From contig NZ_JASVDS010000005.1 in assembly GCF_030285365.1 (NCBI RefSeq), forward strand, positions 62,001 to 126,000: DNA of 64,000 bases, read 5' to 3'. The notes beneath the pieces were generated by a model. It was not told the DNA's origin and searched no databases. It was given only the letters and a program-made list of their open reading frames with translations. Source of the DNA: Roseateles subflavus. Lineage in GTDB: Bacteria; Pseudomonadota; Gammaproteobacteria; Burkholderiales; Burkholderiaceae_C. A program made the position numbers and the translations under genes. Of this stretch, positions 1-64,000 are shown piece by piece (the stretch's first letter is position 1; the number at the start of each line of letters is the position of its first letter).

Positions 1-1624
1 GATCGCCGGGGCGGAGCATCTGCGTCACGCGTGCCGCGAGGGACTTCAGCGCCTCATCGCCGGCGGCGTGGCCCAGGGTGTCGTTCAGCTTCTTGAAGTT
101 GTCGACGTCCAGCAGCGCCAGCGCCAGCACCGTGCCCTCACGCTCGAGCTTGGCCTGCTCGGTGTTGAAGGCCGCCTCGAGGCCGCGCCGGTTGGCGATC
201 TTGGTGAGCTGGTCCGTCTGCACCTCGCTCGAGAGGCGGCGCAGCTCGCCCTCCAGCTCGTCGACGCGACGGGACAGCTCCGAGGCCCGCTCGTGTTCGG
301 TGCTCAGCCGCTGCTGCGTGCTGTGCACCAGGCCCTGCACGGTGCGGCTTTCCTCGACCATCTCCCGCACCACGCCGGCCAGGCTCTCCAGCGTGTCGGC
401 CTTCTCGATGACGTCGGCGTAGCGGCTCACATTGCTCTGGAAGCGGTCGGTGTGCTGGCCCAGCTCGCCCAGCTCCTCGAGCATGCGGTGGATCAGCAGC
501 TTGAGGGAGTCGCGCGCGCGCGCGCGCTCGGCCTGCAGGCTCTTCTGCCGCTCGCGCGTGCCGTCCAGCATCTCGCTGACCATGCGCACGCCGCGGGAGC
601 TCAGGCCGGTGTCCAGCGCCTGCGTCATCAGCTCGCACTGGCCCCGGGCCCAGGAATCGTCCTCGGCCAGCTCGACCAGGCTCGCGCTCAGGGCACGGCA
701 CAGCTCGCCCATCTGGCCGAAGAGGTGATGGCGGTGATCCAGCATGCGGCGGGCCCGCACGCACAGCGCCTCCATGGCCTCGGCACGCTGCGGCGTGGCG
801 CCCTGCTCGCGCAGGCTGGCCAGCGCGGTCTCGATCTCCTGCTTGAGGGATTCGGCGCGCTCGTCGGAGGCCAGCAGGGCGTGCTGGACGGTCTCGTGCA
901 GGCTGTCGCCCACGAGAGGCCAGGCCTGCGGGCCGGCCTCGCGGTCCAGGGCCGAGGTGTCGAGCTGCAGCTCCTCCTCGTTGAAGAACTGGCTGGGCGT
1001 GCCGCCCGGCTCTTCGGTGCTCGCCTCCTGGACGTCCACGCCGACATCGCTGGGGTCGGCGTCCCAGCTGGACAGCAGCTGGCGCAGGCGGTTGAGCAGG
1101 CGGTGGGGATCCGTGCGGCTCGACTCCAGCACGCGCTGCAGGCCGTCCTTCTTGCGGGCCAGCGTCCATTGGCGGCCGCCTCGCTCGAGGCCGCGCACCA
1201 GGCGCTCGGTGACACTCGCCATGCCGTCGGCCAGCACCGCGGGGCCGGCGCTCTGCTGGAAGCGTTCCAGCACGCGCTGGGCCTCATCCCAGCGGGATTC
1301 CCTCAGCATGGCCATGACGTCCTGGCGGGCCTGCAGCTCGGGCAGGCCGAGGCTGAGCATGCGCTGCAGCACGGGCTGGGCGCGCTCCGGCAAGGCCTCG
1401 GGCGCGGGGCCCGGCGCACCGGCGCTGCCGGCCGCAGGGGGGCTGGCGGGCTCCGTGCCGCCGGACTCGACCAGGTAGGCCCGGGCGTAGTTCTCGGGCG
1501 TGGGCTCCAGCTTGGCCATCGCCAGGCGGCGCAGGGCAGCCTTCGCGATCGTGGCCGGGGGCTGCGCACCGGGCGCGGGGCGTGGCGAAGACGGGGCGGG
1601 GGAGGCGGGCGAACGGTCGTCCAT
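1..1624 (-). CDS. Diguanylate cyclase (GGDEF), C-terminus beyond the window
   Basis: The reading frame is open from an ATG at 1624 to the window edge, giving 541 codons of a partial gene. The N-terminus has LAMAKLEPTPENYARAY, a short motif typical of a Burkholderiales family of soluble diguanylate cyclases. A long helical region follows, then the start of a GGDEF domain: TDQLTKIANRRGLEAAF, then LLDVDNFKKLND and LGHAAGDEAL. The GGDEF signature itself lies outside the window, so activity cannot be judged. The expected role is synthesis of c-di-GMP from two GTP. The gene starts 15 nt after the stop of the REC-GGDEF-EAL gene, so it is probably the last member of that operon. No membrane segments are seen. 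Confidence 0.88.
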   Translation of the reverse strand, partial: MDDRSPASPAPSSPRPAPGAQPPATIAKAALRRLAMAKLEPTPENYARAYLVESGGTEPASPPAAGSAGAPGPAPEALPERAQPVLQRMLSLGLPELQARQDVMAMLRESRWDEAQRVLERFQQSAGPAVLADGMASVTERLVRGLERGGRQWTLARKKDGLQRVLESSRTDPHRLLNRLRQLLSSWDADPSDVGVDVQEASTEEPGGTPSQFFNEEELQLDTSALDREAGPQAWPLVGDSLHETVQHALLASDERAESLKQEIETALASLREQGATPQRAEAMEALCVRARRMLDHRHHLFGQMGELCRALSASLVELAEDDSWARGQCELMTQALDTGLSSRGVRMVSEMLDGTRERQKSLQAERARARDSLKLLIHRMLEELGELGQHTDRFQSNVSRYADVIEKADTLESLAGVVREMVEESRTVQGLVHSTQQRLSTEHERASELSRRVDELEGELRRLSSEVQTDQLTKIANRRGLEAAFNTEQAKLEREGTVLALALLDVDNFKKLNDTLGHAAGDEALKSLAARVTQMLRPGD

Positions 1625-1639
1625 GATGCTCCAGAAGAC

Positions 1640-3889
1640 TCAGCGGAGGCCGCCGGTCGGGCTGCTGGCGGCCCGTCCCGTGGCGGTGTCGCCCTCGAGC
1701 CCGTTGGCCTGCACGATCCAGGGCGCCTTGCGCGGCAGCACCGTCTGCGCCAGCCAGCGTTCGAGATCGTCCGCGGCCAGGGGGCGGCTGAAGAGGAAAC
1801 CCTGCATGACGCTGCAGCCCAGGCGGTGCAGGACCTCCATCTGGCGGAGCGTCTCCACCCCCTCGGCGATCACGCGCAGGCCCAGAGAGCGCGCCAGGGC
1901 GATGATGGCGGTGACGACGGCCGAGCTCTGCGGCGTGATGCCGAGATCCCGCACGAAGCTGCGGTCGATCTTGACCTCGGAGATGGGCAGGGTGGTCAGG
2001 TAGGCGAGCGAGGAGTAGCCGGTGCCGAAGTCGTCGATGGAGATCTCCACGCCCACCTCGTTGAGCCGGTGCAGGGCCGGGATCACGTTCTGCAGGTCCT
2101 TCATCAGGCCCGTCTCGGTGATCTCCAGCTGGATGGCCCGGTGCGGCACGCCGTAGGCACTGACGCACTGGTGGATGTGCTCGACCAGGTCCGATCGCTC
2201 GAACAGGCGGTTGGGCAGGTTGACGGCGATGGCGTCCGAGAAGCCGAAGTTCAGCTGCCAGACCTTGGCCTGGCGGGCGGCCTCGCGCAGCGCCCACTCG
2301 GACAGCGGCACGATCAGGCCGGTCTCTTCCGCCAGCGGGATGAAGTCGCCGGGAGGCACGAGCTTGTCGCCCCGCTGCCAGCGCATGAGGGCCTCCGCCC
2401 CGACCATGCGGGCGGCGCGGACGTCGATCTTGGGCTGGTAGTGCAGCACGATCTCGTTGCGCTCGATGGCCTTGTGCAGCGCGGACTCGAGTTCCAGCTT
2501 CTCGCGGCCCCGGCCGGCGAGCTGCGGCGTGTAGAGGGCCGAAGCGTTGCGCCCCTGGCTCTTGACGGCGTACATGGCGACGTCCGAGTTGCGCAGCAGA
2601 TCCGCCGTGGTGGTGCCGTCCCGCGGGTAGATGGCGATGCCCACGCTGGCCGTGACGAAGCACTCCTGCCCCGCGATGAAGATGGGCTCGCGCAGCGCCT
2701 CCAGCACGCGCTGGGCCACGCGCTCGGCGTCACGCTCGTCGGCCACCTCGGGCAGCAGCGCCACGAACTCGTCGCCGCCCAGTCGGCCCACGGCCTCCAG
2801 CGTGCGGTGCGAGCGCCCGCCCACGGACTCCAGCAGGCCTTCCATGACCTGGTCGGAATGGCGCACACAGGCCCGCAGGCGGCGACCGACCTCCATCAGC
2901 AGCTCGTCGCCCGCGGCGTGGCCGAGGGTGTCGTTGATGACCTTGAAGCGGTCGAGGTCGATCAGCAGCAGGCCGACCTCGTGGCCACTGCGCCGGGCGG
3001 CCTCGATGGCGCGCTCGGCCCGCCAGATGAGCTGGCGGCGGTTGGGCAGGCCGGTGAGGGCATCGAAATTGGCGAGCTGACGGATCTTGTCCTCGGCCAG
3101 GCGGCGGTCGGTGACGTCCTGGATGACGCCCGTGTAGCCGCTCGCATTGCCGTGCTCGTTGAACTCGGGTTCGGCCTCGATGTGCAGCACGCGCTGGCGG
3201 CCGTCGACCAGGGTCACCGGCACGTCGGTCACCAGCACCGAGTTGTGGACCATCACCTCGCGCAGCAGGCGCAGGAAGAGCTGGCGGTCCTCGCGCGGCA
3301 CCATGCGCATCACGCCGATGAAGTCCAGCGGCTCGTTGGGCCCGAAACCGAAGACCCGCAGCGCCTCGGTGGCCAGCACGAAGCCGCCTGCGCCGCGGTG
3401 CCACTCGAAGCTGCCCATGCGGGCCAGGTCCTGGGCGCGGGCCAGCCGGGCCTTGCTGCGTTCCAGCTCGATGCGGGTGCGCGAGCTGCGCAGCAGGTAG
3501 CGCAGGCGGCCGGCCAGGAGGCTCCACTGGGTGGACTTGACGAAGAAGTCGGTGGCGCCGACCTGGTAGGCGCGGTTGATGGAGGCTTCGTCGTCCAGGC
3601 CGGTGAGCATCAGCACCGGCGTGGACTCGAAGCCGGGGGTCTCGCGCAGGCGGCTGCAGGTCTCGAAGCCGTCCAGCTCCGGCATCATGGCGTCCAGCAC
3701 GATGATGTCGGGCGTCCAGCTGCCCACCGTGCGCAGGGCTTCCTCGCCGCTGCTGGCCTCGGTGATGTCGAACCCCCGCTCGCGCAGCGCGATGGCGGTC
3801 AGCAGCAGATTGACTTCGTCGTCATCGACGAGCAGCACGCGCGGCTGCTCGGGCAGGTCCTGGTCCACGGTCGGGTTGGCTGAGTTCAT
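1640..3889 (-). CDS. Response regulator with PAS, GGDEF and EAL domains
   Basis: The protein has 749 residues. A receiver domain (about 16-132, phospho-acceptor D66 in IVLDAMMP) is followed by a PAS/PAC region (about 150-265), a GGDEF domain (about 270-455, GGDEF at 371-375) and an EAL domain (about 478-730). The EAL domain keeps GAEALMRW, EITETG, DDFGTGYSS and AEGVET, so phosphodiesterase activity looks possible. It should make and/or break down c-di-GMP under phosphorylation control. Unusually, about 19 residues lie between the inhibitory-site-like RHSD (343-346) and the GGDEF core. The start codon overlaps the stop of the upstream hybrid kinase by 4 bp (ATGA), which suggests translational coupling and that this is the kinase's target. 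Confidence 0.93.
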   Translation of the reverse strand: MNSANPTVDQDLPEQPRVLLVDDDEVNLLLTAIALRERGFDITEASSGEEALRTVGSWTPDIIVLDAMMPELDGFETCSRLRETPGFESTPVLMLTGLDDEASINRAYQVGATDFFVKSTQWSLLAGRLRYLLRSSRTRIELERSKARLARAQDLARMGSFEWHRGAGGFVLATEALRVFGFGPNEPLDFIGVMRMVPREDRQLFLRLLREVMVHNSVLVTDVPVTLVDGRQRVLHIEAEPEFNEHGNASGYTGVIQDVTDRRLAEDKIRQLANFDALTGLPNRRQLIWRAERAIEAARRSGHEVGLLLIDLDRFKVINDTLGHAAGDELLMEVGRRLRACVRHSDQVMEGLLESVGGRSHRTLEAVGRLGGDEFVALLPEVADERDAERVAQRVLEALREPIFIAGQECFVTASVGIAIYPRDGTTTADLLRNSDVAMYAVKSQGRNASALYTPQLAGRGREKLELESALHKAIERNEIVLHYQPKIDVRAARMVGAEALMRWQRGDKLVPPGDFIPLAEETGLIVPLSEWALREAARQAKVWQLNFGFSDAIAVNLPNRLFERSDLVEHIHQCVSAYGVPHRAIQLEITETGLMKDLQNVIPALHRLNEVGVEISIDDFGTGYSSLAYLTTLPISEVKIDRSFVRDLGITPQSSAVVTAIIALARSLGLRVIAEGVETLRQMEVLHRLGCSVMQGFLFSRPLAADDLERWLAQTVLPRKAPWIVQANGLEGDTATGRAASSPTGGLR

Positions 3890-6369
3890 TGGGGGCCCGT
3901 CAACAAGGCTTCGAGGGCCTGGCGCACCAGCCCCGCCTCATCATGCATGGCATCGATCAGCTTGTCCAAGCCTTCGGTCTGGCCGTTGCGGGCCATGGCC
4001 TCGGTATCGGCACAGAGGCGGGACAGCTGCAGGGCGCCCAGGCTCGCCGAGGAGGACTTCAGCGTGTGGGCCACATGGCGGATGGCCGCCAGGTCCATGC
4101 CGGCCTCCCGGGCGCGCTGGAGGTCCGGCAGCAGCTTGTCCAGGGACTTGATGAAGGCGTTGATCACCCGCGGCAGCAGCTGGTTGGCGCCGCTGGGGTC
4201 CAGGTCGCGCAGGCGCTGCAGCGAGGCTTCGTCCAGGCAGCTGGGCCTGCGGTCCGGGGAGGAGGGCGTTGCGGCGGATGACATGGTGGCTCCATCGTAA
4301 ACGGCGGCAGACGTGGCGGACGTGGCGGAAGTCGCAGATGCGGCAGATGCCGCCTCCGCCGGGGACCCCGAGGCGCCGGCGGCCAGGGGGCGGGCCGGAT
4401 GGCCCAGGCGCCGCTGCAGCACCGCCAGCAGCTCGCGGTGGCGCAGCGGCTTGGGCAGGTAGTCGTCGAAGCCGTAGGCCAGCAGCTTTCCCCGATCGCC
4501 CGACAGCGCGTTGGCGGTCACGGCCACCACCGGCAGGCTGCCGGGATTGACGAAGCGATACCGGCCCTCACCGCCCCGGCGGAAGATCTGCAGGGCCTGG
4601 ATGCCGTCCATGCCGGGCATGTGGATGTCCATCATCACGAGGTCGAAGGCCCGCTCGGACAGGGCCTGCAGGCCGGCCTCGCCGCCGTCGCACAGCTGCA
4701 CGCTGCAGCCCAGCTGCAGGAGCATCTGCTGAATCACCTCCTGGTTGACGGGGTTGTCCTCGACGACCAGGACCTGCCAGGGCCGGGCCGCCCCGGCCTC
4801 GATCGCCTGGGGCAGGCCGTCGGGGGCCCCCGCGTCCTGCAGCGGCAGGTGCAGGCTGAAGACGCTGCCGCCGTCCGGGCGGGCACGGGCATCCAGCACG
4901 GCACCCATCTGCTGGGCCAGCTGCTGGGCCACGGCCAGGCCCAGCCCGGCCCCCCCATGGCGGCGGGCGAGGCTGTCGTTGCCCTGGGTGAAGGGCTTGA
5001 AGAGGTGGTGGAGCTTGTCGGCCGGGACGCCGATGCCGGTGTCCTGCACCTTCAGCAGCACGCCGGGCCGGCCGTCCGGGAAGGGCTGAGCCCGGGCCGC
5101 GAGGCCGATCTCGCCGCGCTCGGTGAACTTCAGGGCGTTGTCCAGCAGCTTGCCCAGCAGTCGGCGCAGCGCGCCCGCCGCCACCGGCACCGCGTCCGGC
5201 AGCGCGGCGTCCAGCGTCAGGTTCAGGCGCAGGCCGCGGGACTCGGCCTGCGGGCGGTACTGCGCCGCCAGAGTTTCCAGCAGGGGCTGCAGCGGGCACT
5301 CGCCGCTGCGCTGCTCGGCGGCCTCGCCGTCCAGGTGGGCCAGGTCGAGCATGTCGTCGAGCAAGTGCTGGAGGTCCTCGCCGCTGGCCTGGACCTGTCG
5401 GGCGTAGTGCTGCTGGCGCTCGTCCAGGGGCGTGTTGAGCAGCAGCTGCGTCATCCCGAGGATGCCATTCATGGGCGTGCGGAACTCGTGGCTCATGTTC
5501 GCCATCAGCTGGCTCTTGGCCTGGCTGGCGGACTCCGCCTTGTCGCGCGCGGCCTGCAGTTCGCGGTGGCGCTGCTGCTCCTCCGTGACGTCTGCCAGGA
5601 TGCCGTAGACCAGCGGCGCGCCGCCCGCATGGGCCTGCAGGCGCGTGCGCAGCCGGACCCAGCGCACGCCGCGGCCCGGGTGCTGCACGCGCAGGACCAT
5701 GTCGGTGGGCTCACCGGCCGCCTGGGCCAGCAGCCGGCGCTGGTAGAGCGCGCGGTCGTCCGGGTGGATGCGGTCCTCGAACACCCGCGGTCCCAGCCGC
5801 AGGTCCATGGGGCTCAGCCCCAGCGTGTCCAGCAGCAGCGGGGAGCTGAAGTGCAGGCGGTCCCATTCCGCATTCGTGACGAAGAGGCATTCGCTGACGG
5901 CGTCGGTGACCTCGCGGAAGCGGGTGTCGCTTTCCTGCAGCGCGCGCTCGAGCTGCCGCCGCGCGTTGGCGTCCTGCAGCACCAGCAGCGCCAGCGAGCG
6001 ACGCTGGCCGGCCAGCGGCATCAGCAGGCGCTGCACCTGCAGCCAGCGAGGACCGAAGGGCGTCTGCACGCGCAGGTCCTCGCGGGCGCCCCGCCGGCCC
6101 TCGCGCAGGGCCTGCCAGCGGGCGGGCGTGCACAGCTCGGCCAGGGCCGGGTCCACGGCGGATCCCAGCACCTGGCCGATCAGCGCGGCGCCCCGGACGG
6201 ACAGCAGGCGCTCGGCCTCGCGGTTCAGGTGCAGGACGCTGCCGTCCTGGCTGTCCATCAGCAGCACGCCCAGCGGCAGCAGGTCCACCAGCGCCAGGGC
6301 ATCGCCCGTGTTCAGCGACTGCAGCAGCTGGCGAGCCACATCGCCGGTGAGGGAGGCATCCGGCGTCAT
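3886..6369 (-). CDS. Hybrid sensor histidine kinase with PAS, receiver and Hpt domains
   Basis: The protein has 827 residues and no obvious membrane segment. Two PAS-like regions (about 20-135 and 140-265) precede a HisKA domain (H294 in [12 protein letters not shown]), a HATPase domain with DTGIGVP and GAGLGLAV, a receiver (D581 in [12 protein letters not shown]640 in YLPKPL) and a C-terminal Hpt domain (H768 in [11 protein letters not shown]). All residues for a full His-Asp-His relay are present. The segment joining receiver and Hpt is Ala/Ser/Thr-rich with SAT repeats. The gene overlaps the following REC-GGDEF-EAL gene by 4 bp, so the Hpt domain most likely passes phosphate to that receiver and links an unknown cytoplasmic signal to c-di-GMP. 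Confidence 0.93.
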
Positions 6370-6409
6370 GGGCGATGGACCGGGTGGCGTTGCGTCGGGA
6401 GGCCGAAGT

Positions 6410-6423
6410 CAAGACCTGACCCC
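6410..6423 (-). repeat. Copy 1 of dispersed 14-mer GGGGTCAGGTCTTG
   Basis: The minus strand reads GGGGTCAGGTCTTG here. The same 14 bases occur exactly on the plus strand at 60872-60885, and with one mismatch at 43802-43815. This copy lies in the divergent region between the hybrid kinase and the membrane kinase. All three copies are intergenic, which suits a short dispersed repeat more than chance, but no mobile gene is nearby. Confidence 0.55.
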
Positions 6424-6613
6424 TCGGGGCCGGGCCGAGGCAGCAGGCGGGGGCGGAAGGCGTCGTGGTGGGGGGCGGCTGGCGCTGGCGTGCGCGGGCA
6501 GTGTCGTTCCTGCATGGATCTCTCTTTGCGGTCGGCGCCACCCGGCGGGCGGGCCCGAAACCCTCTGCGCCGCATTCTCGGCGAAACGCCGCCGAACTGG
6601 GTAGCGTCGTCTT

Positions 6614-6619
6614 TACAAT
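6614..6619 (+). promoter_or_regulatory. Candidate -10 box, possible leaderless start
   Basis: TACAAT matches a sigma-70 -10 hexamer and ends 7 nt before the ATG at 6627. No clear -35 element and no Shine-Dalgarno sequence are visible. If this is the promoter, transcription would start at or next to the ATG, giving a leaderless mRNA and excluding the ATG at 6618. Confidence 0.4.
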
Positions 6620-6626
6620 GAGTTGC

Positions 6627-7982
6627 ATGAGCAGCCTCAGCCAGGTCCCCCAGCGCGGTCGTCGCCGACCCCGGTGGGGCAGCGCCGCCGTTGCGCTCAT
6701 GGCGGTCGGCGTGGCCCTGCTGGCCGGCGGCCTGTGGCTGCTGGATGCGCTCGCGCCGCAGGGCACGCTGCCCGGCGTGCTGCTGGCGGTGCTGGCCATG
6801 CTGCTGCTGTGCGTGGCCCTCGCGCTGGGCTGGCATCTGGGCGTTCGCCTGACGCGCCAGCAGCTGGGCGAGTCGCTGCGGGAGCTCCGCCAGCAGCTGC
6901 ACGTGCAGGCGCAGGTGCAGTCCGACTGGCAGTGGCAGACCGATGCCCAGCATCACCTGGTGCGCTGGCAGGCCCCGTGGGGGCAGCCCGGCTCGAGCTG
7001 GGTGGGCCAGGCGGCGACGCAGTCGCTGGCCGAACGACTGCAGCTGGCGGATGCATCGGCGCGGCAGCTCCAGGACTGCCTCGCGGCGCAGCGGCCCCTG
7101 CTTCAACTGCGGCTGGACGGCAGCGTCACCGGCGCCAAGGCCTCGGCGGGCGAATGGTGCCTGCAGGCCGTGCCGCTGCTGGACGGGAGCGGACGTTTCT
7201 GCGGCTTCCAGGGCAGCGCGCGCTTCGTGGCCGCCGCGGCCGCCACGGTCCCGGCAGCAGCTGCCGTCAGCCCGCCGGTCGCATCGATCTCGCCGCCGGG
7301 CGATGAGGCCCTGCGCGCCGAGCAGGCGGCATTTGCCTACACCGTCTCGCATGACCTGCGCGCGCCCCTGCGCGTGGTCGATGGCTTCGCCCGCATCCTG
7401 CGCGAGGACTACGGGCGCCTGCTCGACCGCGTCGGCAATGACCACCTCGACCGCATCTCCGGCGCCGCGCAGCGCATGAACCAGATGATCGATGCGCTGC
7501 TGGCTCTCAGCCGCCTCTCGGTCCAGGCTCTGGAGTGCCGCCCGGTGGACCTGAGCCTGCTGGCCGGTCTCGTGCTGGACGAGCTCCGCCGCGAGGCGCC
7601 CCAGCGGCAGGTCGCGGTGCACATCCAGCCCGGAATGGTGGCGAACGGAGACCCGACGCTGCTGCGCGTGGTCCTGGAGAACCTGCTGGGCAATGCCTGG
7701 AAGTACAGCAGCAAGTGCGAACTCGCCCACATCACCTTCCAGTGCGAGGACGGGCCCCAGGGGCGTGTCTTCATGGTGGGCGACGATGGCGCCGGCTTCG
7801 ACATGCGCTTCGCCGACCGTCTCTTCGCGGCCTTCCAGCGCCTGCACAGCGCCAGCGATTTCGCGGGCACGGGCGTGGGGCTGGCCTCGGTGCGACGCAT
7901 CGTCCAGCGCCATGGCGGCGAGATCTGGGCCGAGGCGGCCGTGGGGCAGGGCGCGCGCTTCTTCTTCACCCTGCCGGGCTGA
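6627..7982 (+). CDS. Membrane sensor histidine kinase
   Basis: The protein has 451 residues from this start. Two hydrophobic segments near the N-terminus (about 18-40 and 48-70) are separated by only a few residues, so there is almost no periplasmic sensor domain. A linker with a degenerate PAS-like region follows, then HisKA (H242 in YTVSHDLRAPLRVV, the form seen in phytochrome-like kinases) and HATPase (NLLGNAWKYSS, DDGAGFD, GTGVGLASV). ATGs at 6618 and 6465 are possible but have no better ribosome binding site. The gene is divergent from the c-di-GMP operon and convergent with the ANTAR regulator, so its partner regulator is not evident from position. Confidence 0.88.
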   Translation: MSSLSQVPQRGRRRPRWGSAAVALMAVGVALLAGGLWLLDALAPQGTLPGVLLAVLAMLLLCVALALGWHLGVRLTRQQLGESLRELRQQLHVQAQVQSDWQWQTDAQHHLVRWQAPWGQPGSSWVGQAATQSLAERLQLADASARQLQDCLAAQRPLLQLRLDGSVTGAKASAGEWCLQAVPLLDGSGRFCGFQGSARFVAAAAATVPAAAAVSPPVASISPPGDEALRAEQAAFAYTVSHDLRAPLRVVDGFARILREDYGRLLDRVGNDHLDRISGAAQRMNQMIDALLALSRLSVQALECRPVDLSLLAGLVLDELRREAPQRQVAVHIQPGMVANGDPTLLRVVLENLLGNAWKYSSKCELAHITFQCEDGPQGRVFMVGDDGAGFDMRFADRLFAAFQRLHSASDFAGTGVGLASVRRIVQRHGGEIWAEAAVGQGARFFFTLPG

Positions 7983-8003
7983 GCGCACGGCCGAGCGGCC
8001 TCC

Positions 8004-8020
8004 CCGGCGCAGAGCGCCGG
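8004..8020. terminator. Possible stem-loop between convergent genes
   Basis: CCGGCGC, loop AGA, GCGCCGG forms a perfect 7-bp stem in the 43-nt gap between the convergent membrane kinase and ANTAR regulator genes. Neither strand has a T-run after it, so it is at best a weak terminator. Confidence 0.3.
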
Positions 8021-8025
8021 TGCGG

Positions 8026-8634
8026 TCAGGCCTGGTCGGTGGCGGGCAGGGCCAGCAGCTCCACCGCCTCGAGCAGCCGGGCGGCCTGCTCGGGCCAGGA
8101 CCGGCCCTCCAGCTCCGCCATGCGGCGCAGGCGCGCGAAGGCGTCCTGGCGCGAGAGCGAATAGCGGTGCATCAGCACGCCGACGGCCATGGGCACGGTC
8201 TGCGCCAGCACCTCGTCACCGGCCGCGCTGCGCACGGGGGGCTCGGCGGGGCGATCCCCACGGGCGCGCAGGTTCGCGACGGCCGCTTCCACGGCCGGCA
8301 CGATCTGGTGGATGTCCAGGGGCTTGACCAGATAGGCCACGGCGCCCAGCTCCTTGACCTTGGCCACGGTCTGCTCGTCGGTGAAGGCCGAGAGGAACAT
8401 GAAGGGCGTCTGCAGGGCCTCGCGCAGGTAGGCGGCGACGTCGAAGCCGCTCATGCCCTCCATGCGGATGTCCAGCAGGGCCAGCTCGGGGCGGTGCTCG
8501 CGTGCCAGCAGGATGGCGTCGTCGCCGTTGTCGGCGTCGATGACCTCGTAACCGGCCTGGACCAGGCCGTGGGTGAGCGTCGCCAGGACGAGCCTGTCGT
8601 CGTCGACCACCAGAATCTTGCCTTTGCTCGTCAC
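8026..8634 (-). CDS. Response regulator with ANTAR RNA-binding output domain
   Basis: The protein has 202 residues from a GTG start. The receiver (about 5-120) has DDD at 11-13, phospho-acceptor D55 in ALLDIRMEG and K103 in YLVKPL. The C-terminal part (about 140-195) fits the ANTAR domain: AVGVLMHRYSLSRQDAFARL followed by RRMAELEG and a helical end. Proteins of this type (AmiR, NasR, EutV) bind tandem RNA hairpins and stop transcription termination. The kinase at 8856-12671 is upstream on the same strand and of the HisKA_2 class commonly paired with such regulators. The 221-nt leader before this gene has two stable hairpins, so autoregulation is possible. The RNA target is otherwise unknown. 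Confidence 0.93.
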   Translation of the reverse strand: MTSKGKILVVDDDRLVLATLTHGLVQAGYEVIDADNGDDAILLAREHRPELALLDIRMEGMSGFDVAAYLREALQTPFMFLSAFTDEQTVAKVKELGAVAYLVKPLDIHQIVPAVEAAVANLRARGDRPAEPPVRSAAGDEVLAQTVPMAVGVLMHRYSLSRQDAFARLRRMAELEGRSWPEQAARLLEAVELLALPATDQA

Positions 8635-8658
8635 TGCCTACGCACTCCCACCCAGGGT

Positions 8659-8711
8659 GGCCGGCTTGGGGGCCGGCCGAGCCACGCTTGGCGCCCCGGT
8701 GAAGCCGGGGC
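8659..8711 (-). promoter_or_regulatory. Tandem hairpins in the ANTAR regulator leader
   Basis: Reading the minus strand, the first hairpin is GCCCCGG, loop CTTCA, CCGGGGC (8711-8693). The second is GGCCGGC, loop CCCCAA, GCCGGCC (8678-8659). Both have perfect 7-bp stems and lie 25 to 77 nt before the GTG start. Two hairpins in series resemble the layout recognised by ANTAR proteins, but neither loop fits the usual hexaloop with A at position 1 and G at position 4. Confidence 0.45.
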
Positions 8712-8855
8712 TGCGTGATCTGTACCGCTCGAGGGCGTTCGGAGCGGCCAAAAGCGGTCATTGTCGCTGAATTGCCGGCAGCCCGGCGTTCACGATTGCC
8801 CTAGTCGGACGCGATGGTGGGCGCACAGCGATCGAGGCGCCGGACGCTTCCCCGC

Positions 8856-11800
8856 TCAGTCGCCGGGAAGCCAGGTGATGCTCGGCGGCTGCAGCTCCAT
8901 GGTGCAGCACACCAGGAGCCCCTGCTGCTCCAGATTGAGCTTGGCGCTGCGCCGCGGCAGCAGGGCACGCACCAGGCCCAGGCCCGACACGCTGCCCGGC
9001 ACGCCCGCCAGCGTGAAGCCCGGCGGCAGCTGGCCCGGGTTGACGATGCGGATGGACAACCGGTCGGCCTCGCAGCGCAGGTGGCAGTGGATGGGCGCCT
9101 CCTCGCTGTGCTTGATGGCGTTGGTGAGCAGCTCGTTGAGGGTCAGCGCGATGGGGATGGACTCCGCCTCGGGCAGCGCCCAGCGCTCCGCCTGCGCCGC
9201 CATGCCGCCCTCGATATGGCAGTGGATGGGGCGACCGAACATGCGCTGTACGGAGCCCGTGATCGCCTCCACGACCTTGGGCACGCGCAGCGGCCCGGTG
9301 CCGCCCACCTGCAGGCCGTAGACCTGCGCGATGGCCTGCACCTGGCCCACGGCCTCCGAGATCACGCCCTTGATCTCCGGCCGGCGCGCGGCGATCTGCT
9401 GCAGCAGCCCGGCCACGCCCTGCAGGTTGTTCTTGATGCGGTGGTGCACCTCCTTCACCAGCAGCTCACGCTGGGCGATGGCGGCTTCCAGGCGCGCGGC
9501 CTCGGCGGCGCGCTGCTCGGTGACGTCCGTGGCCACCATGAGCAGCTGCTCGGGTTCGCTCGCACCGTCGGGGCGGCTGACGTCGCTCAGGTGCAGGTAG
9601 CGCGTGTCCCAGATGCGGGTCTCGCCGCCCATGCTCAGGGGGTACTCGCGCTGCGTGACGGCGTCCGTCTGCAGCGCGGCCTCCATGTCCCGGCGGATGG
9701 CGCCACCCTGGTCGGGGCCGAACAGCTCCTCGGGCGTCGCGCCCAGCAGCGCCTGCTCGGGACGGCCGGCCAGCCGCGCGGCGGCCTGGTTGATCTTCTC
9801 GAGGCGCAGGCTGCGGGCGTCGAGCAGGCTGATGGCCAGCGGCGCCACCTCGATGATGCGGCGCAGCGAGGCCTGCGCCTGCTGCGTCTGTGCCTCGGCC
9901 TGGCGGCGGCGCTCGATGTCCAGCAGCGCGTAGGTGAGCTGGCGGCCGTGCTCGGCAAGACCTGTCACCACGGCATTGCCCACCACCCAGAACTCGCGGC
10001 CGTCGCGCGCCATCAGCCGGCACTCGAAGGTCTCGGCCTGGCCCTCGGTGAGCTCGTCCAGGTAATGCGTCTGGCGGAAGGGATGCTCCGGCTCCGCCGT
10101 GGCGACGATGCTCATGGGCTGGCCGAGGAACTCGACGAGGTCGCCACCGAACATGCGCCGGGCCGAGCGGTTCATCCATTCGATGCCGCCGCGCCCCACG
10201 GTCACGATGCCCACCAGCACGGAGTCCAGCACCGCCCGCTCGCGCTCGGCCTGCAGCAGCAGCGACTGCTGGGCGCGCCAGCGGTCGTCCACGTTCACGT
10301 AGGTGGCGATGAGGGCCTCGTCCGCGACCCCCTGGCGCATCAGGCGCTTGCTGACCTGCATCCACAGCAGGCTGCCGTCGCGGCAACGCACGCGGCGCTC
10401 GCCCCGCCACAGGCCGCTGTCCTGCAGGGCGGCCTGGGTGAGCCGGCCGATGTGCTCGTACTCGTGGTGGGACTCGTAGAGCATCTCCAGCGGCAGGCCC
10501 ACGAGCTCCTCGATCCGGTAGCCCGTCAGCTGCGCCAGCGCCTCGTTGGCCCGCTCGATGCGGCCGCCGCGCAGGATGGCGATGCCCACGTCGGAGAGGC
10601 TGAACATCAGCTCGCGGTCCTGCACCAGCGTCTCCAGCTGGGCCTGCTGGCTCTTGAGGCGGCTGATGTCGCTGATCACGGCGATGGCCTCGGGCTCCAC
10701 GGACTGGCCCGCGGGCACGGCCTTGAGACTCAGCGACAGCCAGCGTGCCGGCGCGTCGGCCGGCGCCTCCTCGGGGGCGACCTGCTGGAACTCGGCCTCG
10801 AAGGGCTGCTGGGGATCGAGGGCCTGGAGCGCCGTGAGCACCGCCTGGCCCAGAGCCGGCAGCGCCTGGAACAGCCGCGCGATGCCGGTACCGGCCTCCG
10901 GCAGGGAGGGATGGCCCAGCATGCGCGCGAAGCCGGGATTGCAGCGCACCAGACGCTGGCCGCGCAGATAGGCAAGGCCGAGGCCCGCCCCGTCCATCGT
11001 GGTGGTCAGCTCGTGCAGCAGCTGCTCGCTGCGGGCCAGGGCCTGCTGCTGGGCCGTCATGTCCAGCGTGACGACGGAGGTGGTGCGCTGCCCCGTGCCC
11101 AGCTGCCCGGGCTCGACGCGCGTCAGCAGCCAGCGCCGGCCGAGCTCGGGATGCCGGACGGCGTAGCGGACCTCGGCCTTCTCGCCGGTCTTGAGCGCCT
11201 TCTGCAGCCGTTCGAACTCGGGCAGGGACTCGGGCTCGACGATGTCGCGCCCCACGCCCTGCAGCGCGGCCAGCGGACCCGCGGGCGCCGCGCCGCCCTT
11301 GCCCGCGCGGGGGCGCAGCCAGCCGGCGTCTTGCTGGAAGGTGGCGAGGCCGACCCCGGCGGTGTCCATGAGGGCGTCCAGCTGCTGGTGGGCGAGGTCA
11401 CGCTCCTGCTCCAGGTTGCGATCCTCGAGGACGGCCATGACCCGGGGCGTGGCGCCCGGGACTTCCGGCAGGGCTTGCAGGCGCGCCTGCCACCAGCGGG
11501 GGCGGCCTTGTGCGTCGGGCAGGCTGCCCTGGATCAGCACGGGTTCCTGGCGTCCCGTCAGCACCGGATGCAGGCCCTGGGGCGACCAACCGAGCAGCGC
11601 CTGCAGCGCCGGCGGCGCCTCGTGCAGCGTGGCCGGCACCTGGGGGTACAGGGCAGCGAAGGCGCCGTTGTGACGCAGCAGCAGGCCCTGGGCGTCGAAC
11701 ATCAGCAGCGGCTGCGGGTTGAGGTCCAGCCACTGCAGCATCTCCTGGTGATGGCGGTCGGTCTGCTCGCGGGCCAGCACTTCGGCGCTGCAGTCCTGGA

Positions 11801-12671
11801 GCAGCACGAGGCTCAGCGTGGGCGCCTGCGCGTCGTTGAGCCGGTGGCTGCTGATGCGCATCCAGTGCTCCGCGCCGCCGGCATCGCGCAGGCGCAGGGG
11901 GCGCGCCGCGCTGTCCGGGCGCACCAGGCTGCGTGCGAGCGCACGGCTGTGGGGCCGCTCTCGCCATTGGGCGCGATCCTCGGGGGCCAGCCACAGGGAG
12001 AAGTCCTGCCCGGCCAGCGCCTCCAGCGGCTTGCCCAGCAGCTGCAGGAGGGCCTCGTTGGCGCTTTGCAGGCGATGCTGACCGTCCTCGATGAAGGCGG
12101 GCCAGGGCGATTGCCAGAACACCCGCATCAGCTCGTGCGGGGTGCCGGCCGGGCCGGCAGGACTGCCGATGGCGGCCGGCGTCGGTCCGGGAGATTCGGG
12201 GCCTGGCACGGCCGGAGCCGGCGTCGTGCCGGATCCACCGGGGTCGCCCGCCGGCCGCCGGCCCAGCACCGAGCTGCCGGCGCGGGTGGGGCGGGCGGCA
12301 TCCGGCAATGCCGTGTCGATGCGGGCATGCAGCATCCAGCAGGCGGTGTCCTGCGGATCGGGCGAAAGGGCGATGAGCTTGAGCTGCGCGCGCTGTCCCG
12401 AGCTCAGCGCCCAGGTGGGCGCCACGGGGGCGCGGCGGCCCTCCGCGAGGGCGTGGGTGGCCAGCTTGAGCCAGTCCCAGACCTTGGTGCCCGCGGCGGT
12501 GCGCAGGGCTTGCAGGCTCGAGCCGGGGTGCAGGTCCAGGGCCTGCGCAGCGGGGTTGGCCTCGAGGATGTCCAGCCGCTGGTCGAGCAGGAGCACCGGG
12601 TCGCTGAGCTCGAGCATGAGCCCGCGCAACGCGGTCAGGTCCTGGGCAAGCAGAGAGAGCTGGGAGGGCAC
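8856..12671 (-). CDS. Large soluble multi-PAS HisKA_2 sensor kinase
   Basis: The protein has 1271 residues from a GTG start and no membrane segment. I count at least six PAS-like modules by their repeated ends (such as VTLDMTAQQ, VISDISRL, TYVNVDDRW, VATDVTEQ). A HisKA_2 domain follows with EVHHRIKNNLQG (HH at about 1076-1077), then a HATPase domain (LTLNELLTNAIKHS, GSVSGLGLV). This class is used by EutW and other kinases paired with ANTAR regulators; the ANTAR regulator at 8026 follows on the same strand after 221 nt. The stacked PAS modules suggest several small-molecule or redox inputs, none identifiable here. A -10-like TACACT ends 7 nt before the GTG and no Shine-Dalgarno is seen. Confidence 0.9.
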   Translation of the reverse strand: MPSQLSLLAQDLTALRGLMLELSDPVLLLDQRLDILEANPAAQALDLHPGSSLQALRTAAGTKVWDWLKLATHALAEGRRAPVAPTWALSSGQRAQLKLIALSPDPQDTACWMLHARIDTALPDAARPTRAGSSVLGRRPAGDPGGSGTTPAPAVPGPESPGPTPAAIGSPAGPAGTPHELMRVFWQSPWPAFIEDGQHRLQSANEALLQLLGKPLEALAGQDFSLWLAPEDRAQWRERPHSRALARSLVRPDSAARPLRLRDAGGAEHWMRISSHRLNDAQAPTLSLVLLQDCSAEVLAREQTDRHHQEMLQWLDLNPQPLLMFDAQGLLLRHNGAFAALYPQVPATLHEAPPALQALLGWSPQGLHPVLTGRQEPVLIQGSLPDAQGRPRWWQARLQALPEVPGATPRVMAVLEDRNLEQERDLAHQQLDALMDTAGVGLATFQQDAGWLRPRAGKGGAAPAGPLAALQGVGRDIVEPESLPEFERLQKALKTGEKAEVRYAVRHPELGRRWLLTRVEPGQLGTGQRTTSVVTLDMTAQQQALARSEQLLHELTTTMDGAGLGLAYLRGQRLVRCNPGFARMLGHPSLPEAGTGIARLFQALPALGQAVLTALQALDPQQPFEAEFQQVAPEEAPADAPARWLSLSLKAVPAGQSVEPEAIAVISDISRLKSQQAQLETLVQDRELMFSLSDVGIAILRGGRIERANEALAQLTGYRIEELVGLPLEMLYESHHEYEHIGRLTQAALQDSGLWRGERRVRCRDGSLLWMQVSKRLMRQGVADEALIATYVNVDDRWRAQQSLLLQAERERAVLDSVLVGIVTVGRGGIEWMNRSARRMFGGDLVEFLGQPMSIVATAEPEHPFRQTHYLDELTEGQAETFECRLMARDGREFWVVGNAVVTGLAEHGRQLTYALLDIERRRQAEAQTQQAQASLRRIIEVAPLAISLLDARSLRLEKINQAAARLAGRPEQALLGATPEELFGPDQGGAIRRDMEAALQTDAVTQREYPLSMGGETRIWDTRYLHLSDVSRPDGASEPEQLLMVATDVTEQRAAEAARLEAAIAQRELLVKEVHHRIKNNLQGVAGLLQQIAARRPEIKGVISEAVGQVQAIAQVYGLQVGGTGPLRVPKVVEAITGSVQRMFGRPIHCHIEGGMAAQAERWALPEAESIPIALTLNELLTNAIKHSEEAPIHCHLRCEADRLSIRIVNPGQLPPGFTLAGVPGSVSGLGLVRALLPRRSAKLNLEQQGLLVCCTMELQPPSITWLPGD

Positions 12672-12718
12672 GAGGCGCAGTGTAGGACAAGCGCGGCGGG
12701 CCCCCGCCCGTCAGGGCC

Positions 12719-13906
12719 TCATTCGAGCTGGGCGGCCTTGCCGAGCGCGCGCGCCACGGCGAGGTTCACTTCCTCGGCGCCGAGCATCAGGGCCTCGGTG
12801 CTGGCCCGGAAGTCGAACACCGACTCGTTCTCGATGGCATGCACCAGGTCCAGGTAGGGCTTGCACGGGCCGGTCTGGTCGACCAGCGCCTGGCGCACCC
12901 GCTCGGGCACGGGGATGGACTGCAGCAGCTTGTCGAAGGGCTGCTTGAGCATGTGGTCCAGCAGCGAGAAGAGGCCGCAGATGAACATCTCGTCCCGCAT
13001 CTCGGACTCGTTCATGCCCTTGGCGAGTTCCTCCATCAGCAGGCCGCGACGCAGGGCGGCGTACATGATGGGACGCATGGTGTGGTCCTTGCTGGCGGTG
13101 GCCAGCAGCAGCGCCAGCCAGCGCTTCAGGCGGGCATAGCCCAGCAGCATGATGGCGTGGCGGAAGGAGCTGACCTCCACCGGCAGCCCGAAGGCCGCCG
13201 AGTTCATGTAGCGCAGCAGCTTGAAGGCCAGGCTGGGGTCGCGCTTGAGGGTCTGTTCCAGGCGCTCGACGTCATCGCCCTGGTCCAGGCGCGACATCAG
13301 CTCCACGATGACCTGCAGGTCTGCTGCGATCTCGGGCTTGCCGGCGCCGGGCGGCGGTTCGTAGGCCTCCACGGCCGGGCTGCCCGTGACGAGGGCGGCG
13401 CCGAGCTTGAAGGCCTCGTCGATCTCGGCAGCGCCGCGGGCATTGCCCACGAGCACGTTCTTGCCCTGCAACGCGGCGAGGCCGAGGCGGCGGGCGTCGT
13501 CGAGGTCCAGCTGCACGCGGCCGAAGGCGCCACGCAGCTCCTGGGGCAGCGGGTTGTTGCTCAGGCCCTTCAGCAGCAGACCCGTGCCGTTCTGGCGGGC
13601 GGCCTGGATCGCCTCGGCGGCCTCGGGGCTCGTGCCCATGAAGGCCGGCCATTCCAGCTGGGCCTGGGCGGGCAGGCGTTGCGTGGCCAGGCCATGGAGG
13701 CCGGTCTCGCTCATGAGGTTCAGCTGCACGGGCCTGGGCGGTTCACCAAAGGCGGGCTGCAGCGCGGCCAGCAGGGCGGCTCCATCCAGCGAGGCATCGG
13801 GGCGCAGGGGCAGGATGCTCAGGCGCGTGGCCGTGACCATGCGCTGGGCATCGATCACCGGTGCGTAGCCGAGGGCCACCAGGCCCAGGATGGGATGTTC
13901 ACTCAT
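12719..13906 (-). CDS. HDOD domain signalling protein
   Basis: The protein has 395 residues. The N-terminal half (about 1-180) looks like a degenerate EAL-type fold without catalytic motifs. The C-terminal half (about 185-390) is an HDOD domain, with LEQTLKRDPSLAFKLLRYMN and FRHAIMLLGYARLKRWLALL. This is the YuxH-like arrangement; such proteins are regulatory scaffolds with no known enzyme activity. The gene begins 19 nt after flgL on the same strand, so it is probably the last gene of the flagellar operon, which suggests a role in motility or c-di-GMP response. It ends 47 nt before the start of the multi-PAS kinase. Confidence 0.9.
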   Translation of the reverse strand: MSEHPILGLVALGYAPVIDAQRMVTATRLSILPLRPDASLDGAALLAALQPAFGEPPRPVQLNLMSETGLHGLATQRLPAQAQLEWPAFMGTSPEAAEAIQAARQNGTGLLLKGLSNNPLPQELRGAFGRVQLDLDDARRLGLAALQGKNVLVGNARGAAEIDEAFKLGAALVTGSPAVEAYEPPPGAGKPEIAADLQVIVELMSRLDQGDDVERLEQTLKRDPSLAFKLLRYMNSAAFGLPVEVSSFRHAIMLLGYARLKRWLALLLATASKDHTMRPIMYAALRRGLLMEELAKGMNESEMRDEMFICGLFSLLDHMLKQPFDKLLQSIPVPERVRQALVDQTGPCKPYLDLVHAIENESVFDFRASTEALMLGAEEVNLAVARALGKAAQLE

Positions 13907-13925
13907 GCAGGCGCTTCGCTTGGAT

Positions 13926-15137
13926 TCAGTTGTTCAGGTAGTTGAAGAGGGACATGCGCTGCACCGTGGCGTAGGCCTTGAGGGCGGCTTCGTAGCCGGT
14001 CTGCTGGTTCTGGAAATCGGAAATCGCCCGGGTCATGTCAAGGTCTTCCGCGGCCGACTTCTCGGCTTCGTTGTACTGCTTCAGCGCGGCCAGTCGGGTC
14101 TCGGTGCCGTCCAGATTGTTCAGGCGTTCCCCGACCTGGCTTCGCACATTCTGCAGGTTGGCCATGGAGGCGTCCAGATCCCGCAGTGACAGGACGTTGC
14201 TTTGCACGACCTCGGTGCCGGTTCGGTTGGTCTTGCGCAGGTCGGCCACCGCGTTGTCGAGCACATCGAAGACCTTGAGCGTGCTCGTGGCAGGCTGGAC
14301 CTGGAACTCGTCGCCGTCGGCGGCCACGCCCGTGAGTGTCATGGACATCCCGTCGAAGTCCAGGCTCTTGCCCGGCACATAGGTGCCGGATTTCACGACC
14401 CCGCCCGTTGTCGTGTCGAGCACGGTGTAAGTGGCTGTAGGACCTGTACCACTGATGGAAATCTTGTAACTGTCTCCCGTGAGCGCGGCGGGGTCGATCA
14501 CGCGGCCGGAGTCGATCCACGACTTGGCCGGGGCGGCGGTGATGCTGTTGGGCAACGCCGAGGTGACGAAGCTGCCGTTGCCGCTGCGGGCCTGTTCCCA
14601 GGTCTGGCGACCGTCCACGGTGAGGGGGAAGTTGTCGAGGTTGCCGGTCTGGATCTGGCCCGAGGAGCCGCTGTAGACCACGCCGGTCGCGGTGTCCAGG
14701 AAGGGCGGGTTGCCCGCACCCTGGCCCGAGAAGAGGTAGCCGCCGCCGCCGTCGGCCCGGTTGGCAATCGACAGCAGCTGGGCGCGCAGACCCTCGATCT
14801 TGTTGGCCAGGCCATTGCGCTCGGCGTCGCTGTAGGTGCCGTTGCCCGCCGACACGAGGGCCTCGCGGATCTGCTGGAGGATCTCGTTGGCGTCACCGAG
14901 GGCGCCCTCGGCCAGGGTCATGCCGTTGCGGCTGGCCTCCAGCGCACGCTGGTTGGCGTCCACCCGGCCGATGGCGGACAGCGCACGTTCGGCGCGGGCC
15001 GCACCGGTGGGGTCGTCGCTGGCCCGCTCGACCCGCTTGCCGGAGGTGAGCCGCTGCTGGGCGTCCTGCATGCGCTGCTGGCGGGCCTGCAGCTCGGTGA
15101 TGCCGGCGTCGAAGACGGTGATGGTGGCGAGTCTCAT
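13926..15137 (-). CDS. flgL: Flagellar hook-filament junction protein FlgL
   Basis: The protein has 403 residues, longer than the roughly 317 of E. coli FlgL, with the extra length in the middle. It joins hook to filament together with FlgK. The conserved N-terminal helix has MQDAQQRLTSGKRVERASDD and the C-terminal helix region has RSQVGERLNNLDGTE, both flagellin-like; no signal peptide is present, as expected for type III export. AAGGA lies 9 nt before the ATG. The gene follows flgK after 34 nt and precedes the HDOD gene. Confidence 0.96.
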   Translation of the reverse strand: MRLATITVFDAGITELQARQQRMQDAQQRLTSGKRVERASDDPTGAARAERALSAIGRVDANQRALEASRNGMTLAEGALGDANEILQQIREALVSAGNGTYSDAERNGLANKIEGLRAQLLSIANRADGGGGYLFSGQGAGNPPFLDTATGVVYSGSSGQIQTGNLDNFPLTVDGRQTWEQARSGNGSFVTSALPNSITAAPAKSWIDSGRVIDPAALTGDSYKISISGTGPTATYTVLDTTTGGVVKSGTYVPGKSLDFDGMSMTLTGVAADGDEFQVQPATSTLKVFDVLDNAVADLRKTNRTGTEVVQSNVLSLRDLDASMANLQNVRSQVGERLNNLDGTETRLAALKQYNEAEKSAAEDLDMTRAISDFQNQQTGYEAALKAYATVQRMSLFNYLNN

Positions 15138-15171
15138 GAGGGACGTCCTTCAGCGGCGCATAGCGCCGGTT

Positions 15172-17172
15172 TCATCGCTGGGCAAGGGTCAGCAGCTCGG
15201 CGAAGACGGTCTGCGCGGTCTGCAGGACCTTGGCGGCGGCCTGGTAGCCCTGCTGGTACTGCATCAGCCGGGCGGCCTCTTCGTCGAGGTTGACGCCGGC
15301 CTGGCTGGCGCGGCTGGTCTCGGCGTCGGCCGCGACGGCGGAGGACACATTGCTGAGGTACTGCGCCCCCTGCACGCGGGCCCCGATCTCCGACATGGCC
15401 GCGGCATAGGCGTCGTTGATGGTGGAGCCGGCAGCCAGGCTGCCGTCGGGCAGCAGGCGCTGACCGACGAAGGCCTCCTTCTGGATGTTCAGGAAGGCCT
15501 TGGCGTTGCCGTTGTTGCTGGCGGGGAACTTGGTCGTGGTGATGTCGATGGCATCGTTCTTCTTGGGCACACCCACGAGGCGCAGCTCGAAGCCGAGGTC
15601 GATCGGCGGCGTCGCGGCGGGGTCGTTGCCGATGGGCGAGCCGGGCGTCCAGGTGCCCGTGAGCGTGCTGCCGTCGGACAGCGTGATGGTGTAGTCCACG
15701 CCGTTCGTGATGGACGGGTTGGGATCGCCGAAGACCAGGCGGGCCGGCGTCAGGCTGAGGTTCAGCTTGTTGTTGACGGCGTACATGGCGTCGACGCTGA
15801 CCGTGCCCTTGTTGTTCACGTCCGTCGTGGCGCTGACCGGCGAGGCGGCCGCGATGCCCGTGGTCTGGTCCAGGACCCGGCGCATGTCCACCGAGGCCTG
15901 CGCGACGGGCTCCAGCAGCAGGCTGTCCGTGGCGGTGAGCGGGGCGCCGACGACCTTGACCGTGAAGCCGTCCACCGAGTCGCCGTCGGAGATCGTGCGC
16001 TCCAGACCGTCCGAGAGCCGGGTCAGCTTGTACTGCCCCGGCGAGGCGGCATCGAGCTCGAGCTTGTAGGAACTGGCCTGCAGCAGCTTGGCGTCGCTGA
16101 TGGAGAGGTCGACCTTGCTGGCGAAGGTGCCGTCCGGATTGCGCGCATTCGTCTCGGCCGGCAGCGCCCGCGGCGGGGCCAGCGAGAAGATGGGATTGCC
16201 CGTCCCCGGCGGATTCGTGAGCGTCCAGCCCAGGGCCTGCTGGTCGTTGACGCGCGTGGCCAGGGCGGTGGCCATCTGCCCGATCAGGTTGCGGGCGTCC
16301 TGGATGTCCTTGTTCTGATAGCGCAGCAGCGCGCTGAGCGACCCACCGGTCAGGATCGACTCGTCCAGCTTGCGCGGGCCGCTGACGTCGATGATGCTCA
16401 GCGAGGCGCGCGCCGGATCGTAGGGATCGGCCGTGACCTTCAGCGCCTGCGCATCGGCGCCCAGCACCAGGCGCTGGCCGCCGCCGATGAACACGCCCAC
16501 CGTGCCGTCGTCCTGGGCCAGCGTCGTCACCTGCACGTACTGGCTGAGCTGCGAGATGAGCTGGTCACGCTTGTCGAGCAGGTCATTGGGGGTATGGCCG
16601 TTGCCATTGGAGCGCGCCACCTGGTCGTTCGCCGCGGCGATCTGCTTGGCGAGCTGGTTGATGACGTCCACGTTGGCCTTGAGGTCGCTCACCACGCCCG
16701 CCTGCAGCTGCTGCAGCTGCTCACCCGCGTTGGAGAAGCGCGCTGCCAGCTCCTGCGCCCGTCCGAGCACGACCTGGCGTGCCGAGGGGTCGTTGGGCCG
16801 GCTGGTCACGTCGACCATGGCATTGAGGAACTGGCTGGCGGCGTAGCCCAGGCCCTGCGTCCCGGGCGGGAAGAGCTTCTCCAGCTGCGTCAGCTGCTCG
16901 AGGCTGGTCTGGTCCATGTAGGCCGTCGACTTCGTGGCGGACGCGTTGGTGGTCAGGAAGGCGTTGTAGGAGCGGGTGACGGTCTCGATCACCACACCCT
17001 TGCCAAAGTAGCCGGCGCCCGTGTACTGGCCTTCCGGCGTCGTCAGCTGGAGGCTCTGGCGCGAATAGCCCGGCGTGTTGGCATTGGAGATGTTCTGGCC
17101 GATGACCTGCAGTGCCGCCTGGTTGGCGAACATGGCCCGCATGCCCAGGGACATCAGTGCGGAGTTGCCCAT
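15172..17172 (-). CDS. flgK: Flagellar hook-associated protein FlgK
   Basis: The protein has 666 residues, larger than the roughly 547 of E. coli FlgK, with the difference in the variable central region. The N-terminus has the rod/hook motif (ALQVIGQNISNANTPGYSRQ) and the C-terminus has GVNLDEEAARLMQYQQGYQA, both diagnostic. It forms the hook end of the hook-filament junction. AAGGA lies 7 nt before the ATG. It lies between flgJ and flgL, 44 nt after flgJ. Confidence 0.97.
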   Translation of the reverse strand: MGNSALMSLGMRAMFANQAALQVIGQNISNANTPGYSRQSLQLTTPEGQYTGAGYFGKGVVIETVTRSYNAFLTTNASATKSTAYMDQTSLEQLTQLEKLFPPGTQGLGYAASQFLNAMVDVTSRPNDPSARQVVLGRAQELAARFSNAGEQLQQLQAGVVSDLKANVDVINQLAKQIAAANDQVARSNGNGHTPNDLLDKRDQLISQLSQYVQVTTLAQDDGTVGVFIGGGQRLVLGADAQALKVTADPYDPARASLSIIDVSGPRKLDESILTGGSLSALLRYQNKDIQDARNLIGQMATALATRVNDQQALGWTLTNPPGTGNPIFSLAPPRALPAETNARNPDGTFASKVDLSISDAKLLQASSYKLELDAASPGQYKLTRLSDGLERTISDGDSVDGFTVKVVGAPLTATDSLLLEPVAQASVDMRRVLDQTTGIAAASPVSATTDVNNKGTVSVDAMYAVNNKLNLSLTPARLVFGDPNPSITNGVDYTITLSDGSTLTGTWTPGSPIGNDPAATPPIDLGFELRLVGVPKKNDAIDITTTKFPASNNGNAKAFLNIQKEAFVGQRLLPDGSLAAGSTINDAYAAAMSEIGARVQGAQYLSNVSSAVAADAETSRASQAGVNLDEEAARLMQYQQGYQAAAKVLQTAQTVFAELLTLAQR

Positions 17173-17216
17173 GATTCAGTCCTTGCTTCCGTGCACGGCC
17201 AGGCGGGACGGGCCGC

Positions 17217-18077
17217 TCAGGCCAGGGCGCGCTGCACGCGCACCGTGGTGTTGATGGTCCTGGCCAGCTTGACGGCGTAGTCCGGATCCGTGGCGTAGCC
17301 GGCCTTCTGCAGGCCCTGCGCGAAGGTCTCGGCGCTGCCGGTGCCGGCCTTGGCCACGACGTCCTTGTAGCGCTCGTTGCTGCCCAGCAGCTTGGCGTAG
17401 TCCTTGAAGGCGTCGGCGTAGCTGTCGTAGGCGCGGAACTTCGCGGTGACCTTCTGCAGCCGGCCGTCGATGTACTCGGTGGTCTGGACCTCGGTCGTCT
17501 TGCCGGTCCAGCCGGCGGTGGCCTTGATGCCGAAGACGTTGTGCGAGGTGCTGCCGTCCTTGTTGAGGATCTCCCGCTTGCCCCAGCCCGATTCATGGGC
17601 GGCCTGCGCGATCATGAAGGACGCCGGGATGCCGGTGCTGGCCTGCGCCTCCTTGGCGGCACCGTCGTGCTTGAGGATGAAGTCCTGCACATGCGGCGCG
17701 ACGTTCTTCTTCGCGAGCTGCGGCAGGGCCTGCGTGGCGGCGGTCTTGTCGGTGTCGGGGCTCACGCCCATCTGGCGCTGCAGCTGGCGGGTGATGGCGT
17801 CGGAGAGCCCGCCGGGCAGGCCCGTCATCTTGGTCGCGAACTGCTGGTCCAGCATCTCCGTGCCCATCTGCGAGCCGGCGTTGTCCAGCATGCCCGAGGA
17901 GAGCGTCGCGGCGCGCATGCTCTTCATCACCTCCTGCATGAAGAGGGCCTCGAACTGCTTCGCGGTCTCCTTGATCTGCGCCTTGGGGTCGCGCGCAGCG
18001 GAGGCGCGCAGGGCGTCCAGCGAGCGCGTGTCCGTGCTCAGGCTGTTGCCGCTGAGGGTGGGCGGGTTAAATCGCAT
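17217..18077 (-). CDS. flgJ: Flagellar rod cap and peptidoglycan hydrolase FlgJ
   Basis: The protein has 286 residues and both FlgJ domains. The N-terminal rod-cap part has KQFEALFMQEVMKSMR and the C-terminal glucosaminidase part has GIPASFMIAQAAHESGWGK, with the catalytic Glu in AHESGWG. It caps the growing rod and opens the peptidoglycan for it. GGAGA precedes the ATG. A 180-nt gap separates it from flgI, the largest in this flagellar run, so an internal promoter for flgJKL is possible, though I see no clear motif. Confidence 0.97.
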   Translation of the reverse strand: MRFNPPTLSGNSLSTDTRSLDALRASAARDPKAQIKETAKQFEALFMQEVMKSMRAATLSSGMLDNAGSQMGTEMLDQQFATKMTGLPGGLSDAITRQLQRQMGVSPDTDKTAATQALPQLAKKNVAPHVQDFILKHDGAAKEAQASTGIPASFMIAQAAHESGWGKREILNKDGSTSHNVFGIKATAGWTGKTTEVQTTEYIDGRLQKVTAKFRAYDSYADAFKDYAKLLGSNERYKDVVAKAGTGSAETFAQGLQKAGYATDPDYAVKLARTINTTVRVQRALA

Positions 18078-18257
18078 GGCAGGTCTCCGATGCGGTGTCT
18101 CGCAACCGTCGGGGCAGGACAGCTGCCGGGCCTTCGGGCGTGCCGCCTGAGGGGGCCGAGACAGGACACAAGCGGGGACCGTTTGTGCCGGTCGAGGGGC
18201 CAGGGCTCTGGCCTGGCGCGGCCTGCAAGGCGGGCGAAGCCAGAAGGGGGGGAGCCA
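18078..18257. other. 180-nt gap between flgI and flgJ
   Basis: This is the only gap above about 50 nt inside the flgB to flgL run. I found no sigma-28, sigma-54 or sigma-70 promoter match and no terminator. GC-rich inverted fragments are present, but none has a clear function. Confidence 0.4.
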
Positions 18258-19364
18258 TCAAATCACCTCCAGCTCTGCATTCAGGGCGCCGGCGGTCTTC
18301 ATCGCCTGCAGGATCGCCAGCAGATCCTGAGGGGTGGCGCCGAGGGCGCTGAGCGCCTTGACCACATCCGCAAGCTTGGCGCTCGCGGGCAGCTGGATCA
18401 AGGGGCCGGGCTCCTGGCGGATCGCGATATCGGTCTTTTCTGTCACGACGGTCTGCCCGCCGGAGAGGGCGCCGGGCTGGCTGACCTGCGGCGTGCTGGT
18501 GATCGTCACCGAGAGGTTGCCGTGGGCCACCGCGCAGTTGCCGATGCTCACGGCCTGGTTCATCACGACGGAACCGGTGCGTGCGTTGATCACCACGCGG
18601 GCGGCCGGCGCGGCCATGTCGATGGGCAGCTCCTCGAGGTCGGCGAGGAAGGCGACGCGCTCGTCGCTGTCCGTCGGGGCCTTGACGCGCACCACGCGCC
18701 CGTCGACGGCCTGGGCCACGCCAGCGCCCTTGGCCTTGTTGATGGCGCGGGCCACGGCACGGGCCGTGGCGAAGTCGGCGGCGTTGAGGTCCAGCTGGAT
18801 GGCCTCGCCCAGCGCCAGCGGCGTCGGCACGGCGCGCTCGACGGTCGCACCCGCGGGGATGCGGCCGGCGCTGAGATGGTTGATCTGCACCTTGGCTCCG
18901 CCGGCCGAAGCCCCGGCGCCGCCCACGATGAGGTTGCCCTGGGCCATGGCGTAGACCTGGCCGTCGGCGCCGCGCAGGGGCGTGGCGATCAGCGTGCCGC
19001 CGCGCAGGCTCTTGGCATTGCCGATGGAGGAGACGTTGATGTCCAGCGTCTGGCCGGGCTGGGCGAAGGGCGGGAGCTGGGCCGTCACCATCACCGCGGC
19101 GATGTTGCGCGGCTGCATGGTCACGCCCTGGGGCAGGATGACGCCGAACTGCTGCAGCATCGCCTGCAGGCTCTGGCCGGTGAAGGGGGCCTGCGTGGTC
19201 TGGTCACCGGTGCCGTCCAGGCCCACGATCAGGCCGTAGCCGGTCAGCGCATTGGTGCGCACGCCCTGGACGGCGGCGACCTCCTTGAGACGCACCGCTT
19301 CGGCAGTGCCTGCCGCGAACAGCAGGGCGGCGAGCAGGAGACGGAGAACGGTGGTGGTGGACAT
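18258..19364 (-). CDS. flgI: Flagellar P-ring protein FlgI
   Basis: The protein has 368 residues, the usual length. It begins with a signal peptide (VLRLLLAALLFAAGTAEA, cleavage near residue 23) and continues with RLKEVAAVQGVRTNALTGYG and GLDGTGDQT, which are diagnostic for FlgI. It builds the ring around the rod in the peptidoglycan layer. It follows flgH after 42 nt. Confidence 0.98.
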   Translation of the reverse strand: MSTTTVLRLLLAALLFAAGTAEAVRLKEVAAVQGVRTNALTGYGLIVGLDGTGDQTTQAPFTGQSLQAMLQQFGVILPQGVTMQPRNIAAVMVTAQLPPFAQPGQTLDINVSSIGNAKSLRGGTLIATPLRGADGQVYAMAQGNLIVGGAGASAGGAKVQINHLSAGRIPAGATVERAVPTPLALGEAIQLDLNAADFATARAVARAINKAKGAGVAQAVDGRVVRVKAPTDSDERVAFLADLEELPIDMAAPAARVVINARTGSVVMNQAVSIGNCAVAHGNLSVTITSTPQVSQPGALSGGQTVVTEKTDIAIRQEPGPLIQLPASAKLADVVKALSALGATPQDLLAILQAMKTAGALNAELEVI

Positions 19365-19406
19365 GATGGTCGCAGGGGAAGCCTTGCGACCAATTTTGCG
19401 AAAACT

Positions 19407-20087
19407 TTAGACCGGCGAAAGACTCAAAAAGAAGCGCGACAGCCAGCCTATTCCATGGGCCTCGCCCGGCGCGCCGCGCCCGCGCTGCTCGATGCGCACG
19501 TTCGCGATGGCCGTGGAGGGGATGGCGTTGCCCTGCTGGATGGCACGCGGGTCCACCTGGCCCGAGAAGCGCAGCACGTCGACGTTCTGGTTCACGCCGA
19601 TCTGCTTCTCCGCCATGATCAGCAGGTGGCCGTTGGGCAGCACGGCGGTCACGATGGCCGTGACGGTGCCGGTGAACTCGTTGGTGTTCTGGTTCGCGCC
19701 CTTGCCGGCCGCCTTGTTGGACGAGGTGCCACCCACGGTGGCCCGTCCGAAGCTGTTGGCGGAGATGCCGGGCAGGGCGGTGAGGCTGCCGCTCAGGTCG
19801 CCGCTCTTGGCCAGCTCGCTGGTGGAGGACTGGCTGGCGCTCACCTTCTCGGCGATCTGCACGGTCAAGGTGTCGCCCACCAGGCGCGCGCGATGGTCCT
19901 CGAACAGCGGTCGGTAGCTCGCCGCCTGGTAGATCGCCCCGTTCAGGGCCGTCTGCGGCGGCACGGCCGGCATCTGCACCACGGGCGTGTTCTGCATCTC
20001 GACCTGGGGCATCTTCATCGTGCTGGCGCAGCCGCCCAGCAGGGCGATCGCGCACAGGGCGGGCAGGGGAGCGAGGCGGGAGCGCAT
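19407..20087 (-). CDS. flgH: Flagellar L-ring lipoprotein FlgH
   Basis: The protein has 226 residues. A lipoprotein signal ends in LLGGC (Cys20), followed by FlgH sequence including YRPLFEDHRARLVGDTLTV and ANGHL-like and RFSGQVDPR motifs. It forms the outer membrane ring. AGAGGA lies just before the ATG. It follows flgG after 45 nt. Confidence 0.98.
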   Translation of the reverse strand: MRSRLAPLPALCAIALLGGCASTMKMPQVEMQNTPVVQMPAVPPQTALNGAIYQAASYRPLFEDHRARLVGDTLTVQIAEKVSASQSSTSELAKSGDLSGSLTALPGISANSFGRATVGGTSSNKAAGKGANQNTNEFTGTVTAIVTAVLPNGHLLIMAEKQIGVNQNVDVLRFSGQVDPRAIQQGNAIPSTAIANVRIEQRGRGAPGEAHGIGWLSRFFLSLSPV

Positions 20088-20132
20088 GGGGAGTCCTCTC
20101 AGTCGGCGGGCGAGGGGGTCAGTGAGGCGCGA

Positions 20133-20915
20133 TCAGATCTGCGCCAGCTTCTGCAGCATCTGGTCGGAGGTCTGCACGGCCTTGGAGTTGAGCTCGTAGG
20201 CGCGCTGGGTCTGGATCATCTGCACCAGCTCCTCCACCACGTTGACGTTGGACGTCTCGACGAAGCCCTGCTGGATCGCGCCCATGCCGTTGGCGTTGGG
20301 CGCTCCGGCGTTCGGGGTGCCCGAGGAGGCCGTCTCGGTGAAGAGGTTCTGGCCCTTGGGTTCCAGGCCGGCCGGGTTCACGAAGTTGGCCAGCTGGATC
20401 TGGCCCAGTGTCTGCGGCTGCGTCTGGCCGGGCACCACCACGCTGACCGTGCCGTCCTGGCCGATGGTCACGCTCTGGGCGTTGGCCGGCACGGTGATGC
20501 CGGGCATGACGGTGTAGCCGTTGTTGGTCACGATCTGGCCGTTGGCGTCGAGCTGGAAGCCGCCGTCGCGGGTGTAGGCCGTGGTGCCGTCCGGCATCTG
20601 GATCTGGAAGAAGCCGCTGCCCTTGATCGCCAGGTCGAAGTTGCCGGTGGTCTGCTGCAGACTGCCCTGGCTGAAGTTGCGCGAGGTCGCGACCGTGCGC
20701 ACGCCCAGGCCCAGCTGCAGGCCGGTGGGCAGCTGCGTCTGCTCGGTCGTGTTGGCGCCGCTCTGGCGGAGGTTCTGGTAGATCAGGTCCTCGAACACCG
20801 CATGGCTGCGCTTGAAGCCGTTGGTGCCGACGTTGGCCAGGTTGTGCGAGATGTTGTCCAGCTGGGTCTGCTGGGCTTCCATGCCGGTCTTGGCGATCCA
20901 GAGCGAGCGAATCAT
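20133..20915 (-). CDS. flgG: Flagellar distal rod protein FlgG
   Basis: The protein has 260 residues, exactly the usual length. The N-terminal motif ([20 protein letters not shown]) and the C-terminal motif ([20 protein letters not shown]) identify FlgG. It polymerises into the distal rod below the hook. AAGGA precedes the ATG. It follows flgF after 33 nt. Confidence 0.98.
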
Positions 20916-20948
20916 GGCGGGGTCCTTCTCGAAGCCGTGCCCTCAGGC

Positions 20949-21683
20949 TCAGCTGTTGCTGGACAGCAGCTTGGCGCTGGTCTGTCCCTGGGTCTGGGCG
21001 ATCTGGAGCAGCTTCATCTGCTGCTCGAACTGACGGGCCGCGGCGATCATGCTGACCATGGTCTCGACGGCGCTCACGTTGGAGCCCTCGAGCGCGCCAT
21101 CCTGCAGCCGTGCGGCCTGATCGGCCGGCAGGTCGCCATTGGCGGCGCGGAAGAGGCCGTCGGGTCCCCGGGTCAGCGGGGTCTCTGCGGTGGGCGTGAC
21201 CAGCTTCAGGCGGCCGATGGCCGTCGGGCGGCCCGTGGCCCCCTTGGCCGTCAGCGTGCCGTCGTTGCCGATGCTCAGCTCGCTGTTGGGCGGCACGTTG
21301 ATGGGGCCGCCGTCGCCCAGCACCGGCAGGCCGTTGCGCAGGACGAGCAGGCCTTCGCTGCTGACGTCCAGCGAGCCTGCCCGCGTGTAGGCCTCGGTGC
21401 CGTCCAGCCCCTGCACGGCCATCCAGGCGTCGCCACGCATGGCGACGTCCAGGTTGCGGCCGGTGGCGCTGATCACGCCGGGATCGGGGTTGTAGCCGAT
21501 CGTCGTCTCGAGCGCATAGGCTCGCGTGCTGGCGCCGTCGCCGCGCACGGGCACGGCGCGAAAGGCCGCCAGCTCGGCACGGAAGCCGTTCGTCGAGACG
21601 TTGGCCAGGTTGTTGGCCAGCACGTCCTGACGCTGCATGGCCGCCTTCGCGCCGGCCATCGACAGGTAGATCATGCGGTCCAT
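20949..21683 (-). CDS. flgF: Flagellar proximal rod protein FlgF
   Basis: The protein has 244 residues. MDRMIYLSMAGAKAAMQRQD and NNLANVSTNGFRAELAAF are typical of FlgF, and the C-terminus has the rod motif NVSAVETMVSMIAAARQFEQ. It is a component of the proximal rod. It lies 28 nt after flgE. Confidence 0.97.
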   Translation of the reverse strand: MDRMIYLSMAGAKAAMQRQDVLANNLANVSTNGFRAELAAFRAVPVRGDGASTRAYALETTIGYNPDPGVISATGRNLDVAMRGDAWMAVQGLDGTEAYTRAGSLDVSSEGLLVLRNGLPVLGDGGPINVPPNSELSIGNDGTLTAKGATGRPTAIGRLKLVTPTAETPLTRGPDGLFRAANGDLPADQAARLQDGALEGSNVSAVETMVSMIAAARQFEQQMKLLQIAQTQGQTSAKLLSSNS

Positions 21684-21711
21684 GGCAGTCCTTGATCAGC
21701 GATGCAGGGCA

Positions 21712-23043
21712 TCAACGCAGATTCACGAGCGTCTGCAGCACCTGGTCCAGCGTCTTGATGCTCTGGGCATTGGCCTGGTAGACGCGCTGTGCCGTGACCA
21801 TGTTGACCAGCTCGGCCGTCATGTCCACGTTCGATTCCTCGAGGGCGCCGGACTGCAGCACGCCCATGTTGCCGTCGCCCGGCACGCCCACGACGGCGTC
21901 GCCCGACCCGTAGGTGCGCGCCCAGACGTTGCCGCCCAGGGGCTGCAGGCCCTGCGTGTTGCGGAAGGTCGCGAGCTCCACCTGCCCCGCGGGCTTGGAC
22001 TGGCCATTGGAGTAGCGGGCCATGATGATCCCGGACTTGTCGATCTGGATGCCGGCCAGCTGGCCCGGCGCGTAGCCGTCCTGCTTCACGTCGGTCACGG
22101 CGAAGCTGGAGCCGCCTTCCGTGGTCTTCAGGATGTTCAGCTTGATGCCGGCGATCGGCAGCGTGGCCGCGCCGGCGGCGTTGGTGGAGACCGGCACATC
22201 CATGTTGATGTCCGCCGTCGGACTCACGGGCTTGGACCCGTCGTAGGCCGAGAACACCAGCGTGGTGTAGGGCGCGGTGGGGTTGCCGTCGACATCGACG
22301 GGCGTCGCCGTGCCGGCGGCATCGACCTCCAGCGGCTTGCCATTGGCCGTGGCGTAGATGTTCCAGGTCGTGGTCGAGCTGGGATCGGGCGGAGGGGGGG
22401 TCGGGTCGCTCTTCTGGAAGTAGAAGGTCAGCGCCACGCTCTGGCCCTTGGCATCGTAGATCGTCATCGACGTGGCGTTGTTGTACGTCGCCGGGTCATT
22501 GAGCTTCATGCCCACGCCGGTGCCGCCAGGCGCCGTGCTCTTGGCGCGGGAGTCCAGGTTGAACTCCATCGAGACATTCTTCGTGACCTGCGGCGTGATG
22601 CCCGCGGTGGGCAGCTGCAGCGGCTGCGCCAGGCCCGGCTGGATCACGCCCGTGCCGTCGGCCGGATAGCCCAGCAGCTTGAGCCCGGCGTTGTTCACGA
22701 TGAAGCCGTCGCGGCTCACCTTGAACTGGCCGTTGCGGGTGTACATGACGGGGTTCTTGTCGTCGCTCACCTGGAAGAAGCCCGAGCCGTTGATGGCCAT
22801 GTCCATCGGGTTCTCGGTGGTGCTGATGTTGCCCTGCGTGAACTGCTGGGACACCGAGGCGAGGCTCGTGCCGATGCCCACCGGGTTCTGGCCCGCGCCG
22901 TTGAGGGCGCTGGCGTAGACATCGGCGAACTCGGCCCGCGAGGACTTGCCGCCGTAGGTGTTGGCATTGGCGATGTTGTTGCCGATGACCTCGAGGTTCT
23001 TGCTGGCGGCGTTGAGACCGGAGAGACCTTGCTGGAAGCCCAT
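21712..23043 (-). CDS. flgE: Flagellar hook protein FlgE
   Basis: The protein has 443 residues, somewhat longer than the 402 of E. coli. The N-terminus has MGFQQGLSGLNAASKNLEVI and GNNIANANTYGGKSSRAEF; the C-terminus has NVDMTAELVNMVTAQRVYQA. It is the subunit of the flexible hook. GAAGGA lies just before the ATG. The gene follows flgD after 33 nt. Confidence 0.98.
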   Translation of the reverse strand: MGFQQGLSGLNAASKNLEVIGNNIANANTYGGKSSRAEFADVYASALNGAGQNPVGIGTSLASVSQQFTQGNISTTENPMDMAINGSGFFQVSDDKNPVMYTRNGQFKVSRDGFIVNNAGLKLLGYPADGTGVIQPGLAQPLQLPTAGITPQVTKNVSMEFNLDSRAKSTAPGGTGVGMKLNDPATYNNATSMTIYDAKGQSVALTFYFQKSDPTPPPPDPSSTTTWNIYATANGKPLEVDAAGTATPVDVDGNPTAPYTTLVFSAYDGSKPVSPTADINMDVPVSTNAAGAATLPIAGIKLNILKTTEGGSSFAVTDVKQDGYAPGQLAGIQIDKSGIIMARYSNGQSKPAGQVELATFRNTQGLQPLGGNVWARTYGSGDAVVGVPGDGNMGVLQSGALEESNVDMTAELVNMVTAQRVYQANAQSIKTLDQVLQTLVNLR

Positions 23044-23076
23044 GATGTGTCCTTCGAAAGAATGTGTTCCCGGGGG

Positions 23077-23742
23077 TCAGTCGACCCGCTTGACGCTGCT
23101 GTAATCGACCATGCCGACCGTCTGCAGCTGCAGCTGCAGCTTGCTGCCGGCGGTGTTCACGGCCATGACCTTGTCATGGGCGTAGGCGGTGCTGGCGAGG
23201 ACGCTGGCGCCCTTGCTCGCGGTGATGCGGAAGGTGTAGCCACCCGAGCGGGCGTCGACCTTGTCGGAGCTCCAGTCGAAGTCGTGCACGCCGGCGCCCT
23301 GGGCCCCGAGCTGCACGGTGTCGACCACCGCGCCCGACGGCGCCAGCACCTCCAGCTTCACGGCGTCGGCCGGGCTGGCGATCTCGAACGAGCCTTGCGC
23401 CTTGGCCGTGGTCTCGTTCCAGCTGAGCTTGCTGCCGGGCACCAGCACCTCGCGGCCGACCAGGCTCACGCTCTGCAGCGCCTGCATCTGGCCGAACTGG
23501 GAACCCAGGGCCTTGATGTTGTCGTTGAGATTGCTGATGCCGGTGACCGTCTGGATCTGCGCCATCTGCGAGGTGACCTGCGCGTTGTCCATGGGGTTCA
23601 TGGGATCCTGGTTCTTCATCTGCGCGACGAGCATCTTGAGGAACCGGTCCTGCGTGTCCTGGGCCTGCTGGGCGGCGCTCGGCGCGGTGTTCGCGCTGCT
23701 GCCCGTGACCTTGCTGTTGCTGATGACGTTGCTGTAGTCCAT
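23077..23742 (-). CDS. flgD: Flagellar hook cap (scaffolding) protein FlgD
   Basis: The protein has 221 residues. The conserved N-terminal part has DRFLKMLVAQMKNQDPMNPM and DNAQVTSQMAQIQTVTGI, diagnostic of FlgD, and the C-terminal part has the FlgD Ig-like and Tudor-like region (YTFRITASKG). It caps the growing hook. It lies between flgC and flgE. Confidence 0.97.
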   Translation of the reverse strand: MDYSNVISNSKVTGSSANTAPSAAQQAQDTQDRFLKMLVAQMKNQDPMNPMDNAQVTSQMAQIQTVTGISNLNDNIKALGSQFGQMQALQSVSLVGREVLVPGSKLSWNETTAKAQGSFEIASPADAVKLEVLAPSGAVVDTVQLGAQGAGVHDFDWSSDKVDARSGGYTFRITASKGASVLASTAYAHDKVMAVNTAGSKLQLQLQTVGMVDYSSVKRVD

Positions 23743-23768
23743 GGCTTACCTCGTGTCGTGGGTGGGGC

Positions 23769-24185
23769 TCAGGACTGGCCCAGCTGCAGGGTCTTGAGCA
23801 GCAGGCTCTTCGCCGTGGTCATGACCTCGATGTTGTTCTGGTAGGAGCGCGAGGCGGAGATCATGTTGACCATCTCCTCGACGCTGTTGACGTTGCTGTA
23901 GGTGACGTAGCCCTCGGCATCGGCCTGGGGATGCTTGGGGTCGTGCACCCGGCGGCCCTGGGTCTGGTCCTCGGTGATCTGCGCCACGCGCACGCCGGCC
24001 GCGCCGGGGTCCTGGCCGGCGCCCATGAGCTGCGTCTGGAACATCACCTGGCGCGCCTTGTAGGCCTGGCCGTCGGGGCCGGCCACGGTGTCGGCGTTGG
24101 CCAGATTGCTGGCGACCACGTTCAGGCGCTGGCTCTGCGCACTGACCGCACTGCCGGACACATTGAAGATCTGGAACATGGACAT
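23769..24185 (-). CDS. flgC: Flagellar proximal rod protein FlgC
   Basis: The protein has 138 residues, the usual length. [19 protein letters not shown] near the N-terminus and [20 protein letters not shown] near the C-terminus identify FlgC. It is a proximal rod subunit. It follows flgB after 43 nt. Confidence 0.98.
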
Positions 24186-24228
24186 GGGGCTCTCCTGCGG
24201 CGTCTTGCTTCAGCGGACCCTGCGGGCG

Positions 24229-24642
24229 TCAGGCCGCGTTGTGCGACTTCATCGCATCCAGGGTGGTCCGCACGCTGCTGTTGATGAAGCGCAGCGTGGC
24301 CTCGTACTTGACGGCGTTGTCCGCGAAGCTGGCGCGCTCGCGGTCCATGTCCACCGTGTTGCTGTCCAGATTGGTCTGGGCGGCCATGGCGTACTCCCGG
24401 CCCGAAGGGCTCAGCGCCCCCGCGAGCGGCGCCAGGTGGCGGCTCTGCGTGGTCTGCAGGGCGCCCGGGGTCGCGATCTCGCCGGTGGCCTCCTTCAGCG
24501 CGCGACTGAAGTCGATGTCGCGGGACTGGTAGCCCGGCGTGTCGGCATTGGCGATATTGCTGGCCAGCTGCTGCTGACGCTCCGCCCGCAGCACCAGGGC
24601 CTGGGTCTGGAAAGTCAGCGAATCGGTGAGGCGGTTGATCAT
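24229..24642 (-). CDS. flgB: Flagellar proximal rod protein FlgB
   Basis: The protein has 137 residues. The ATG at 24642 is chosen because AAGGAG lies 8 nt before it and the N-terminus MINRLTDSLTFQTQALVLRA matches the family. ASNIANADTPGYQSRDIDF is diagnostic, and the C-terminus has MDRERASFADNAVKYEATL. It is the first gene of the leftward flgB to flgL operon and is divergent from flgA. Confidence 0.97.
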   Translation of the reverse strand: MINRLTDSLTFQTQALVLRAERQQQLASNIANADTPGYQSRDIDFSRALKEATGEIATPGALQTTQSRHLAPLAGALSPSGREYAMAAQTNLDSNTVDMDRERASFADNAVKYEATLRFINSSVRTTLDAMKSHNAA

Positions 24643-24735
24643 GGGAGCGCTCCTTGCCGGGGCCGGGTTTCGAGGGCGGGTTCTGCGGTACGGCTGCAGG
24701 CCCTGTCGACGCCATGGCACGGGTTGTGGGCATTG

Positions 24736-24754
24736 TTGGGCGGCTGTCCGCCAA
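24736..24754. promoter_or_regulatory. Inverted repeat between flgB and flgA
   Basis: TTGGGCGG, CTGT, CCGCCAA form an imperfect palindrome (one extra G on the left) in the 193-nt region between the divergent flgB and flgA starts. Its position suits an operator for flagellar class II promoters. I found no proper sigma-54 element: the best GG...GC pair is spaced by 12 instead of 10. Which regulator binds it is unknown. Confidence 0.35.
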
Positions 24755-24835
24755 ACATGAGCGGGAAAAGACGGCGCTTTGCTGCTCAATTCGGCGCTAA
24801 GGCCGGCCCGGCCGAGGCCTACAGTCCGATCCATC

Positions 24836-25570
24836 ATGTGCAATCGGCCCACGCTCCTGCAATGCTCTGCCCGATGGCTGGCGGCGCTGCTGCTTGGCCT
24901 GCACGGCCTCGGGGCCCTCGCGCAGGGCCAGGGCCTGGACGCCTGGCGCCAGATGCTCCAGCAGACGGCGACGAGCGCCGTGACCCAGCTGAACCAGGGC
25001 CTGGGCAGCTCGGCCCGGGTGATGGTCGAGCTGGGGCAGGCCGATCCGCGCCTGCGCCTCGCCCCCTGCCAGCGCGCCGAACCCTATCTGCTGCCGGGCC
25101 TGCGCCTGTGGGGCCGCTCCCGCATCGGTCTGCGCTGCGTCGAGGGCCCGACGCGCTGGAATGTCACGCTGCCCCTGACCGTGCACGTCATCGCGCCGGC
25201 GCTGGTGGCCACCGGGCCGCTGGACGCCGGCACGCCGCTGCTGGCCGAGCACCTGCGCCTGGCCGATGTCGACCTGGCCGCGGAGCCGGGGGCCGTCTAC
25301 ACGGACGCCGCCGCCCTGCTCGGGCGGACCCTGGCCCGGCCGTTGCAGGCCGGCGAGGCCTTGCGGCCGGATCGCCTCCGGCAGCGCCAGTGGTTCGTCG
25401 CGGGTGCGCAGGTCAAGGTCGTCGCCCGGGGCGACGGCTTCGCCATCGCCGGGGAAGGGCAGGCGCTGGGGCAGGGCATCGAGGGGCAGGACGTTCGTGT
25501 TCGCTTTGAGAACGGCCGTACCGTTACCGGCCGGGCCGTCGGCGAGCGGGAAGTGGAGGTCCTGTTGTGA
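24836..25570 (+). CDS. flgA: Flagellar P-ring assembly chaperone FlgA
   Basis: The protein has 244 residues. The ATG at 24836 gives a normal signal peptide (LAALLLGLHGLGALA, cleavage near residue 29). The C-terminal SAF domain has AGTPL-like and LGRTLARPLQAGEALRPDRL sequence and the family end AIAGEGQALGQGIEGQDVRV followed by a VTGRAVG motif. It is a periplasmic chaperone for FlgI. It is divergent from flgB and upstream of flgM. Confidence 0.96.
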   Translation: MCNRPTLLQCSARWLAALLLGLHGLGALAQGQGLDAWRQMLQQTATSAVTQLNQGLGSSARVMVELGQADPRLRLAPCQRAEPYLLPGLRLWGRSRIGLRCVEGPTRWNVTLPLTVHVIAPALVATGPLDAGTPLLAEHLRLADVDLAAEPGAVYTDAAALLGRTLARPLQAGEALRPDRLRQRQWFVAGAQVKVVARGDGFAIAGEGQALGQGIEGQDVRVRFENGRTVTGRAVGEREVEVLL

Positions 25571-25640
25571 ACGATGCACCAAGTCCGCACTTCACCCCCG
25601 TGCCCAGGGGGCGTCCAACTGGTATCGTCGGGGAAATGCC

Positions 25641-25667
25641 TCAAGTCCGGCGCAGGCCGGCCGATAC
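25641..25667 (+). promoter_or_regulatory. FliA (sigma-28) promoter for flgMN
   Basis: TCAAGTCC, an 11-nt spacer and GCCGATAC match the sigma-28 consensus TAAAGTTT-N11-GCCGATAA with the exact spacing. It lies 49 nt before the flgM ATG. A class III promoter here is expected, because FlgM is the anti-sigma factor for FliA. Confidence 0.85.
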
Positions 25668-25715
25668 ACCGTCCAACAGGCTGGGCGGTTTCAAGCTCAG
25701 TCCTTGGAGAACATC

Positions 25716-26048
25716 ATGAAAATCGGTCAAAACGCTGACAAACTCGCCGCCGCAGGCCTTGCCTCCGGCGTCGAGCGCCCGGCGACGGCGGAAGCCGGCC
25801 GCAGCAAGGGTGCTTCCGAGGCCGGTCCCGTGAAAAATGCCCCGGAAGCGAGCGCGAGGCTGGCGCTGTCCAGCACCGCGAGCACTATGTTGCAAGGTGT
25901 GCCGGACGACGGCAGCTTCGACGCCGAGAAGGTGCAGCGCATTTCCCAGGCGATCAGCGAAGGCAAGTTCAGCATCAATGCCGAGGCCGTCGCCGACAAG
26001 CTCATTGCCAATGCCCGGGAGATGGTCGGTCGCGTCGGCGCTCACTGA
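25716..26048 (+). CDS. flgM: Anti-sigma-28 factor FlgM
   Basis: The protein has 110 residues. The start MKIGQNADKL is preceded by GGAGA at 7 nt. The C-terminal region (FDAEKVQRISQAISEGKFSI followed by NAEAVADKLIANA) is the conserved FlgM segment that binds FliA; the N-terminal half is Ala-rich and probably disordered, as in the family. It holds FliA inactive until the hook is complete and FlgM is exported. The gene sits just after a sigma-28 promoter and before flgN. Confidence 0.96.
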   Translation: MKIGQNADKLAAAGLASGVERPATAEAGRSKGASEAGPVKNAPEASARLALSSTASTMLQGVPDDGSFDAEKVQRISQAISEGKFSINAEAVADKLIANAREMVGRVGAH

Positions 26049-26075
26049 GCCCGCTGCCCCGAACCCCGGACGTCC

Positions 26076-26510
26076 ATGTCACATCACAGCCCACAGGCGG
26101 ATCCAGCCATGTCCACCCTGCCGCCCCCTGATACCCCCGAAGCGCTGAGCCAGGATCTGGAGCGGCCGCTGATCGACGTCGAGAACTGCCTGAACCTGCT
26201 GGGCGAGGCGCTCGCACGCCGTGACACGCCGGCCATCGAGACCCATTCGGCCGCCCTGCACCAGGCGCTGCAGGTCGCGATGAACAGCTTCATGGAAGCG
26301 GCGCGCAACGGCAAGGTGCCGCCCCAGCTGCGCAACCGCCTTGTCCAGGCCGGCGGCCGCGTGGCGGCGCAGCGCGAGTCTCTCAACCGGGCCAATGCGT
26401 CGCTGGATCGCGCCATCGACGTGCTGATCCCGCCCGAGCCGGGTGGCGTCTACGGCGCCAGCGGCAAGAACGAGCGCAAGAGCAGCCTCGGCGGGTCGAT
26501 CCAGGCCTGA
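26076..26510 (+). CDS. flgN: Flagellar export chaperone FlgN
   Basis: The protein has 144 residues from ATG 26076; ATG 26109 (MSTLPPPDTP) is an equally possible start giving 133 residues, and neither has a strong ribosome binding site. The sequence is helical, with LERPLIDVENCLNLLGEALA and LRNRLVQAGGRVAAQRESL. It is assigned as FlgN, the export chaperone for FlgK and FlgL, mainly from its place 27 nt after flgM, its length and its helical content. A terminator follows. Confidence 0.88.
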   Translation: MSHHSPQADPAMSTLPPPDTPEALSQDLERPLIDVENCLNLLGEALARRDTPAIETHSAALHQALQVAMNSFMEAARNGKVPPQLRNRLVQAGGRVAAQRESLNRANASLDRAIDVLIPPEPGGVYGASGKNERKSSLGGSIQA

Positions 26511-26531
26511 CCTTCCCGGCGCCTGCCATGA

Positions 26532-26560
26532 AAGCCACGCTCCGCGTGGCTTTTGCATTT
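26532..26560 (+). terminator. Terminator after flgN
   Basis: AAGCCACGC, loop TCC, GCGTGGCTT is a perfect 9-bp stem, followed by TTTGCATTT. It lies 21 nt after the flgN stop and may also serve the convergent DUF1841 gene. Confidence 0.85.
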
Positions 26561-26594
26561 CCGGCCCTGGACAGGGCGCGACGTACTGCGTGGC

Positions 26595-27026
26595 TTACTG
26601 AGTGGCCTTGTGCCGCAGTGCTTCGAGGTAGGCGTGGCCATCCGGCGGGCGGCCGCTGCGCTGGGATTCCCAGATCATGGTGCCCAGGCATTCCATCGCC
26701 ACGTGCTGGGCCTCGTGCAGGGACTGCTTGCGCGCGGCCAGCAGGTCCAGCGCCTGGCGCACGCCGCGCGGCTGGTCGATGGAATGCTGCTCGCTGATGC
26801 TCAGGTGCATCGACAAGTGCAGGAAGGGATTGGTGCGCCCCTCCTCGACGGTGTAGACGGCCTGCACGGCCTGTTCCTCATCGGCCAGCTCGGCGTGGTA
26901 CTCCGGGTGCTGCTCGATCCACTGGGCGGCAAGCGTCTCCATGGGGGTCAGGGGCAGGCGGTCCCGCCACTTGGCGTAGGTGCTGCAGAAGAACCGGCGG
27001 ACTTCGATCTGGGACGGGGCAAACAT
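26595..27026 (-). CDS. DUF1841 family protein
   Basis: The protein has 143 residues and matches the DUF1841 family over its whole length: MFAPSQIEVRRFFCSTYAKW, HPEYHAELADEE, NPFLHLSMHLSISEQ and SIDQPRGVRQAL. The family is widespread in Beta- and Gammaproteobacteria and its function is not known; the His-rich centre could bind metal (inference). A -10-like GACAAT ends 6 nt before the ATG and no Shine-Dalgarno is seen, so a leaderless mRNA is possible. Confidence 0.92.
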   Translation of the reverse strand: MFAPSQIEVRRFFCSTYAKWRDRLPLTPMETLAAQWIEQHPEYHAELADEEQAVQAVYTVEEGRTNPFLHLSMHLSISEQHSIDQPRGVRQALDLLAARKQSLHEAQHVAMECLGTMIWESQRSGRPPDGHAYLEALRHKATQ

Positions 27027-27077
27027 GGCGCCATTGTCGCCGCAAGCCGCCCGACCGTCCCGAGTGCGCCCGGCCCG

Positions 27078-28922
27078 TCAATCCGACCGGTGCTCGTCGC
27101 CCTCCGCCGGATTCCAGCCCTGGCGATGGCGCACCTGGGCGCGGGCCTCGCGCTCCTGGGCCATCAGCGTCTCCAGCTGCTGCCGCCCTTGCTTGACCAT
27201 GGCGACGACCTTGTCCTGGTCGTTGCGATGCTGGGCCATGAGGCGCAGCTGCGCGCCGTTGTGCTGCCGGAATCGCCAGGCCTGGCGGCGCGCCATCGCC
27301 GGCTCCACGCCCAGCAGCTCCAGCACGCTGCGGCCGCTGAGCAGGGCGGACTCGAAGGTCTCGCGCTCGATGTGCTGCACACCCAGCTCCTGCAGGCGGT
27401 AGAAGTGCTGCACGTTGCGCGCCCGCGCCACCACCTGCAGCTGCGGGAAATGTTCGCGGGCCAGCTCGGCGATGGCCAGACTCTGCGCGACGTCGTCCAC
27501 GGCGATGACCAGCACGGCGGCGGTCTCGGCGCCCGCGGTGCGCAGCAGGTCCAGGCGCGTGGCATCGCCGTAGAACACCCGCCAGTCGAAGCGCCGCAGC
27601 CCCTCGACCGTGTGGGCGTCGTGCTCCAGCACCGTCGCCTCGTGGCCGTTCGCGTAGAGCAGGCGGCCCACAATCTGCCCGTAGCGGCCGAAGCCCGCGA
27701 TGATGACGGGCGCCTGCTGCGGCTCCCGGATCTCTTCCAGGGCCGGACCGCCGCGGCGAGCCAGCCGGGGCTGCAGCCAGCGATCGACGGCGGCGAGCAG
27801 CGCGGGTGTGCAGCCGAGGGACAGCGCCACCGCCGCCACCAGCGCCGAGGCCTGGGCGTCGCTCAGCAACCCGGCCTGCTGACCCAGCTGGAAGACGACG
27901 AAGCCGAACTCGCCGCCCTGGGCGAGCAGGATCACGAACACCGGGCGCTCCAGCAGCGGCAGGCCCATGGCGCGCCCCATGAAGAGCAGCAGCGCGCCCT
28001 TGAGCACCAGCAGCGCCGCCAGCAGCCCCGCCACGAGCAGCGGCTGGTGCAGCAGCACCTGCAGGTCCAGCCCCATGCCGACGGCGATGAAGAACAGGCC
28101 CAGCAGCAGACCCTTGAAGGGCTCGAGGTCGGTCTCCAGCTCGTGCCGGTACTCGCTCTCGGCCAGCAGAACACCGGCCAGGAAGGCGCCCAGTGCCATG
28201 GAGAGGCCGACGGCCTGCATCAGCGCGGCGGTGGCCAGCACGAGGAGAAGGGCGGCGGCGGTGAAGATCTCGGGCGTCGCGCTGCCGGCGATCCAGCGCA
28301 GGGCCGGGCGCAGCGCCAGGCGGCCGCCCAGGATCAGCACGGCGATGGCGCCCACGGCCTTGATCGCCTGCCAGTGGCCCTCGCTGCCGCTGCCGTCCGC
28401 ACCCGCGAGGGCCGGCACCAGGGCGAGGATGGGAATGGCGGCGATGTCCTGCAGCAGGGCCACGCTCAGGATGCTCTGCCCGGCGGCGGTCGGGCCGAGG
28501 TTGCGCTCGCCCAGCACGGCCATCGCGACGGCCGTCGAGGACATCGCAAGCCCCAGGCTGCCCACCAGCGCCAGGCGCCAGGGCAGCCCGCACAGCAGGG
28601 CCAGGGCCATCAGCAGCGCCGTCGAGCCCAGCAGCTGCACCGAGCCCCAGCCGAAGATCGGCCGGCGCAGCTGCCACAGCCGGCGCGGCTCCAGCTCCAG
28701 GCCGACGAGGAACATCATCAGCACGACACCGATCTCGGCCACTTCGAGGATGGTGTCGGGCGCGGACACAAGGCCGGCCACCTGCGGCCCGATCAGCACC
28801 CCGGCGACGAGATAGCCGAGGATGGACCCGAGCCGCGCCCAGCGGGCGAGCGGCACGGCGAGCACGGCGGCGCCGAGGAACACGAGCGGCAGGTGCAGGA
28901 GGTCGTGGGCCGGTGCGCTCAT
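27078..28922 (-). CDS. KefB/KefC-type cation:proton antiporter with RCK domain
   Basis: The protein has 614 residues. About 12-13 membrane segments occupy residues 1-390, with the Na/H-exchanger core motifs GVVLMMFLVGLELEPRRLW and GLAMSSTAVAMAVL. An RCK_N nucleotide-binding domain follows (VIIAGFGRYGQIVGRLLYAN). The family exports K+ in exchange for H+ to acidify the cytoplasm during electrophile stress, gated by glutathione adducts. The start overlaps the end of the KefF-type gene by 4 bp, the usual partner arrangement. The ATG at 28922 is chosen because MSAPAHDLLHLPLVFL begins the first membrane helix. Confidence 0.94.
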   Translation of the reverse strand: MSAPAHDLLHLPLVFLGAAVLAVPLARWARLGSILGYLVAGVLIGPQVAGLVSAPDTILEVAEIGVVLMMFLVGLELEPRRLWQLRRPIFGWGSVQLLGSTALLMALALLCGLPWRLALVGSLGLAMSSTAVAMAVLGERNLGPTAAGQSILSVALLQDIAAIPILALVPALAGADGSGSEGHWQAIKAVGAIAVLILGGRLALRPALRWIAGSATPEIFTAAALLLVLATAALMQAVGLSMALGAFLAGVLLAESEYRHELETDLEPFKGLLLGLFFIAVGMGLDLQVLLHQPLLVAGLLAALLVLKGALLLFMGRAMGLPLLERPVFVILLAQGGEFGFVVFQLGQQAGLLSDAQASALVAAVALSLGCTPALLAAVDRWLQPRLARRGGPALEEIREPQQAPVIIAGFGRYGQIVGRLLYANGHEATVLEHDAHTVEGLRRFDWRVFYGDATRLDLLRTAGAETAAVLVIAVDDVAQSLAIAELAREHFPQLQVVARARNVQHFYRLQELGVQHIERETFESALLSGRSVLELLGVEPAMARRQAWRFRQHNGAQLRLMAQHRNDQDKVVAMVKQGRQQLETLMAQEREARAQVRHRQGWNPAEGDEHRSD

Positions 28923-29530
28923 GGCTGGACCTCCGCAGGCCGCTCGCCGGCCGGCAGCTCGTCCTGCTCGGCGCGGGCCGCGCCGCACCAGTGCGGGTAG
29001 TTCAGCAGGTGCTGGCGGGCGTCCTGCACGTGCTGGGCGATGGTCTCGTCGTCGGCCCGGTGGGCGCCGTGCAGCACCATCGGCGGGAGCAGGCGCAGGC
29101 CGCACAGGCGCGCCGTCTGGTCGTAGGGCAGGAGGAAGTCCTGGAACGGGTGCCGGTGGTGGCCTTCGGGGCTGTACGCGGCCTCGGAACCGCCGGTCGA
29201 GAGCAGCAGCCAGAGGTCTTTGCCCTGCAGCGCGTGACCGCCCGGCCCGTAGGCCCAGCCGTAGCTGAAGACCTCGTCCAGCCACAGCTTCATCAGCGCC
29301 GGCATGCCGTACCAGTGGATCGGGTGCAGCCACACCACGAGCCGCGCCTGCGCCAGGGCCTGCTGCTCGGCCTCGACATCGATCGCGTAGTCGGGGTAGA
29401 GGCGGTAGAGGTCCCGGATCTCGAGCCGGCCGGGCGGGAAGGGCGTGGCGGCCAGGGCGTCGGCGAGGCGCGCACTGACCCGCGAATGCGCCCGGTCGGG
29501 GTGGGCACACAAACAGAGAATTTCAGCCAT
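28919..29530 (-). CDS. KefF/KefG-type NAD(P)H oxidoreductase
   Basis: The protein has 203 residues and is a flavodoxin-fold quinone reductase, with CLCAHPDRAHSRVSARLADA, HPIHWYGMPALMKLWLDEVF, GPGGHALQGKDL and STGGSEAAYSPEG. KefF and KefG are the ancillary subunits that activate KefC/KefB; overlap with the antiporter gene supports that pairing. The ATG at 29530 is chosen to match the family N-terminus; an upstream ATG at 29563 would add 11 residues. Confidence 0.92.
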   Translation of the reverse strand: MAEILCLCAHPDRAHSRVSARLADALAATPFPPGRLEIRDLYRLYPDYAIDVEAEQQALAQARLVVWLHPIHWYGMPALMKLWLDEVFSYGWAYGPGGHALQGKDLWLLLSTGGSEAAYSPEGHHRHPFQDFLLPYDQTARLCGLRLLPPMVLHGAHRADDETIAQHVQDARQHLLNYPHWCGAARAEQDELPAGERPAEVQP

Positions 29531-29579
29531 GAGCGAGCGTAGCAGTGTCCGCGGGCGCCACACCCCGGCCCCGCCCGCA

Positions 29580-29609
29580 TTGCGGAGCCCGGAAAGTCGC
29601 CGCTAACAT
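29580..29609 (+). promoter_or_regulatory. Candidate sigma-70 promoter for the ParA gene
   Basis: TTGCGG and TAACAT, separated by 18 nt, lie 51 nt before the ATG at 29661 and could be -35 and -10 elements. Confidence 0.4.
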
Positions 29610-29660
29610 GCATCGGACCGCCGCTGCCGGCGCGCGGCACCCGTTCTCCAGGGAGATGCC

Positions 29661-30302
29661 ATGCCCGTGATCCTGGTCGCCAACCCCAAGGGCGGGGTCG
29701 GCAAGAGCACCGTCGCCACCAACATCGCGGGCTTTCTCGCTTGGCAGGGGCACGCGGTGGCCCTGGGCGATACCGATGTGCAGCAGTCCAGCCGGCAGTG
29801 GCTGGCGCAGCGCCCGCCGCAGCTGCCGCCGATCCGCGCGCTGGAGGTCGACGACGGGCAGGTTGCCCGCGTGCCCAAGGGCGTGAGCCACGTGGTGCTG
29901 GACACGCCGGCCGGGCTGCACGGCAAGCGCCTGGCCCGCCTGTACGGGCTGGCCGATGGCATCGTGGTGCCCCTGCAGCCCAGCCTCTTCGACATGCAGG
30001 CCTGCCATGCCTTCGTGCAGGAACTCCACGCGCTGGCGCCGGCGCGCAAATCGCCGCCTCGGCTCGGCCTGCTGGGCATGCGGGTGCGGCAGGGCACGCT
30101 GTCCCAGCAGCAGCTGCAGCGGTTCCGGCAGGGCCTGATCGAGGCGGCGGGCGGGCACCTCACCTGGCTCGGCGAGCTGCGGGACACCCAGCACTACGTG
30201 CAGCTGGCCGCTCGCGGGCTCAGTCTCTGGGACATCTCGCCCGGCCAGGTGGAGAAGGACTTGCAGCAATGGGAGTCGCTTTGCAAGTGGCTTCTGGGGT
30301 GA
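29661..30302 (+). CDS. Orphan ParA-family ATPase
   Basis: The protein has 213 residues. It has the deviant Walker A motif (NPKGGVGKSTVATNIAG), DTDVQQSS as the Walker A' region, and HVVLDTPAGLHG as Walker B. It is shorter than plasmid ParAs and has no DNA-binding N-terminal extension. AGGGAG lies before the ATG. No parB or parS is nearby, so chromosome partition is unlikely to be its job here; related orphan ParAs place flagella, chemoreceptors or other cargo in the cell. The next gene on the strand is a LuxR-type response regulator 147 nt away. The cargo is unknown. Confidence 0.88.
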   Translation: MPVILVANPKGGVGKSTVATNIAGFLAWQGHAVALGDTDVQQSSRQWLAQRPPQLPPIRALEVDDGQVARVPKGVSHVVLDTPAGLHGKRLARLYGLADGIVVPLQPSLFDMQACHAFVQELHALAPARKSPPRLGLLGMRVRQGTLSQQQLQRFRQGLIEAAGGHLTWLGELRDTQHYVQLAARGLSLWDISPGQVEKDLQQWESLCKWLLG

Positions 30303-30390
30303 ATATCCTCAAAGTTAACGATACGAGTGGCGAACCCGGTTCGGCAATCGCCCACCCGGAAGGGGTATGCCCTCGCCCAGGCGCCCCCAC

Positions 30391-30396
30391 TATGAT
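30391..30396 (+). promoter_or_regulatory. Candidate -10 box for the LuxR-type regulator
   Basis: TATGAT lies 54 nt before the ATG at 30450. No good -35 element is seen. A small stem follows in the leader: GCCCCG (30402-30407) and CGGGGC (30413-30418). Confidence 0.35.
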
Positions 30397-30449
30397 TCGA
30401 CGCCCCGAGCTGCGGGGCACATTGATTCAGAACAATTGAGGAGACGGGC

Positions 30450-31190
30450 ATGAAGGTGCTGCTCATTGATGACCACCCGCTGATTCTTGCGGCGCTGCAG
30501 ACCGTGATTGCCGGCCTGGACGAGGGCGTGGAGATGGTGGGGGTGGAGACGGCCGCCGCGGCTCGCCAGCGCCTCAAGGACCAGGACGACTTCGACCTCG
30601 TCCTGCTGGATCTCCAGCTCGGAGACGCCAGCGGCTTCGATGTGCTGGAGGAGTTCCGCTCCGTCTATCCGGCGCTGCCGGTGGTCGTGATCTCGGCCTC
30701 CGACCGCGCCAGTGACGTCATTCGCTCCATCGACATGGGCGCCATGGGCTTCGTGCCCAAGCGCAGCAGCACCGAGGTGCTCTCCCAGGCGCTGCGCCTG
30801 GTGATGTCCGGCGGCATCTACGTGCCCCCCATGAGCCTGGGCAGCGAGGCCCCGGCGCCGGCCGCGCCCGAGGTCAACAGCCAGGCCGCGCGCCTGCAGC
30901 AGATCTCCCAGCTGGCCACGGCCACCGAGTACCAGATGCAGGCGGGACTGGAGAACCTGTCCCTCACGCCGCGCCAGACGGATGTGCTGGCGCTGCTGCT
31001 GCAGGGCAAGCCGAACAAGATCATCGCCCGCGAGCTGGGCGTGTCCGTCGAGACGGTCAAGGACCACGTGGCGGCCGTGCTGAAGGCGCTGGGTGTCAAT
31101 TCCCGCACGCAGGCCGTGCTGGCCGTGAGCCAGATGGTGCAGCGCCAGCCGGACCAGAGCTTCAGCACCTTCCGGCAGCCGGCGCACTGA
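30450..31190 (+). CDS. NarL/LuxR-type response regulator
   Basis: The protein has 246 residues. A receiver domain (about 1-120: DDHP at 7-10, D54 in LVLLDLQLGD, K109 in FVPKRS) is joined by a linker with QARLQQ-type coil sequence to a LuxR HTH domain (about 175-235: LTPRQTDVLALLLQGKPNKI followed by IARELGVSVETVKDHV). It is a DNA-binding transcription factor controlled by phosphorylation. TTGAGGAG lies before the ATG. No kinase gene is adjacent, so its partner is unknown. A terminator follows. Confidence 0.94.
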   Translation: MKVLLIDDHPLILAALQTVIAGLDEGVEMVGVETAAAARQRLKDQDDFDLVLLDLQLGDASGFDVLEEFRSVYPALPVVVISASDRASDVIRSIDMGAMGFVPKRSSTEVLSQALRLVMSGGIYVPPMSLGSEAPAPAAPEVNSQAARLQQISQLATATEYQMQAGLENLSLTPRQTDVLALLLQGKPNKIIARELGVSVETVKDHVAAVLKALGVNSRTQAVLAVSQMVQRQPDQSFSTFRQPAH

Positions 31191-31210
31191 AGGCCGCCCG
31201 TCCAAGACGA

Positions 31211-31236
31211 AGCCCGCCATCCGGCGGGCTTTTTGC
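31211..31236 (+). terminator. Terminator after the LuxR-type regulator
   Basis: AGCCCGCC, loop ATCC, GGCGGGCT, then TTTTG. It lies between the convergent regulator and scpA genes. Confidence 0.88.
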
Positions 31237-31265
31237 TGTGGCGGCGCAGGACCGGCGGGCGGAGA

Positions 31266-32135
31266 TCAGCTCGGCGCGTAGGCCAGGCGCACGTAGATCG
31301 GGGCGAAGGCTTCCGCCTGCGTGATCTCCAGCAGGCGCTCGCGGGCCAGTTCCAGCATCGCGATGAAGGTCACCACCAGCACCTGCGAGCCCCGGCTCGG
31401 ATCGAAGAGGTGCTCGAATTCCACGAAGCGCTGGCCCTGCAGGCGGCGCAGCACCATGCTCATGTGCTCGCGCACCGAGAGTTCCTCGCGGCTGATCTTG
31501 TGGTGCTGCTTGAGCTGCGCCTTCTTGAGCAGGCCCAGCCAGGCCTCGCGCAGATCGACCAGCTCCACGTCCGGGAAGCGCGGCGTCAGGGACTGCTCGA
31601 TGTGGACCTGGGCCCGCAGGAAGTCGCGGCCGATCACGGGGAGCATGTCCAGCCGGGCGGCCGCCAGCTTCATCTGCTCGTACTCCAGCAGGCGGCGCAC
31701 CAGCTCGGCGCGCGGGTCCTCGGGCTCGCCGCCGTCGTCCGTCTTCTTGGGCGGCAGCAGCATGCGGGACTTGATCTCGATGAGCATGGCCGCCATCAGC
31801 AGGTACTCGCTGGCCAGCTCGAGGTTCTGCTTGCGGATCTGCTCGACGTAGCTCAGGTACTGCCGGGTCACATCCGCAAGCGGGATGTCCAGGATGTTGA
31901 AGTTCTGGCGCCGGATCAGGTAGAGCAGCAGGTCCAGCGGACCCTCGAAGGCCTCCAGGAAGACCTCCAGCGCATCCGGCGGGATGTAGAGGTCCTGGGG
32001 CAGGGTGAAGAGCGGCTCGCCGTAGAGCCGCGCGACGGCGACGCCGTCGACCGTCTCGATCACGGGGCTCGCCTCGGCCTGCACGAGCGGCTCGGGCAGC
32101 TCGACGGGATCCGGCGTGGCATGGGGGGCGCTCAC
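31266..32135 (-). CDS. scpA: Segregation and condensation protein A (kleisin ScpA)
   Basis: The protein has 289 residues from a GTG start. The N-terminal conserved region LEVFLEAFEGPLDLLLYLIR is the ScpA signature, followed by LADVTRQYLSYVEQI and SEYLLMAAMLIEIKSRMLLP; the C-terminal winged-helix region is present. ScpA bridges SMC in the condensin complex for chromosome compaction. The first 30 or so residues are poorly conserved and no Shine-Dalgarno is seen, so the true start may be further in. No scpB is in the window. It follows the DUF3460 gene by 54 nt. Confidence 0.94.
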   Translation of the reverse strand: MSAPHATPDPVELPEPLVQAEASPVIETVDGVAVARLYGEPLFTLPQDLYIPPDALEVFLEAFEGPLDLLLYLIRRQNFNILDIPLADVTRQYLSYVEQIRKQNLELASEYLLMAAMLIEIKSRMLLPPKKTDDGGEPEDPRAELVRRLLEYEQMKLAAARLDMLPVIGRDFLRAQVHIEQSLTPRFPDVELVDLREAWLGLLKKAQLKQHHKISREELSVREHMSMVLRRLQGQRFVEFEHLFDPSRGSQVLVVTFIAMLELARERLLEITQAEAFAPIYVRLAYAPS

Positions 32136-32189
32136 GGGGAGGCGTGCCGGTCAGCGGGGCGCAGGAGCGGTGGCCTCAGGGCGATGCGC

Positions 32190-32393
32190 TCAGTGCGACT
32201 TGGTCTGGTAGACGTAGGCCTGCTGGGCCACGCGCGAGGCGCGGTAGTCGGCCTGGGCGGTGCGGTCCACGGGCTTGTCCCACAGCAGGGCGCGGCCGTC
32301 GCGCTGTTCCTGCTCCAGCGTGGGCTTCTTGGCCTTCAGCTCGTCGATGAACTGCGTGACTTCGGACTTGTAGGGCTTCCAGAACAGAGGCAT
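32190..32393 (-). CDS. DUF3460 family small protein
   Basis: The protein has 67 residues: MPLFWKPYKSEVTQFIDELK, then KKPTLEQEQRDGRALLWDKP. This matches DUF3460, a small soluble family largely confined to Burkholderiales and often beside scpA. Its function is unknown. The gene likely has its own promoter (TAAAAT at 32446-32451) and is followed by scpA. Confidence 0.9.
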   Translation of the reverse strand: MPLFWKPYKSEVTQFIDELKAKKPTLEQEQRDGRALLWDKPVDRTAQADYRASRVAQQAYVYQTKSH

Positions 32394-32445
32394 GGCGCGT
32401 GCGGATCAGGTTGATGCGGGGCCGGCGGCCCGGCATGAGCGCGCC

Positions 32446-32451
32446 ATTTTA
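32446..32451 (-). promoter_or_regulatory. Candidate -10 box for DUF3460-scpA
   Basis: The minus strand reads GCTAAAATGG; TAAAAT would be the -10 hexamer, 52 nt before the DUF3460 ATG. It overlaps the TAA stop of the upstream SulP gene. Confidence 0.45.
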
Positions 32452-34155
32452 GCCGGCTTGGCCGGCCTGCGGCGGGGACTCGGTGACGGGGAGCGTGAGG
32501 GACTGCAGCGCGGCGAGATCCGCCAGCAGCCCGTCCGGCCCGAGCTGAGCCGCGAGGCCGCCGCGCTCGACCAGCGAGGCCGGCTGCTCGTTGAGCCCGA
32601 CGAGCACGAGGCGCCGGCCACTGCGCTGCAGGGCGCGATGCAGCTGGACGAGGGCATCCAGGCCCGTGCTGTCCATGGAGACGAGCTGGTGCAGATCCAG
32701 TGCCAGCACGCGGCAGTCGGCGGGCAGCTGCTCCCCGAGGGCCTCGACCTTGGCGACGGCACCGAAGAAGAGCGAGCCGTACACCTGCCGCAGCAGCACG
32801 CCGGCGGGCAGCACCGTGCCCGGCGGCGGCTCCGACACCCGGAACAGCTCGCTCATGCGGTAGACGAAGAAGCCGCAGGCCAGCATCAGCCCGGCCTCGA
32901 CGGCGACGGTCAGGTCGAACACCACGGTCAGCACGAAGGTGCCGAGCAAGGTGGCGCGATAGGGCAGCTTGAAGTGCCGCAGCCGGGCGAACTCGTGCCA
33001 CTCGCCCATGTTCCAGGCCACCACGAGCAGGATCCCCGCCAGCGCGGCCAGGGGCACCTGCGAGGCCAGCGGCGCGGCCGCCAGCACCACGACGAGCAGG
33101 GTGAGGGCGTGCACCATGCCTGACACCGGGCTGCTGGCGCCGGCCTTGACGTTGGTGACGGTGCGGGCGATGGTGCCGGTGGCCGGGATGCCGCCGAACA
33201 GCGGGGCCACGACGTTGGCGATGCCCTGCGCCATCAGCTCCTGGTTCGGGTCGTGGCGGCGGCCCTCGCCCAGGTTGTCCGCCACCCGCGCGCAGAGCAG
33301 CGACTCGATGGCGCCGAGCAGGGCGATGGTCAGCGCCGGCATCAGCAGCTGCTTGGCCTCCTCGAAGCTCAGGCCGGGCCAGGCCGGCGTGGGCAGCGAC
33401 TGCGGGATGCCGCCGAAGCGGCTGCCGATGGTGTCCAGCGGCAGGTGCAGCACGCTCGTGGCCAGCGTGGCCAGGGCCAGCGCCACCAGGGTGCCGGGCA
33501 GGTGGGCGGCCGCACGGTGCAGGCGTTCGCCCAGGCCCCGGGCGTCGCGGGCCATGGTGTAGCTCTTGGGCCAGGCGAGCACCAGCAGGCTGCATGCACC
33601 ACCGACGAGCGGGGCGATGGGATTGAGTCCGGCCCGGTGCTGCCACAGCGTCTCCAGCTGCGCGAAGAAGTCCGCCGGCATGCGGGCGATCGGCAGGCCG
33701 AGGAAGTCCTTGAGCTGGGAGAGGGCGATCAGCACCGCGATGCCGTTGGTGAAGCCGATCACGATGGACACGGGGATGTAGCGGACCAGCGCCCCCAGCC
33801 GCAGCGCGCCGAGCGCCAGCATCATCAGCCCGCCGAGCATGGTGGCGATCAGCAGGTTGTGCACGCCATAGCGCTGCACGATGCCGTAGACGATGACGAT
33901 GAAGGCGCCGGCCGGCCCGCCGATCTGCACGCTGGAGCCGCCCAGCGCCGAGATCAGGAAGCCCGCGACGATGGCGGTGGCGAGGCCCTGCTCGGGCTTG
34001 ACGCCGGACGCGATGGCGAAGGCCAGGGCCAGCGGCAGGGCCACGATGCCGACCGTGAGGCCGGCGCCGATGTCGCGGGCAAAGCGCGCCCGGTCATAGC
34101 CACGCAGGCTGTCGAGCAGGCGGGGCCGGAAGGCATGGAGTCGAGGCAGGGACAT
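32449..34155 (-). CDS. SulP-family anion transporter with STAS domain
   Basis: The protein has 568 residues. About 12 membrane segments cover residues 25-440, with the SulP motif GLTVGIVALPLALAFAIASG near the start and SSVQIGGPAGAFIVIVYGIV after it. The C-terminal STAS domain (about 455-550) has LDLHQLVSMDSTGLDALVQL. SulP proteins move sulfate, bicarbonate or other anions; the substrate cannot be told from sequence. It lies upstream of DUF3460 with its own stop inside the next gene's promoter. No carbonic anhydrase is adjacent. Confidence 0.92.
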   Translation of the reverse strand: MSLPRLHAFRPRLLDSLRGYDRARFARDIGAGLTVGIVALPLALAFAIASGVKPEQGLATAIVAGFLISALGGSSVQIGGPAGAFIVIVYGIVQRYGVHNLLIATMLGGLMMLALGALRLGALVRYIPVSIVIGFTNGIAVLIALSQLKDFLGLPIARMPADFFAQLETLWQHRAGLNPIAPLVGGACSLLVLAWPKSYTMARDARGLGERLHRAAAHLPGTLVALALATLATSVLHLPLDTIGSRFGGIPQSLPTPAWPGLSFEEAKQLLMPALTIALLGAIESLLCARVADNLGEGRRHDPNQELMAQGIANVVAPLFGGIPATGTIARTVTNVKAGASSPVSGMVHALTLLVVVLAAAPLASQVPLAALAGILLVVAWNMGEWHEFARLRHFKLPYRATLLGTFVLTVVFDLTVAVEAGLMLACGFFVYRMSELFRVSEPPPGTVLPAGVLLRQVYGSLFFGAVAKVEALGEQLPADCRVLALDLHQLVSMDSTGLDALVQLHRALQRSGRRLVLVGLNEQPASLVERGGLAAQLGPDGLLADLAALQSLTLPVTESPPQAGQAG

Positions 34156-34390
34156 GAACGCTCCGGAAAGGGTGGGAGGGGCGTGCGTTCATGACGGCCG
34201 GCGGGCCGCAGTGATGGACGCGGGCGATGAAGCGCCGGCGCCGGCTGGGCGCGGCGAGGCGCAGCAGTCGGATGCGTCTCGGGTCCATGGCCCGATTGTG
34301 CGCCGCCGGATCGCTGTCCGGGCCGGGGCCCGGCTCGGCGGGGCGGCCAGGATGACCCGCGGGCGCGACGCAGTTCACACCGGGCGGCCC
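34156..34390. other. Intergenic region between SulP gene and metG
   Basis: This 235-nt stretch is GC-rich with short inverted pieces but shows no gene with a ribosome binding site and no convincing promoter. It must hold the start signals of the SulP gene. Confidence 0.4.
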
Positions 34391-34418
34391 GAAAAAAAGG
34401 GCTGCCGCAGCAGCCCTT
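34391..34418 (-). terminator. Terminator after metG
   Basis: On the minus strand AAGGGCTGC, loop TGCG, GCAGCCCTT is a perfect 9-bp stem followed by TTTTT and C. It starts 23 nt after the metG stop. Confidence 0.9.
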
Positions 34419-34440
34419 GTCGCGAGGTGGCGTGTGCCGG

Positions 34441-36486
34441 TCAGCGCACGCGCATGCCCGGCTGGGCGCCCGGGAAGGGCTCCAGCACGAAGATGCCGGG
34501 GTTCGCCTTCTCGTCGGCGTGGCTCGCGGCCAGCACCATGCCCTCGCTCACGCCGAACTTCATCTTGCGAGGCGCCAGATTGGCCACCATCACCGTCAGC
34601 TTGCCTTCGAGGTCCTCGGGCTTGTAGGCGCTGCGGATGCCGCTGAAGACGTTGCGCAGGCGGCCTTCACCGGTGTCCAGGGTCAGGCGCAGCAGCTTGT
34701 CGGAGCCCTCGACCAGCTCGGCCTTGACGATCTTGGCGATGCGCAGGTCGACCTTGCTGAAGTCGTCGATCTTGATCTCGGGGGCCAGGTCTTCACCGCC
34801 GGGCACGACCTTGGGTGCGGCGGGCGGCTCGAACAGGGCCTCCAGCAGCTTCGGGTCGACGCGTTGCATCAGGTGCTCGTAGGCGCCGATCTGGTGGGCG
34901 CCCAGGGCGCGCTGGGCGTCGGCGAACTGCATGGGCTCGACCTTCAGGAAGGCTTCGACCTTGGCCACGAGTGCCGGCAGCACCGGCTTCAGGTAGATGG
35001 ACAGCAGGCGGAAGGCCTCGATGCAGACGCTGCAGACGTCCTGCAGCACCTGATCCTGGCCCTCGAGCTTGGCCAGCTCCCAGGGCTTGTTCTGGTCCAC
35101 GTACTCGTTGACGCGGTCGGCGAGCATCATGACCTCGCGCAGCGCCTTGCCGAACTCGCGGGTCTCGTAGAGCTCGGCCACGGTGCCGGCGTGGGCGCGC
35201 AGGCCGTCCAGCAGCGCGCGGCCCTCGACCCCCACGTCAGCGGAGAGGCGGCCGTCGAAGCGCTTGGCCAGGAAGCCGGCGGCGCGCGACGCGATGTTGA
35301 TGTACTTGCCGACGAGGTCCGAGTTGACGCGGGCCACGAAGTCCTCGGGATTGAAGTCGAGGTCCTCCACCTTGCTGTTGAGCTTGGCGGCCAGGTAGTA
35401 GCGCAGCCACTCGGCGTTCATGCCGAGGCTCAGGTACTTGAGCGGATCGAGGCCGGTGCCCCGGCTCTTGCTCATCTTCTCGCCGCCGTTGACGGTCAGG
35501 AAGCCGTGCACGTGCACGTGGTTGGGCGTCTTGCGGCCGCTGAAGTGCAGCATCGCGGGCCAGAACAGCGTGTGGAAATAGGTGATGTCCTTGCCGATGA
35601 AATGGATCTGCTCCACGGCGTCGTCAGCCAGGAAGGCGTCGAAGTCGCGGCCCAGCTTGCCGAAGTAGTTCTTCAGCGAGGCCAGGTAGCCGATGGGCGC
35701 GTCCAGCCAGACGTAGAAGTACTTGCCCGGGGCGTCGGGGATCTCGATGCCGAAGTAGGGCGCGTCGCGGCTGATGTCCCAGTCGCCCAGGCCGCCGTTG
35801 CCGTTCTCGTCCTTGGCGAACCATTCGCGGATCTTGTTCAGCACCTCGGTCTGCAGGCGGCCGGGCGTCTGCGTCCACTGCTCCAGGAACTCCACGCAGC
35901 GCGGGTCCGAGAGCTTGAAGAAGTAGTGGTCGGAACTCTTCATCACCGGCGTGGCGCCAGTCAGCACGGAGAAGGGGTTCTTCAGCTCCGTGGGCGTGTA
36001 GACCGCGCCGCAGACCTCGCAGGAGTCGCCGTACTGGTCCTTGGCCGCGCACTTGGGGCATTCGCCCTTGATGAAGCGGTCCGGCAGGAACATCGCCTTC
36101 TGCGGGTCGAAGAACTGCTCGATCGTCTTCACGGCGATCAGGTCCTTCGCACGCAGGGAACGGTAGATGGCCTGCGACAGCTCGTGGTTCTCGGCGCCGT
36201 CCGTCGAGTGCCAGTTGTCGAAGCTGATGTGGAAGCCGTCGAGGTACTGCTTGCGGCCCGCCGCGATCCCGGCGACGAACGCCTGCGGCGTCTTGCCCGC
36301 CTTCTCGGCGGCAATCATGATCGGCGCACCGTGGGCGTCATCCGCGCAGACGAAGTGCACCTCCTGACCCATCATGCGCTGGAAGCGCACCCAGATGTCG
36401 GCCTGGGTGTACTCCATGATGTGACCAATGTGGAAGTTCGCATTGGCGTAGGGCAGGGCAGTGGTGACGAAGAGCTTGCGAGTCAT
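34441..36486 (-). CDS. metG: Methionyl-tRNA synthetase with fused tRNA-binding domain
   Basis: The protein has 681 residues. It charges tRNA-Met. Motifs: HIGH at 19-22 ([18 protein letters not shown]), a four-Cys zinc knot ([17 protein letters not shown]), KMSKS in [17 protein letters not shown], the anticodon-binding helical domain, and a C-terminal EMAP-type domain ([20 protein letters not shown]) for tRNA binding and dimerisation. The ATG at 36486 fits the family N-terminus [17 protein letters not shown] -10-like TAAAAT lies 50 nt upstream and a terminator follows. Confidence 0.98.
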
Positions 36487-36535
36487 GGCGTGCAGGGTCG
36501 AGTGCGCGGCGCAACGGGGCCACGCAGGAGGCGGG

Positions 36536-36541
36536 ATTTTA
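36536..36541 (-). promoter_or_regulatory. Candidate -10 box for metG
   Basis: The minus strand reads TTAAAATCC; TAAAAT is a good -10 hexamer 49 nt before the metG ATG. The -35 region is GC-rich and unconvincing. Confidence 0.45.
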
Positions 36542-36571
36542 AGGGGGACGCCGATGCCGCGGCGCCGGAGG

Positions 36572-36760
36572 TCAGCCTTCCTGGCCGGGCGCCGCTGCGG
36601 TACTCGGGTTGCCAGGCTCGCCCTCGTCGGCCGGCGCGCCGTCGTCCGGGCGGCCGCCCTGCTGCTTGCGGGCCCGCTTCTCAGCGGCCTTTTCCTCGGC
36701 TTTGCGCTTCTTGGCCAGCTCGCGCTGGCGTTTCTCGTAGGAGTAGTTTGGAGTGGCCAA
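36572..36760 (-). CDS. Small basic protein of unknown function
   Basis: The protein has 62 residues from a TTG start: (M)[19 protein letters not shown], a Lys/Glu/Ala-rich helix, then an acidic Gly/Pro-rich tail. AAGGA lies 7 nt before the TTG and decides the start; the longer frame from 36859 lacks a site. The N-terminal half resembles short conserved hypothetical proteins common in Burkholderiales. It is likely a charged single helix; nucleic acid binding would be a guess. It lies upstream of metG on the same strand with an 85-nt gap. Confidence 0.7.
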
Positions 36761-36918
36761 AGTCCCGTCCTTGTATCGCGACGGCAAGTCACCGCCAACC
36801 CGACTGTAGCGCCTTGCCGCGGGCGCCGGCCATGCCGGGGTGCAGGCGCCTGCTGCCATCCCGCTTCAGCTTGCGCGTGCAAACGCTTGCTGCATCAAGG
36901 GAAAGCGCTCTTCTGGCC

Positions 36919-36927
36919 TGTGGATAA
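36919..36927 (+). promoter_or_regulatory. DnaA-box-like TGTGGATAA
   Basis: TGTGGATAA is the exact complement of the consensus DnaA box TTATCCACA. It is followed by GTTTGTGGG, as in the composite repeat, but the second half of the repeat is not at its expected place. Confidence 0.5.
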
Positions 36928-37300
36928 GTTTGTGGGAAACGCCGTGAAAACCACGCGTTGGCGGGGGCGTCTGCCGACGCGTGACCGGCGAGTCTCCAGG
37001 GAGTGGTTCAAAAAGTCCTTCTAAATCATGAGCTTGCGAACGACGTCGCCGGCGGACGCGGGGGCCGTCCGCGCAAGGCCCGGGGGCCGCCCATTGGGGA
37101 TAAGCCGGAGGCGGCGGCGCGCGTGGACGCGCTCGCCTGTGTCAATTGGCGCCACCTCCCCAGGCCGATGGAGAGGCCTGCCGGATGGCAGGGCGGTCGA
37201 GCGCCTCGTCATCAAACTTGGCGCATTGAGCTCAAGTAGCTTGGAGGGAGTATCGCCAAGTGCTTGATTCATCGGGACTAATGAAAGCTGTCCACTGATG

Positions 37301-37358
37301 CTGTGGATAAGTTTGTGGAGAAGCCGGATCGGCAGGGGCTAAATGCTTGATTCATCGG
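37301..37358 (+). repeat. Composite repeat, copy 1
   Basis: The left part CTGTGGATAAGTTTGTGG contains a DnaA-box consensus. The right part GCTAAATGCTTGATTCATCG has its AAATGCTTG starting exactly 40 nt after the first base of the left part, the same distance as in the copies at 37645 and 40658. It is non-coding. Confidence 0.65.
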
Positions 37359-37644
37359 CGCCGGAGGTAGGTTGCCTCAAAATCTTGCACTTCCGTGACG
37401 GCTATATGAATCAATGACTTAGCGCTTCGCTGCCGCAGGCGGAGGGCGTCTCGGCAGGGTTGGATGCCATTGTTTCCTTCTGAAACGCCGGGTCTGGCCG
37501 ATGGGGATAAGTCTGTCGCCGAGGGGCCGCTGCGCTGGCAAATCAAGCCCCGGCTGTGGTGCAAATGGGGGACAGCGCCACGGCCCCAGGGCGGTCATGC
37601 CGCCGCGGGCCGCCCCCCTGCCGTCCGGCAGGCATCCCCAGGGA

Positions 37645-37702
37645 CTGTGGACAAACTTGTGAGTCCGCTGAAGAAAGTGACGCTAAGTCCTTGATGGCAT
37701 TG
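37645..37702 (+). repeat. Composite repeat, copy 2
   Basis: CTGTGGACAAACTTGTGA on the left and GCTAAGTCCTTGATGGCATT on the right. AAGTCCTTG starts at 37685, again 40 nt after the first base of the unit. It lies about 110 nt before the minC -10 box. Confidence 0.6.
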
Positions 37703-37811
37703 CCTTTACCTTGGCCTGCTCAAGAATGCAGCAAGACGGCGCCTGCCGGGCGGGGAGGGCCCGCCCCCGGCCATGCGGGGGAACGCGGAGAGGCGGCCTC
37801 GTTCTGGCAGC

Positions 37812-37817
37812 TAAAAT
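37812..37817 (+). promoter_or_regulatory. Candidate -10 box for minCDE
   Basis: GCTAAAATGCC contains TAAAAT, a good -10 hexamer, 29 nt before the chosen minC ATG. TTCTGG just upstream is too close to be a -35 element. Confidence 0.5.
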
Positions 37818-37846
37818 GCCGCGATTTGCAGCCAATGGCCGGATTC

Positions 37847-38701
37847 ATGGGGCAGGGAACCGTTTCGCAGAAGTCAGAGAAGGCGTCCACCAACGCCGCG
37901 CCGGACAAGGCCGCCCCGCTGGAGGTGTTCGAGCTTCGCAGCGCCTCCATCGCCGCCTTCAGCCTGGTGCTGCGCAGCAGCGACCTCCAGCAACTGGGGG
38001 AGGCCCTGCAGCAGCGCCTGGGTGACACGCCGGAGGTGTTCAGCCAGGACCCGGTCGTGCTGGACCTGAGCCAGCTGCCCGCCGCGCCGGCCATGACCGA
38101 CGACGGCCAGCTGAGCCTCGAGGCCGCGGCCGTCCAGCTCGATTTCCCCGCCCTGATCGCGCTCCTGCGCCGCTTCCGCATGCAGGCCGTGGCCGTCAGC
38201 GGCGCCAGCGCCGAGCAGCTGGCCGCCGCACAGGCCGCCGGTCTGGCCGAGGCTGATGTGCCGGCCCAGCGCACGGAAGCGCCGCGGGTCGAGACCGTGG
38301 TGAAGGAGGTCGTGCGTGAGGTCATCGTCGAGCGCGAGGTGCCGGTTGCGGCGCCCGCCGAGCCGGCCCGCACGGTCATCCTGGACAAGCCCCTGCGCTC
38401 CGGCCAGCAGGTCTACGCCAAGGGCGCGGACCTGGTCGTGATGGCGCTCGTCAACCACGGTGCCGAGGTCATCGCCGACGGCAACATCCACGTCTACGCC
38501 CCCCTGCGTGGCAAGGCAATTGCCGGGGCCCGCGGGAACACCGAGGCGCGCATCTTCGCGGCCAGCCTCGAAGCCGAACTGATCGCCATCGCCGGCATCT
38601 ATCGCACCACCGAGAACCCGCTGCCCGCCGAGGTGCTGGGCAAGCCCGCCCAGGTGCGGCTCGAGGGCGAGAAGCTGGTGATGGAAGCCCTGAAACTCTG
38701 A
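37847..38701 (+). CDS. minC: Septum site-determining protein MinC
   Basis: The protein has 284 residues from ATG 37847; ATG 37835 (MAGFMGQ) is in frame and also possible, but has no Shine-Dalgarno, while GGCCGGA lies before 37847. The N-terminal FtsZ-inhibiting domain (FELRSASIAAFSLVLRSSDL) is joined by a Glu/Val-rich linker (VVKEVVREVIVEREVPV) to the C-terminal beta-helix domain (KPLRSGQQVYAKGADLVVMA, IHVYAPLRGKAIAGARG). It blocks FtsZ rings at the poles with MinD. It leads a minCDE operon. Confidence 0.96.
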   Translation: MGQGTVSQKSEKASTNAAPDKAAPLEVFELRSASIAAFSLVLRSSDLQQLGEALQQRLGDTPEVFSQDPVVLDLSQLPAAPAMTDDGQLSLEAAAVQLDFPALIALLRRFRMQAVAVSGASAEQLAAAQAAGLAEADVPAQRTEAPRVETVVKEVVREVIVEREVPVAAPAEPARTVILDKPLRSGQQVYAKGADLVVMALVNHGAEVIADGNIHVYAPLRGKAIAGARGNTEARIFAASLEAELIAIAGIYRTTENPLPAEVLGKPAQVRLEGEKLVMEALKL

Positions 38702-38756
38702 GCCGCCTGATGTCCGGGCGGCCGATCAACGAATTTTTGAAGAAGGAAGGCAATCG

Positions 38757-39572
38757 ATGACCAAGATCGTCGTGGTGACCTCGGGCAAAGGGGGCGTGGG
38801 CAAGACCACGACCAGTGCCAGCTTTGCAACCGGCCTCGCCATGCGCGGCTACAAGACCGCGGTGATCGACTTCGACGTGGGCCTGCGCAACCTGGACCTG
38901 ATCATGGGCTGCGAGCGCCGCGTGGTCTACGACCTGATCAACGTCATCAACGACGAGATCAAGCTCACGCAGGCCCTCATCAAGGACAAGCAGCTCGAGA
39001 AGCTCTACATCCTGGCCGCCTCCCAGACCCGCGACAAGGACGCCCTCACGCAGGAAGGCGTGGAGCGCGTGCTGGACGAGCTCAAGTCCATGGAGTTCGA
39101 CTACATCATCTGCGACTCCCCGGCCGGCATCGAGACGGGCGCGCTGATGGCCATGCACTACGCCGACGAGGCGCTGGTGGTGACCAATCCCGAGGTCTCC
39201 TCCGTGCGCGACTCGGACCGCATCCTGGGCATGCTCAACAGCAAGACCAAGCGCGCCATCGAAGGCAAGGAGCCCGTCAAGGAGCACCTGCTGATCACGC
39301 GCTACAACCCGAACCGGGTCGAGGGTGGCCAGATGCTGTCGCTGGAAGACATCCACGAGATTTTGCGCACGCCGCTGATCGGCGTGATCCCGGAGAGCGA
39401 GATCGTGCTGCAGGCCTCCAACCAGGGCCTGCCCGCCATCCACATGAAGGGCACGGATGTGGCCGAGGCCTATGCCGACGTGGTGGCCCGATTCCTGGGC
39501 GAGGACAAGCCCATGCGCTTCATCGAGGCCGTCAAGCCGGGCTTCTTCAAGCGCCTGTTCGGCGGCAAGTGA
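38757..39572 (+). CDS. minD: Septum site-determining ATPase MinD
   Basis: The protein has 271 residues, the usual length. The deviant Walker A is [19 protein letters not shown], with [20 protein letters not shown] after it and [10 protein letters not shown] as Walker B. The C-terminal amphipathic membrane helix is present ([14 protein letters not shown]). It recruits MinC to the membrane and oscillates with MinE. AAGAAGGAAGG precedes the ATG. Confidence 0.98.
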
Positions 39573-39585
39573 AGGAGCGGCCACG

Positions 39586-39846
39586 ATGGGATTCCTCTCG
39601 TTTTTCATTGGTGAAAAGAAGAGCACGGCCAGCGTCGCCAAGGAGCGCCTGCAGCTGATCCTGGCCCATGAGCGCAACGGCCGCAGCGCCAGCCCCGACT
39701 ACCTGCCCCAGCTGCAGAAGGAGCTGGTGGCGGTGATCTCCAAGTACGTCTCCATCAACCCGGACGACATCAAGGTCCACATGGAGCGCCAGGACAACCT
39801 GGAGGTGCTGGAGGTCAAGATCGAGCTGCCCGAGCCGGGGCGCTGA
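39586..39846 (+). CDS. minE: Cell division topological specificity factor MinE
   Basis: The protein has 86 residues. [20 protein letters not shown] and [20 protein letters not shown] are the MinD-binding region, followed by the dimer domain. It stimulates MinD ATPase and confines MinCD to the poles. GAAGGAG lies before the ATG, 13 nt after the minD stop. A strong terminator follows. Confidence 0.98.
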
Positions 39847-39869
39847 GCCTTCGCCGGCCTCTCAAATGC

Positions 39870-39902
39870 AAAGGGCCAGTCCTCGCGGACCGGCCCTTTT
39901 TT
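39870..39902 (+). terminator. Terminator after minE
   Basis: AAAGGGCC-AGTCC, loop TCGC, GGAC-CGGCCCTTT forms a long GC-rich stem followed by TTT. It sits between the convergent minE and acyltransferase genes; the A-run on the left could let it work both ways. Confidence 0.88.
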
Positions 39903-39919
39903 GCTGCCTGCGCGAGTGT

Positions 39920-40510
39920 TCAGGCGTGGTCGAACTGCGAGGCGTTCTTGCCCTTGAACGGGGCGTAGAAGGCCTTGATCTGGGCCATGTCGGCCTCGAT
40001 GTCGCCCGTGGGCACGAAGACTGGGCCCAGGCCGCTGAGCTTGCGGGCGTAGTCCATGTAGGCCATCACGATGGGGACCTCGGCGGTGACGGCGATCCAG
40101 TAGAAGCCGGTCTTCCAGTAGCGCGTCTTGCTGCGCGTGCCCTCGGGCGGCACGACCAGCTGCAGCGGGCCGTCGGCCGCCTTGATGGCGTCGGCGGAGG
40201 CGGCGACGAGGTTGCTGCTCTTCTCGCGCTGCACGGCGATGCCGCCCAGCCAGCGCATGACGGGTCCGAAGGGGAAGCGGAAGATCTGCGCCTTGCCCAT
40301 CCAGTAGATGTTCAGGCGCAGGGCGAAGGCCACCATCAGCGTGTAGGGCAGGTCCCAGTTGCTGGTGTGCGGCGCGGCGATCAGCACGCACTTGTCCTGA
40401 CCCGCGGGCAGGGCGCCATCCAGCTTCCAGCCCGTCAGCCGCAAGAAACCCACCGAGAACGCCCGCAGCACGGTGTTGACGACGGGGGTGGTGAAGATGG
40501 TGCGATGCAT
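39920..40510 (-). CDS. PlsC-like lysophospholipid acyltransferase family protein
   Basis: The protein has 196 residues from ATG 40510. It has the acyltransferase block I (APHTSNWDLPYTL, HX4D), block II (RWLGGIAVQRE) and block III (VVPPEGTRSKTRYWKTGFY). Family members move acyl chains to lysophosphatidic acid or other lipids; the substrate here is not known, and it is short for a canonical PlsC. A second gene of the same type lies at 56720-57400. It is convergent with minE. Confidence 0.88.
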   Translation of the reverse strand: MHRTIFTTPVVNTVLRAFSVGFLRLTGWKLDGALPAGQDKCVLIAAPHTSNWDLPYTLMVAFALRLNIYWMGKAQIFRFPFGPVMRWLGGIAVQREKSSNLVAASADAIKAADGPLQLVVPPEGTRSKTRYWKTGFYWIAVTAEVPIVMAYMDYARKLSGLGPVFVPTGDIEADMAQIKAFYAPFKGKNASQFDHA

Positions 40511-40743
40511 GCGGGGCCGGGTGTTGAAAGACAGCCCGCCATTATCCCGTCCGCCAGCAGGGGCACGCCTGCCCATTTCTGCAGCAGATCAACAAAGTCC
40601 GTGAAGAAACAAGCACTTGCGGCAGCGCTGCAGAGGCCATGCACGGACTTGTCCACAGGCGCTGTGGATGCCGGAGGCGGGCTGGCACGCGCCGCGTGGC
40701 ACCGGGCGGAGGGCACGATGCGGAGGGCACCAAGCGGCGGGCA
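40511..40743. other. Intergenic region with inverted copy of the composite repeat
   Basis: A 233-nt gap between the acyltransferase start and the ferredoxin stop. Apart from the repeat at 40606-40658 I see a CTGTGGAT at 40662-40669 and no gene. Confidence 0.5.
40606..40658 (-). repeat. Composite repeat, copy 3, inverted
   Basis: On the minus strand CTGTGGACAAGTCCGTG begins at 40658 and GCAAGTGCTTGTTTC ends at 40606. AAGTGCTTG starts exactly 40 nt after the first base, as in copies 1 and 2. Its orientation is opposite to theirs, so copies 2 and 3 flank minCDE and the acyltransferase gene as inverted repeats 2.9 kb apart. Confidence 0.6.
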
Positions 40744-41091
40744 CTAGGCGGGAGGATCGTCCGGGAGCGCCTCGATCACCAGGTCCGAGCGGGGGCGGGC
40801 GACGCAGGGCAGGAACCAGCCCTCGGCCTTTTCCTCCGCGCTGAGGCCCGGCCACTCGACCACATAGCGGATCTCGCCCGATACCAGGCGGCGCATGCAG
40901 GCCCGGCAGGTGCCGGCGCGGCAGGAGCTCAGCAGGCCGCCGCCCTCGCGCAGGCTCGCGCGCAGGACGGTGGTGTCGGCGGGCGCATCAAAGCCCCCGT
41001 CCAGCGGGACGGCCGGATCCGGCAGCCCCGCGCTGAAGCGGATGCGGAACGTGCGGGGCGCCTCGGCGGCAGGGGCGGACTGTGGCGGCAT
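40744..41091 (-). CDS. [2Fe-2S] ferredoxin-like protein
   Basis: The protein has 115 residues. CRAGTCRAC (C-x4-C-x2-C) followed by a fourth Cys in WFLPCVARP is the plant-type [2Fe-2S] ligand set, and LRASLREGGGLLSSCRAG is the usual preceding sequence. It carries electrons to an unknown partner; no reductase or oxygenase is adjacent. The ATG at 41091 (MPPQSAPAAE) is chosen; a longer frame to 41193 is not supported by a binding site. It is divergent from the CheX-like gene. Confidence 0.88.
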   Translation of the reverse strand: MPPQSAPAAEAPRTFRIRFSAGLPDPAVPLDGGFDAPADTTVLRASLREGGGLLSSCRAGTCRACMRRLVSGEIRYVVEWPGLSAEEKAEGWFLPCVARPRSDLVIEALPDDPPA

Positions 41092-41195
41092 CGGCACATC
41101 ATGCCAGCCCGGTGGCCGCTTTCGTGAAATGCGAGACGGCGCGGGCCCGCGGGACCCGAGCGCCCGCCGCGGCGAAGGCAGACACTCCGCCACAC

Positions 41196-41705
41196 ATGGA
41201 CGCCCCGCGCCTCCCTCCTGAACTGGCTGCGACGCTGGCCAGCGCCTGGCTTTCGCTGGCGGGGGAGCCCTGTGCCTTCACGAGCCTGGATGCCATGCCC
41301 CCGCGGCTGCCGGGCGATGCCTGCTTCCTGCTGCCGGTGCTGCGTGCCGACCTGCGGGAGGCCGGCCGGGTGCTGCTGGTGCTGGGGGACGACGACGCCC
41401 ATCACCTGGGCGCCTCCATGTTCGGCCTGCCGCTGGACGAGCTCGCGCCCGCGGACGTGGACGATGCGAACGCCGAGCTCTGCAACATCTTCGGCAGCTG
41501 CGTGGTGAAGGCCCTGGACGACAGCCATGAGCTGGAACTGGGCCTGCCCGAGCGCACCTCGGTCGGGCATGTCGAGGAGCTCTGCGCCGGCTGCCCGCCG
41601 CGCCTGACGCTGGCTGCCACATTGGGGCCACGGCATGTTGTCGTGGCCTATTTCGAAGACGATCCGCTCCCGCCCCCGTCTTCCAAGGAATTGCGCCATG
41701 GTTGA
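41196..41705 (+). CDS. CheX/CheC-like phosphatase
   Basis: The protein has 169 residues. VDDANAELCNIFGSCVVKAL has the E-x2-N motif (E94, N97) used by CheC and CheX to remove phosphate from CheY, in the expected helix, preceded by a beta-rich stretch (GRVLLVLGDDDAHHLGASMF). The assignment rests on this motif and fold pattern, not on overall similarity. Its stop overlaps the next gene, a receiver protein, by 8 bp, so that receiver is the likely substrate. No other chemotaxis gene is in the window. Confidence 0.65.
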   Translation: MDAPRLPPELAATLASAWLSLAGEPCAFTSLDAMPPRLPGDACFLLPVLRADLREAGRVLLVLGDDDAHHLGASMFGLPLDELAPADVDDANAELCNIFGSCVVKALDDSHELELGLPERTSVGHVEELCAGCPPRLTLAATLGPRHVVVAYFEDDPLPPPSSKELRHG

Positions 41706-42615
41706 CTCCAGCCCACCCTCCCTGCGCGTGCTTGTCGTGGACGACAGCCGCGCCATCCAGGCGATCATCGTCCGGGTACTGCAGAACGCCGGTCTCGGCC
41801 CCATGGAGATCGAGATGGCCAGCAACGGCGACCAGGCGCTGCGCATGGTCACGGCCCACCCGCCCGATCTCGTCATCTCCGACTGGCACATGCCCGTGGT
41901 GAGCGGCATCGAGATGCTCCAGACGCTGCGCCAGCTGGGCGGCAACCTCGTGAAGGTGGGCTTCGTCACGACCGAGACGGCGGACCGCCACCTGGACCAG
42001 GCGCGCAGCAACGGCGCCGTCTTCGTGATCAACAAGCCCTTCAAGGACGAGGTGCTGCTGCGCGAGGTGCAGGCCGCGCTGGCCGACCGCGTCGAGCAGC
42101 TGAAGGCGCCGCCGCCGCCGCCGGCCCCGCCCTCGGCGCTGGACTCCGAGAGCGCGCTGAGCCAGCTCGTGAAGCTGCAGATGGGGCAGATCCCCTTCCG
42201 GCTCATCGCGGCACCGGGACAGACGCTGGAAGACCTGCAGCTGCCGCACGACCTCGCGATGTATGCGCTCGAGGGGCAAAAGACGCCCTATGCGCTGGGC
42301 ATCCTCGACGTCAACGCCTGCTGCATCCTGGGCGGTGGCGGTGCGCGGCTGCAGCCGCCGCCGGTGCGCCAGGCCATGCAGACGGCCAAGCCCACGGTCG
42401 AGATGATGCAGTTCGCGGACCATTTCCTGCGCTCTGCGGCGGGCATCCTGCACCGGGCGGACGGTGTCAGCGTGCCGGCCCTGCGCATCGTGAACCTCGT
42501 GCCCAAGCCCTTCGACAAGCTGCAGGGGCTGATGCAGCGCAACCGGGGGCGCAGCGACTACCGAATCTCCGTCCCGGGCTACGGCGAGGGCAGATTGGCA
42601 TTCATTCGCTTCTGA
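41698..42615 (+). CDS. Response regulator with unassigned C-terminal domain
   Basis: The protein has 305 residues. A CheY-like receiver (about 8-128: DDSR at 15-18, D62 in VISDWHMPVVSG, K117 in VINKPF) is followed by a Pro-rich linker and a C-terminal domain of about 160 residues (TPYALGILDVNACCILGGGG, MMQFADHFLRSAAGILHRAD) that I cannot assign. Its pattern loosely recalls CheC/CheX folds, without a clear E-x2-N. AAGGA lies before the ATG, inside the preceding CheX-like gene. It may be dephosphorylated by that protein. Confidence 0.82.
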   Translation: MVDSSPPSLRVLVVDDSRAIQAIIVRVLQNAGLGPMEIEMASNGDQALRMVTAHPPDLVISDWHMPVVSGIEMLQTLRQLGGNLVKVGFVTTETADRHLDQARSNGAVFVINKPFKDEVLLREVQAALADRVEQLKAPPPPPAPPSALDSESALSQLVKLQMGQIPFRLIAAPGQTLEDLQLPHDLAMYALEGQKTPYALGILDVNACCILGGGGARLQPPPVRQAMQTAKPTVEMMQFADHFLRSAAGILHRADGVSVPALRIVNLVPKPFDKLQGLMQRNRGRSDYRISVPGYGEGRLAFIRF

Positions 42616-42625
42616 TGCTGCCGAT
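42599..42625 (+). promoter_or_regulatory. Possible sigma-28 promoter, -10 only
   Basis: GCCGATAA at 42618-42625 is a perfect FliA -10 element, 55 nt before the start of the coiled-coil gene. The sequence at the matching -35 position (CACATTCG) fits poorly. Confidence 0.35.
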
Positions 42626-42679
42626 AAGAGCGGGGTGGGCGCCATCGGTGCGCCGGGAAAGGATGAGGTCAGCCTGATC

Positions 42680-43774
42680 ATGGCGCTGGAGTTTTCGCTC
42701 GACAGCCTGGCGGTGGTGTCCGTCTTCGTGGCCAATGCCGCGGTGATGGTCATCACCATCGGCACCTACTGGCGCATGACGCGCTACGAGCAGAGCAACC
42801 ACATCCACATCGTCAACGCCCTGCGCGAGACGCGCGATGCCGGGCGGGAGATGAAGATCGCCGCGCATGAGCTCATCCGCATCGCCGAGCGGGGCGGCGT
42901 GGGCGGCGGCGGCGGTGGCGGCTTGGGACCGGCCGAACTGGGGCAGCTGGACGAGCTGATGAAGCTCGTTCGCGGCCTGCTGGACGCCTACGGTTCCGAG
43001 GACGACGGCGAAGACGCGAGCCCGGAGCCCGAGGCCCGCTGGCCGGACTCGGCCCACGAGATGAACTCCGAGCTGATGGAGCAGCTGCGGCGCAGTCATC
43101 GCAACGAGGTCGACCGCCTGGTGGCGCAGCGCCGCCGCATGCAGGTGGAGCTGGGCCTCACCCGCGAGCGCCTGGACGATGCCCTCAAGCAGCTCAGCGC
43201 CTCGCGACACCGTGGCGGCTCGGCCGGCGCCTCGCCGGAACTGCAGGTGTTGCGACAGCAGCTGGACGGCGTCCGCTCGCAGCTGCAGCAGGCACAGGAC
43301 CGCCAGTACCTCGCCGAAACACGCGCAGAGAAGGCCGAGCGCATGAACAACAAGCTCCAGAAGGAGCTGGAGGAGATGGCGCTCGCCCCCAAGGCCGCGG
43401 CGCAGAACACGCAGGCGCCGGAGATGATGAAGCTGCTGGAGCGCGAGGCCCTGATGCTGCGCGAGCAGCTGGCCGAGGCGGAGCGCACCATCCAGAAGCT
43501 GCGGGCCGAGCTTGCCGCGCTGGCGGCCAACCCCCCCGAGCATGTCGACCAGCAGGCGGTGGACGAGATCCGCGAACGACTGGAACGCGAGGTGGAACAG
43601 CTGCGGGGCAAGATCGACGACCTGCAGGACGCCCTCAAGCGCAACCAGGTCGAGAAGGAATTCATCGAGGATCACTACCTCAAGGAAGCCCAGAAGAACG
43701 AGGAGGCCCGCCTGGAGGCCGAGGCCGCCGCCGCGGCCATGGAGTTCGTGGGCAAGACGCCTGGCGGGCGCTGA
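42680..43774 (+). CDS. Membrane-anchored coiled-coil protein of unknown function
   Basis: The protein has 364 residues. One membrane segment near the N-terminus (LAVVSVFVANAAVMVITIGT) is followed by a Gly-rich run at about 74-84, an acidic stretch, then a long predicted coiled coil rich in Glu, Gln, Leu and Arg (about 135-355). I do not recognise a family. It follows the REC gene by 64 nt on the same strand, and a perfect sigma-28 -10 element lies between them. It could be a scaffold in the membrane for the neighbouring signalling proteins (inference). Confidence 0.8.
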   Translation: MALEFSLDSLAVVSVFVANAAVMVITIGTYWRMTRYEQSNHIHIVNALRETRDAGREMKIAAHELIRIAERGGVGGGGGGGLGPAELGQLDELMKLVRGLLDAYGSEDDGEDASPEPEARWPDSAHEMNSELMEQLRRSHRNEVDRLVAQRRRMQVELGLTRERLDDALKQLSASRHRGGSAGASPELQVLRQQLDGVRSQLQQAQDRQYLAETRAEKAERMNNKLQKELEEMALAPKAAAQNTQAPEMMKLLEREALMLREQLAEAERTIQKLRAELAALAANPPEHVDQQAVDEIRERLEREVEQLRGKIDDLQDALKRNQVEKEFIEDHYLKEAQKNEEARLEAEAAAAAMEFVGKTPGGR

Positions 43775-43801
43775 CGCCCGGTCCGCCCGGGCGGCGGCGC
43801 G

Positions 43802-43815
43802 GGGGCCAGGTCTTG
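43802..43815 (+). repeat. Variant copy of the dispersed 14-mer
   Basis: GGGGCCAGGTCTTG differs at one base from the exact copies at 6410-6423 and 60872-60885. Like the copy at 60872 it continues with CG. Confidence 0.4.
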
Positions 43816-43830
43816 CGCGGCAAGCTGAGG

Positions 43831-43836
43831 GACAAT
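43831..43836 (+). promoter_or_regulatory. Candidate -10 box for the YgjP-type gene
   Basis: GACAAT in AGGGACAATCGCGGGC is a common Burkholderiales -10 form, 72 nt before the ATG at 43909. Confidence 0.4.
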
Positions 43837-43908
43837 CGCGGGCTTTCCTGACTTCCCGTCCCGCCCCAGGCGCCCGCCGGCCATGCGCGGCGGACCCTGC
43901 CCCTGACC

Positions 43909-44436
43909 ATGCTCAAGTACCTGGCCGGCTACCCGGCGACCCTGCAGGCCCAAGTGCAGCAGATGATCGATGCCGGCCGCCTGGGCGACTACCTGGCCGG
44001 GCACTACGGCGAGGCGCACACGGTGCAGAGCGACCGCGCGCTGTTCGACTACACGCAGGCGCTCAAGCAGCGCCATCTGCGCAATGCGGCGCCGCTCGAC
44101 AAGGTCTGCTACGACAGCAAGCTCAAGGTGATCCAGCACGCGCTGGGCACGCACACCCGCAGCACGCGGGTGCAGGGCAGCCAGCTCAAGACCCGGCGCG
44201 AGATCCGCATCGCCAGCCTGTTTCGCGAGGCGCCCGCCGACTTCCTCAAGATGATCGTCGTGCACGAGCTGGCCCATCTCAAGGAGCTGGACCACAACAA
44301 GGCCTTCTACCAGCTGTGCCAGCACATGGAGCCGCGCTACGGGCAGCTGGAGCTGGACCTGCGCCTGTACCTCACCTGGCGCGAGCTGCCGGGCGCGGCG
44401 GCGCCGGTGGCCGTGGCCGGGGAGCTCACGCCATGA
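43909..44436 (+). CDS. YgjP-type M48-like metallopeptidase
   Basis: The protein has 175 residues. HELAHLKELDHNKAFYQLC has the zinc motif HExxH (119-123) with a third His at 129, as in the YgjP/SprT (DUF45) group. The substrate of these putative zinc proteases is not known. Its stop overlaps the dusC ATG by 4 bp, so the two are translated together. Confidence 0.88.
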   Translation: MLKYLAGYPATLQAQVQQMIDAGRLGDYLAGHYGEAHTVQSDRALFDYTQALKQRHLRNAAPLDKVCYDSKLKVIQHALGTHTRSTRVQGSQLKTRREIRIASLFREAPADFLKMIVVHELAHLKELDHNKAFYQLCQHMEPRYGQLELDLRLYLTWRELPGAAAPVAVAGELTP

Positions 44437-45413
44437 TCCTGCTGGCGCCCATGGAGGGCCTGCTCGACCACATGCTGCGCGACGTGCTGACGCGCGTCGG
44501 CGGCATCGACCGCTGCGTGAGCGAGTTCATCCGCATCACCGACATGCTGCTGCCGCGCCGGGTCTTCACGCGCATCGTGCCCGAATTGCTGGAGGGCGGC
44601 CGCACGCCGGCCGGCGTGCCGGTGCGCGCGCAGCTGCTGGGCTCGGACCCGACCTGCATGGCGGAGAACGCCGCCCGCCTCGCCGAGCTGAACCCCGCGG
44701 GCATTGACCTCAACTTCGGCTGCCCTGCCAAATGCGTCAACCGCCACCGGGGCGGCGCGGTGCTGCTGGACGAGCCCGAGCTGATCGCCGAGATCGTCGG
44801 CGCCGTGCGCCGCGCCCTGCCGGCCGACATGCCGCTGTCGGCCAAGATGCGCCTGGGCTTCATGGACAGCTCGCGCACGCTGGAATGCGCGCTGGCGATG
44901 ACGCAGTCCGGTGCCGACGAGCTCGTCATCCATGCCCGCACCAAGGCCGACGGCTACAAGCCGCCCGCCTACTGGGACCGCATCGCCCACGTGCGCGAGG
45001 CGCTGGATCCGTCGGTGGCGGTCGTGGCCAATGGGGAGGTCTGGACCGTCGAGGACGCGCGCCGCTGCCTGCAGGAGTCGGGCTGCGACGCGCTGATGCT
45101 GGGCCGCGGCATGGTCGCCAACCCGGGCCTGGCCCTGGCCGTGCGAGGGATGGCGGGCGAGGGCCGGGCGGGCCTGGACTGGCCGGCCCTGCAGCCGCTG
45201 ATGCTGCAGTTCTGGCGCCAGGTGCAGGCGAATGTGCAGACCAGGCACCAGGCCGGGCGGCTCAAGCAGTGGCTGCACTACCTGCGCCGCCACTACCCCG
45301 AGGCGGGCGAGGCCTACCAGCGCGTGCGCACGATCAACGCCCCGGCCGCGCTGGAAGAGGCCTACTTCGGCCCACTGCTGGCGCCGGCCGAGTCCGCCGC
45401 GCTGGCGGCCTGA
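44433..45413 (+). CDS. dusC: tRNA-dihydrouridine(16) synthase DusC
   Basis: The protein has 326 residues. It reduces U16 of tRNAs with FMN and NADPH. LLAPMEGLLDHMLRDVLT, IDLNFGCPAKCVNRHRGGAV (catalytic Cys97), HARTKADGYKPPAYW and VANGEVWTVEDA fit the Dus family, and the SEFIRITD region and C-terminal helical domain fit the DusC branch. It is coupled to the metallopeptidase gene by a 4-bp overlap. Confidence 0.93.
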   Translation: MILLAPMEGLLDHMLRDVLTRVGGIDRCVSEFIRITDMLLPRRVFTRIVPELLEGGRTPAGVPVRAQLLGSDPTCMAENAARLAELNPAGIDLNFGCPAKCVNRHRGGAVLLDEPELIAEIVGAVRRALPADMPLSAKMRLGFMDSSRTLECALAMTQSGADELVIHARTKADGYKPPAYWDRIAHVREALDPSVAVVANGEVWTVEDARRCLQESGCDALMLGRGMVANPGLALAVRGMAGEGRAGLDWPALQPLMLQFWRQVQANVQTRHQAGRLKQWLHYLRRHYPEAGEAYQRVRTINAPAALEEAYFGPLLAPAESAALAA

Positions 45414-45425
45414 CGTCAGGCCCGC

Positions 45426-45469
45426 GCCGAACGGGCGCTGAACGCACGCTGAACGCACGCTGAACGCAC
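45426..45469 (+). repeat. Four tandem 11-bp repeats
   Basis: Three exact copies of GCTGAACGCAC (45437-45469) follow a diverged first copy GCCGAACGGGC. They begin 13 nt after the dusC stop, in the 131-nt gap before the peptidase gene. Confidence 0.85.
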
Positions 45470-45544
45470 GTCGCGGGCCCGCTCGAGGGCCGCCCCGGTG
45501 CAAGCCCGGAGTCGCGCGGGCGCGGGGTGCGCGTAGCATCTCGC

Positions 45545-47815
45545 ATGCTTCAAAAACCGCGCCTTCTCCTGGCTTTGCTGCCCCTGCTGGCCGCCGGGCC
45601 GCTGCTTCCCGCCACCGCCGCCCCGGCGTCTCCCGCGCTCACGCTGGAACGCATCCATGGCGATCCCCCGCTGATGGGCCGCGCCGGCCTCGGCGGCACG
45701 CTCTCCCCGGGCGGGCAGTGGCTGACCTATCTGCGCCCCTCCGAGAGCAATCCGGACGTCAATGAGCTGTGGGGCACGCCGCTCGCCGGAGGCGATGCGC
45801 GCCGCCTGGTGGCCGCGCGCGATCTCATCGGCCAGCGCGAGGCCGTGCTCACGGAGGCCGAGAAGATGGCCCTCGAACGCCGCCGCCAGCGCGGCGCGGG
45901 CATCACCGGCTACCAGTGGTGCGGCAAGGGCGACCGCCAGCTGGTGCTGCCCCTCGCCGGGGACCTGTACCTCGTGGAGCTCGGCCAGGCGGCCGGCAGC
46001 GCCCCGAAGGTGCTGCGCCTCACCCAAGACGAGCAGGTGCCCGAGCGCGATCCGCAATGCGATGGCGCCGGCCGGCAGATCGCCTACGTGAAGCAGAACG
46101 ACCTGTGGGTCCAGGGCCTGGACGGCAGCGCGCCGCGCCGCCTCACGAGCACCGGCAGCGAGACGCGCTCGACGGGCCTGGCCGAGTTCATCGCCGCCGA
46201 GGAACTGCATCGCCACAGCGGTTTCTGGTGGTCACCGGACGGCACGCGCCTGCTGGCCATCGAGGTGGACGAGTCCGGCGTGCCCGTGCGCCGCCGCGCC
46301 CAGATCGGGGGCGATGGCACGCGTCTCGTCGACCAGCGCTACCCCGGTGCGGGCAGCCCCAACGCCAAGGTGCAGGCCCTCGTGCTGGACCTTGCTGGCA
46401 AGGCCGAGCCCCTGCGCCTGCCCCTGCCCGCCGAGGCGGAGTACATCGCCCGCGCCGGCTGGTTCGCGGACGGCACGCCCTGGCTGCAATGGCTCACCCG
46501 GGACCAGAAGCATCTGCAGCTGCTCGAGTTCAACGCCCAGGGACAGCCCCATGCCGTGCTGGACGAGCGCGACGCCGCCTGGGTGGAGGTGCAGGATGAC
46601 CTGCGCGAGGTGCCCGCGCTCAAGCGCTCCGGCAAGCCGGCGCTGCTGTGGAGCAGCGAGCGCAGCGGCCGCCGCCAGTTGTGGCTGCTCGATCGCGTCA
46701 CCGGCGCTGCGCAGGCCCTGACCCATCAGGCGGAGCCGGTGGCCCAGCTCGTGTGCCTGGGCGAGCAGCACGTCGTCTTTGCCGGCGCCACCGAACGGGG
46801 CCGCGGCCGGGAGCTGTTCAAGTCCGACTTCAAGGGCCAGGTGCAGATGCTGCAGCCCGGCGACGCCCGCCGCTGGCGTGACGGCCGCGGGGACGCCGCC
46901 TGCACGCAGCTGCTCATCACGCAGTCCTCGTGGCAGCAGCCGCCCCGCACCGAGCTGCTGAAGCTCGACGGCAAGTCCGCCCCGCGCCTCATCGAGCAGG
47001 CCCAGCCCGACGCGCTGGTCACCGACCTCGCGGCGCGGCTGCAGCCCCAGCTGCCCGAGCTGCTCGCGGCCGATGGCAAGACGCCGCTCAACGCCGTCTT
47101 CCTGCCGCCCACGCGGCCGAGCCTGTCCGGCAACTACCCGGTCGTGGTGCGGGCCTACGGCGGCCCGGGCACGGCCACCGTCACCTGGCGCTGGCAGGCG
47201 GACCTGCCCACGCTGGCCCTCTACCAGCAGCAGGGCTTCGGCGTGCTGATGCTCGACACCCGCGGCATGGCCTTCCGGGACCGCGAGTTCACGCGCGCCC
47301 ATGACCACGCCTTCGGCAAGAACGAGGTCGCCGACCTCTTCACGGCGGTCCGCCAGCTGGCCAAGCAGTACCCGGCCGTCGATGCGAGCCGCATCGGCTT
47401 CACCGGCTGGTCCTATGGCGGCTTCCTGGCGCTGCGCGCGCTGCTGGATGCCGACACGCCCTTCGCGGCCGCCATCGCCGGCGCCTCCCCCACGGACTGG
47501 ACGCTCTACGACACCGCCTACACGGAGCGCTACCTGGGCCTGCCCGATGGCGGCCAGGCGCCGGCCTACCAGCAGGCCAACCTGATCCCCCGCGCGCCGC
47601 TGCTGAGCCGGCCGCTGATGATCATCCACGGCACCTCGGACGACAACGTGCTCTTCGACAACTCGCTGCGCATGATCCAGGCGCTGCAGAACGAGGGCAA
47701 GGTCTTCGAGACCGTGATCTACCCGGGCCACGCGCACGGCGTCGCCGGCCGCAAGGCCCGGCTGCACCTGGCGCGCACGCAGCTGGACTTCTTCCAGCGG
47801 CAGCTGCGCCCGTGA
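45545..47815 (+). CDS. Secreted S9B prolyl oligopeptidase (DPP IV-like)
   Basis: The protein has 756 residues. A signal peptide (LLLALLPLLAAGPLLPATA) leads to an eight-bladed propeller region with the EE motif of dipeptidyl peptidase IV (AEFIAAEELHRHSGFWWSPD) and an alpha/beta hydrolase domain with nucleophile S623 in GWSYGG, Asp in HGTSDDNV (about 699-700) and His in GHAHGV (about 731). It should cut N-terminal dipeptides ending in Pro or Ala in the periplasm. No Shine-Dalgarno is seen; TAGCAT ends 5 nt before the ATG. Confidence 0.95.
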   Translation: MLQKPRLLLALLPLLAAGPLLPATAAPASPALTLERIHGDPPLMGRAGLGGTLSPGGQWLTYLRPSESNPDVNELWGTPLAGGDARRLVAARDLIGQREAVLTEAEKMALERRRQRGAGITGYQWCGKGDRQLVLPLAGDLYLVELGQAAGSAPKVLRLTQDEQVPERDPQCDGAGRQIAYVKQNDLWVQGLDGSAPRRLTSTGSETRSTGLAEFIAAEELHRHSGFWWSPDGTRLLAIEVDESGVPVRRRAQIGGDGTRLVDQRYPGAGSPNAKVQALVLDLAGKAEPLRLPLPAEAEYIARAGWFADGTPWLQWLTRDQKHLQLLEFNAQGQPHAVLDERDAAWVEVQDDLREVPALKRSGKPALLWSSERSGRRQLWLLDRVTGAAQALTHQAEPVAQLVCLGEQHVVFAGATERGRGRELFKSDFKGQVQMLQPGDARRWRDGRGDAACTQLLITQSSWQQPPRTELLKLDGKSAPRLIEQAQPDALVTDLAARLQPQLPELLAADGKTPLNAVFLPPTRPSLSGNYPVVVRAYGGPGTATVTWRWQADLPTLALYQQQGFGVLMLDTRGMAFRDREFTRAHDHAFGKNEVADLFTAVRQLAKQYPAVDASRIGFTGWSYGGFLALRALLDADTPFAAAIAGASPTDWTLYDTAYTERYLGLPDGGQAPAYQQANLIPRAPLLSRPLMIIHGTSDDNVLFDNSLRMIQALQNEGKVFETVIYPGHAHGVAGRKARLHLARTQLDFFQRQLRP

Positions 47816-48037
47816 GTCCGGCCACTTGTCACGGGGGGCCCGGGCAGGAGTGTTCCGGGACCGCCCTCGGGCATCGCACTTGCCCAGTGTGATTTATTGC
47901 TGTCAGCGCACTTCCTAGTCCACCGCGAGCGCAGATCCGACGTTGAGTCGAGACCTTTGCACATGGTGATCCCCGTGAACGGGGCCTAGTCTTGTATCAA
48001 GCCCGCAGCAAAGATGAGGGCGTCGTTGGAGAGGATC
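47816..48037. other. Intergenic region with small hairpin
   Basis: This 222-nt gap holds a 6-bp stem, CCCCGT, loop GA, ACGGGG at 47971-47984, and CTTGTATCAAG at 47991-48001. CCTAGTC occurs twice (near 47914 and 47985), which could be a regulator site. I find no convincing -35/-10 pair. Confidence 0.4.
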
Positions 48038-48295
48038 ATGAACATCATCGACAGCACCACCGCCCTGCGTGACGCAGGGAGCAGCGAGCCGCGCCTCGAG
48101 CCGGCCCTGGACCGCTGCTTCGAGCTGAGGTTCCAGTCCCTGTTCCATGCGGGCAAGGCGCTGGCCTTTCCCTGCAATGCCCGAGGCGAGGTGAGCCTGG
48201 ATGCGCTGAGCGAGCGGGCCCGCGAGAACTACCTCTTCGCCCGCGCCGTCGTCGGCCACGAGTACGCGGCGCCGGTGGTCACGAGCCGCGGCTGA
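48038..48295 (+). CDS. Small protein of unknown function
   Basis: The protein has 85 residues: MNIIDSTTAL, then RCFELRFQSLFHAGKALAFP and SLDALSERARENYLFARAVV. GGAGAGG lies 6 nt before the ATG and decides the start. Codon use matches the neighbours. The pattern (central FxSLFHAGxALAFPC, then a short helix with RxNY) recalls small conserved hypothetical proteins of Burkholderiales; I know no function. It is soluble and alone, convergent with glnS, with a leader of more than 200 nt. Confidence 0.75.
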   Translation: MNIIDSTTALRDAGSSEPRLEPALDRCFELRFQSLFHAGKALAFPCNARGEVSLDALSERARENYLFARAVVGHEYAAPVVTSRG

Positions 48296-48372
48296 GCCCG
48301 CCTCGGTCGGCGCGCGCCGCCGCCGCGGGCCCCCTGCTCGACAGGACGCCGCCGCGCACCGGCCGCCCGCCA

Positions 48373-48399
48373 TGAAAAAGACCGCCCTCGGGCGGTCTT
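48373..48399 (-). terminator. Terminator after glnS
   Basis: On the minus strand AAGACCGCCC, loop GA, GGGCGGTCTT is a perfect 10-bp stem followed by TTT. It lies 32 nt after the glnS stop and 78 nt past the convergent small gene. Confidence 0.9.
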
Positions 48400-48430
48400 G
48401 TCCTTGAAGCGGCGGCCTGCGCCGCGGGCC

Positions 48431-50236
<1,806 letters not shown>

Positions 50237-50299
50237 CGGGGGTGGTCAGGAGCGTGCGGCGGGGGCCGCCGCTCCCTCGTTGGAGATGGGAAGCGGCGG

Positions 50300-50305
50300 A
50301 TTTTA
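50300..50305 (-). promoter_or_regulatory. Candidate -10 box for glnS
   Basis: The minus strand reads CGATAAAATCC; TAAAAT is a good -10 hexamer, 63 nt before the glnS ATG. The -35 region is unconvincing. Confidence 0.45.
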
Positions 50306-50339
50306 TCGGTGCCGCGCGGCGACGCGAGGCACTGGCGGC

Positions 50340-51152
50340 TCAGAGACCGCGAAACAGGTGCGCGTAGAGGCGGCTGACGCCCAGTTTCTCGGGGTGCGCG
50401 CGCAGGTGCAGGGTCAGCTTGCCCTGCTCGTCGCGCACCGCGCGTTCGATGGCGGCCGCCTTCACCACCGTGCCCCGATGGACCTGCCAGAAGAGTTCGG
50501 TGTCCAGCTGGGGCAGCAGCTCGCGCAGCGACAGCCGCATCAGGTGCTCCTTCTGCGCCGTCACCACGCGGACGTATTTGTCGGCGGCCTCGAAGAACAG
50601 CACGTCCTCGACGGGCACCATCTGGATGCTCGACCCCTGGCTGACCTGCAGCAGGCGCAGGCGCGGCACGGCCGGCGCCGGCGCGAGCGCAACGCCGCTC
50701 GCCGGGGCAAGCAGCTGGCGCAGCTGCGCCAGGGTGGCATCCAGCGGCGGGCTGGCCGAGGCCTGGCGCTGCGCCAGGGCCTGCTTCAGCCGCGCCACCG
50801 TCTGGGCGAGTCGCTCGCGCTGCACGGGCTTGAGCACGTAGTCCACGGCCGCGTGCTCGAAGGCCTGCAGGGCGTACTGGTCAAAGGCGGTCACGAAGAC
50901 CAGCAAGGGGAAGGGCGTGTCGTCGGGCCAGTCCTCGGCCAGCGCCGCGGCGGCCTCGAGCCCGCTGAGGCCGGGCATGCGGATGTCGAGGAAGCACAGG
51001 CTCGGGCGGCGGGCCAGGGCCAGGTCCACGGCGGCCTGCCCGTGCGGCGCAATGGGCAGCAGCGCCAGCTCCGGCCACAGCTGCTGCAGCTCGGACTTCA
51101 GGTGCTCGGCCAGCAGGGGCTCGTCTTCGGCGATCAGGGCGATGGGGTTCAT
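50340..51152 (-). CDS. LytTR-type response regulator
   Basis: The protein has 270 residues. Receiver (about 3-125: AEDEP at 8-12, D56 in CFLDIRMPGLSG, K105 in YVLKPV) and a LytTR DNA-binding domain (about 165-268: VPVEDVLFFEAADKYVRVVT, ELFWQVHRGTVVKAAAIERA). It is of the AlgR/LytR kind. Its start overlaps the end of the histidine kinase gene by 4 bp, so the two form a two-component pair. Targets are unknown. Confidence 0.95.
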   Translation of the reverse strand: MNPIALIAEDEPLLAEHLKSELQQLWPELALLPIAPHGQAAVDLALARRPSLCFLDIRMPGLSGLEAAAALAEDWPDDTPFPLLVFVTAFDQYALQAFEHAAVDYVLKPVQRERLAQTVARLKQALAQRQASASPPLDATLAQLRQLLAPASGVALAPAPAVPRLRLLQVSQGSSIQMVPVEDVLFFEAADKYVRVVTAQKEHLMRLSLRELLPQLDTELFWQVHRGTVVKAAAIERAVRDEQGKLTLHLRAHPEKLGVSRLYAHLFRGL

Positions 51153-52300
51153 GAGGCGGTGGGGGCTGGCGCCGGTCCAGGGGCAGGGGCGCTCATCAGG
51201 CGATGGGGGATGTGGATCTCGATGCGGCAGCCGCCCTCGGCGGGGTAGCTCAGGCTGAGGCCCGCGGCATCGCCGTAGCGGGCCTGCAGGCGGTCCCGGA
51301 CCTGCTGCAGGCCAAATCCGGTGCCGGCGGTGCCCGGGGAGGCCGCCTGGCCACGGCCGCTGTCCGCGACGATCAGCAGGCAGTCCTCGCCCTGCAGACG
51401 GGCAGAGACCTCCAGCACGCCGCCCTCGATCTGGGGCTCGAGGCCATGCTTGATCGCGTTCTCGACGAGGGGCTGCAGCAGCAGCGCCGGCAGGGACAGG
51501 CCGGCCAGCGCCGGCGGCAGCTCGAAGCGGGCCTGCAGGCGCTCGCCCATGCGCACCTGCATGAGGCTGAGGTAGTCCTGCAGCCGCGCGAACTCGGTCT
51601 GGAGCGGGTGATGGCCGACGCGTGAGGCCTCCAGCGTGGCGCGCAGGAAGGCGATCAGCTGGTCCAGCATCGTCTGGGCGCGGGTGGCATCGAGCCCGAT
51701 CAGCACGCGCAGATTGGCCAGCGTGTTGAACAGCATGTGCGGCTCGAGCTGCGCCTGCAGCAGCAGGAGCTGGGTCTCGGCCGCGACCCGGCGGGCCTGC
51801 TCGGCCTCCATCTGCGCGGCGGTCATCCGGCCCCGCGTGTAGAAGAAGGCCGTGCCGCCCAGGGACGCCAGGCCGGTGATCGTGAGCGTGGTCGCCAGCT
51901 GGCTCCACTGGGCCGACCACAGGCTGCGCGTGCGCAGGCCGGTGAGGGCGTCCCCCAGGAGCTGGCCGATCGTGAAGCCGCCCAGCGCGCCGCCGATCAC
52001 ACAGACCACCATCCAGGGCCAGCCCGGCCAGCCGTGCTCGAAGCCCTCGCAGCCGGGGTAGCGCCGGCGCAGACGCCGGGCGATCAGCAGGCGGCCGCCG
52101 TCAATCAGCAGCCAGCAGTTCATGCCGATGCAGAAGGAGTAGATCACCTGGGTCCCGGGGCGGTGCCAGCCGGACAGCGCCGCCAGCAGCAGCCCGATCA
52201 CCCCGCACCACAGGGCCGCCAGGGCGCCGTGGCGCAGGAAGTGGTGCCAGCCTCGCTGCTCGGGGGGGCTCATGGGATAGGCGGAGGGCGTGGCGCTCAT
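51149..52300 (-). CDS. LytS-type sensor histidine kinase
   Basis: The protein has 383 residues. Four membrane segments lie between about 24 and 155 (GALAALWCGVIGLLLAALSG, VVCVIGGALGGFTIGQLLGD and others), then the His_kinase domain with LQAQLEPHMLFNTLANLRVL (H188) and a HATPase domain (LLLQPLVENAIKHGLEPQ, GTGFGLQQVRDRL). A Pro/Ala-rich tail ends the protein. It phosphorylates the LytTR regulator to which it is coupled. The sensed signal is unknown; the periplasmic loops are very short. Confidence 0.95.
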   Translation of the reverse strand: MSATPSAYPMSPPEQRGWHHFLRHGALAALWCGVIGLLLAALSGWHRPGTQVIYSFCIGMNCWLLIDGGRLLIARRLRRRYPGCEGFEHGWPGWPWMVVCVIGGALGGFTIGQLLGDALTGLRTRSLWSAQWSQLATTLTITGLASLGGTAFFYTRGRMTAAQMEAEQARRVAAETQLLLLQAQLEPHMLFNTLANLRVLIGLDATRAQTMLDQLIAFLRATLEASRVGHHPLQTEFARLQDYLSLMQVRMGERLQARFELPPALAGLSLPALLLQPLVENAIKHGLEPQIEGGVLEVSARLQGEDCLLIVADSGRGQAASPGTAGTGFGLQQVRDRLQARYGDAAGLSLSYPAEGGCRIEIHIPHRLMSAPAPGPAPAPTAS

Positions 52301-52324
52301 GGCGGGCGATTGTGCAGCAGCGTC

Positions 52325-52840
52325 TCAGGCCAGCGGGCTGACTGGCGCGGCCTGCTTCATCAGGTTGCGGGAGCGGGCCAGGAAGATCGAGCCCAGGGCG
52401 CCGTTCAGGGCGCTCACGCCCAGCACCATGGGCGCCTGCTGTGCCAGCGCGGGGCTCATGGCCAGAGTCATGCCGAGCAGGAACTTGATCGCGAAGATGC
52501 CCATCATCACGGCCAGGGGCGCCCAGCTGCCGGGCACGAAGTAGGCGTTGCGGCCGGCATCGTGGCGGGCGGCGCCGGGCCAGCCGCTGGCGGCGATCAG
52601 CTGGCGGGTGGCCGAGAGGCCGGCCAGGAAGCCGAGCACGGTGAAGGCCTGCCAGCCGAAGGCGCCCACGGTGCTCCAGGCGGAGAAGGCGACGAAGGCC
52701 AGCGGCATGCGGCGCAGCCGGGCGGCGCTGACCCAGCGGTCACGGGTCTGCGAGAGGCCGAGGGCGACCAGGGCGACCAGCAGGAACCAGACCCAGGCGG
52801 GGACTTGGCCGAGGATCAGGGGGAGGGCGGTGCTGCTCAT
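52325..52840 (-). CDS. Small integral membrane protein (DUF6622-like)
   Basis: The protein has 171 residues from ATG 52840, preceded by AAGGAG at 7 nt, which decides against the longer frame to 52876. Four to five membrane segments (VPAWVWFLLVALVALGLSQT, LAVMMGIFAIKFLLGMTLAM and others) with short loops and RDRWVSAARLRRMPLAF between the first two fit a DUF6622-like membrane protein of unknown function. It lies 24 nt before the LytS gene on the same strand, so it may be part of that signalling operon. Confidence 0.8.
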   Translation of the reverse strand: MSSTALPLILGQVPAWVWFLLVALVALGLSQTRDRWVSAARLRRMPLAFVAFSAWSTVGAFGWQAFTVLGFLAGLSATRQLIAASGWPGAARHDAGRNAYFVPGSWAPLAVMMGIFAIKFLLGMTLAMSPALAQQAPMVLGVSALNGALGSIFLARSRNLMKQAAPVSPLA

Positions 52841-52976
52841 CGTGGGCTCCTTGAAGCGGGGTGTCGATGGCTGCACTGTGCCGGCGGCCCTGCCAGGCGT
52901 CTGCGGGGGCGCGACGAGGCGACGGCACCCGTCGCGAACGGCGGTGGCGCGGCGCGAAATGCAGCGCGCCGCCCCC

Positions 52977-54572
52977 TCAGCGACGCCGGCTGCCGCCCCC
53001 GCCGAGGATGCTGCCCAGCACGCCGCGCACGATCTCGCGGCCCAGCGAGCTGCCCATGCTGCGCAGGGCGGACTTCGCGGCAGCCTCGGCCAGCCCCTCG
53101 TGGCGACCGCCGCGCGGGCCCGTGCTGCCGAAGAGCACGTCCTTGAGACCGTCCATCAGCCCGCCGCTGGCTTCGGGCGCCGGAGCCGGGGCCGGGGCCG
53201 AACCGCGCTGCATCGCGCGCCGGGCCTCGTCGGCCATCGATTCGCCGGCGGGAGCCGGGGCTGGCGTGCCAGCGCGAGAGGGCGCCCCCGCGGCGGCCGG
53301 TGCGGCACCTTTCAGGCGTTCATAGGCGGACTCGCGATCCAGCAGCGTCTCGTAGACGCCGGCCACCAGCGAGTGCTGCAGCAGGGCCTGGCGCTGCTCG
53401 GGCGTGATCGGGCCGATCCGGCTGCCCGGGGGCAGGACGAAGACGCGTTCCGTGATGCTTGGCCGGCCCTTCTCGTCCAGCAGGCTCACCAGGGCCTCGC
53501 CCACGCCCAGCTCGCTGATGGCGGTGGCGATGTCCAGCCCCGGCTTGGCGCGCATGGTCTCGGCTGCGGCCTTGACGGCCTTCTGGTCGCGGGGCGTGAA
53601 GGCGCGCAGCGCGTGCTGCACGCGGTTGCCCAGCTGACCGAGCACGGTGTCGGGGATGTCCAGCGGGTTCTGGGTCACGAAGTAGACGCCCACGCCCTTG
53701 GAGCGCACCAGGCGCACCACCAGCTCGATGCGCTCGACCAGCGCATCCGGCGCATCCTTGAACAGCAGGTGGGCCTCGTCGAAGAAGAAGACGAGCTTGG
53801 GCTTGTCCAGGTCGCCCACCTCCGGCAGCGTCTCAAACAGCTCGGACAGCAGCCACAGGAGGAAGGTGGCGTAGAGGCGGGGCGCGGCCATGAGCTTGTC
53901 GGCCGCCAGGATGTTGATGACGCCCTTGCCCGCGTCGGTCTGCATGAAGTCGGCGATGTTGAGCATGGGCTCGCCGAAGAAACTGTCTCCGCCCTGGGCC
54001 TCGATCTGCAGCAGGCCGCGCTGGATGGCGCCGATGGAGGCCGCCGAGACATTGCCGTACTGCGTCGTGAACTCGCTGGCATGCTCGCCCACGTGCTGCA
54101 GCATGGCGCGCAGGTCCTTCAGGTCCAGCAGCAGCAGGCCCTGGTCGTCGGCGATCTTGAAGACGAGCTGCAGCACGCCCGTCTGCGTCTCGTTCAGGGC
54201 CAGCATGCGGGCGATGAGCAGCGGTCCCATGTCCGAGATGGTGGCGCGCACGGGGTGGCCCTGCTCGCCGAAGACGTCCCACAGCGTGGTGGGGCAGGCG
54301 ACGGGAGCGGGGACGTCCAGGGCGCGCTCCTTGAGCACCGCCTGCAGCTTCTCCGAGGGCTGGCCGGCCTGCGAGATGCCGGTGAGGTCGCCCTTGATGT
54401 CGGCCATGAAGACGGGGATGCCGAGCAGGCTGAAACTCTCGGCCAGCTTCTGCAGGCTGATGGTCTTGCCGGTGCCGGTGGCACCCGTGATGAGCCCGTG
54501 GCGATTGGCCAGGGCGGGCAGCAGGTGGCACTCGATCTCGCCGTGTCGGGCGAGCAGGATGGGGTCGGCCAT
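52977..54572 (-). CDS. HerA/YjgR-type ATPase (DUF853)
   Basis: The protein has 531 residues. Walker A GATGTGKT at about 30-37, [12 protein letters not shown], Walker [14 protein letters not shown] and [17 protein letters not shown] are diagnostic of the YjgR/DUF853 branch of the HerA-FtsK superfamily. The last 100 residues are Ala/Pro-rich followed by a Gly/Arg-rich end. It is a hexameric DNA-translocase-like ATPase of unclear function. It is divergent from yebC. No nurA is adjacent. Confidence 0.93.
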
Positions 54573-54605
54573 GCGGGGCTCCGGGGAAGAGGTGGTGGCG
54601 AAAGC

Positions 54606-54611
54606 TAAAAT
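54606..54611 (+). promoter_or_regulatory. Candidate -10 box for the yebC operon
   Basis: GCTAAAATCGC contains TAAAAT, 94 nt before the yebC ATG. The same GCTAAAATNNC form occurs before minC and DUF3460. Confidence 0.45.
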
Positions 54612-54705
54612 CGCAGTCTATCCAACACCATCACGGCTGGAGCGCACGGAATTCCACAGGGGAATCACGTCCGGCGCCAGGCGGCCGACCCGGAGAACAA
54701 GACAT

Positions 54706-55431
54706 ATGGCTGGTCATAGCAAATGGGCCAATATTCAGCACCGCAAGGGCCGTCAGGACGAGAAGCGGGGCAAGGTCTGGACCCGTCTGACCCGTGAAAT
54801 CATCGTGGCCGCCCGTTCCGGCGGCGGCGACATCGCCATGAACCCGCGCCTGCGGCTGGCCATCGACAAGGCCAAGGCCGCCAACATGCCGGCGGACAAC
54901 ATCAAGCGCAACGTCGACAAGGCCACCGGCAACCTCGACGGCGTGACCTACGAGGAAATCCGCTACGAGGGCTACGGCATCGGCGGCGCGGCCATCATCG
55001 TGGACTGCATGACGGACAACCGCGTGCGCACCGTGGCCGAGGTGCGTCACGCCTTCAGCAAGCACGGCGGCAACCTGGGCACGGAAGGCTCGGTGGCCTT
55101 CCAGTTCAAGCACTGCGGCCAGCTGGTCTTCGCGCCCGGCACGTCGGAGGACAAGGTCATGGAAGTGGCCCTGGACGCCGGCGCCGAGGACGTGATCTCG
55201 GGTGACGACGGCTCCATCGAGGTGCTGACCGCCCAGGGCGACTTCGAGGCCGTCAAGAACGCGCTGGAAGCGGCCGGCCTCACCGCCGAGATCGCGGAGG
55301 TCACGATGCGTGCCGAGAACACCATCGACCTCGCCGGCGACGACGCCGCCCGCATGCAGAAGCTGCTGGACGTGATCGAGGACCTGGACGACGTCCAGGA
55401 GGTCTATCACAACGCGAGCATCGAACAATGA
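54706..55431 (+). CDS. yebC: YebC/PmpR-family transcription and translation factor
   Basis: The protein has 241 residues, the usual length. [20 protein letters not shown] and [20 protein letters not shown] are diagnostic, as is [20 protein letters not shown]. Members act as DNA-binding regulators or, as recently shown for related proteins, relieve ribosome stalling. CGGAG lies before the ATG. Its stop overlaps the purD ATG by 4 bp. Confidence 0.97.
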
Positions 55432-56708
55432 AGGTCCTCGTCCTCGGCAACGGCGGCCGCGAGCACGCCCTGGCCTGGAAGCTCTCGCAGAGCGAGCGCG
55501 TGAGCCACGTCTATGTGGCCCCCGGCAACGGCGGCACGGCGCAGGATGCGCGCTTCAAGAACGTGGCTCTCAGCGACGTCAAGGCCCTGGCCGACTTCGC
55601 GCAGGCCGAGAAGATCGCGCTGACGGTCGTGGGCCCCGAGGCCTACCTGGCGGCCGGCGTGGTCGATGAATTCCGTTCGCGCGGCCTGCGCATCTTCGGC
55701 GCCACCAAGGCCGCTGCACAGCTGGAATCGAGCAAGGCCTTCGCGAAGGACTTCATGAAGCGCCATGGCATCCCCACGGCCGCCTACGAGACCTTCAGCG
55801 ACGCGGCCGCCGCCCATGCGTACGTGGATGCGCAGGGCGCGCCCATCGTCATCAAGGCCGACGGCCTGGCCGCGGGCAAGGGCGTGGTCGTCGCCATGAC
55901 GCTGCCCGAGGCGCACGAGGCCATCGACTGGATCCTCGAGGACAACAAGCTCGGGGTGGTCCACAACGAGGGCGGCGCGCGCGTCGTCATCGAGCAGTTC
56001 CTGCAGGGCGAGGAAGCCAGCTTCATCGTGCTGTGCGACGGCCGCCACGTCGTGCCCCTGGCCACCAGCCAGGACCACAAGCGCCTGCTCGACAAGGACG
56101 AGGGCCCGAACACCGGCGGCATGGGGGCCTACTCGCCCGCGCCGGTGGTGACGCCCAACGTCCACGCCAAGGCCATGCACGAGATCATCATGCCCACGAT
56201 CCAGGGCATGGCGCGCGACGGCATCCCCTTCACCGGCTTCCTCTATGCCGGGCTGATGATCGACGACCAGGGCCAGCCCCGCACCGTCGAGTTCAACACC
56301 CGCATGGGCGATCCCGAGACCCAGCCCATCATGATGCGCCTCAAGAGCGATCTGTTCGAGGTGCTCCTGCACGCCACGGACGGCACGTTGGACCAGGTCG
56401 AGCTGCAATGGGACCGCCGCGTGGCGCTGGGCGTGGTGATGGCCGCCGAGGGCTACCCGCTGAACCCGCGCAAGGGGGACGTGATCTCCGGCCTGCCTGC
56501 CGAGACCGAGGATGCCATCGTCTTCCAGGCCGGCACGGCCCTGAAGGACGGCCAGCTGCTTTCCAACGGCGGCCGCGTGCTGTGCGTGACGGCGCTGGGC
56601 GAATCGGTGCGCACCGCGCAGCAGCGCGCGTACCAGGCGCTGCACGGCATCCAGTTCGACGGCATGCAGTTCCGCCAGGACATCGGCTACCGCGCCATCA
56701 AGCGCTGA
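55428..56708 (+). CDS. purD: Phosphoribosylamine-glycine ligase
   Basis: The protein has 426 residues. It joins glycine to phosphoribosylamine with ATP, the second step of purine synthesis. [40 protein letters not shown] (ATP-grasp), [17 protein letters not shown] and [20 protein letters not shown] are diagnostic. It is translationally coupled to yebC by a 4-bp overlap and followed 11 nt later by an acyltransferase gene. Confidence 0.98.
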
Positions 56709-56719
56709 TCGGCCGGTCC

Positions 56720-57400
56720 ATGAGCAGCACCCCCACCGTGTCGTCCTTCGTTCCCAGCTCGCCCGACGGCCAGCCCGGCATGCCCCGCGTGATCGAGGGC
56801 GGCGAGCGCCTGCGCCGGCCGGGCAGCCGCCTGGCACGCGGCCTCCTGCGCCTCTTCGGCTGGCGCCTCGTGTACAGCGGGCTGCCGGCACGGCAGGGGG
56901 TCATCATGGTCTACCCCCACACCTCCAACTGGGACTTCGTCATCGGCGTCCTGGCGAAGTGGGGCCTGGGGCTGGAGCTGAAGTTCTGGGGCAAGGACTC
57001 GCTCTTCAAGCTGCCCGTCTTCGGGTCCTGGGTGCGCTGGATCGGGGGCATTCCCGTCGAACGTTCCAGCGCCAACGGCGTGGTGGCGGACACCGTCGCC
57101 CAGGTGCGTGCGGCCCAGCAGCGTCAGCAGATCTTCTGGCTCGCGCTGGCGCCCGAGGGCACGCGCTCGCGGACCGACGGCTGGCGCTCCGGCGCCTACC
57201 ACGTGGCGGTGCAGGCGGGCATTCCTGTGGGCCTGGCCTATTTCGACTTCGAGCGCCGGGTGGTCGACCTCACCCATTTCGTGCAGCTGTGCGGCCAGCC
57301 CGAGCGGGACTTCGCCCACTTCGCGCAATACCTGGCCCCCGTGAAGGGCAAGCGGCCCGACCAGGCCAGCCCGATCACCCTGAAAGGCTCCAAGCGATGA
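56720..57400 (+). CDS. PlsC-like lysophospholipid acyltransferase family protein
   Basis: The protein has 226 residues. Block I is [15 protein letters not shown] (HX4D), block [13 protein letters not shown], block [23 protein letters not shown]. It is of the same group as the protein at 39920-40510 (shared HTSNWD, GGI-V-R, PEGTRS), probably distant paralogs with different lipid substrates. It starts 11 nt after purD and overlaps hemF by 4 bp. Confidence 0.9.
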
Positions 57401-58332
57401 ACACACAGCTGGTGCGCGACTACCTGCTCGGACTGCAGCAGCGCATCATCCACGGGCTGGAGCAGCTCGACGGTCAGCCCTTCATCAGCGACGGCTGGGA
57501 GCGTGAGCCCGGCGGGCGCCTGGAGGGCGACGGCCTGACGCGCCTGATCGAGAACGGCGGCCTCTTCGAGCGCGGTGGCTGCAACTTCTCGCACGTGCGG
57601 GGTCGGGTCTTGCCTCCGTCGGCCACGCAGCACCGGCCCGAGCTGGCCGGCGCGCCCTTCGAGGCCATGGGCGTGTCCCTGGTCCTGCATCCGCACAACC
57701 CCTTCGTGCCCACGGTCCACATGAACGTGCGCATGTTCGCGGCCCTGCCGGCGGGGGCCGAGCCGGTGGTCTGGTTCGGCGGCGGCATGGACCTCACGCC
57801 CTACTACGGCTTCGAGCGCGACGCCCAGCACTTCCACCGCACCTGCCAGGCCGCGCTGGAGCCGCATGGCGCCCAGCACTACCCGCGCTTCAAGCAGTGG
57901 TGTGACGAGTACTTCTTCCTGAAGCACCGCAACGAGCCGCGCGGCATCGGCGGCGTCTTCTTCGACGACCACGCCGAGGGCGGCTTCGATGCCGCCTTCG
58001 GCCTGATGCAGTCCGTGGGCGATGCCTTCCTGCCGGCCTACGTGCCCATCGTCGAGCGCCGCCAGGGTCTGGCCTACGGCGAGCGCGAACGCGACTTCCA
58101 GGCCTACCGGCGCGGCCGCTACGTCGAGTTCAACCTCGTCTTCGACCGCGGCACGCTGTTCGGCCTGCAGTCGGGCGGGCGCACCGAGTCCATCCTGATG
58201 TCCATGCCGCCGCTCGTGAAGTGGCGCTATGACTGGCACCCGGAGGCGGGCACGCCCGAGGCGCGGCTCTATACCGACTTCCTTCGCCCGCGCGACTGGG
58301 CGAGCGAGAAGGCCACGCATCTATGGCTCTGA
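57397..58332 (+). CDS. hemF: Oxygen-dependent coproporphyrinogen-III oxidase
   Basis: The protein has 311 residues. It decarboxylates two propionates of coproporphyrinogen III in heme synthesis, using O2. [39 protein letters not shown] and [20 protein letters not shown] are diagnostic. The ATG overlaps the acyltransferase stop by 4 bp, and its end overlaps nadD by 10 bp. Confidence 0.98.
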
Positions 58333-58958
58333 GCCCGGACACCGCCACGGGCACCGGCACTGCCGGCCCCGTGGGGCTGTTCGGTGGCTCCTTCGACCCG
58401 CCGCATCTCGCGCACCTGAGCCTCGCCCGCACGGCCCTGCAGCAACTGGGCCTGGCCGGGCTGCGCTGGCTGCCGGCGGGCCAGCCCTGGCAGAAGAAGG
58501 GCCGGACGCTGGCATCGCCGGCGCACCGTCTGGCGATGGTGCAGGCGCTGGTCGCCGGCGAGCCGCGCTTCGTGGTCGACACCACCGAGCTGGACCGTCC
58601 CGGGCCCAGCTACATGATCGATACCGTGGAGGCGCTGCAGTTGCGCTTTCCGGAGCGGCGCGAATGGTTCCTGGTCATCGGCCAGGACCAGTACGCGCGC
58701 CTCGCCAGCTGGCATCGCTGGCAGGAACTGTTGAAGCGACTCACCCTGGCCGTCGCGGCCCGGGCAGGTCAGGCGGTGAGCGCGGCGCCCGAGGTGGCGG
58801 CGGTGGCTCATCGCGTGGTCCGGCTGGACATGCCGGCCCTGGAGATTTCCTCCACCCTCGTGCGCGGGCAATGCCAGCGTGGCGAGGACATCACGCCCAT
58901 GGTGGGCGACGGGGTTGCGCGCTATATTGCCCAGCACCGTCTTTACAGCGAGCACTGA
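58323..58958 (+). CDS. nadD: Nicotinate-nucleotide adenylyltransferase
   Basis: The protein has 211 residues. It makes deamido-NAD from nicotinate mononucleotide and [23 protein letters not shown] is the nucleotidyl transferase motif (HLAH in place of HxGH), [20 protein letters not shown] and [13 protein letters not shown] (ISSTxVR) follow. The first 15 residues are Thr/Gly-rich and a downstream start cannot be excluded. It overlaps hemF by 10 bp and abuts rsfS. Confidence 0.96.
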
Positions 58959-59756
58959 ATGGACATTCGTAAACTGCAGCGAGCCATCGTCGATGGTTTG
59001 GAAGACGTCAAGGCGCAAGACATCGTCGTCTTCAACACGGAGCACCTCTCGCCCCTGTTCGAGCGCGTGATCATCGCCTCTGGCACGAGCAACCGTCAGA
59101 CCAAGGCCCTGGCTTCCAGCGTTCGCGAGACCGTCAAGGGCCGCGGCATGGCGGTGATGCGCACCGAGGGTGAGGACAACGGCGAATGGATCATCGTGGA
59201 CTGCGGCGCCGCCGTCGTGCACGTGATGCAGCCCGCCATCCGCGAGTACTACCACCTCGAGGAGATCTGGGGCGGCAAGCCGGTCAAGCTGAAGGTCGCC
59301 ACCGGCGAGACCAAGCTGGTCAAGGCCTCGGAGGACGCGAGCGAGGACAAGCCCGCGAAGAAGTCCGCCGCGAAGAAGCCGGCCGCCAAGGCTGTCAGCG
59401 AGGAAACCGCCGGCATGAAGGCCGCCGTCAAGAAGCCGGCAGCCAAGAAGGCCGCGGCCAAGACGCCGGTCGCGAAGAAGGCCGCCACCAAGACCACCGG
59501 CACCAAGGTCGCCGCGACCAAGACCGCCGCCAAGCCCGGCGCCAAGGCCCCGGCCAAGCGCCGCAGCACCGAGCTGAGCCCCCGCACCAAGGAAGCCGTG
59601 ACGGTGAAGGTCGGCACCAAGAAGCCGGCCGCCAAGAAGGCCCCGGTGAAGGCCGCGGCCAAGCCGGCGGCCAAGCGTGCGCCGGTCAAGTCGGCGGCCA
59701 AGCCTGCCGCCAAGCCCGTGGCTCGCAAGCCCGCCGCGAAGAAGGCTGCCAAGTAA
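58959..59756 (+). CDS. rsfS: Ribosomal silencing factor RsfS with long basic tail
   Basis: The protein has 265 residues, against about 105-120 for most RsfS. The core (1-115: RKLQRAIVDGLEDVKAQDIV, NGEWIIVDCGAAVVHVMQPA, REYYHLEEIWGG) binds uL14 on the 50S subunit and blocks subunit joining in starvation. Then about 150 residues of Lys/Ala/Pro repeats (KKPAAK, KKAAAK, KPAAKPVA) resemble histone H1 C-terminal tails. The frame is continuous and the tail is read on into the stop, so it is not a separate gene. The ATG directly follows the nadD stop. Confidence 0.94.
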   Translation: MDIRKLQRAIVDGLEDVKAQDIVVFNTEHLSPLFERVIIASGTSNRQTKALASSVRETVKGRGMAVMRTEGEDNGEWIIVDCGAAVVHVMQPAIREYYHLEEIWGGKPVKLKVATGETKLVKASEDASEDKPAKKSAAKKPAAKAVSEETAGMKAAVKKPAAKKAAAKTPVAKKAATKTTGTKVAATKTAAKPGAKAPAKRRSTELSPRTKEAVTVKVGTKKPAAKKAPVKAAAKPAAKRAPVKSAAKPAAKPVARKPAAKKAAK

Positions 59757-59759
59757 GGC

Positions 59760-60227
59760 ATGCGTCTCCTGCTGATGGCCGTGGGCCAGCGTCAGCCCGG
59801 CTGGGCGGACGAGGCCTACGAGGACTTCGCCAAGCGTTTCCCCCCGGAAATGCGCCTGGAGCTCAAGGCCGTCAAGGCCGAGCCCCGGGGCGGCAAGAGC
59901 CCCGAGCAGCTGATGGCCGCGGAAGGCCAGCGGCTGGAGGCGGCGCTGCCCAAGAGCGTGCGGCGCATCGTGCTGGATGAGCGCGGCGACCGCGTCACGA
60001 CCAAGCAGCTGGCCGAGCGTCTGGAACGCTGGAAGGGCGATGGTCGCGACGTCGCCATCTTCATCGGCGGCCCCGACGGCCTGCACCCCGACCTCAAGGC
60101 CAAGGCCGACGAGCTGCTGCGACTTTCCGATCTCACGCTGCCGCACGCCTTCGTGCGCGTGCTGCTGGCCGAGGCCCTGTACCGGGCTTGGTCCGTGATG
60201 GAAGGCCATCCCTACCACCGCGAGTGA
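59760..60227 (+). CDS. rlmH: 23S rRNA (pseudouridine1915-N3)-methyltransferase RlmH
   Basis: The protein has 155 residues, exactly the usual length. [39 protein letters not shown] and [20 protein letters not shown] are diagnostic of this SPOUT knot enzyme, which methylates a pseudouridine in helix 69. It starts 3 nt after rsfS, a common pairing of two large-subunit factors. Confidence 0.98.
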
Positions 60228-60232
60228 GGCCC

Positions 60233-60835
60233 ATGGCTGAGTTCATCTACCTGGCGTCGCAGAGCCCGCGCCGCCGCCAGTTGCTGGAGCAGATCGGCGT
60301 TTGGCACGAGCTGCTGCTGCCCGGTGCCGACGAGGACGCGGAAGCCCTCGAGGCCGAGCGCGAGGGCGAAAGCCCCGATGCCTACGTGCAGCGCGTGACC
60401 CTCGCGAAGCTCGATGCGGCTCTGGCGCGACGGCAGCGCCGCGGCCTGCCCGTGGCGCCGGTGCTGTGCTCCGACACCACGGTGGCACTGGGCAGCCGCA
60501 TCCTCGGCAAGCCCCGCGATGCGGACGATGCGCTCGCGACGCTGCGTTGCCTGAATGGCCAGGAGCACCGCGTGCTGACGGCCGTGGCCGTGGGCGAGGG
60601 CGCGCGCCGGGCGCTGCGCGTCAGCGTCTCGACGGTGCGTTTCGCGACCGTCGACGACGAGGCGCTGCGCCGCTACGCCGCCAGCGGCGAGCCCATGGGC
60701 AAGGCCGGCGCCTATGCCATCCAGAGCCAGGCCGCGGCCTGGATTTCCCACATCGCCGGCAGCTATTCAGGCATCATGGGCCTGCCCCTTCACGAGACCG
60801 CGCAGCTGCTGGCGGACTTCGGCCTGAAGGTCTGA
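60233..60835 (+). CDS. maf: Maf-family nucleotide pyrophosphatase (YhdE-like)
   Basis: The protein has 200 residues. [17 protein letters not shown] (S-x-SPRR motif), [33 protein letters not shown] and [18 protein letters not shown] fit Maf/YhdE, which hydrolyses dTTP, UTP and modified pyrimidine nucleotides. The ATG at 60233 is chosen for its N-terminus [12 protein letters not shown]. It follows rlmH by 5 nt. Confidence 0.96.
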
Positions 60836-60871
60836 CGGCCGCGGCCCCCGCCGCCCGGACCCTGGCATGAT

Positions 60872-60885
60872 GGGGTCAGGTCTTG
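60872..60885 (+). repeat. Copy 2 of dispersed 14-mer GGGGTCAGGTCTTG
   Basis: Exact match to the complement of 6410-6423. It lies between maf and rng. TCTTGC at its end pairs with GCAAGA at 60895-60900, a possible 6-bp stem. Confidence 0.55.
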
Positions 60886-60912
60886 CGCCGACGTGCAAGA
60901 CGCCGCCTCGAA

Positions 60913-60950
60913 CGCTGGCGCCAGCGGTGATGCCACCGCTGGCGCGAGCG
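60913..60950 (+). promoter_or_regulatory. Very strong hairpin before the rng start codon
   Basis: GCGCCAGCGGTG (60918-60929), loop ATGC, CACCGCTGGCGC (60934-60945) is a perfect 12-bp stem. After one G-G mismatch, CGCT and AGCG extend it by 4 more pairs. It ends 14 nt before the rng ATG, just upstream of GGAG. With no T-run after it, it is not a normal terminator. It could control rng translation or be a target of RNase G. Confidence 0.6.
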
Positions 60951-60964
60951 CTGGAGCCCAAGCA

Positions 60965-62446
60965 ATGGAAGATATCCTCATCAACTGGTCTCCCCAGGAG
61001 ACACGCGTCGCCGTGGTCGAGAACGGCGCCGTGCAGGAGCTGCACGTCGAACGCACCCTGGAGCGCGGCCTGGTCGGCAACGTCTACTCCGGCCGGGTGG
61101 CGCGCGTGCTGCCGGGCATGCAGTCGGCCTTCATCGACATCGGCCTGGAGCGCGCTGCTTTCCTGCACGTGGCCGACCTCCATATCGCGGGCCAGACGGG
61201 CCGCGGCCACCATGCCGAGAGCGGCACGCCCACGCCCATCGAGCGCCTGGTCTTCGAGGGTCAGGCCTTGACGGTGCAGGTCATCAAGGACCCCATCGGC
61301 ACCAAGGGCGCGCGGCTGTCCACGCAGATCTCGATCGCCGGGCGCATGCTCGTGCATCTGCCGCAGGACGAGCACATCGGCATCTCCCAGAAGATCGGCT
61401 CGCCCGAGACCCGCGAGCAGCTGCGCCAGCGCATGCAGGCCCTGGTGGGCAAGGCGGACGAGGGCGGCGGCGGGGGCTTCATCCTGCGCACCAACGCCGA
61501 GGACGCGAGCGACGAGGAGCTGGGCTCCGACATCGCCTACCTGCGCAAGACCTGGGCGACGATCCGCGAGCGCAGCTTCCGCTCGCCGCCGGGCACGCTG
61601 CTGCATCAGGACCTGAGCCTCGTCGAGCGCGTGCTGCGGGACCTGGTGAGCGAGCGCACGGGCTCCATCCGCATCGACTCCCGCATGCAGTACGAGGTGC
61701 TGCACGGTTTCGGCGAGATGTACATGCCCGCCGCCGTGGCCAAGCTCGAGCACTACCGCGGCGAGCGGCCCATCTTCGACCTCCACAACATCGACGGCGA
61801 GATCGATCGCGCCCTGGCGCGCCGGGTGGACCTGAAGTCCGGCGGCTACCTCATCATCGACCAGACCGAGGCGATGACGACGATCGACGTCAACACCGGC
61901 GGCTTCGTCGGCGCCCGCAACTTCGACGACACGATCTTCAAGACCAACCTCGAGGCGGCCGGCGCCATCGCCCGGCAGCTGCGCCTGCGCAATCTCGGCG
62001 GCATCATCATCGTGGACTTCATCGACATGACCCGCGAGGAGCATCGCGCCTCGGTGCTGTCGGAGTTCCGCAAGCAGCTGGCCAAGGACCGCACCAAGGT
62101 CACCGTGGGGGGCTTCACGCAGCTGGGCCTCGTCGAGATGACCCGCAAGCGCACCCGCGAGTCGCTCGCGCGCATGCTCTGCGAGCCGTGCCCGACCTGC
62201 GAGGGCCGCGGCCAGGTCAAGACGGCCCGCTCGGTCTGCTACGACATCATGCGGGAGATCCTGCGCGAGGCGCGGCAGTTCGCGCCCAAGGAGTTCCGCG
62301 TGGTGGCGGCGGCCAATGTGGTCGAGATGCTGCTGGACGAGGAGAGCCAGCACCTGGCCGGCCTCTCGGACTTCATCGGGCGGCCCATCTCCCTGACCGC
62401 CGAGCCGACCAACCAGACCGAGCACTACGACATCGTGTTACTGTGA
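60965..62446 (+). CDS. rng: Ribonuclease G
   Basis: The protein has 493 residues (E. coli: 489). It processes 16S rRNA 5' ends and decays mRNA. An S1 domain (GNVYSGRVARVLPGMQSAFI), the catalytic Asp motifs (MTTIDVNTGGFVG, IIIVDFIDMTREE) and the zinc-link CEPCPTCEGRGQV are all present. The ATG at 60965 is chosen because GGAG lies 9 nt before it and MEDILINWSPQETRVA matches the family; an in-frame GTG at 60893 would add 24 Ala/Gly-rich residues. It follows maf after 129 nt. Confidence 0.97.
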   Translation: MEDILINWSPQETRVAVVENGAVQELHVERTLERGLVGNVYSGRVARVLPGMQSAFIDIGLERAAFLHVADLHIAGQTGRGHHAESGTPTPIERLVFEGQALTVQVIKDPIGTKGARLSTQISIAGRMLVHLPQDEHIGISQKIGSPETREQLRQRMQALVGKADEGGGGGFILRTNAEDASDEELGSDIAYLRKTWATIRERSFRSPPGTLLHQDLSLVERVLRDLVSERTGSIRIDSRMQYEVLHGFGEMYMPAAVAKLEHYRGERPIFDLHNIDGEIDRALARRVDLKSGGYLIIDQTEAMTTIDVNTGGFVGARNFDDTIFKTNLEAAGAIARQLRLRNLGGIIIVDFIDMTREEHRASVLSEFRKQLAKDRTKVTVGGFTQLGLVEMTRKRTRESLARMLCEPCPTCEGRGQVKTARSVCYDIMREILREARQFAPKEFRVVAAANVVEMLLDEESQHLAGLSDFIGRPISLTAEPTNQTEHYDIVLL

Positions 62447-62472
62447 TTCCCGGCAGGGGAGGCCGCCTGCGG

Positions 62473-62478
62473 CACAAT
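62473..62478 (+). promoter_or_regulatory. Candidate -10 box for tolB
   Basis: CACAAT in GGCACAATCGGCGG, 84 nt before the tolB ATG, is a common -10 form in these genomes. No good -35 is seen. Confidence 0.35.
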
Positions 62479-62562
62479 CGGCGGACCGCCGCCGGGCTCG
62501 CGTCCTGGCGGCCCTTGCAGCCGACGTGCGCTGCGTCCGAACGCTGACTTCCCGACTCGCCG

Positions 62563-63876
62563 ATGAACCGCACCTTCCTGCCCGTCCCGTCCCCGAGCAA
62601 CCCGCTGCGCCGCCGCCTGCTGGTGTCCTGCGCGGCCTCCGCCGCCGCCTTCAGCCTGCCGGCCCGGGCCCAGTTCCGCGTCGAGATCTCCGGCGTGGGC
62701 GGGACGCAGATCCCCATCGCCATCGCAGACTTCCGGGACGAGTCGCTGGCCGGCCAGTCCGTCGCCGCGATCGTGCGGGCCGACCTTGAGCGCAGCGGCC
62801 AGTTCCGCTCCGTGGCCACGCCGGCCGGGCTCTCGGAGGCCATCAGCCCGAACTTCAATGAATGGCGCGGCAAGCAGGCCGACGCCCTGGCCGCCGGCTC
62901 CATCGCCCGCCTGGCGGACGGCCGGCTCGACGTGCGGCACAAACTCTGGGACGTCGTCCGCGGGCAGGACCAGGGCGGTGAGGCCCAGGCCGTGCACCCC
63001 GACGACGTGCGCCTGGCCGCCCACCGCATCGCCGACAGCATCTACCAGAAGCTCACGGGCGACCGCGGCGTCTTCGCCACCCGCATGGCCTATGTCACCA
63101 AGACCGGCCCGCGCTACCAGCTGCGCATCACCGATGCCGACGGCGAGGGCGGCCAGATCGCGCTGAACAGCCCCGAGCCCATCATCTCGCCGGCGTGGTC
63201 GCCGGAAGGGCGCGAGATCGCCTATGTGTCCTTCGAGACGCGCAAGGCCGTGGTCTGGCTGCAGGACCTCTCCACCGGCCGCCGCCGTGCGCTGGCCGAC
63301 TTCCGCGGCTCCAACAGCGCACCGGCCTTCTCGCCGGACGGGCAGCGCCTGGCGCTCACGCTGTCGCTGGCCGGCGGCTCGCAGCTCTTCACCATCAGCC
63401 GCAACGGCGGGGATCCGCGCCGCCTGAGCCAGACCCGCGCGATCGACACCGAGCCGGTCTACAGCCCGGACGGCCAGCAGATCTACTTCGTCAGTGACCG
63501 CGGCGGCTCGCCCCAGATTTACCGCATGCCGGCCACTGGAGGCGAGGCCCAGCGCGTCACCTTCAACGGCAGCTACAACATCAGCCCGTCCCTCAGCCCG
63601 GACGGCAAGACCATGGCCTTCATCACCCGCGAGGGCGGCTCGACGTTCCGCCTGTGCGTGATGGACCTCGTGACGGGGCAGTCGCAGAAGATCACCGAGT
63701 CCACCGACGACGAGAGCCCCAGCTTCGCGCCCAACGGCAAGCTGATCGTCTACGCCACGCGGGCCGGCGGCCGCGACGTGCTGATGACGACGACGCTGGA
63801 CGGCCGCATCAAGGCCAAGCTCGTGGCCAGCACGGCCGATGTGCGCGAGCCGACGTGGGGGCCGTTCGGCCGCTGA
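62563..63876 (+). CDS. tolB: Tol-Pal system periplasmic protein TolB
   Basis: The protein has 437 residues. A signal peptide with three Arg (NPLRRRLLVSCAASAAAFSL, cleavage after ARA) may use Tat or Sec. The N-terminal TolB domain (IPIAIADFRDESLAGQSVAA, IVRADLERSGQFRSV) is followed by a six-bladed propeller with repeats such as SPAWSPEGREIAYVSFE and SPSLSPDGKTMAFITRE. It links TolA-TolQR to Pal in the outer membrane. No Shine-Dalgarno is seen. pal is expected just beyond the window. Confidence 0.97.
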   Translation: MNRTFLPVPSPSNPLRRRLLVSCAASAAAFSLPARAQFRVEISGVGGTQIPIAIADFRDESLAGQSVAAIVRADLERSGQFRSVATPAGLSEAISPNFNEWRGKQADALAAGSIARLADGRLDVRHKLWDVVRGQDQGGEAQAVHPDDVRLAAHRIADSIYQKLTGDRGVFATRMAYVTKTGPRYQLRITDADGEGGQIALNSPEPIISPAWSPEGREIAYVSFETRKAVVWLQDLSTGRRRALADFRGSNSAPAFSPDGQRLALTLSLAGGSQLFTISRNGGDPRRLSQTRAIDTEPVYSPDGQQIYFVSDRGGSPQIYRMPATGGEAQRVTFNGSYNISPSLSPDGKTMAFITREGGSTFRLCVMDLVTGQSQKITESTDDESPSFAPNGKLIVYATRAGGRDVLMTTTLDGRIKAKLVASTADVREPTWGPFGR

Positions 63877-64000
63877 AGGGGTGGGGGCGACCGCCATTCA
63901 TGACCCCCCGGCAGCATTTGGTTCCATCTGATCGTGGCCTGTGCCCGAAGTCATGTGGGCTTTGAGTCAAAATACGGCCCGAGCCGGGACCGCCTCGGCC
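63877..64000 (+). other. Downstream of tolB, edge of window
   Basis: GAGTCAAAATACGG near 63968-63973 holds CAAAAT, a possible -10 box for the next gene, which by the usual order would be pal. No terminator is seen after tolB. Confidence 0.35.

Follow-up and report, generated by a model that had tools for sequence, protein, structure and literature searches.

What holds the two arms of a short repeat upstream of minC exactly 40 nt apart while the sequence between them varies? The question is raised by a 64,000-nt stretch of Roseateles subflavus DNA (NZ_JASVDS010000005.1, positions 62,001-126,000, from a genome of 5.05 Mb), which was analyzed at its full length and is referred to hereafter as the window. 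An earlier note on this DNA had described three copies of a unit with a left arm resembling a DnaA box and a right arm in constant register, and had proposed two bound or paired elements, with a DnaA-titration site, a nucleoid-protein site and a short mobile or RNA element as possible identities.

Fixed spacing of the two arms

The window was searched with CTGTGGAYAA-N30-AARTSCTTG, with three mismatches allowed. Three matches were obtained, at 37301 (+), 37645 (+) and 40658 (-), none of which contained a mismatch; the chance expectation for this pattern in the window was 0.03, and none of 100 dinucleotide shuffles reached three matches. The claim of three copies with a fixed 40-nt phase was thus borne out. 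Copies 1 and 2 belong to an array between metG and minC, and the third lies approximately 3 kb away from it.

When the gap was freed to 20-45 nt, four matches were found in the own genome, every one with the 30-nt gap, and the reversed control of this pattern gave no match there. Across 149 genomes (the own genome and relatives), 62 matches from 33 genomes were listed; the gap was exactly 30 nt in 47 of these listed matches, and the reversed control yielded two matches. Hence, the phase was kept in further copies, not lost as the earlier note had considered possible. Spacers vary from copy to copy, while the distances are constant.

A lone match to the right arm, AAGTCCTTGA at 33704-33713, lies inside a long open reading frame with no DnaA boxes nearby and is probably due to chance.

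Anatomy and conservation of the module

The anatomy of the unit was derived from an alignment of 180 distinct units sharing TGTGGAYAA-N30-AARTSCTTG, four of them from the own genome. Read in this way, the unit described earlier is the visible part of a putative module of about 105 bp, and its left arm is, as judged from the aligned sites, DnaA box II of a predicted three-box cluster consisting of an inverted box I, 5 bp, box II, 3 bp and box III. An inverted DnaA box with up to three mismatches was located at -14 from box II in 144 of the 180 units (next best inverted offset, 34 units, at +46 and overlapping the IHF-type site), and a forward box of the same quality at +12 in 134 units (next best forward offset besides 0, 13 units), so that no conserved DnaA box was found past the IHF-type site in these units. 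Boxes I and III commonly deviate from the consensus by 2-4 mismatches. The gaps were also counted in 148 loci, comprising 118 listed loci chosen irrespective of gaps and 30 picked by the model. Here, a box I-II gap of 5 occurred in 198 pairs, followed by 46 pairs at gap 17, which is the distance from box I to box III, and a box II-III gap of 3 occurred in 133 pairs, the next most frequent gap occurring in 4 pairs.

The right arm reads YAARTSCTTGATT and fits the IHF consensus TAAnnnnTTGATW (PMC4245941), a fit that is partly due to the selection of units. A sequence match to this site, with at least eight of the nine defined positions, was present at +38 in 149 of the 180 units, again partly by selection. 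At the same threshold, further IHF-type sites occurred at -46 to -43 in 47 units and, inverted, at +104 to +108 in 99 units; for the inverted site, the other five-offset stretches tested reached at most 3.

In the same alignment a palindrome, TGCC-N9-GGCA, lies at +71; its centre, at +77 to +81, is A/T-rich, 122 units carry G at +72, and likewise 122 carry C at +86. The full Fis consensus was matched by 6 (+71) or 7 (+72) of the 180 units, and five of its six positions by 21 and 36 units, respectively; other offsets gave as many or more five-position fits by chance of the DnaA boxes (92 at +4, 34 at +36). "Fis-like" is therefore used as a possible reading of the palindrome and not as a result, and it is the weakest part of the DARS interpretation developed below.

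Deviating gap classes were accommodated by the same anatomy. The 36-nt and 46-nt classes, which at first we viewed as noise, a view since dropped, are consistent in the nine cases checked with a match of the pattern to box III of this module (three of four in the 36-nt class and six of six in the 46-nt class), several of these having boxes I and II with 3-4 mismatches. Two 47-nt cases and a 49-nt case fit the module with the IHF offset shifted by one base, one of the 47-nt cases without a good box I. A 43-nt case does not fit.

The sites in the window are collected in Table 1. All seven DnaA boxes with at most one mismatch in the 64 kb fall within 36919-40649, and exact YAANNNNTTGATW sites occur only three times in the 64 kb, at 37257, 37340 and 37409, all around copy 1. 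Box III is poor in copies 2 and 3. A half copy of the right arm, which the earlier note had placed at 37258, is indeed present; instead of a stray arm, it reads as the upstream IHF-type site of copy 1, at a distance of 45 bp from box II.

Table 1. Coordinates of predicted sites and flanking genes in the window (offsets are given from the start of box II)
Feature	Position	Strand	Remarks
metG (methionyl-tRNA synthetase), left flank	34441..36486	-	Pfam PF09334, PF01588
Partial module, boxes II and III only, TGTGGATAAGTTTGTGGGAAA	36919..36939	+	model match E 1.7e-4; 21/21 and 20/21 identical in congeners
Single DnaA box-like site, TGGGGATAA	37095..37103	+	conserved in two congeners
Copy 1, upstream IHF-type site (the earlier half copy)	37257..37269	+	exact consensus; offset -45, a recurring position
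Copy 1, DnaA box I, CTGTCCACT	37288..37296	-	inverted, 3 mismatches; offset -14
Copy 1, DnaA box II, TGTGGATAA	37302..37310	+	perfect
Copy 1, DnaA box III, TGTGGAGAA	37314..37322	+	1 mismatch; offset +12
Copy 1, IHF-type site, TAAATGCTTGATT	37340..37352	+	exact YAANNNNTTGATW
Copy 1, Fis-like palindrome, TGCCTCAAAATCTTGCA	37373..37389	.	fixed offset +71
Copy 1, downstream IHF-type site, TAAGTCATTGATT	37409..37421	-	inverted, exact consensus; offset +107, a recurring position
Single DnaA box-like site, TGGGGATAA	37502..37510	+	conserved in two congeners
Copy 2, DnaA box I, GCATCCCCA	37632..37640	-	weak; offset -14; 8/9 and 9/9 identical in two congeners
Copy 2, DnaA box II, TGTGGACAA	37646..37654	+	
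Copy 2, DnaA box III position, TGTGAGTCC	37658..37666	+	poor box
Copy 2, IHF-type site, TAAGTCCTTGATG	37684..37696	+	1 mismatch
Copy 2, Fis-like palindrome, TGCTCAAGAATGCAGCA	37717..37733	.	
minC, right flank	37847..38701	+	Pfam PF03775, PF05209 (MinC)
minD, after minC	38757..39572		named from CbiA/ParA-type Pfam matches and place in the operon
minE, after minD	to 39846		Pfam PF03776 (MinE)
Copy 3 (module on - strand), Fis-like palindrome	40570..40586	.	from the model alignment
Copy 3, IHF-type site, CAAGTGCTTGTTT	40607..40619	-	1 mismatch
Copy 3, DnaA box II, TGTGGACAA	40649..40657	-	
Copy 3, DnaA box I	40663..40671	+	

Between metG and the array there is also a small open reading frame rich in lysine and arginine (36572-36760, -), and a similar one was seen in locus L099.

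The sites of the metG-minC array were 93.9% and 93.3% identical in two congeners, versus 61.2% and 60.7% outside the sites. When the site set was slid along by shifts of at least 15, mean identity was 0.665 and the maximum 0.796, and none of 1049 shifts reached the 0.936 of the sites themselves. The window and the unit model, and not the congener alignment, had served to define the set; the congener units were already known by then.

With regard to partner proteins, the own genome has one dnaA as well as IhfA and IhfB, both above the NCBIfam cut-offs. It also encodes a 77-aa Fis that scores above the cut-off of NF002517, the E. coli-type model NF001659 remaining below its own; fis directly follows dusB (TIGR00737), an order as in E. 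coli.

Likeness to the DnaA-control sites of Escherichia coli

In E. coli K-12, DARS1 (bioD-uvrB) consists of box I, 5 bp, box II, 3 bp and box III, and the three-box spacing is equal at DARS1 and DARS2, with box I opposite to boxes II and III (PMC5742627). The rppH-mutH region of E. coli holds two cores with these gaps (5 and 3), at L056:2136 and L056:2452, 316 bp apart. After the first come two IHF-like sites separated by 3 bp (2229 and 2245, one mismatch each, on opposite strands), and then a full Fis consensus at 2281. Since, according to Kasho et al., 3 bp separate IBS1 from IBS2 in DARS2 and the Fis sites needed lie beyond them (PMC4245941), L056:2136 was taken as the DARS2 core.

We compared these loci with a sequence-only model of 107 positions (R1), built from 50 of 95 diverse units from relatives, congeners included, with none from the own genome. 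R1, whose E-values are rough, aligned in exact register with the DARS1 core (E 1.3e-4 in a search of 85 kb) and reported the second mutH-region core, with a match at L056:2451, at E 0.0044; the L056:2136 core was not reported at E<=10. Further, R1 matched in part E. coli datA (E 0.0012) and oriC R4 (E 0.0022), and the box II-III part is therefore not exclusive to DARS. The module as a copy of oriC, which has the same classes of site, was rejected: no R1 match at E<=5 was found in 10 kb around dnaA of the own genome or of genome G009.

With E. coli DARS2 the module shares the three-box core with an inverted box I and gaps of 5 and 3, a host with IHF and Fis and, if the palindrome is read as a Fis site, the order core, IHF, Fis; the nearer IHF site falls on roughly the same helical face. 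It differs in the IHF offset (79 in DARS2, for the site as identified here, versus 38 or 48), the E. coli core-IHF-Fis distances not being reproduced, and in number, E. coli having one DARS2 locus and two DARS in all as opposed to the seven copies here, some in arrays. Other differences are the neighbour genes, the extra IHF-type sites on both flanks and a Fis-like site that only partly fits the E. coli consensus. DARS1 shares the core geometry and, as the in-register match of R1 indicates, the core sequence; however, it needs no other protein factor (PMC4585315), whereas the unit here includes an IHF-type site. With three boxes in DARS spacing and orientation (boxes I and III often imperfect) and an IHF-type site on the box III side, the architecture is, as far as sequence can tell, very probably that of a DARS-type core with a phased IHF-type site. 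In this sense the sequence supports the proposal that two bound elements are kept in register, one for DnaA (left arm) and one for a nucleoid protein (right arm), given the fit to the IHF consensus and the geometry of core and IHF site.

From the start of box II to the start of the IHF site, the main class measures 38, a second class 48 and E. coli DARS2 as identified here 79; these distances correspond to turn fractions of 0.65, 0.62 and 0.60 at 10.4 bp and of 0.62, 0.57 and 0.52 at 10.5 bp. As these fractions are alike, the IHF bend would point about the same way in all three, the E. coli value resting on the choice of one of two 1-mismatch IHF sites, of which the second points the other way. 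In E. coli DARS2, distance and direction of the IHF bend matter: moving the IHF site towards Fis by 5 bp left partial activity only and by 10 bp moderate activity, while moving it 5 or 10 bp towards the core left only partial activity in both cases (PMC4245941). By analogy, the 40-nt phase would be what a DARS2-like machine needs, and the natural 38/48/79-bp series offers a ready test of the helical-phase rule that the E. coli experiments suggest.

The finding at metG-minC most likely belongs to DnaA control. Building on the site anatomy, the fixed phase, the conservation of sites over spacers, the presence of the DnaA, Fis and IHF genes and the gene borders that recur across many genomes, we consider it probable that the copies constitute a multi-copy, compact DARS2-like array recharging ADP-DnaA; we infer that proteins bind the sites, that ADP is released and that the process runs towards reactivation (as opposed to hydrolysis or titration). 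In such a mechanism, ADP-DnaA would be held by three DnaA boxes arranged as in E. coli DARS, with boxes I and II face to face, and IHF, bound at a distance of 38 bp from the box II start, would bend the DNA sharply and return the Fis-type site onto the DnaA complex. The AAA+ domains of DnaA would be strained and ADP would leave, and the freed DnaA would take up ATP and become able to start replication. The metG-minC array, the third copy and the four other copies in the genome could then act as a distributed set of recharging stations.

The titration site considered by the earlier note is retained as a rival, in a form extended to datA: the modules would bind DnaA with IHF and either hydrolyse its ATP or soak up DnaA after replication. 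Clustered boxes with IHF sites and the partial R1 match to datA are in line with this, seven copies would suit titration, and datA, DARS1 and DARS2 are said to supply a large fraction of the titration power of the E. coli chromosome (PMC12371093). However, the geometry differs from that of datA, whose IHF site is flanked by DnaA boxes (PMC5742627), and titration alone would demand neither the 5/3 core nor a phased IHF site. As it accounts less well for the fixed geometry, we regard this alternative as rather unlikely.

Conservation of DARS outside E. coli is not new, because two reviews already state it: one from 2017 reports that DARS2 spacing is conserved in the beta- or gamma-proteobacteria proximal to E. 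coli (PMC5742627), and one from 2023 reports DARS1/DARS2-like sequences in many proteobacterial species (PMC10380432). Kasho et al. (2014) had described both Fis and the DARS2 core as conserved specifically among gamma-proteobacteria related to E. coli (PMC4245941). In the literature searched, which was available in part and covered few subscription papers, nothing was found that dealt with compact DARS modules in multiple copies, with DARS in any named Burkholderiales, or with DARS arrays at metG-minC, hemE-priA or xseA-exbB. A recognisable DARS-like module with a 107-position profile makes candidate recharging sites countable and mappable in very many genomes, and it would allow testing whether several stations replace DARS1 and DARS2 in Burkholderiales. 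To our knowledge, which here is an impression and not a survey, DnaA reactivation outside E. coli has been little studied.

Distribution among genomes and gene neighbours

In the own genome, seven full-length copies were detected by R1 at E<=2.2e-6; a further 16 matches, most of them partial, were weaker and ranged up to E 1. Besides the three in the window, there is one copy upstream of groES-groEL, one between exbB and xseA, one near thioredoxin-like and hexapeptide-transferase genes, and one between outer-membrane efflux and acetyltransferase genes. The module upstream of groES-groEL (G000:C12:262790-262892) is the top-scoring one in this genome (62 bits). All 14 relatives examined, ten of which had matched the freed-gap pattern before and four of which had not, contained R1 matches at E<=1e-4, with 3 to 11 matches each, not all of full length.

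At E<=1e-5, R1 matched 105 of 150 sampled genomes of the order and 96 of 185 sampled class genomes, many of the class matches being confined to roughly the first 40-60 positions. In the phylum sample it matched 23 of 120 genomes, 15 of which lie outside the class, 11 of those in one family. This last sample was meant as a negative control; DARS cores and false positives look alike there, and R1 is no clean taxonomic discriminator. The bare core with both gaps freed was detected in 121 of 274 class genomes, compared to one match for the reversed control, and 129 of 150 listed bare-core matches had the exact DARS gaps and 147 the box I-II gap. A scan of a genome collection returned at least 118 stretches, and the 80 titles listed were mostly of Burkholderiales or unnamed beta-proteobacteria (Roseateles, Rubrivivax, Azohydromonas, Massilia, Rugamonas, Ideonella, Aquabacterium and others), besides which there were some less specific labels, a MAG under the title Vitreoscilla and another under Oceanospirillales.

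Among the 118 loci listed, some of which come from one genome, 95 sit at one of three recurring gene borders: within 2.5 kb, 48 have priA or hemE, 31 xseA or exbB and 16 metG or min genes, leaving 23 with none of these. PriA, HemE, XseA and ExbB were recognised by eye in these loci, XseA and ExbB being confirmed by Pfam in the own genome.

These neighbours bear on a second alternative, in which the array would be a regulatory region through which DnaA and IHF impose cell-cycle control on minCDE or metG. DnaA is also a transcription regulator (PMC11317965), and copies 1 and 2 lie upstream of minC. Nevertheless, the module is also found at the priA/hemE and xseA/exbB borders and, in the own genome, upstream of groES and at exbB-xseA, with no common regulon apparent, which makes this explanation improbable. 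A dispersed mobile repeat of the REP/MITE type or a small RNA element, as the earlier note had also offered, is very unlikely: there are several similar copies, some in arrays, but the spacers vary while the distances hold and the same gene borders recur, the only viral contig match lies inside an open reading frame, Rfam gave no match at gathering scores, and RNA folding z-scores of the copies (-0.02, -0.91 and -0.23) indicated no unusually stable fold.

Returning to the recharging array, we tentatively propose that in Burkholderiales DnaA recharging may be spread over many compact DARS2-like modules, in arrays of up to four, at a few recurring borders beside genes of replication and cell division (priA, xseA and minCDE). 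If true, this would be a multi-station system in which the number and position of modules tune the timing of initiation, unlike the two-site scheme of E. coli.

With respect to chromosome position, no one location was favoured. In five relatives with most of the genome on the main contig, matches lay from 0.08 to 0.96 of the way from dnaA, used as a stand-in for oriC, to the opposite point. Clusters of modules were located at 0.31, 0.66, 0.70 and 0.71, the fifth relative having none; for comparison, E. coli DARS2 and DARS1 are at 0.41 and 0.66. In one relative, a module was found on a second contig, possibly a secondary replicon (G059:C2:36271-36374).

Finally, four loci carry four modules in the same orientation at almost constant intervals of about 360, 270 and 360 bp (L035:5181-6181, L100:5744-6736, L102:3493-4478 and L160:3374-4366). 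L100 and L102 are from Azohydromonas, and the array spacing itself seems to be conserved.
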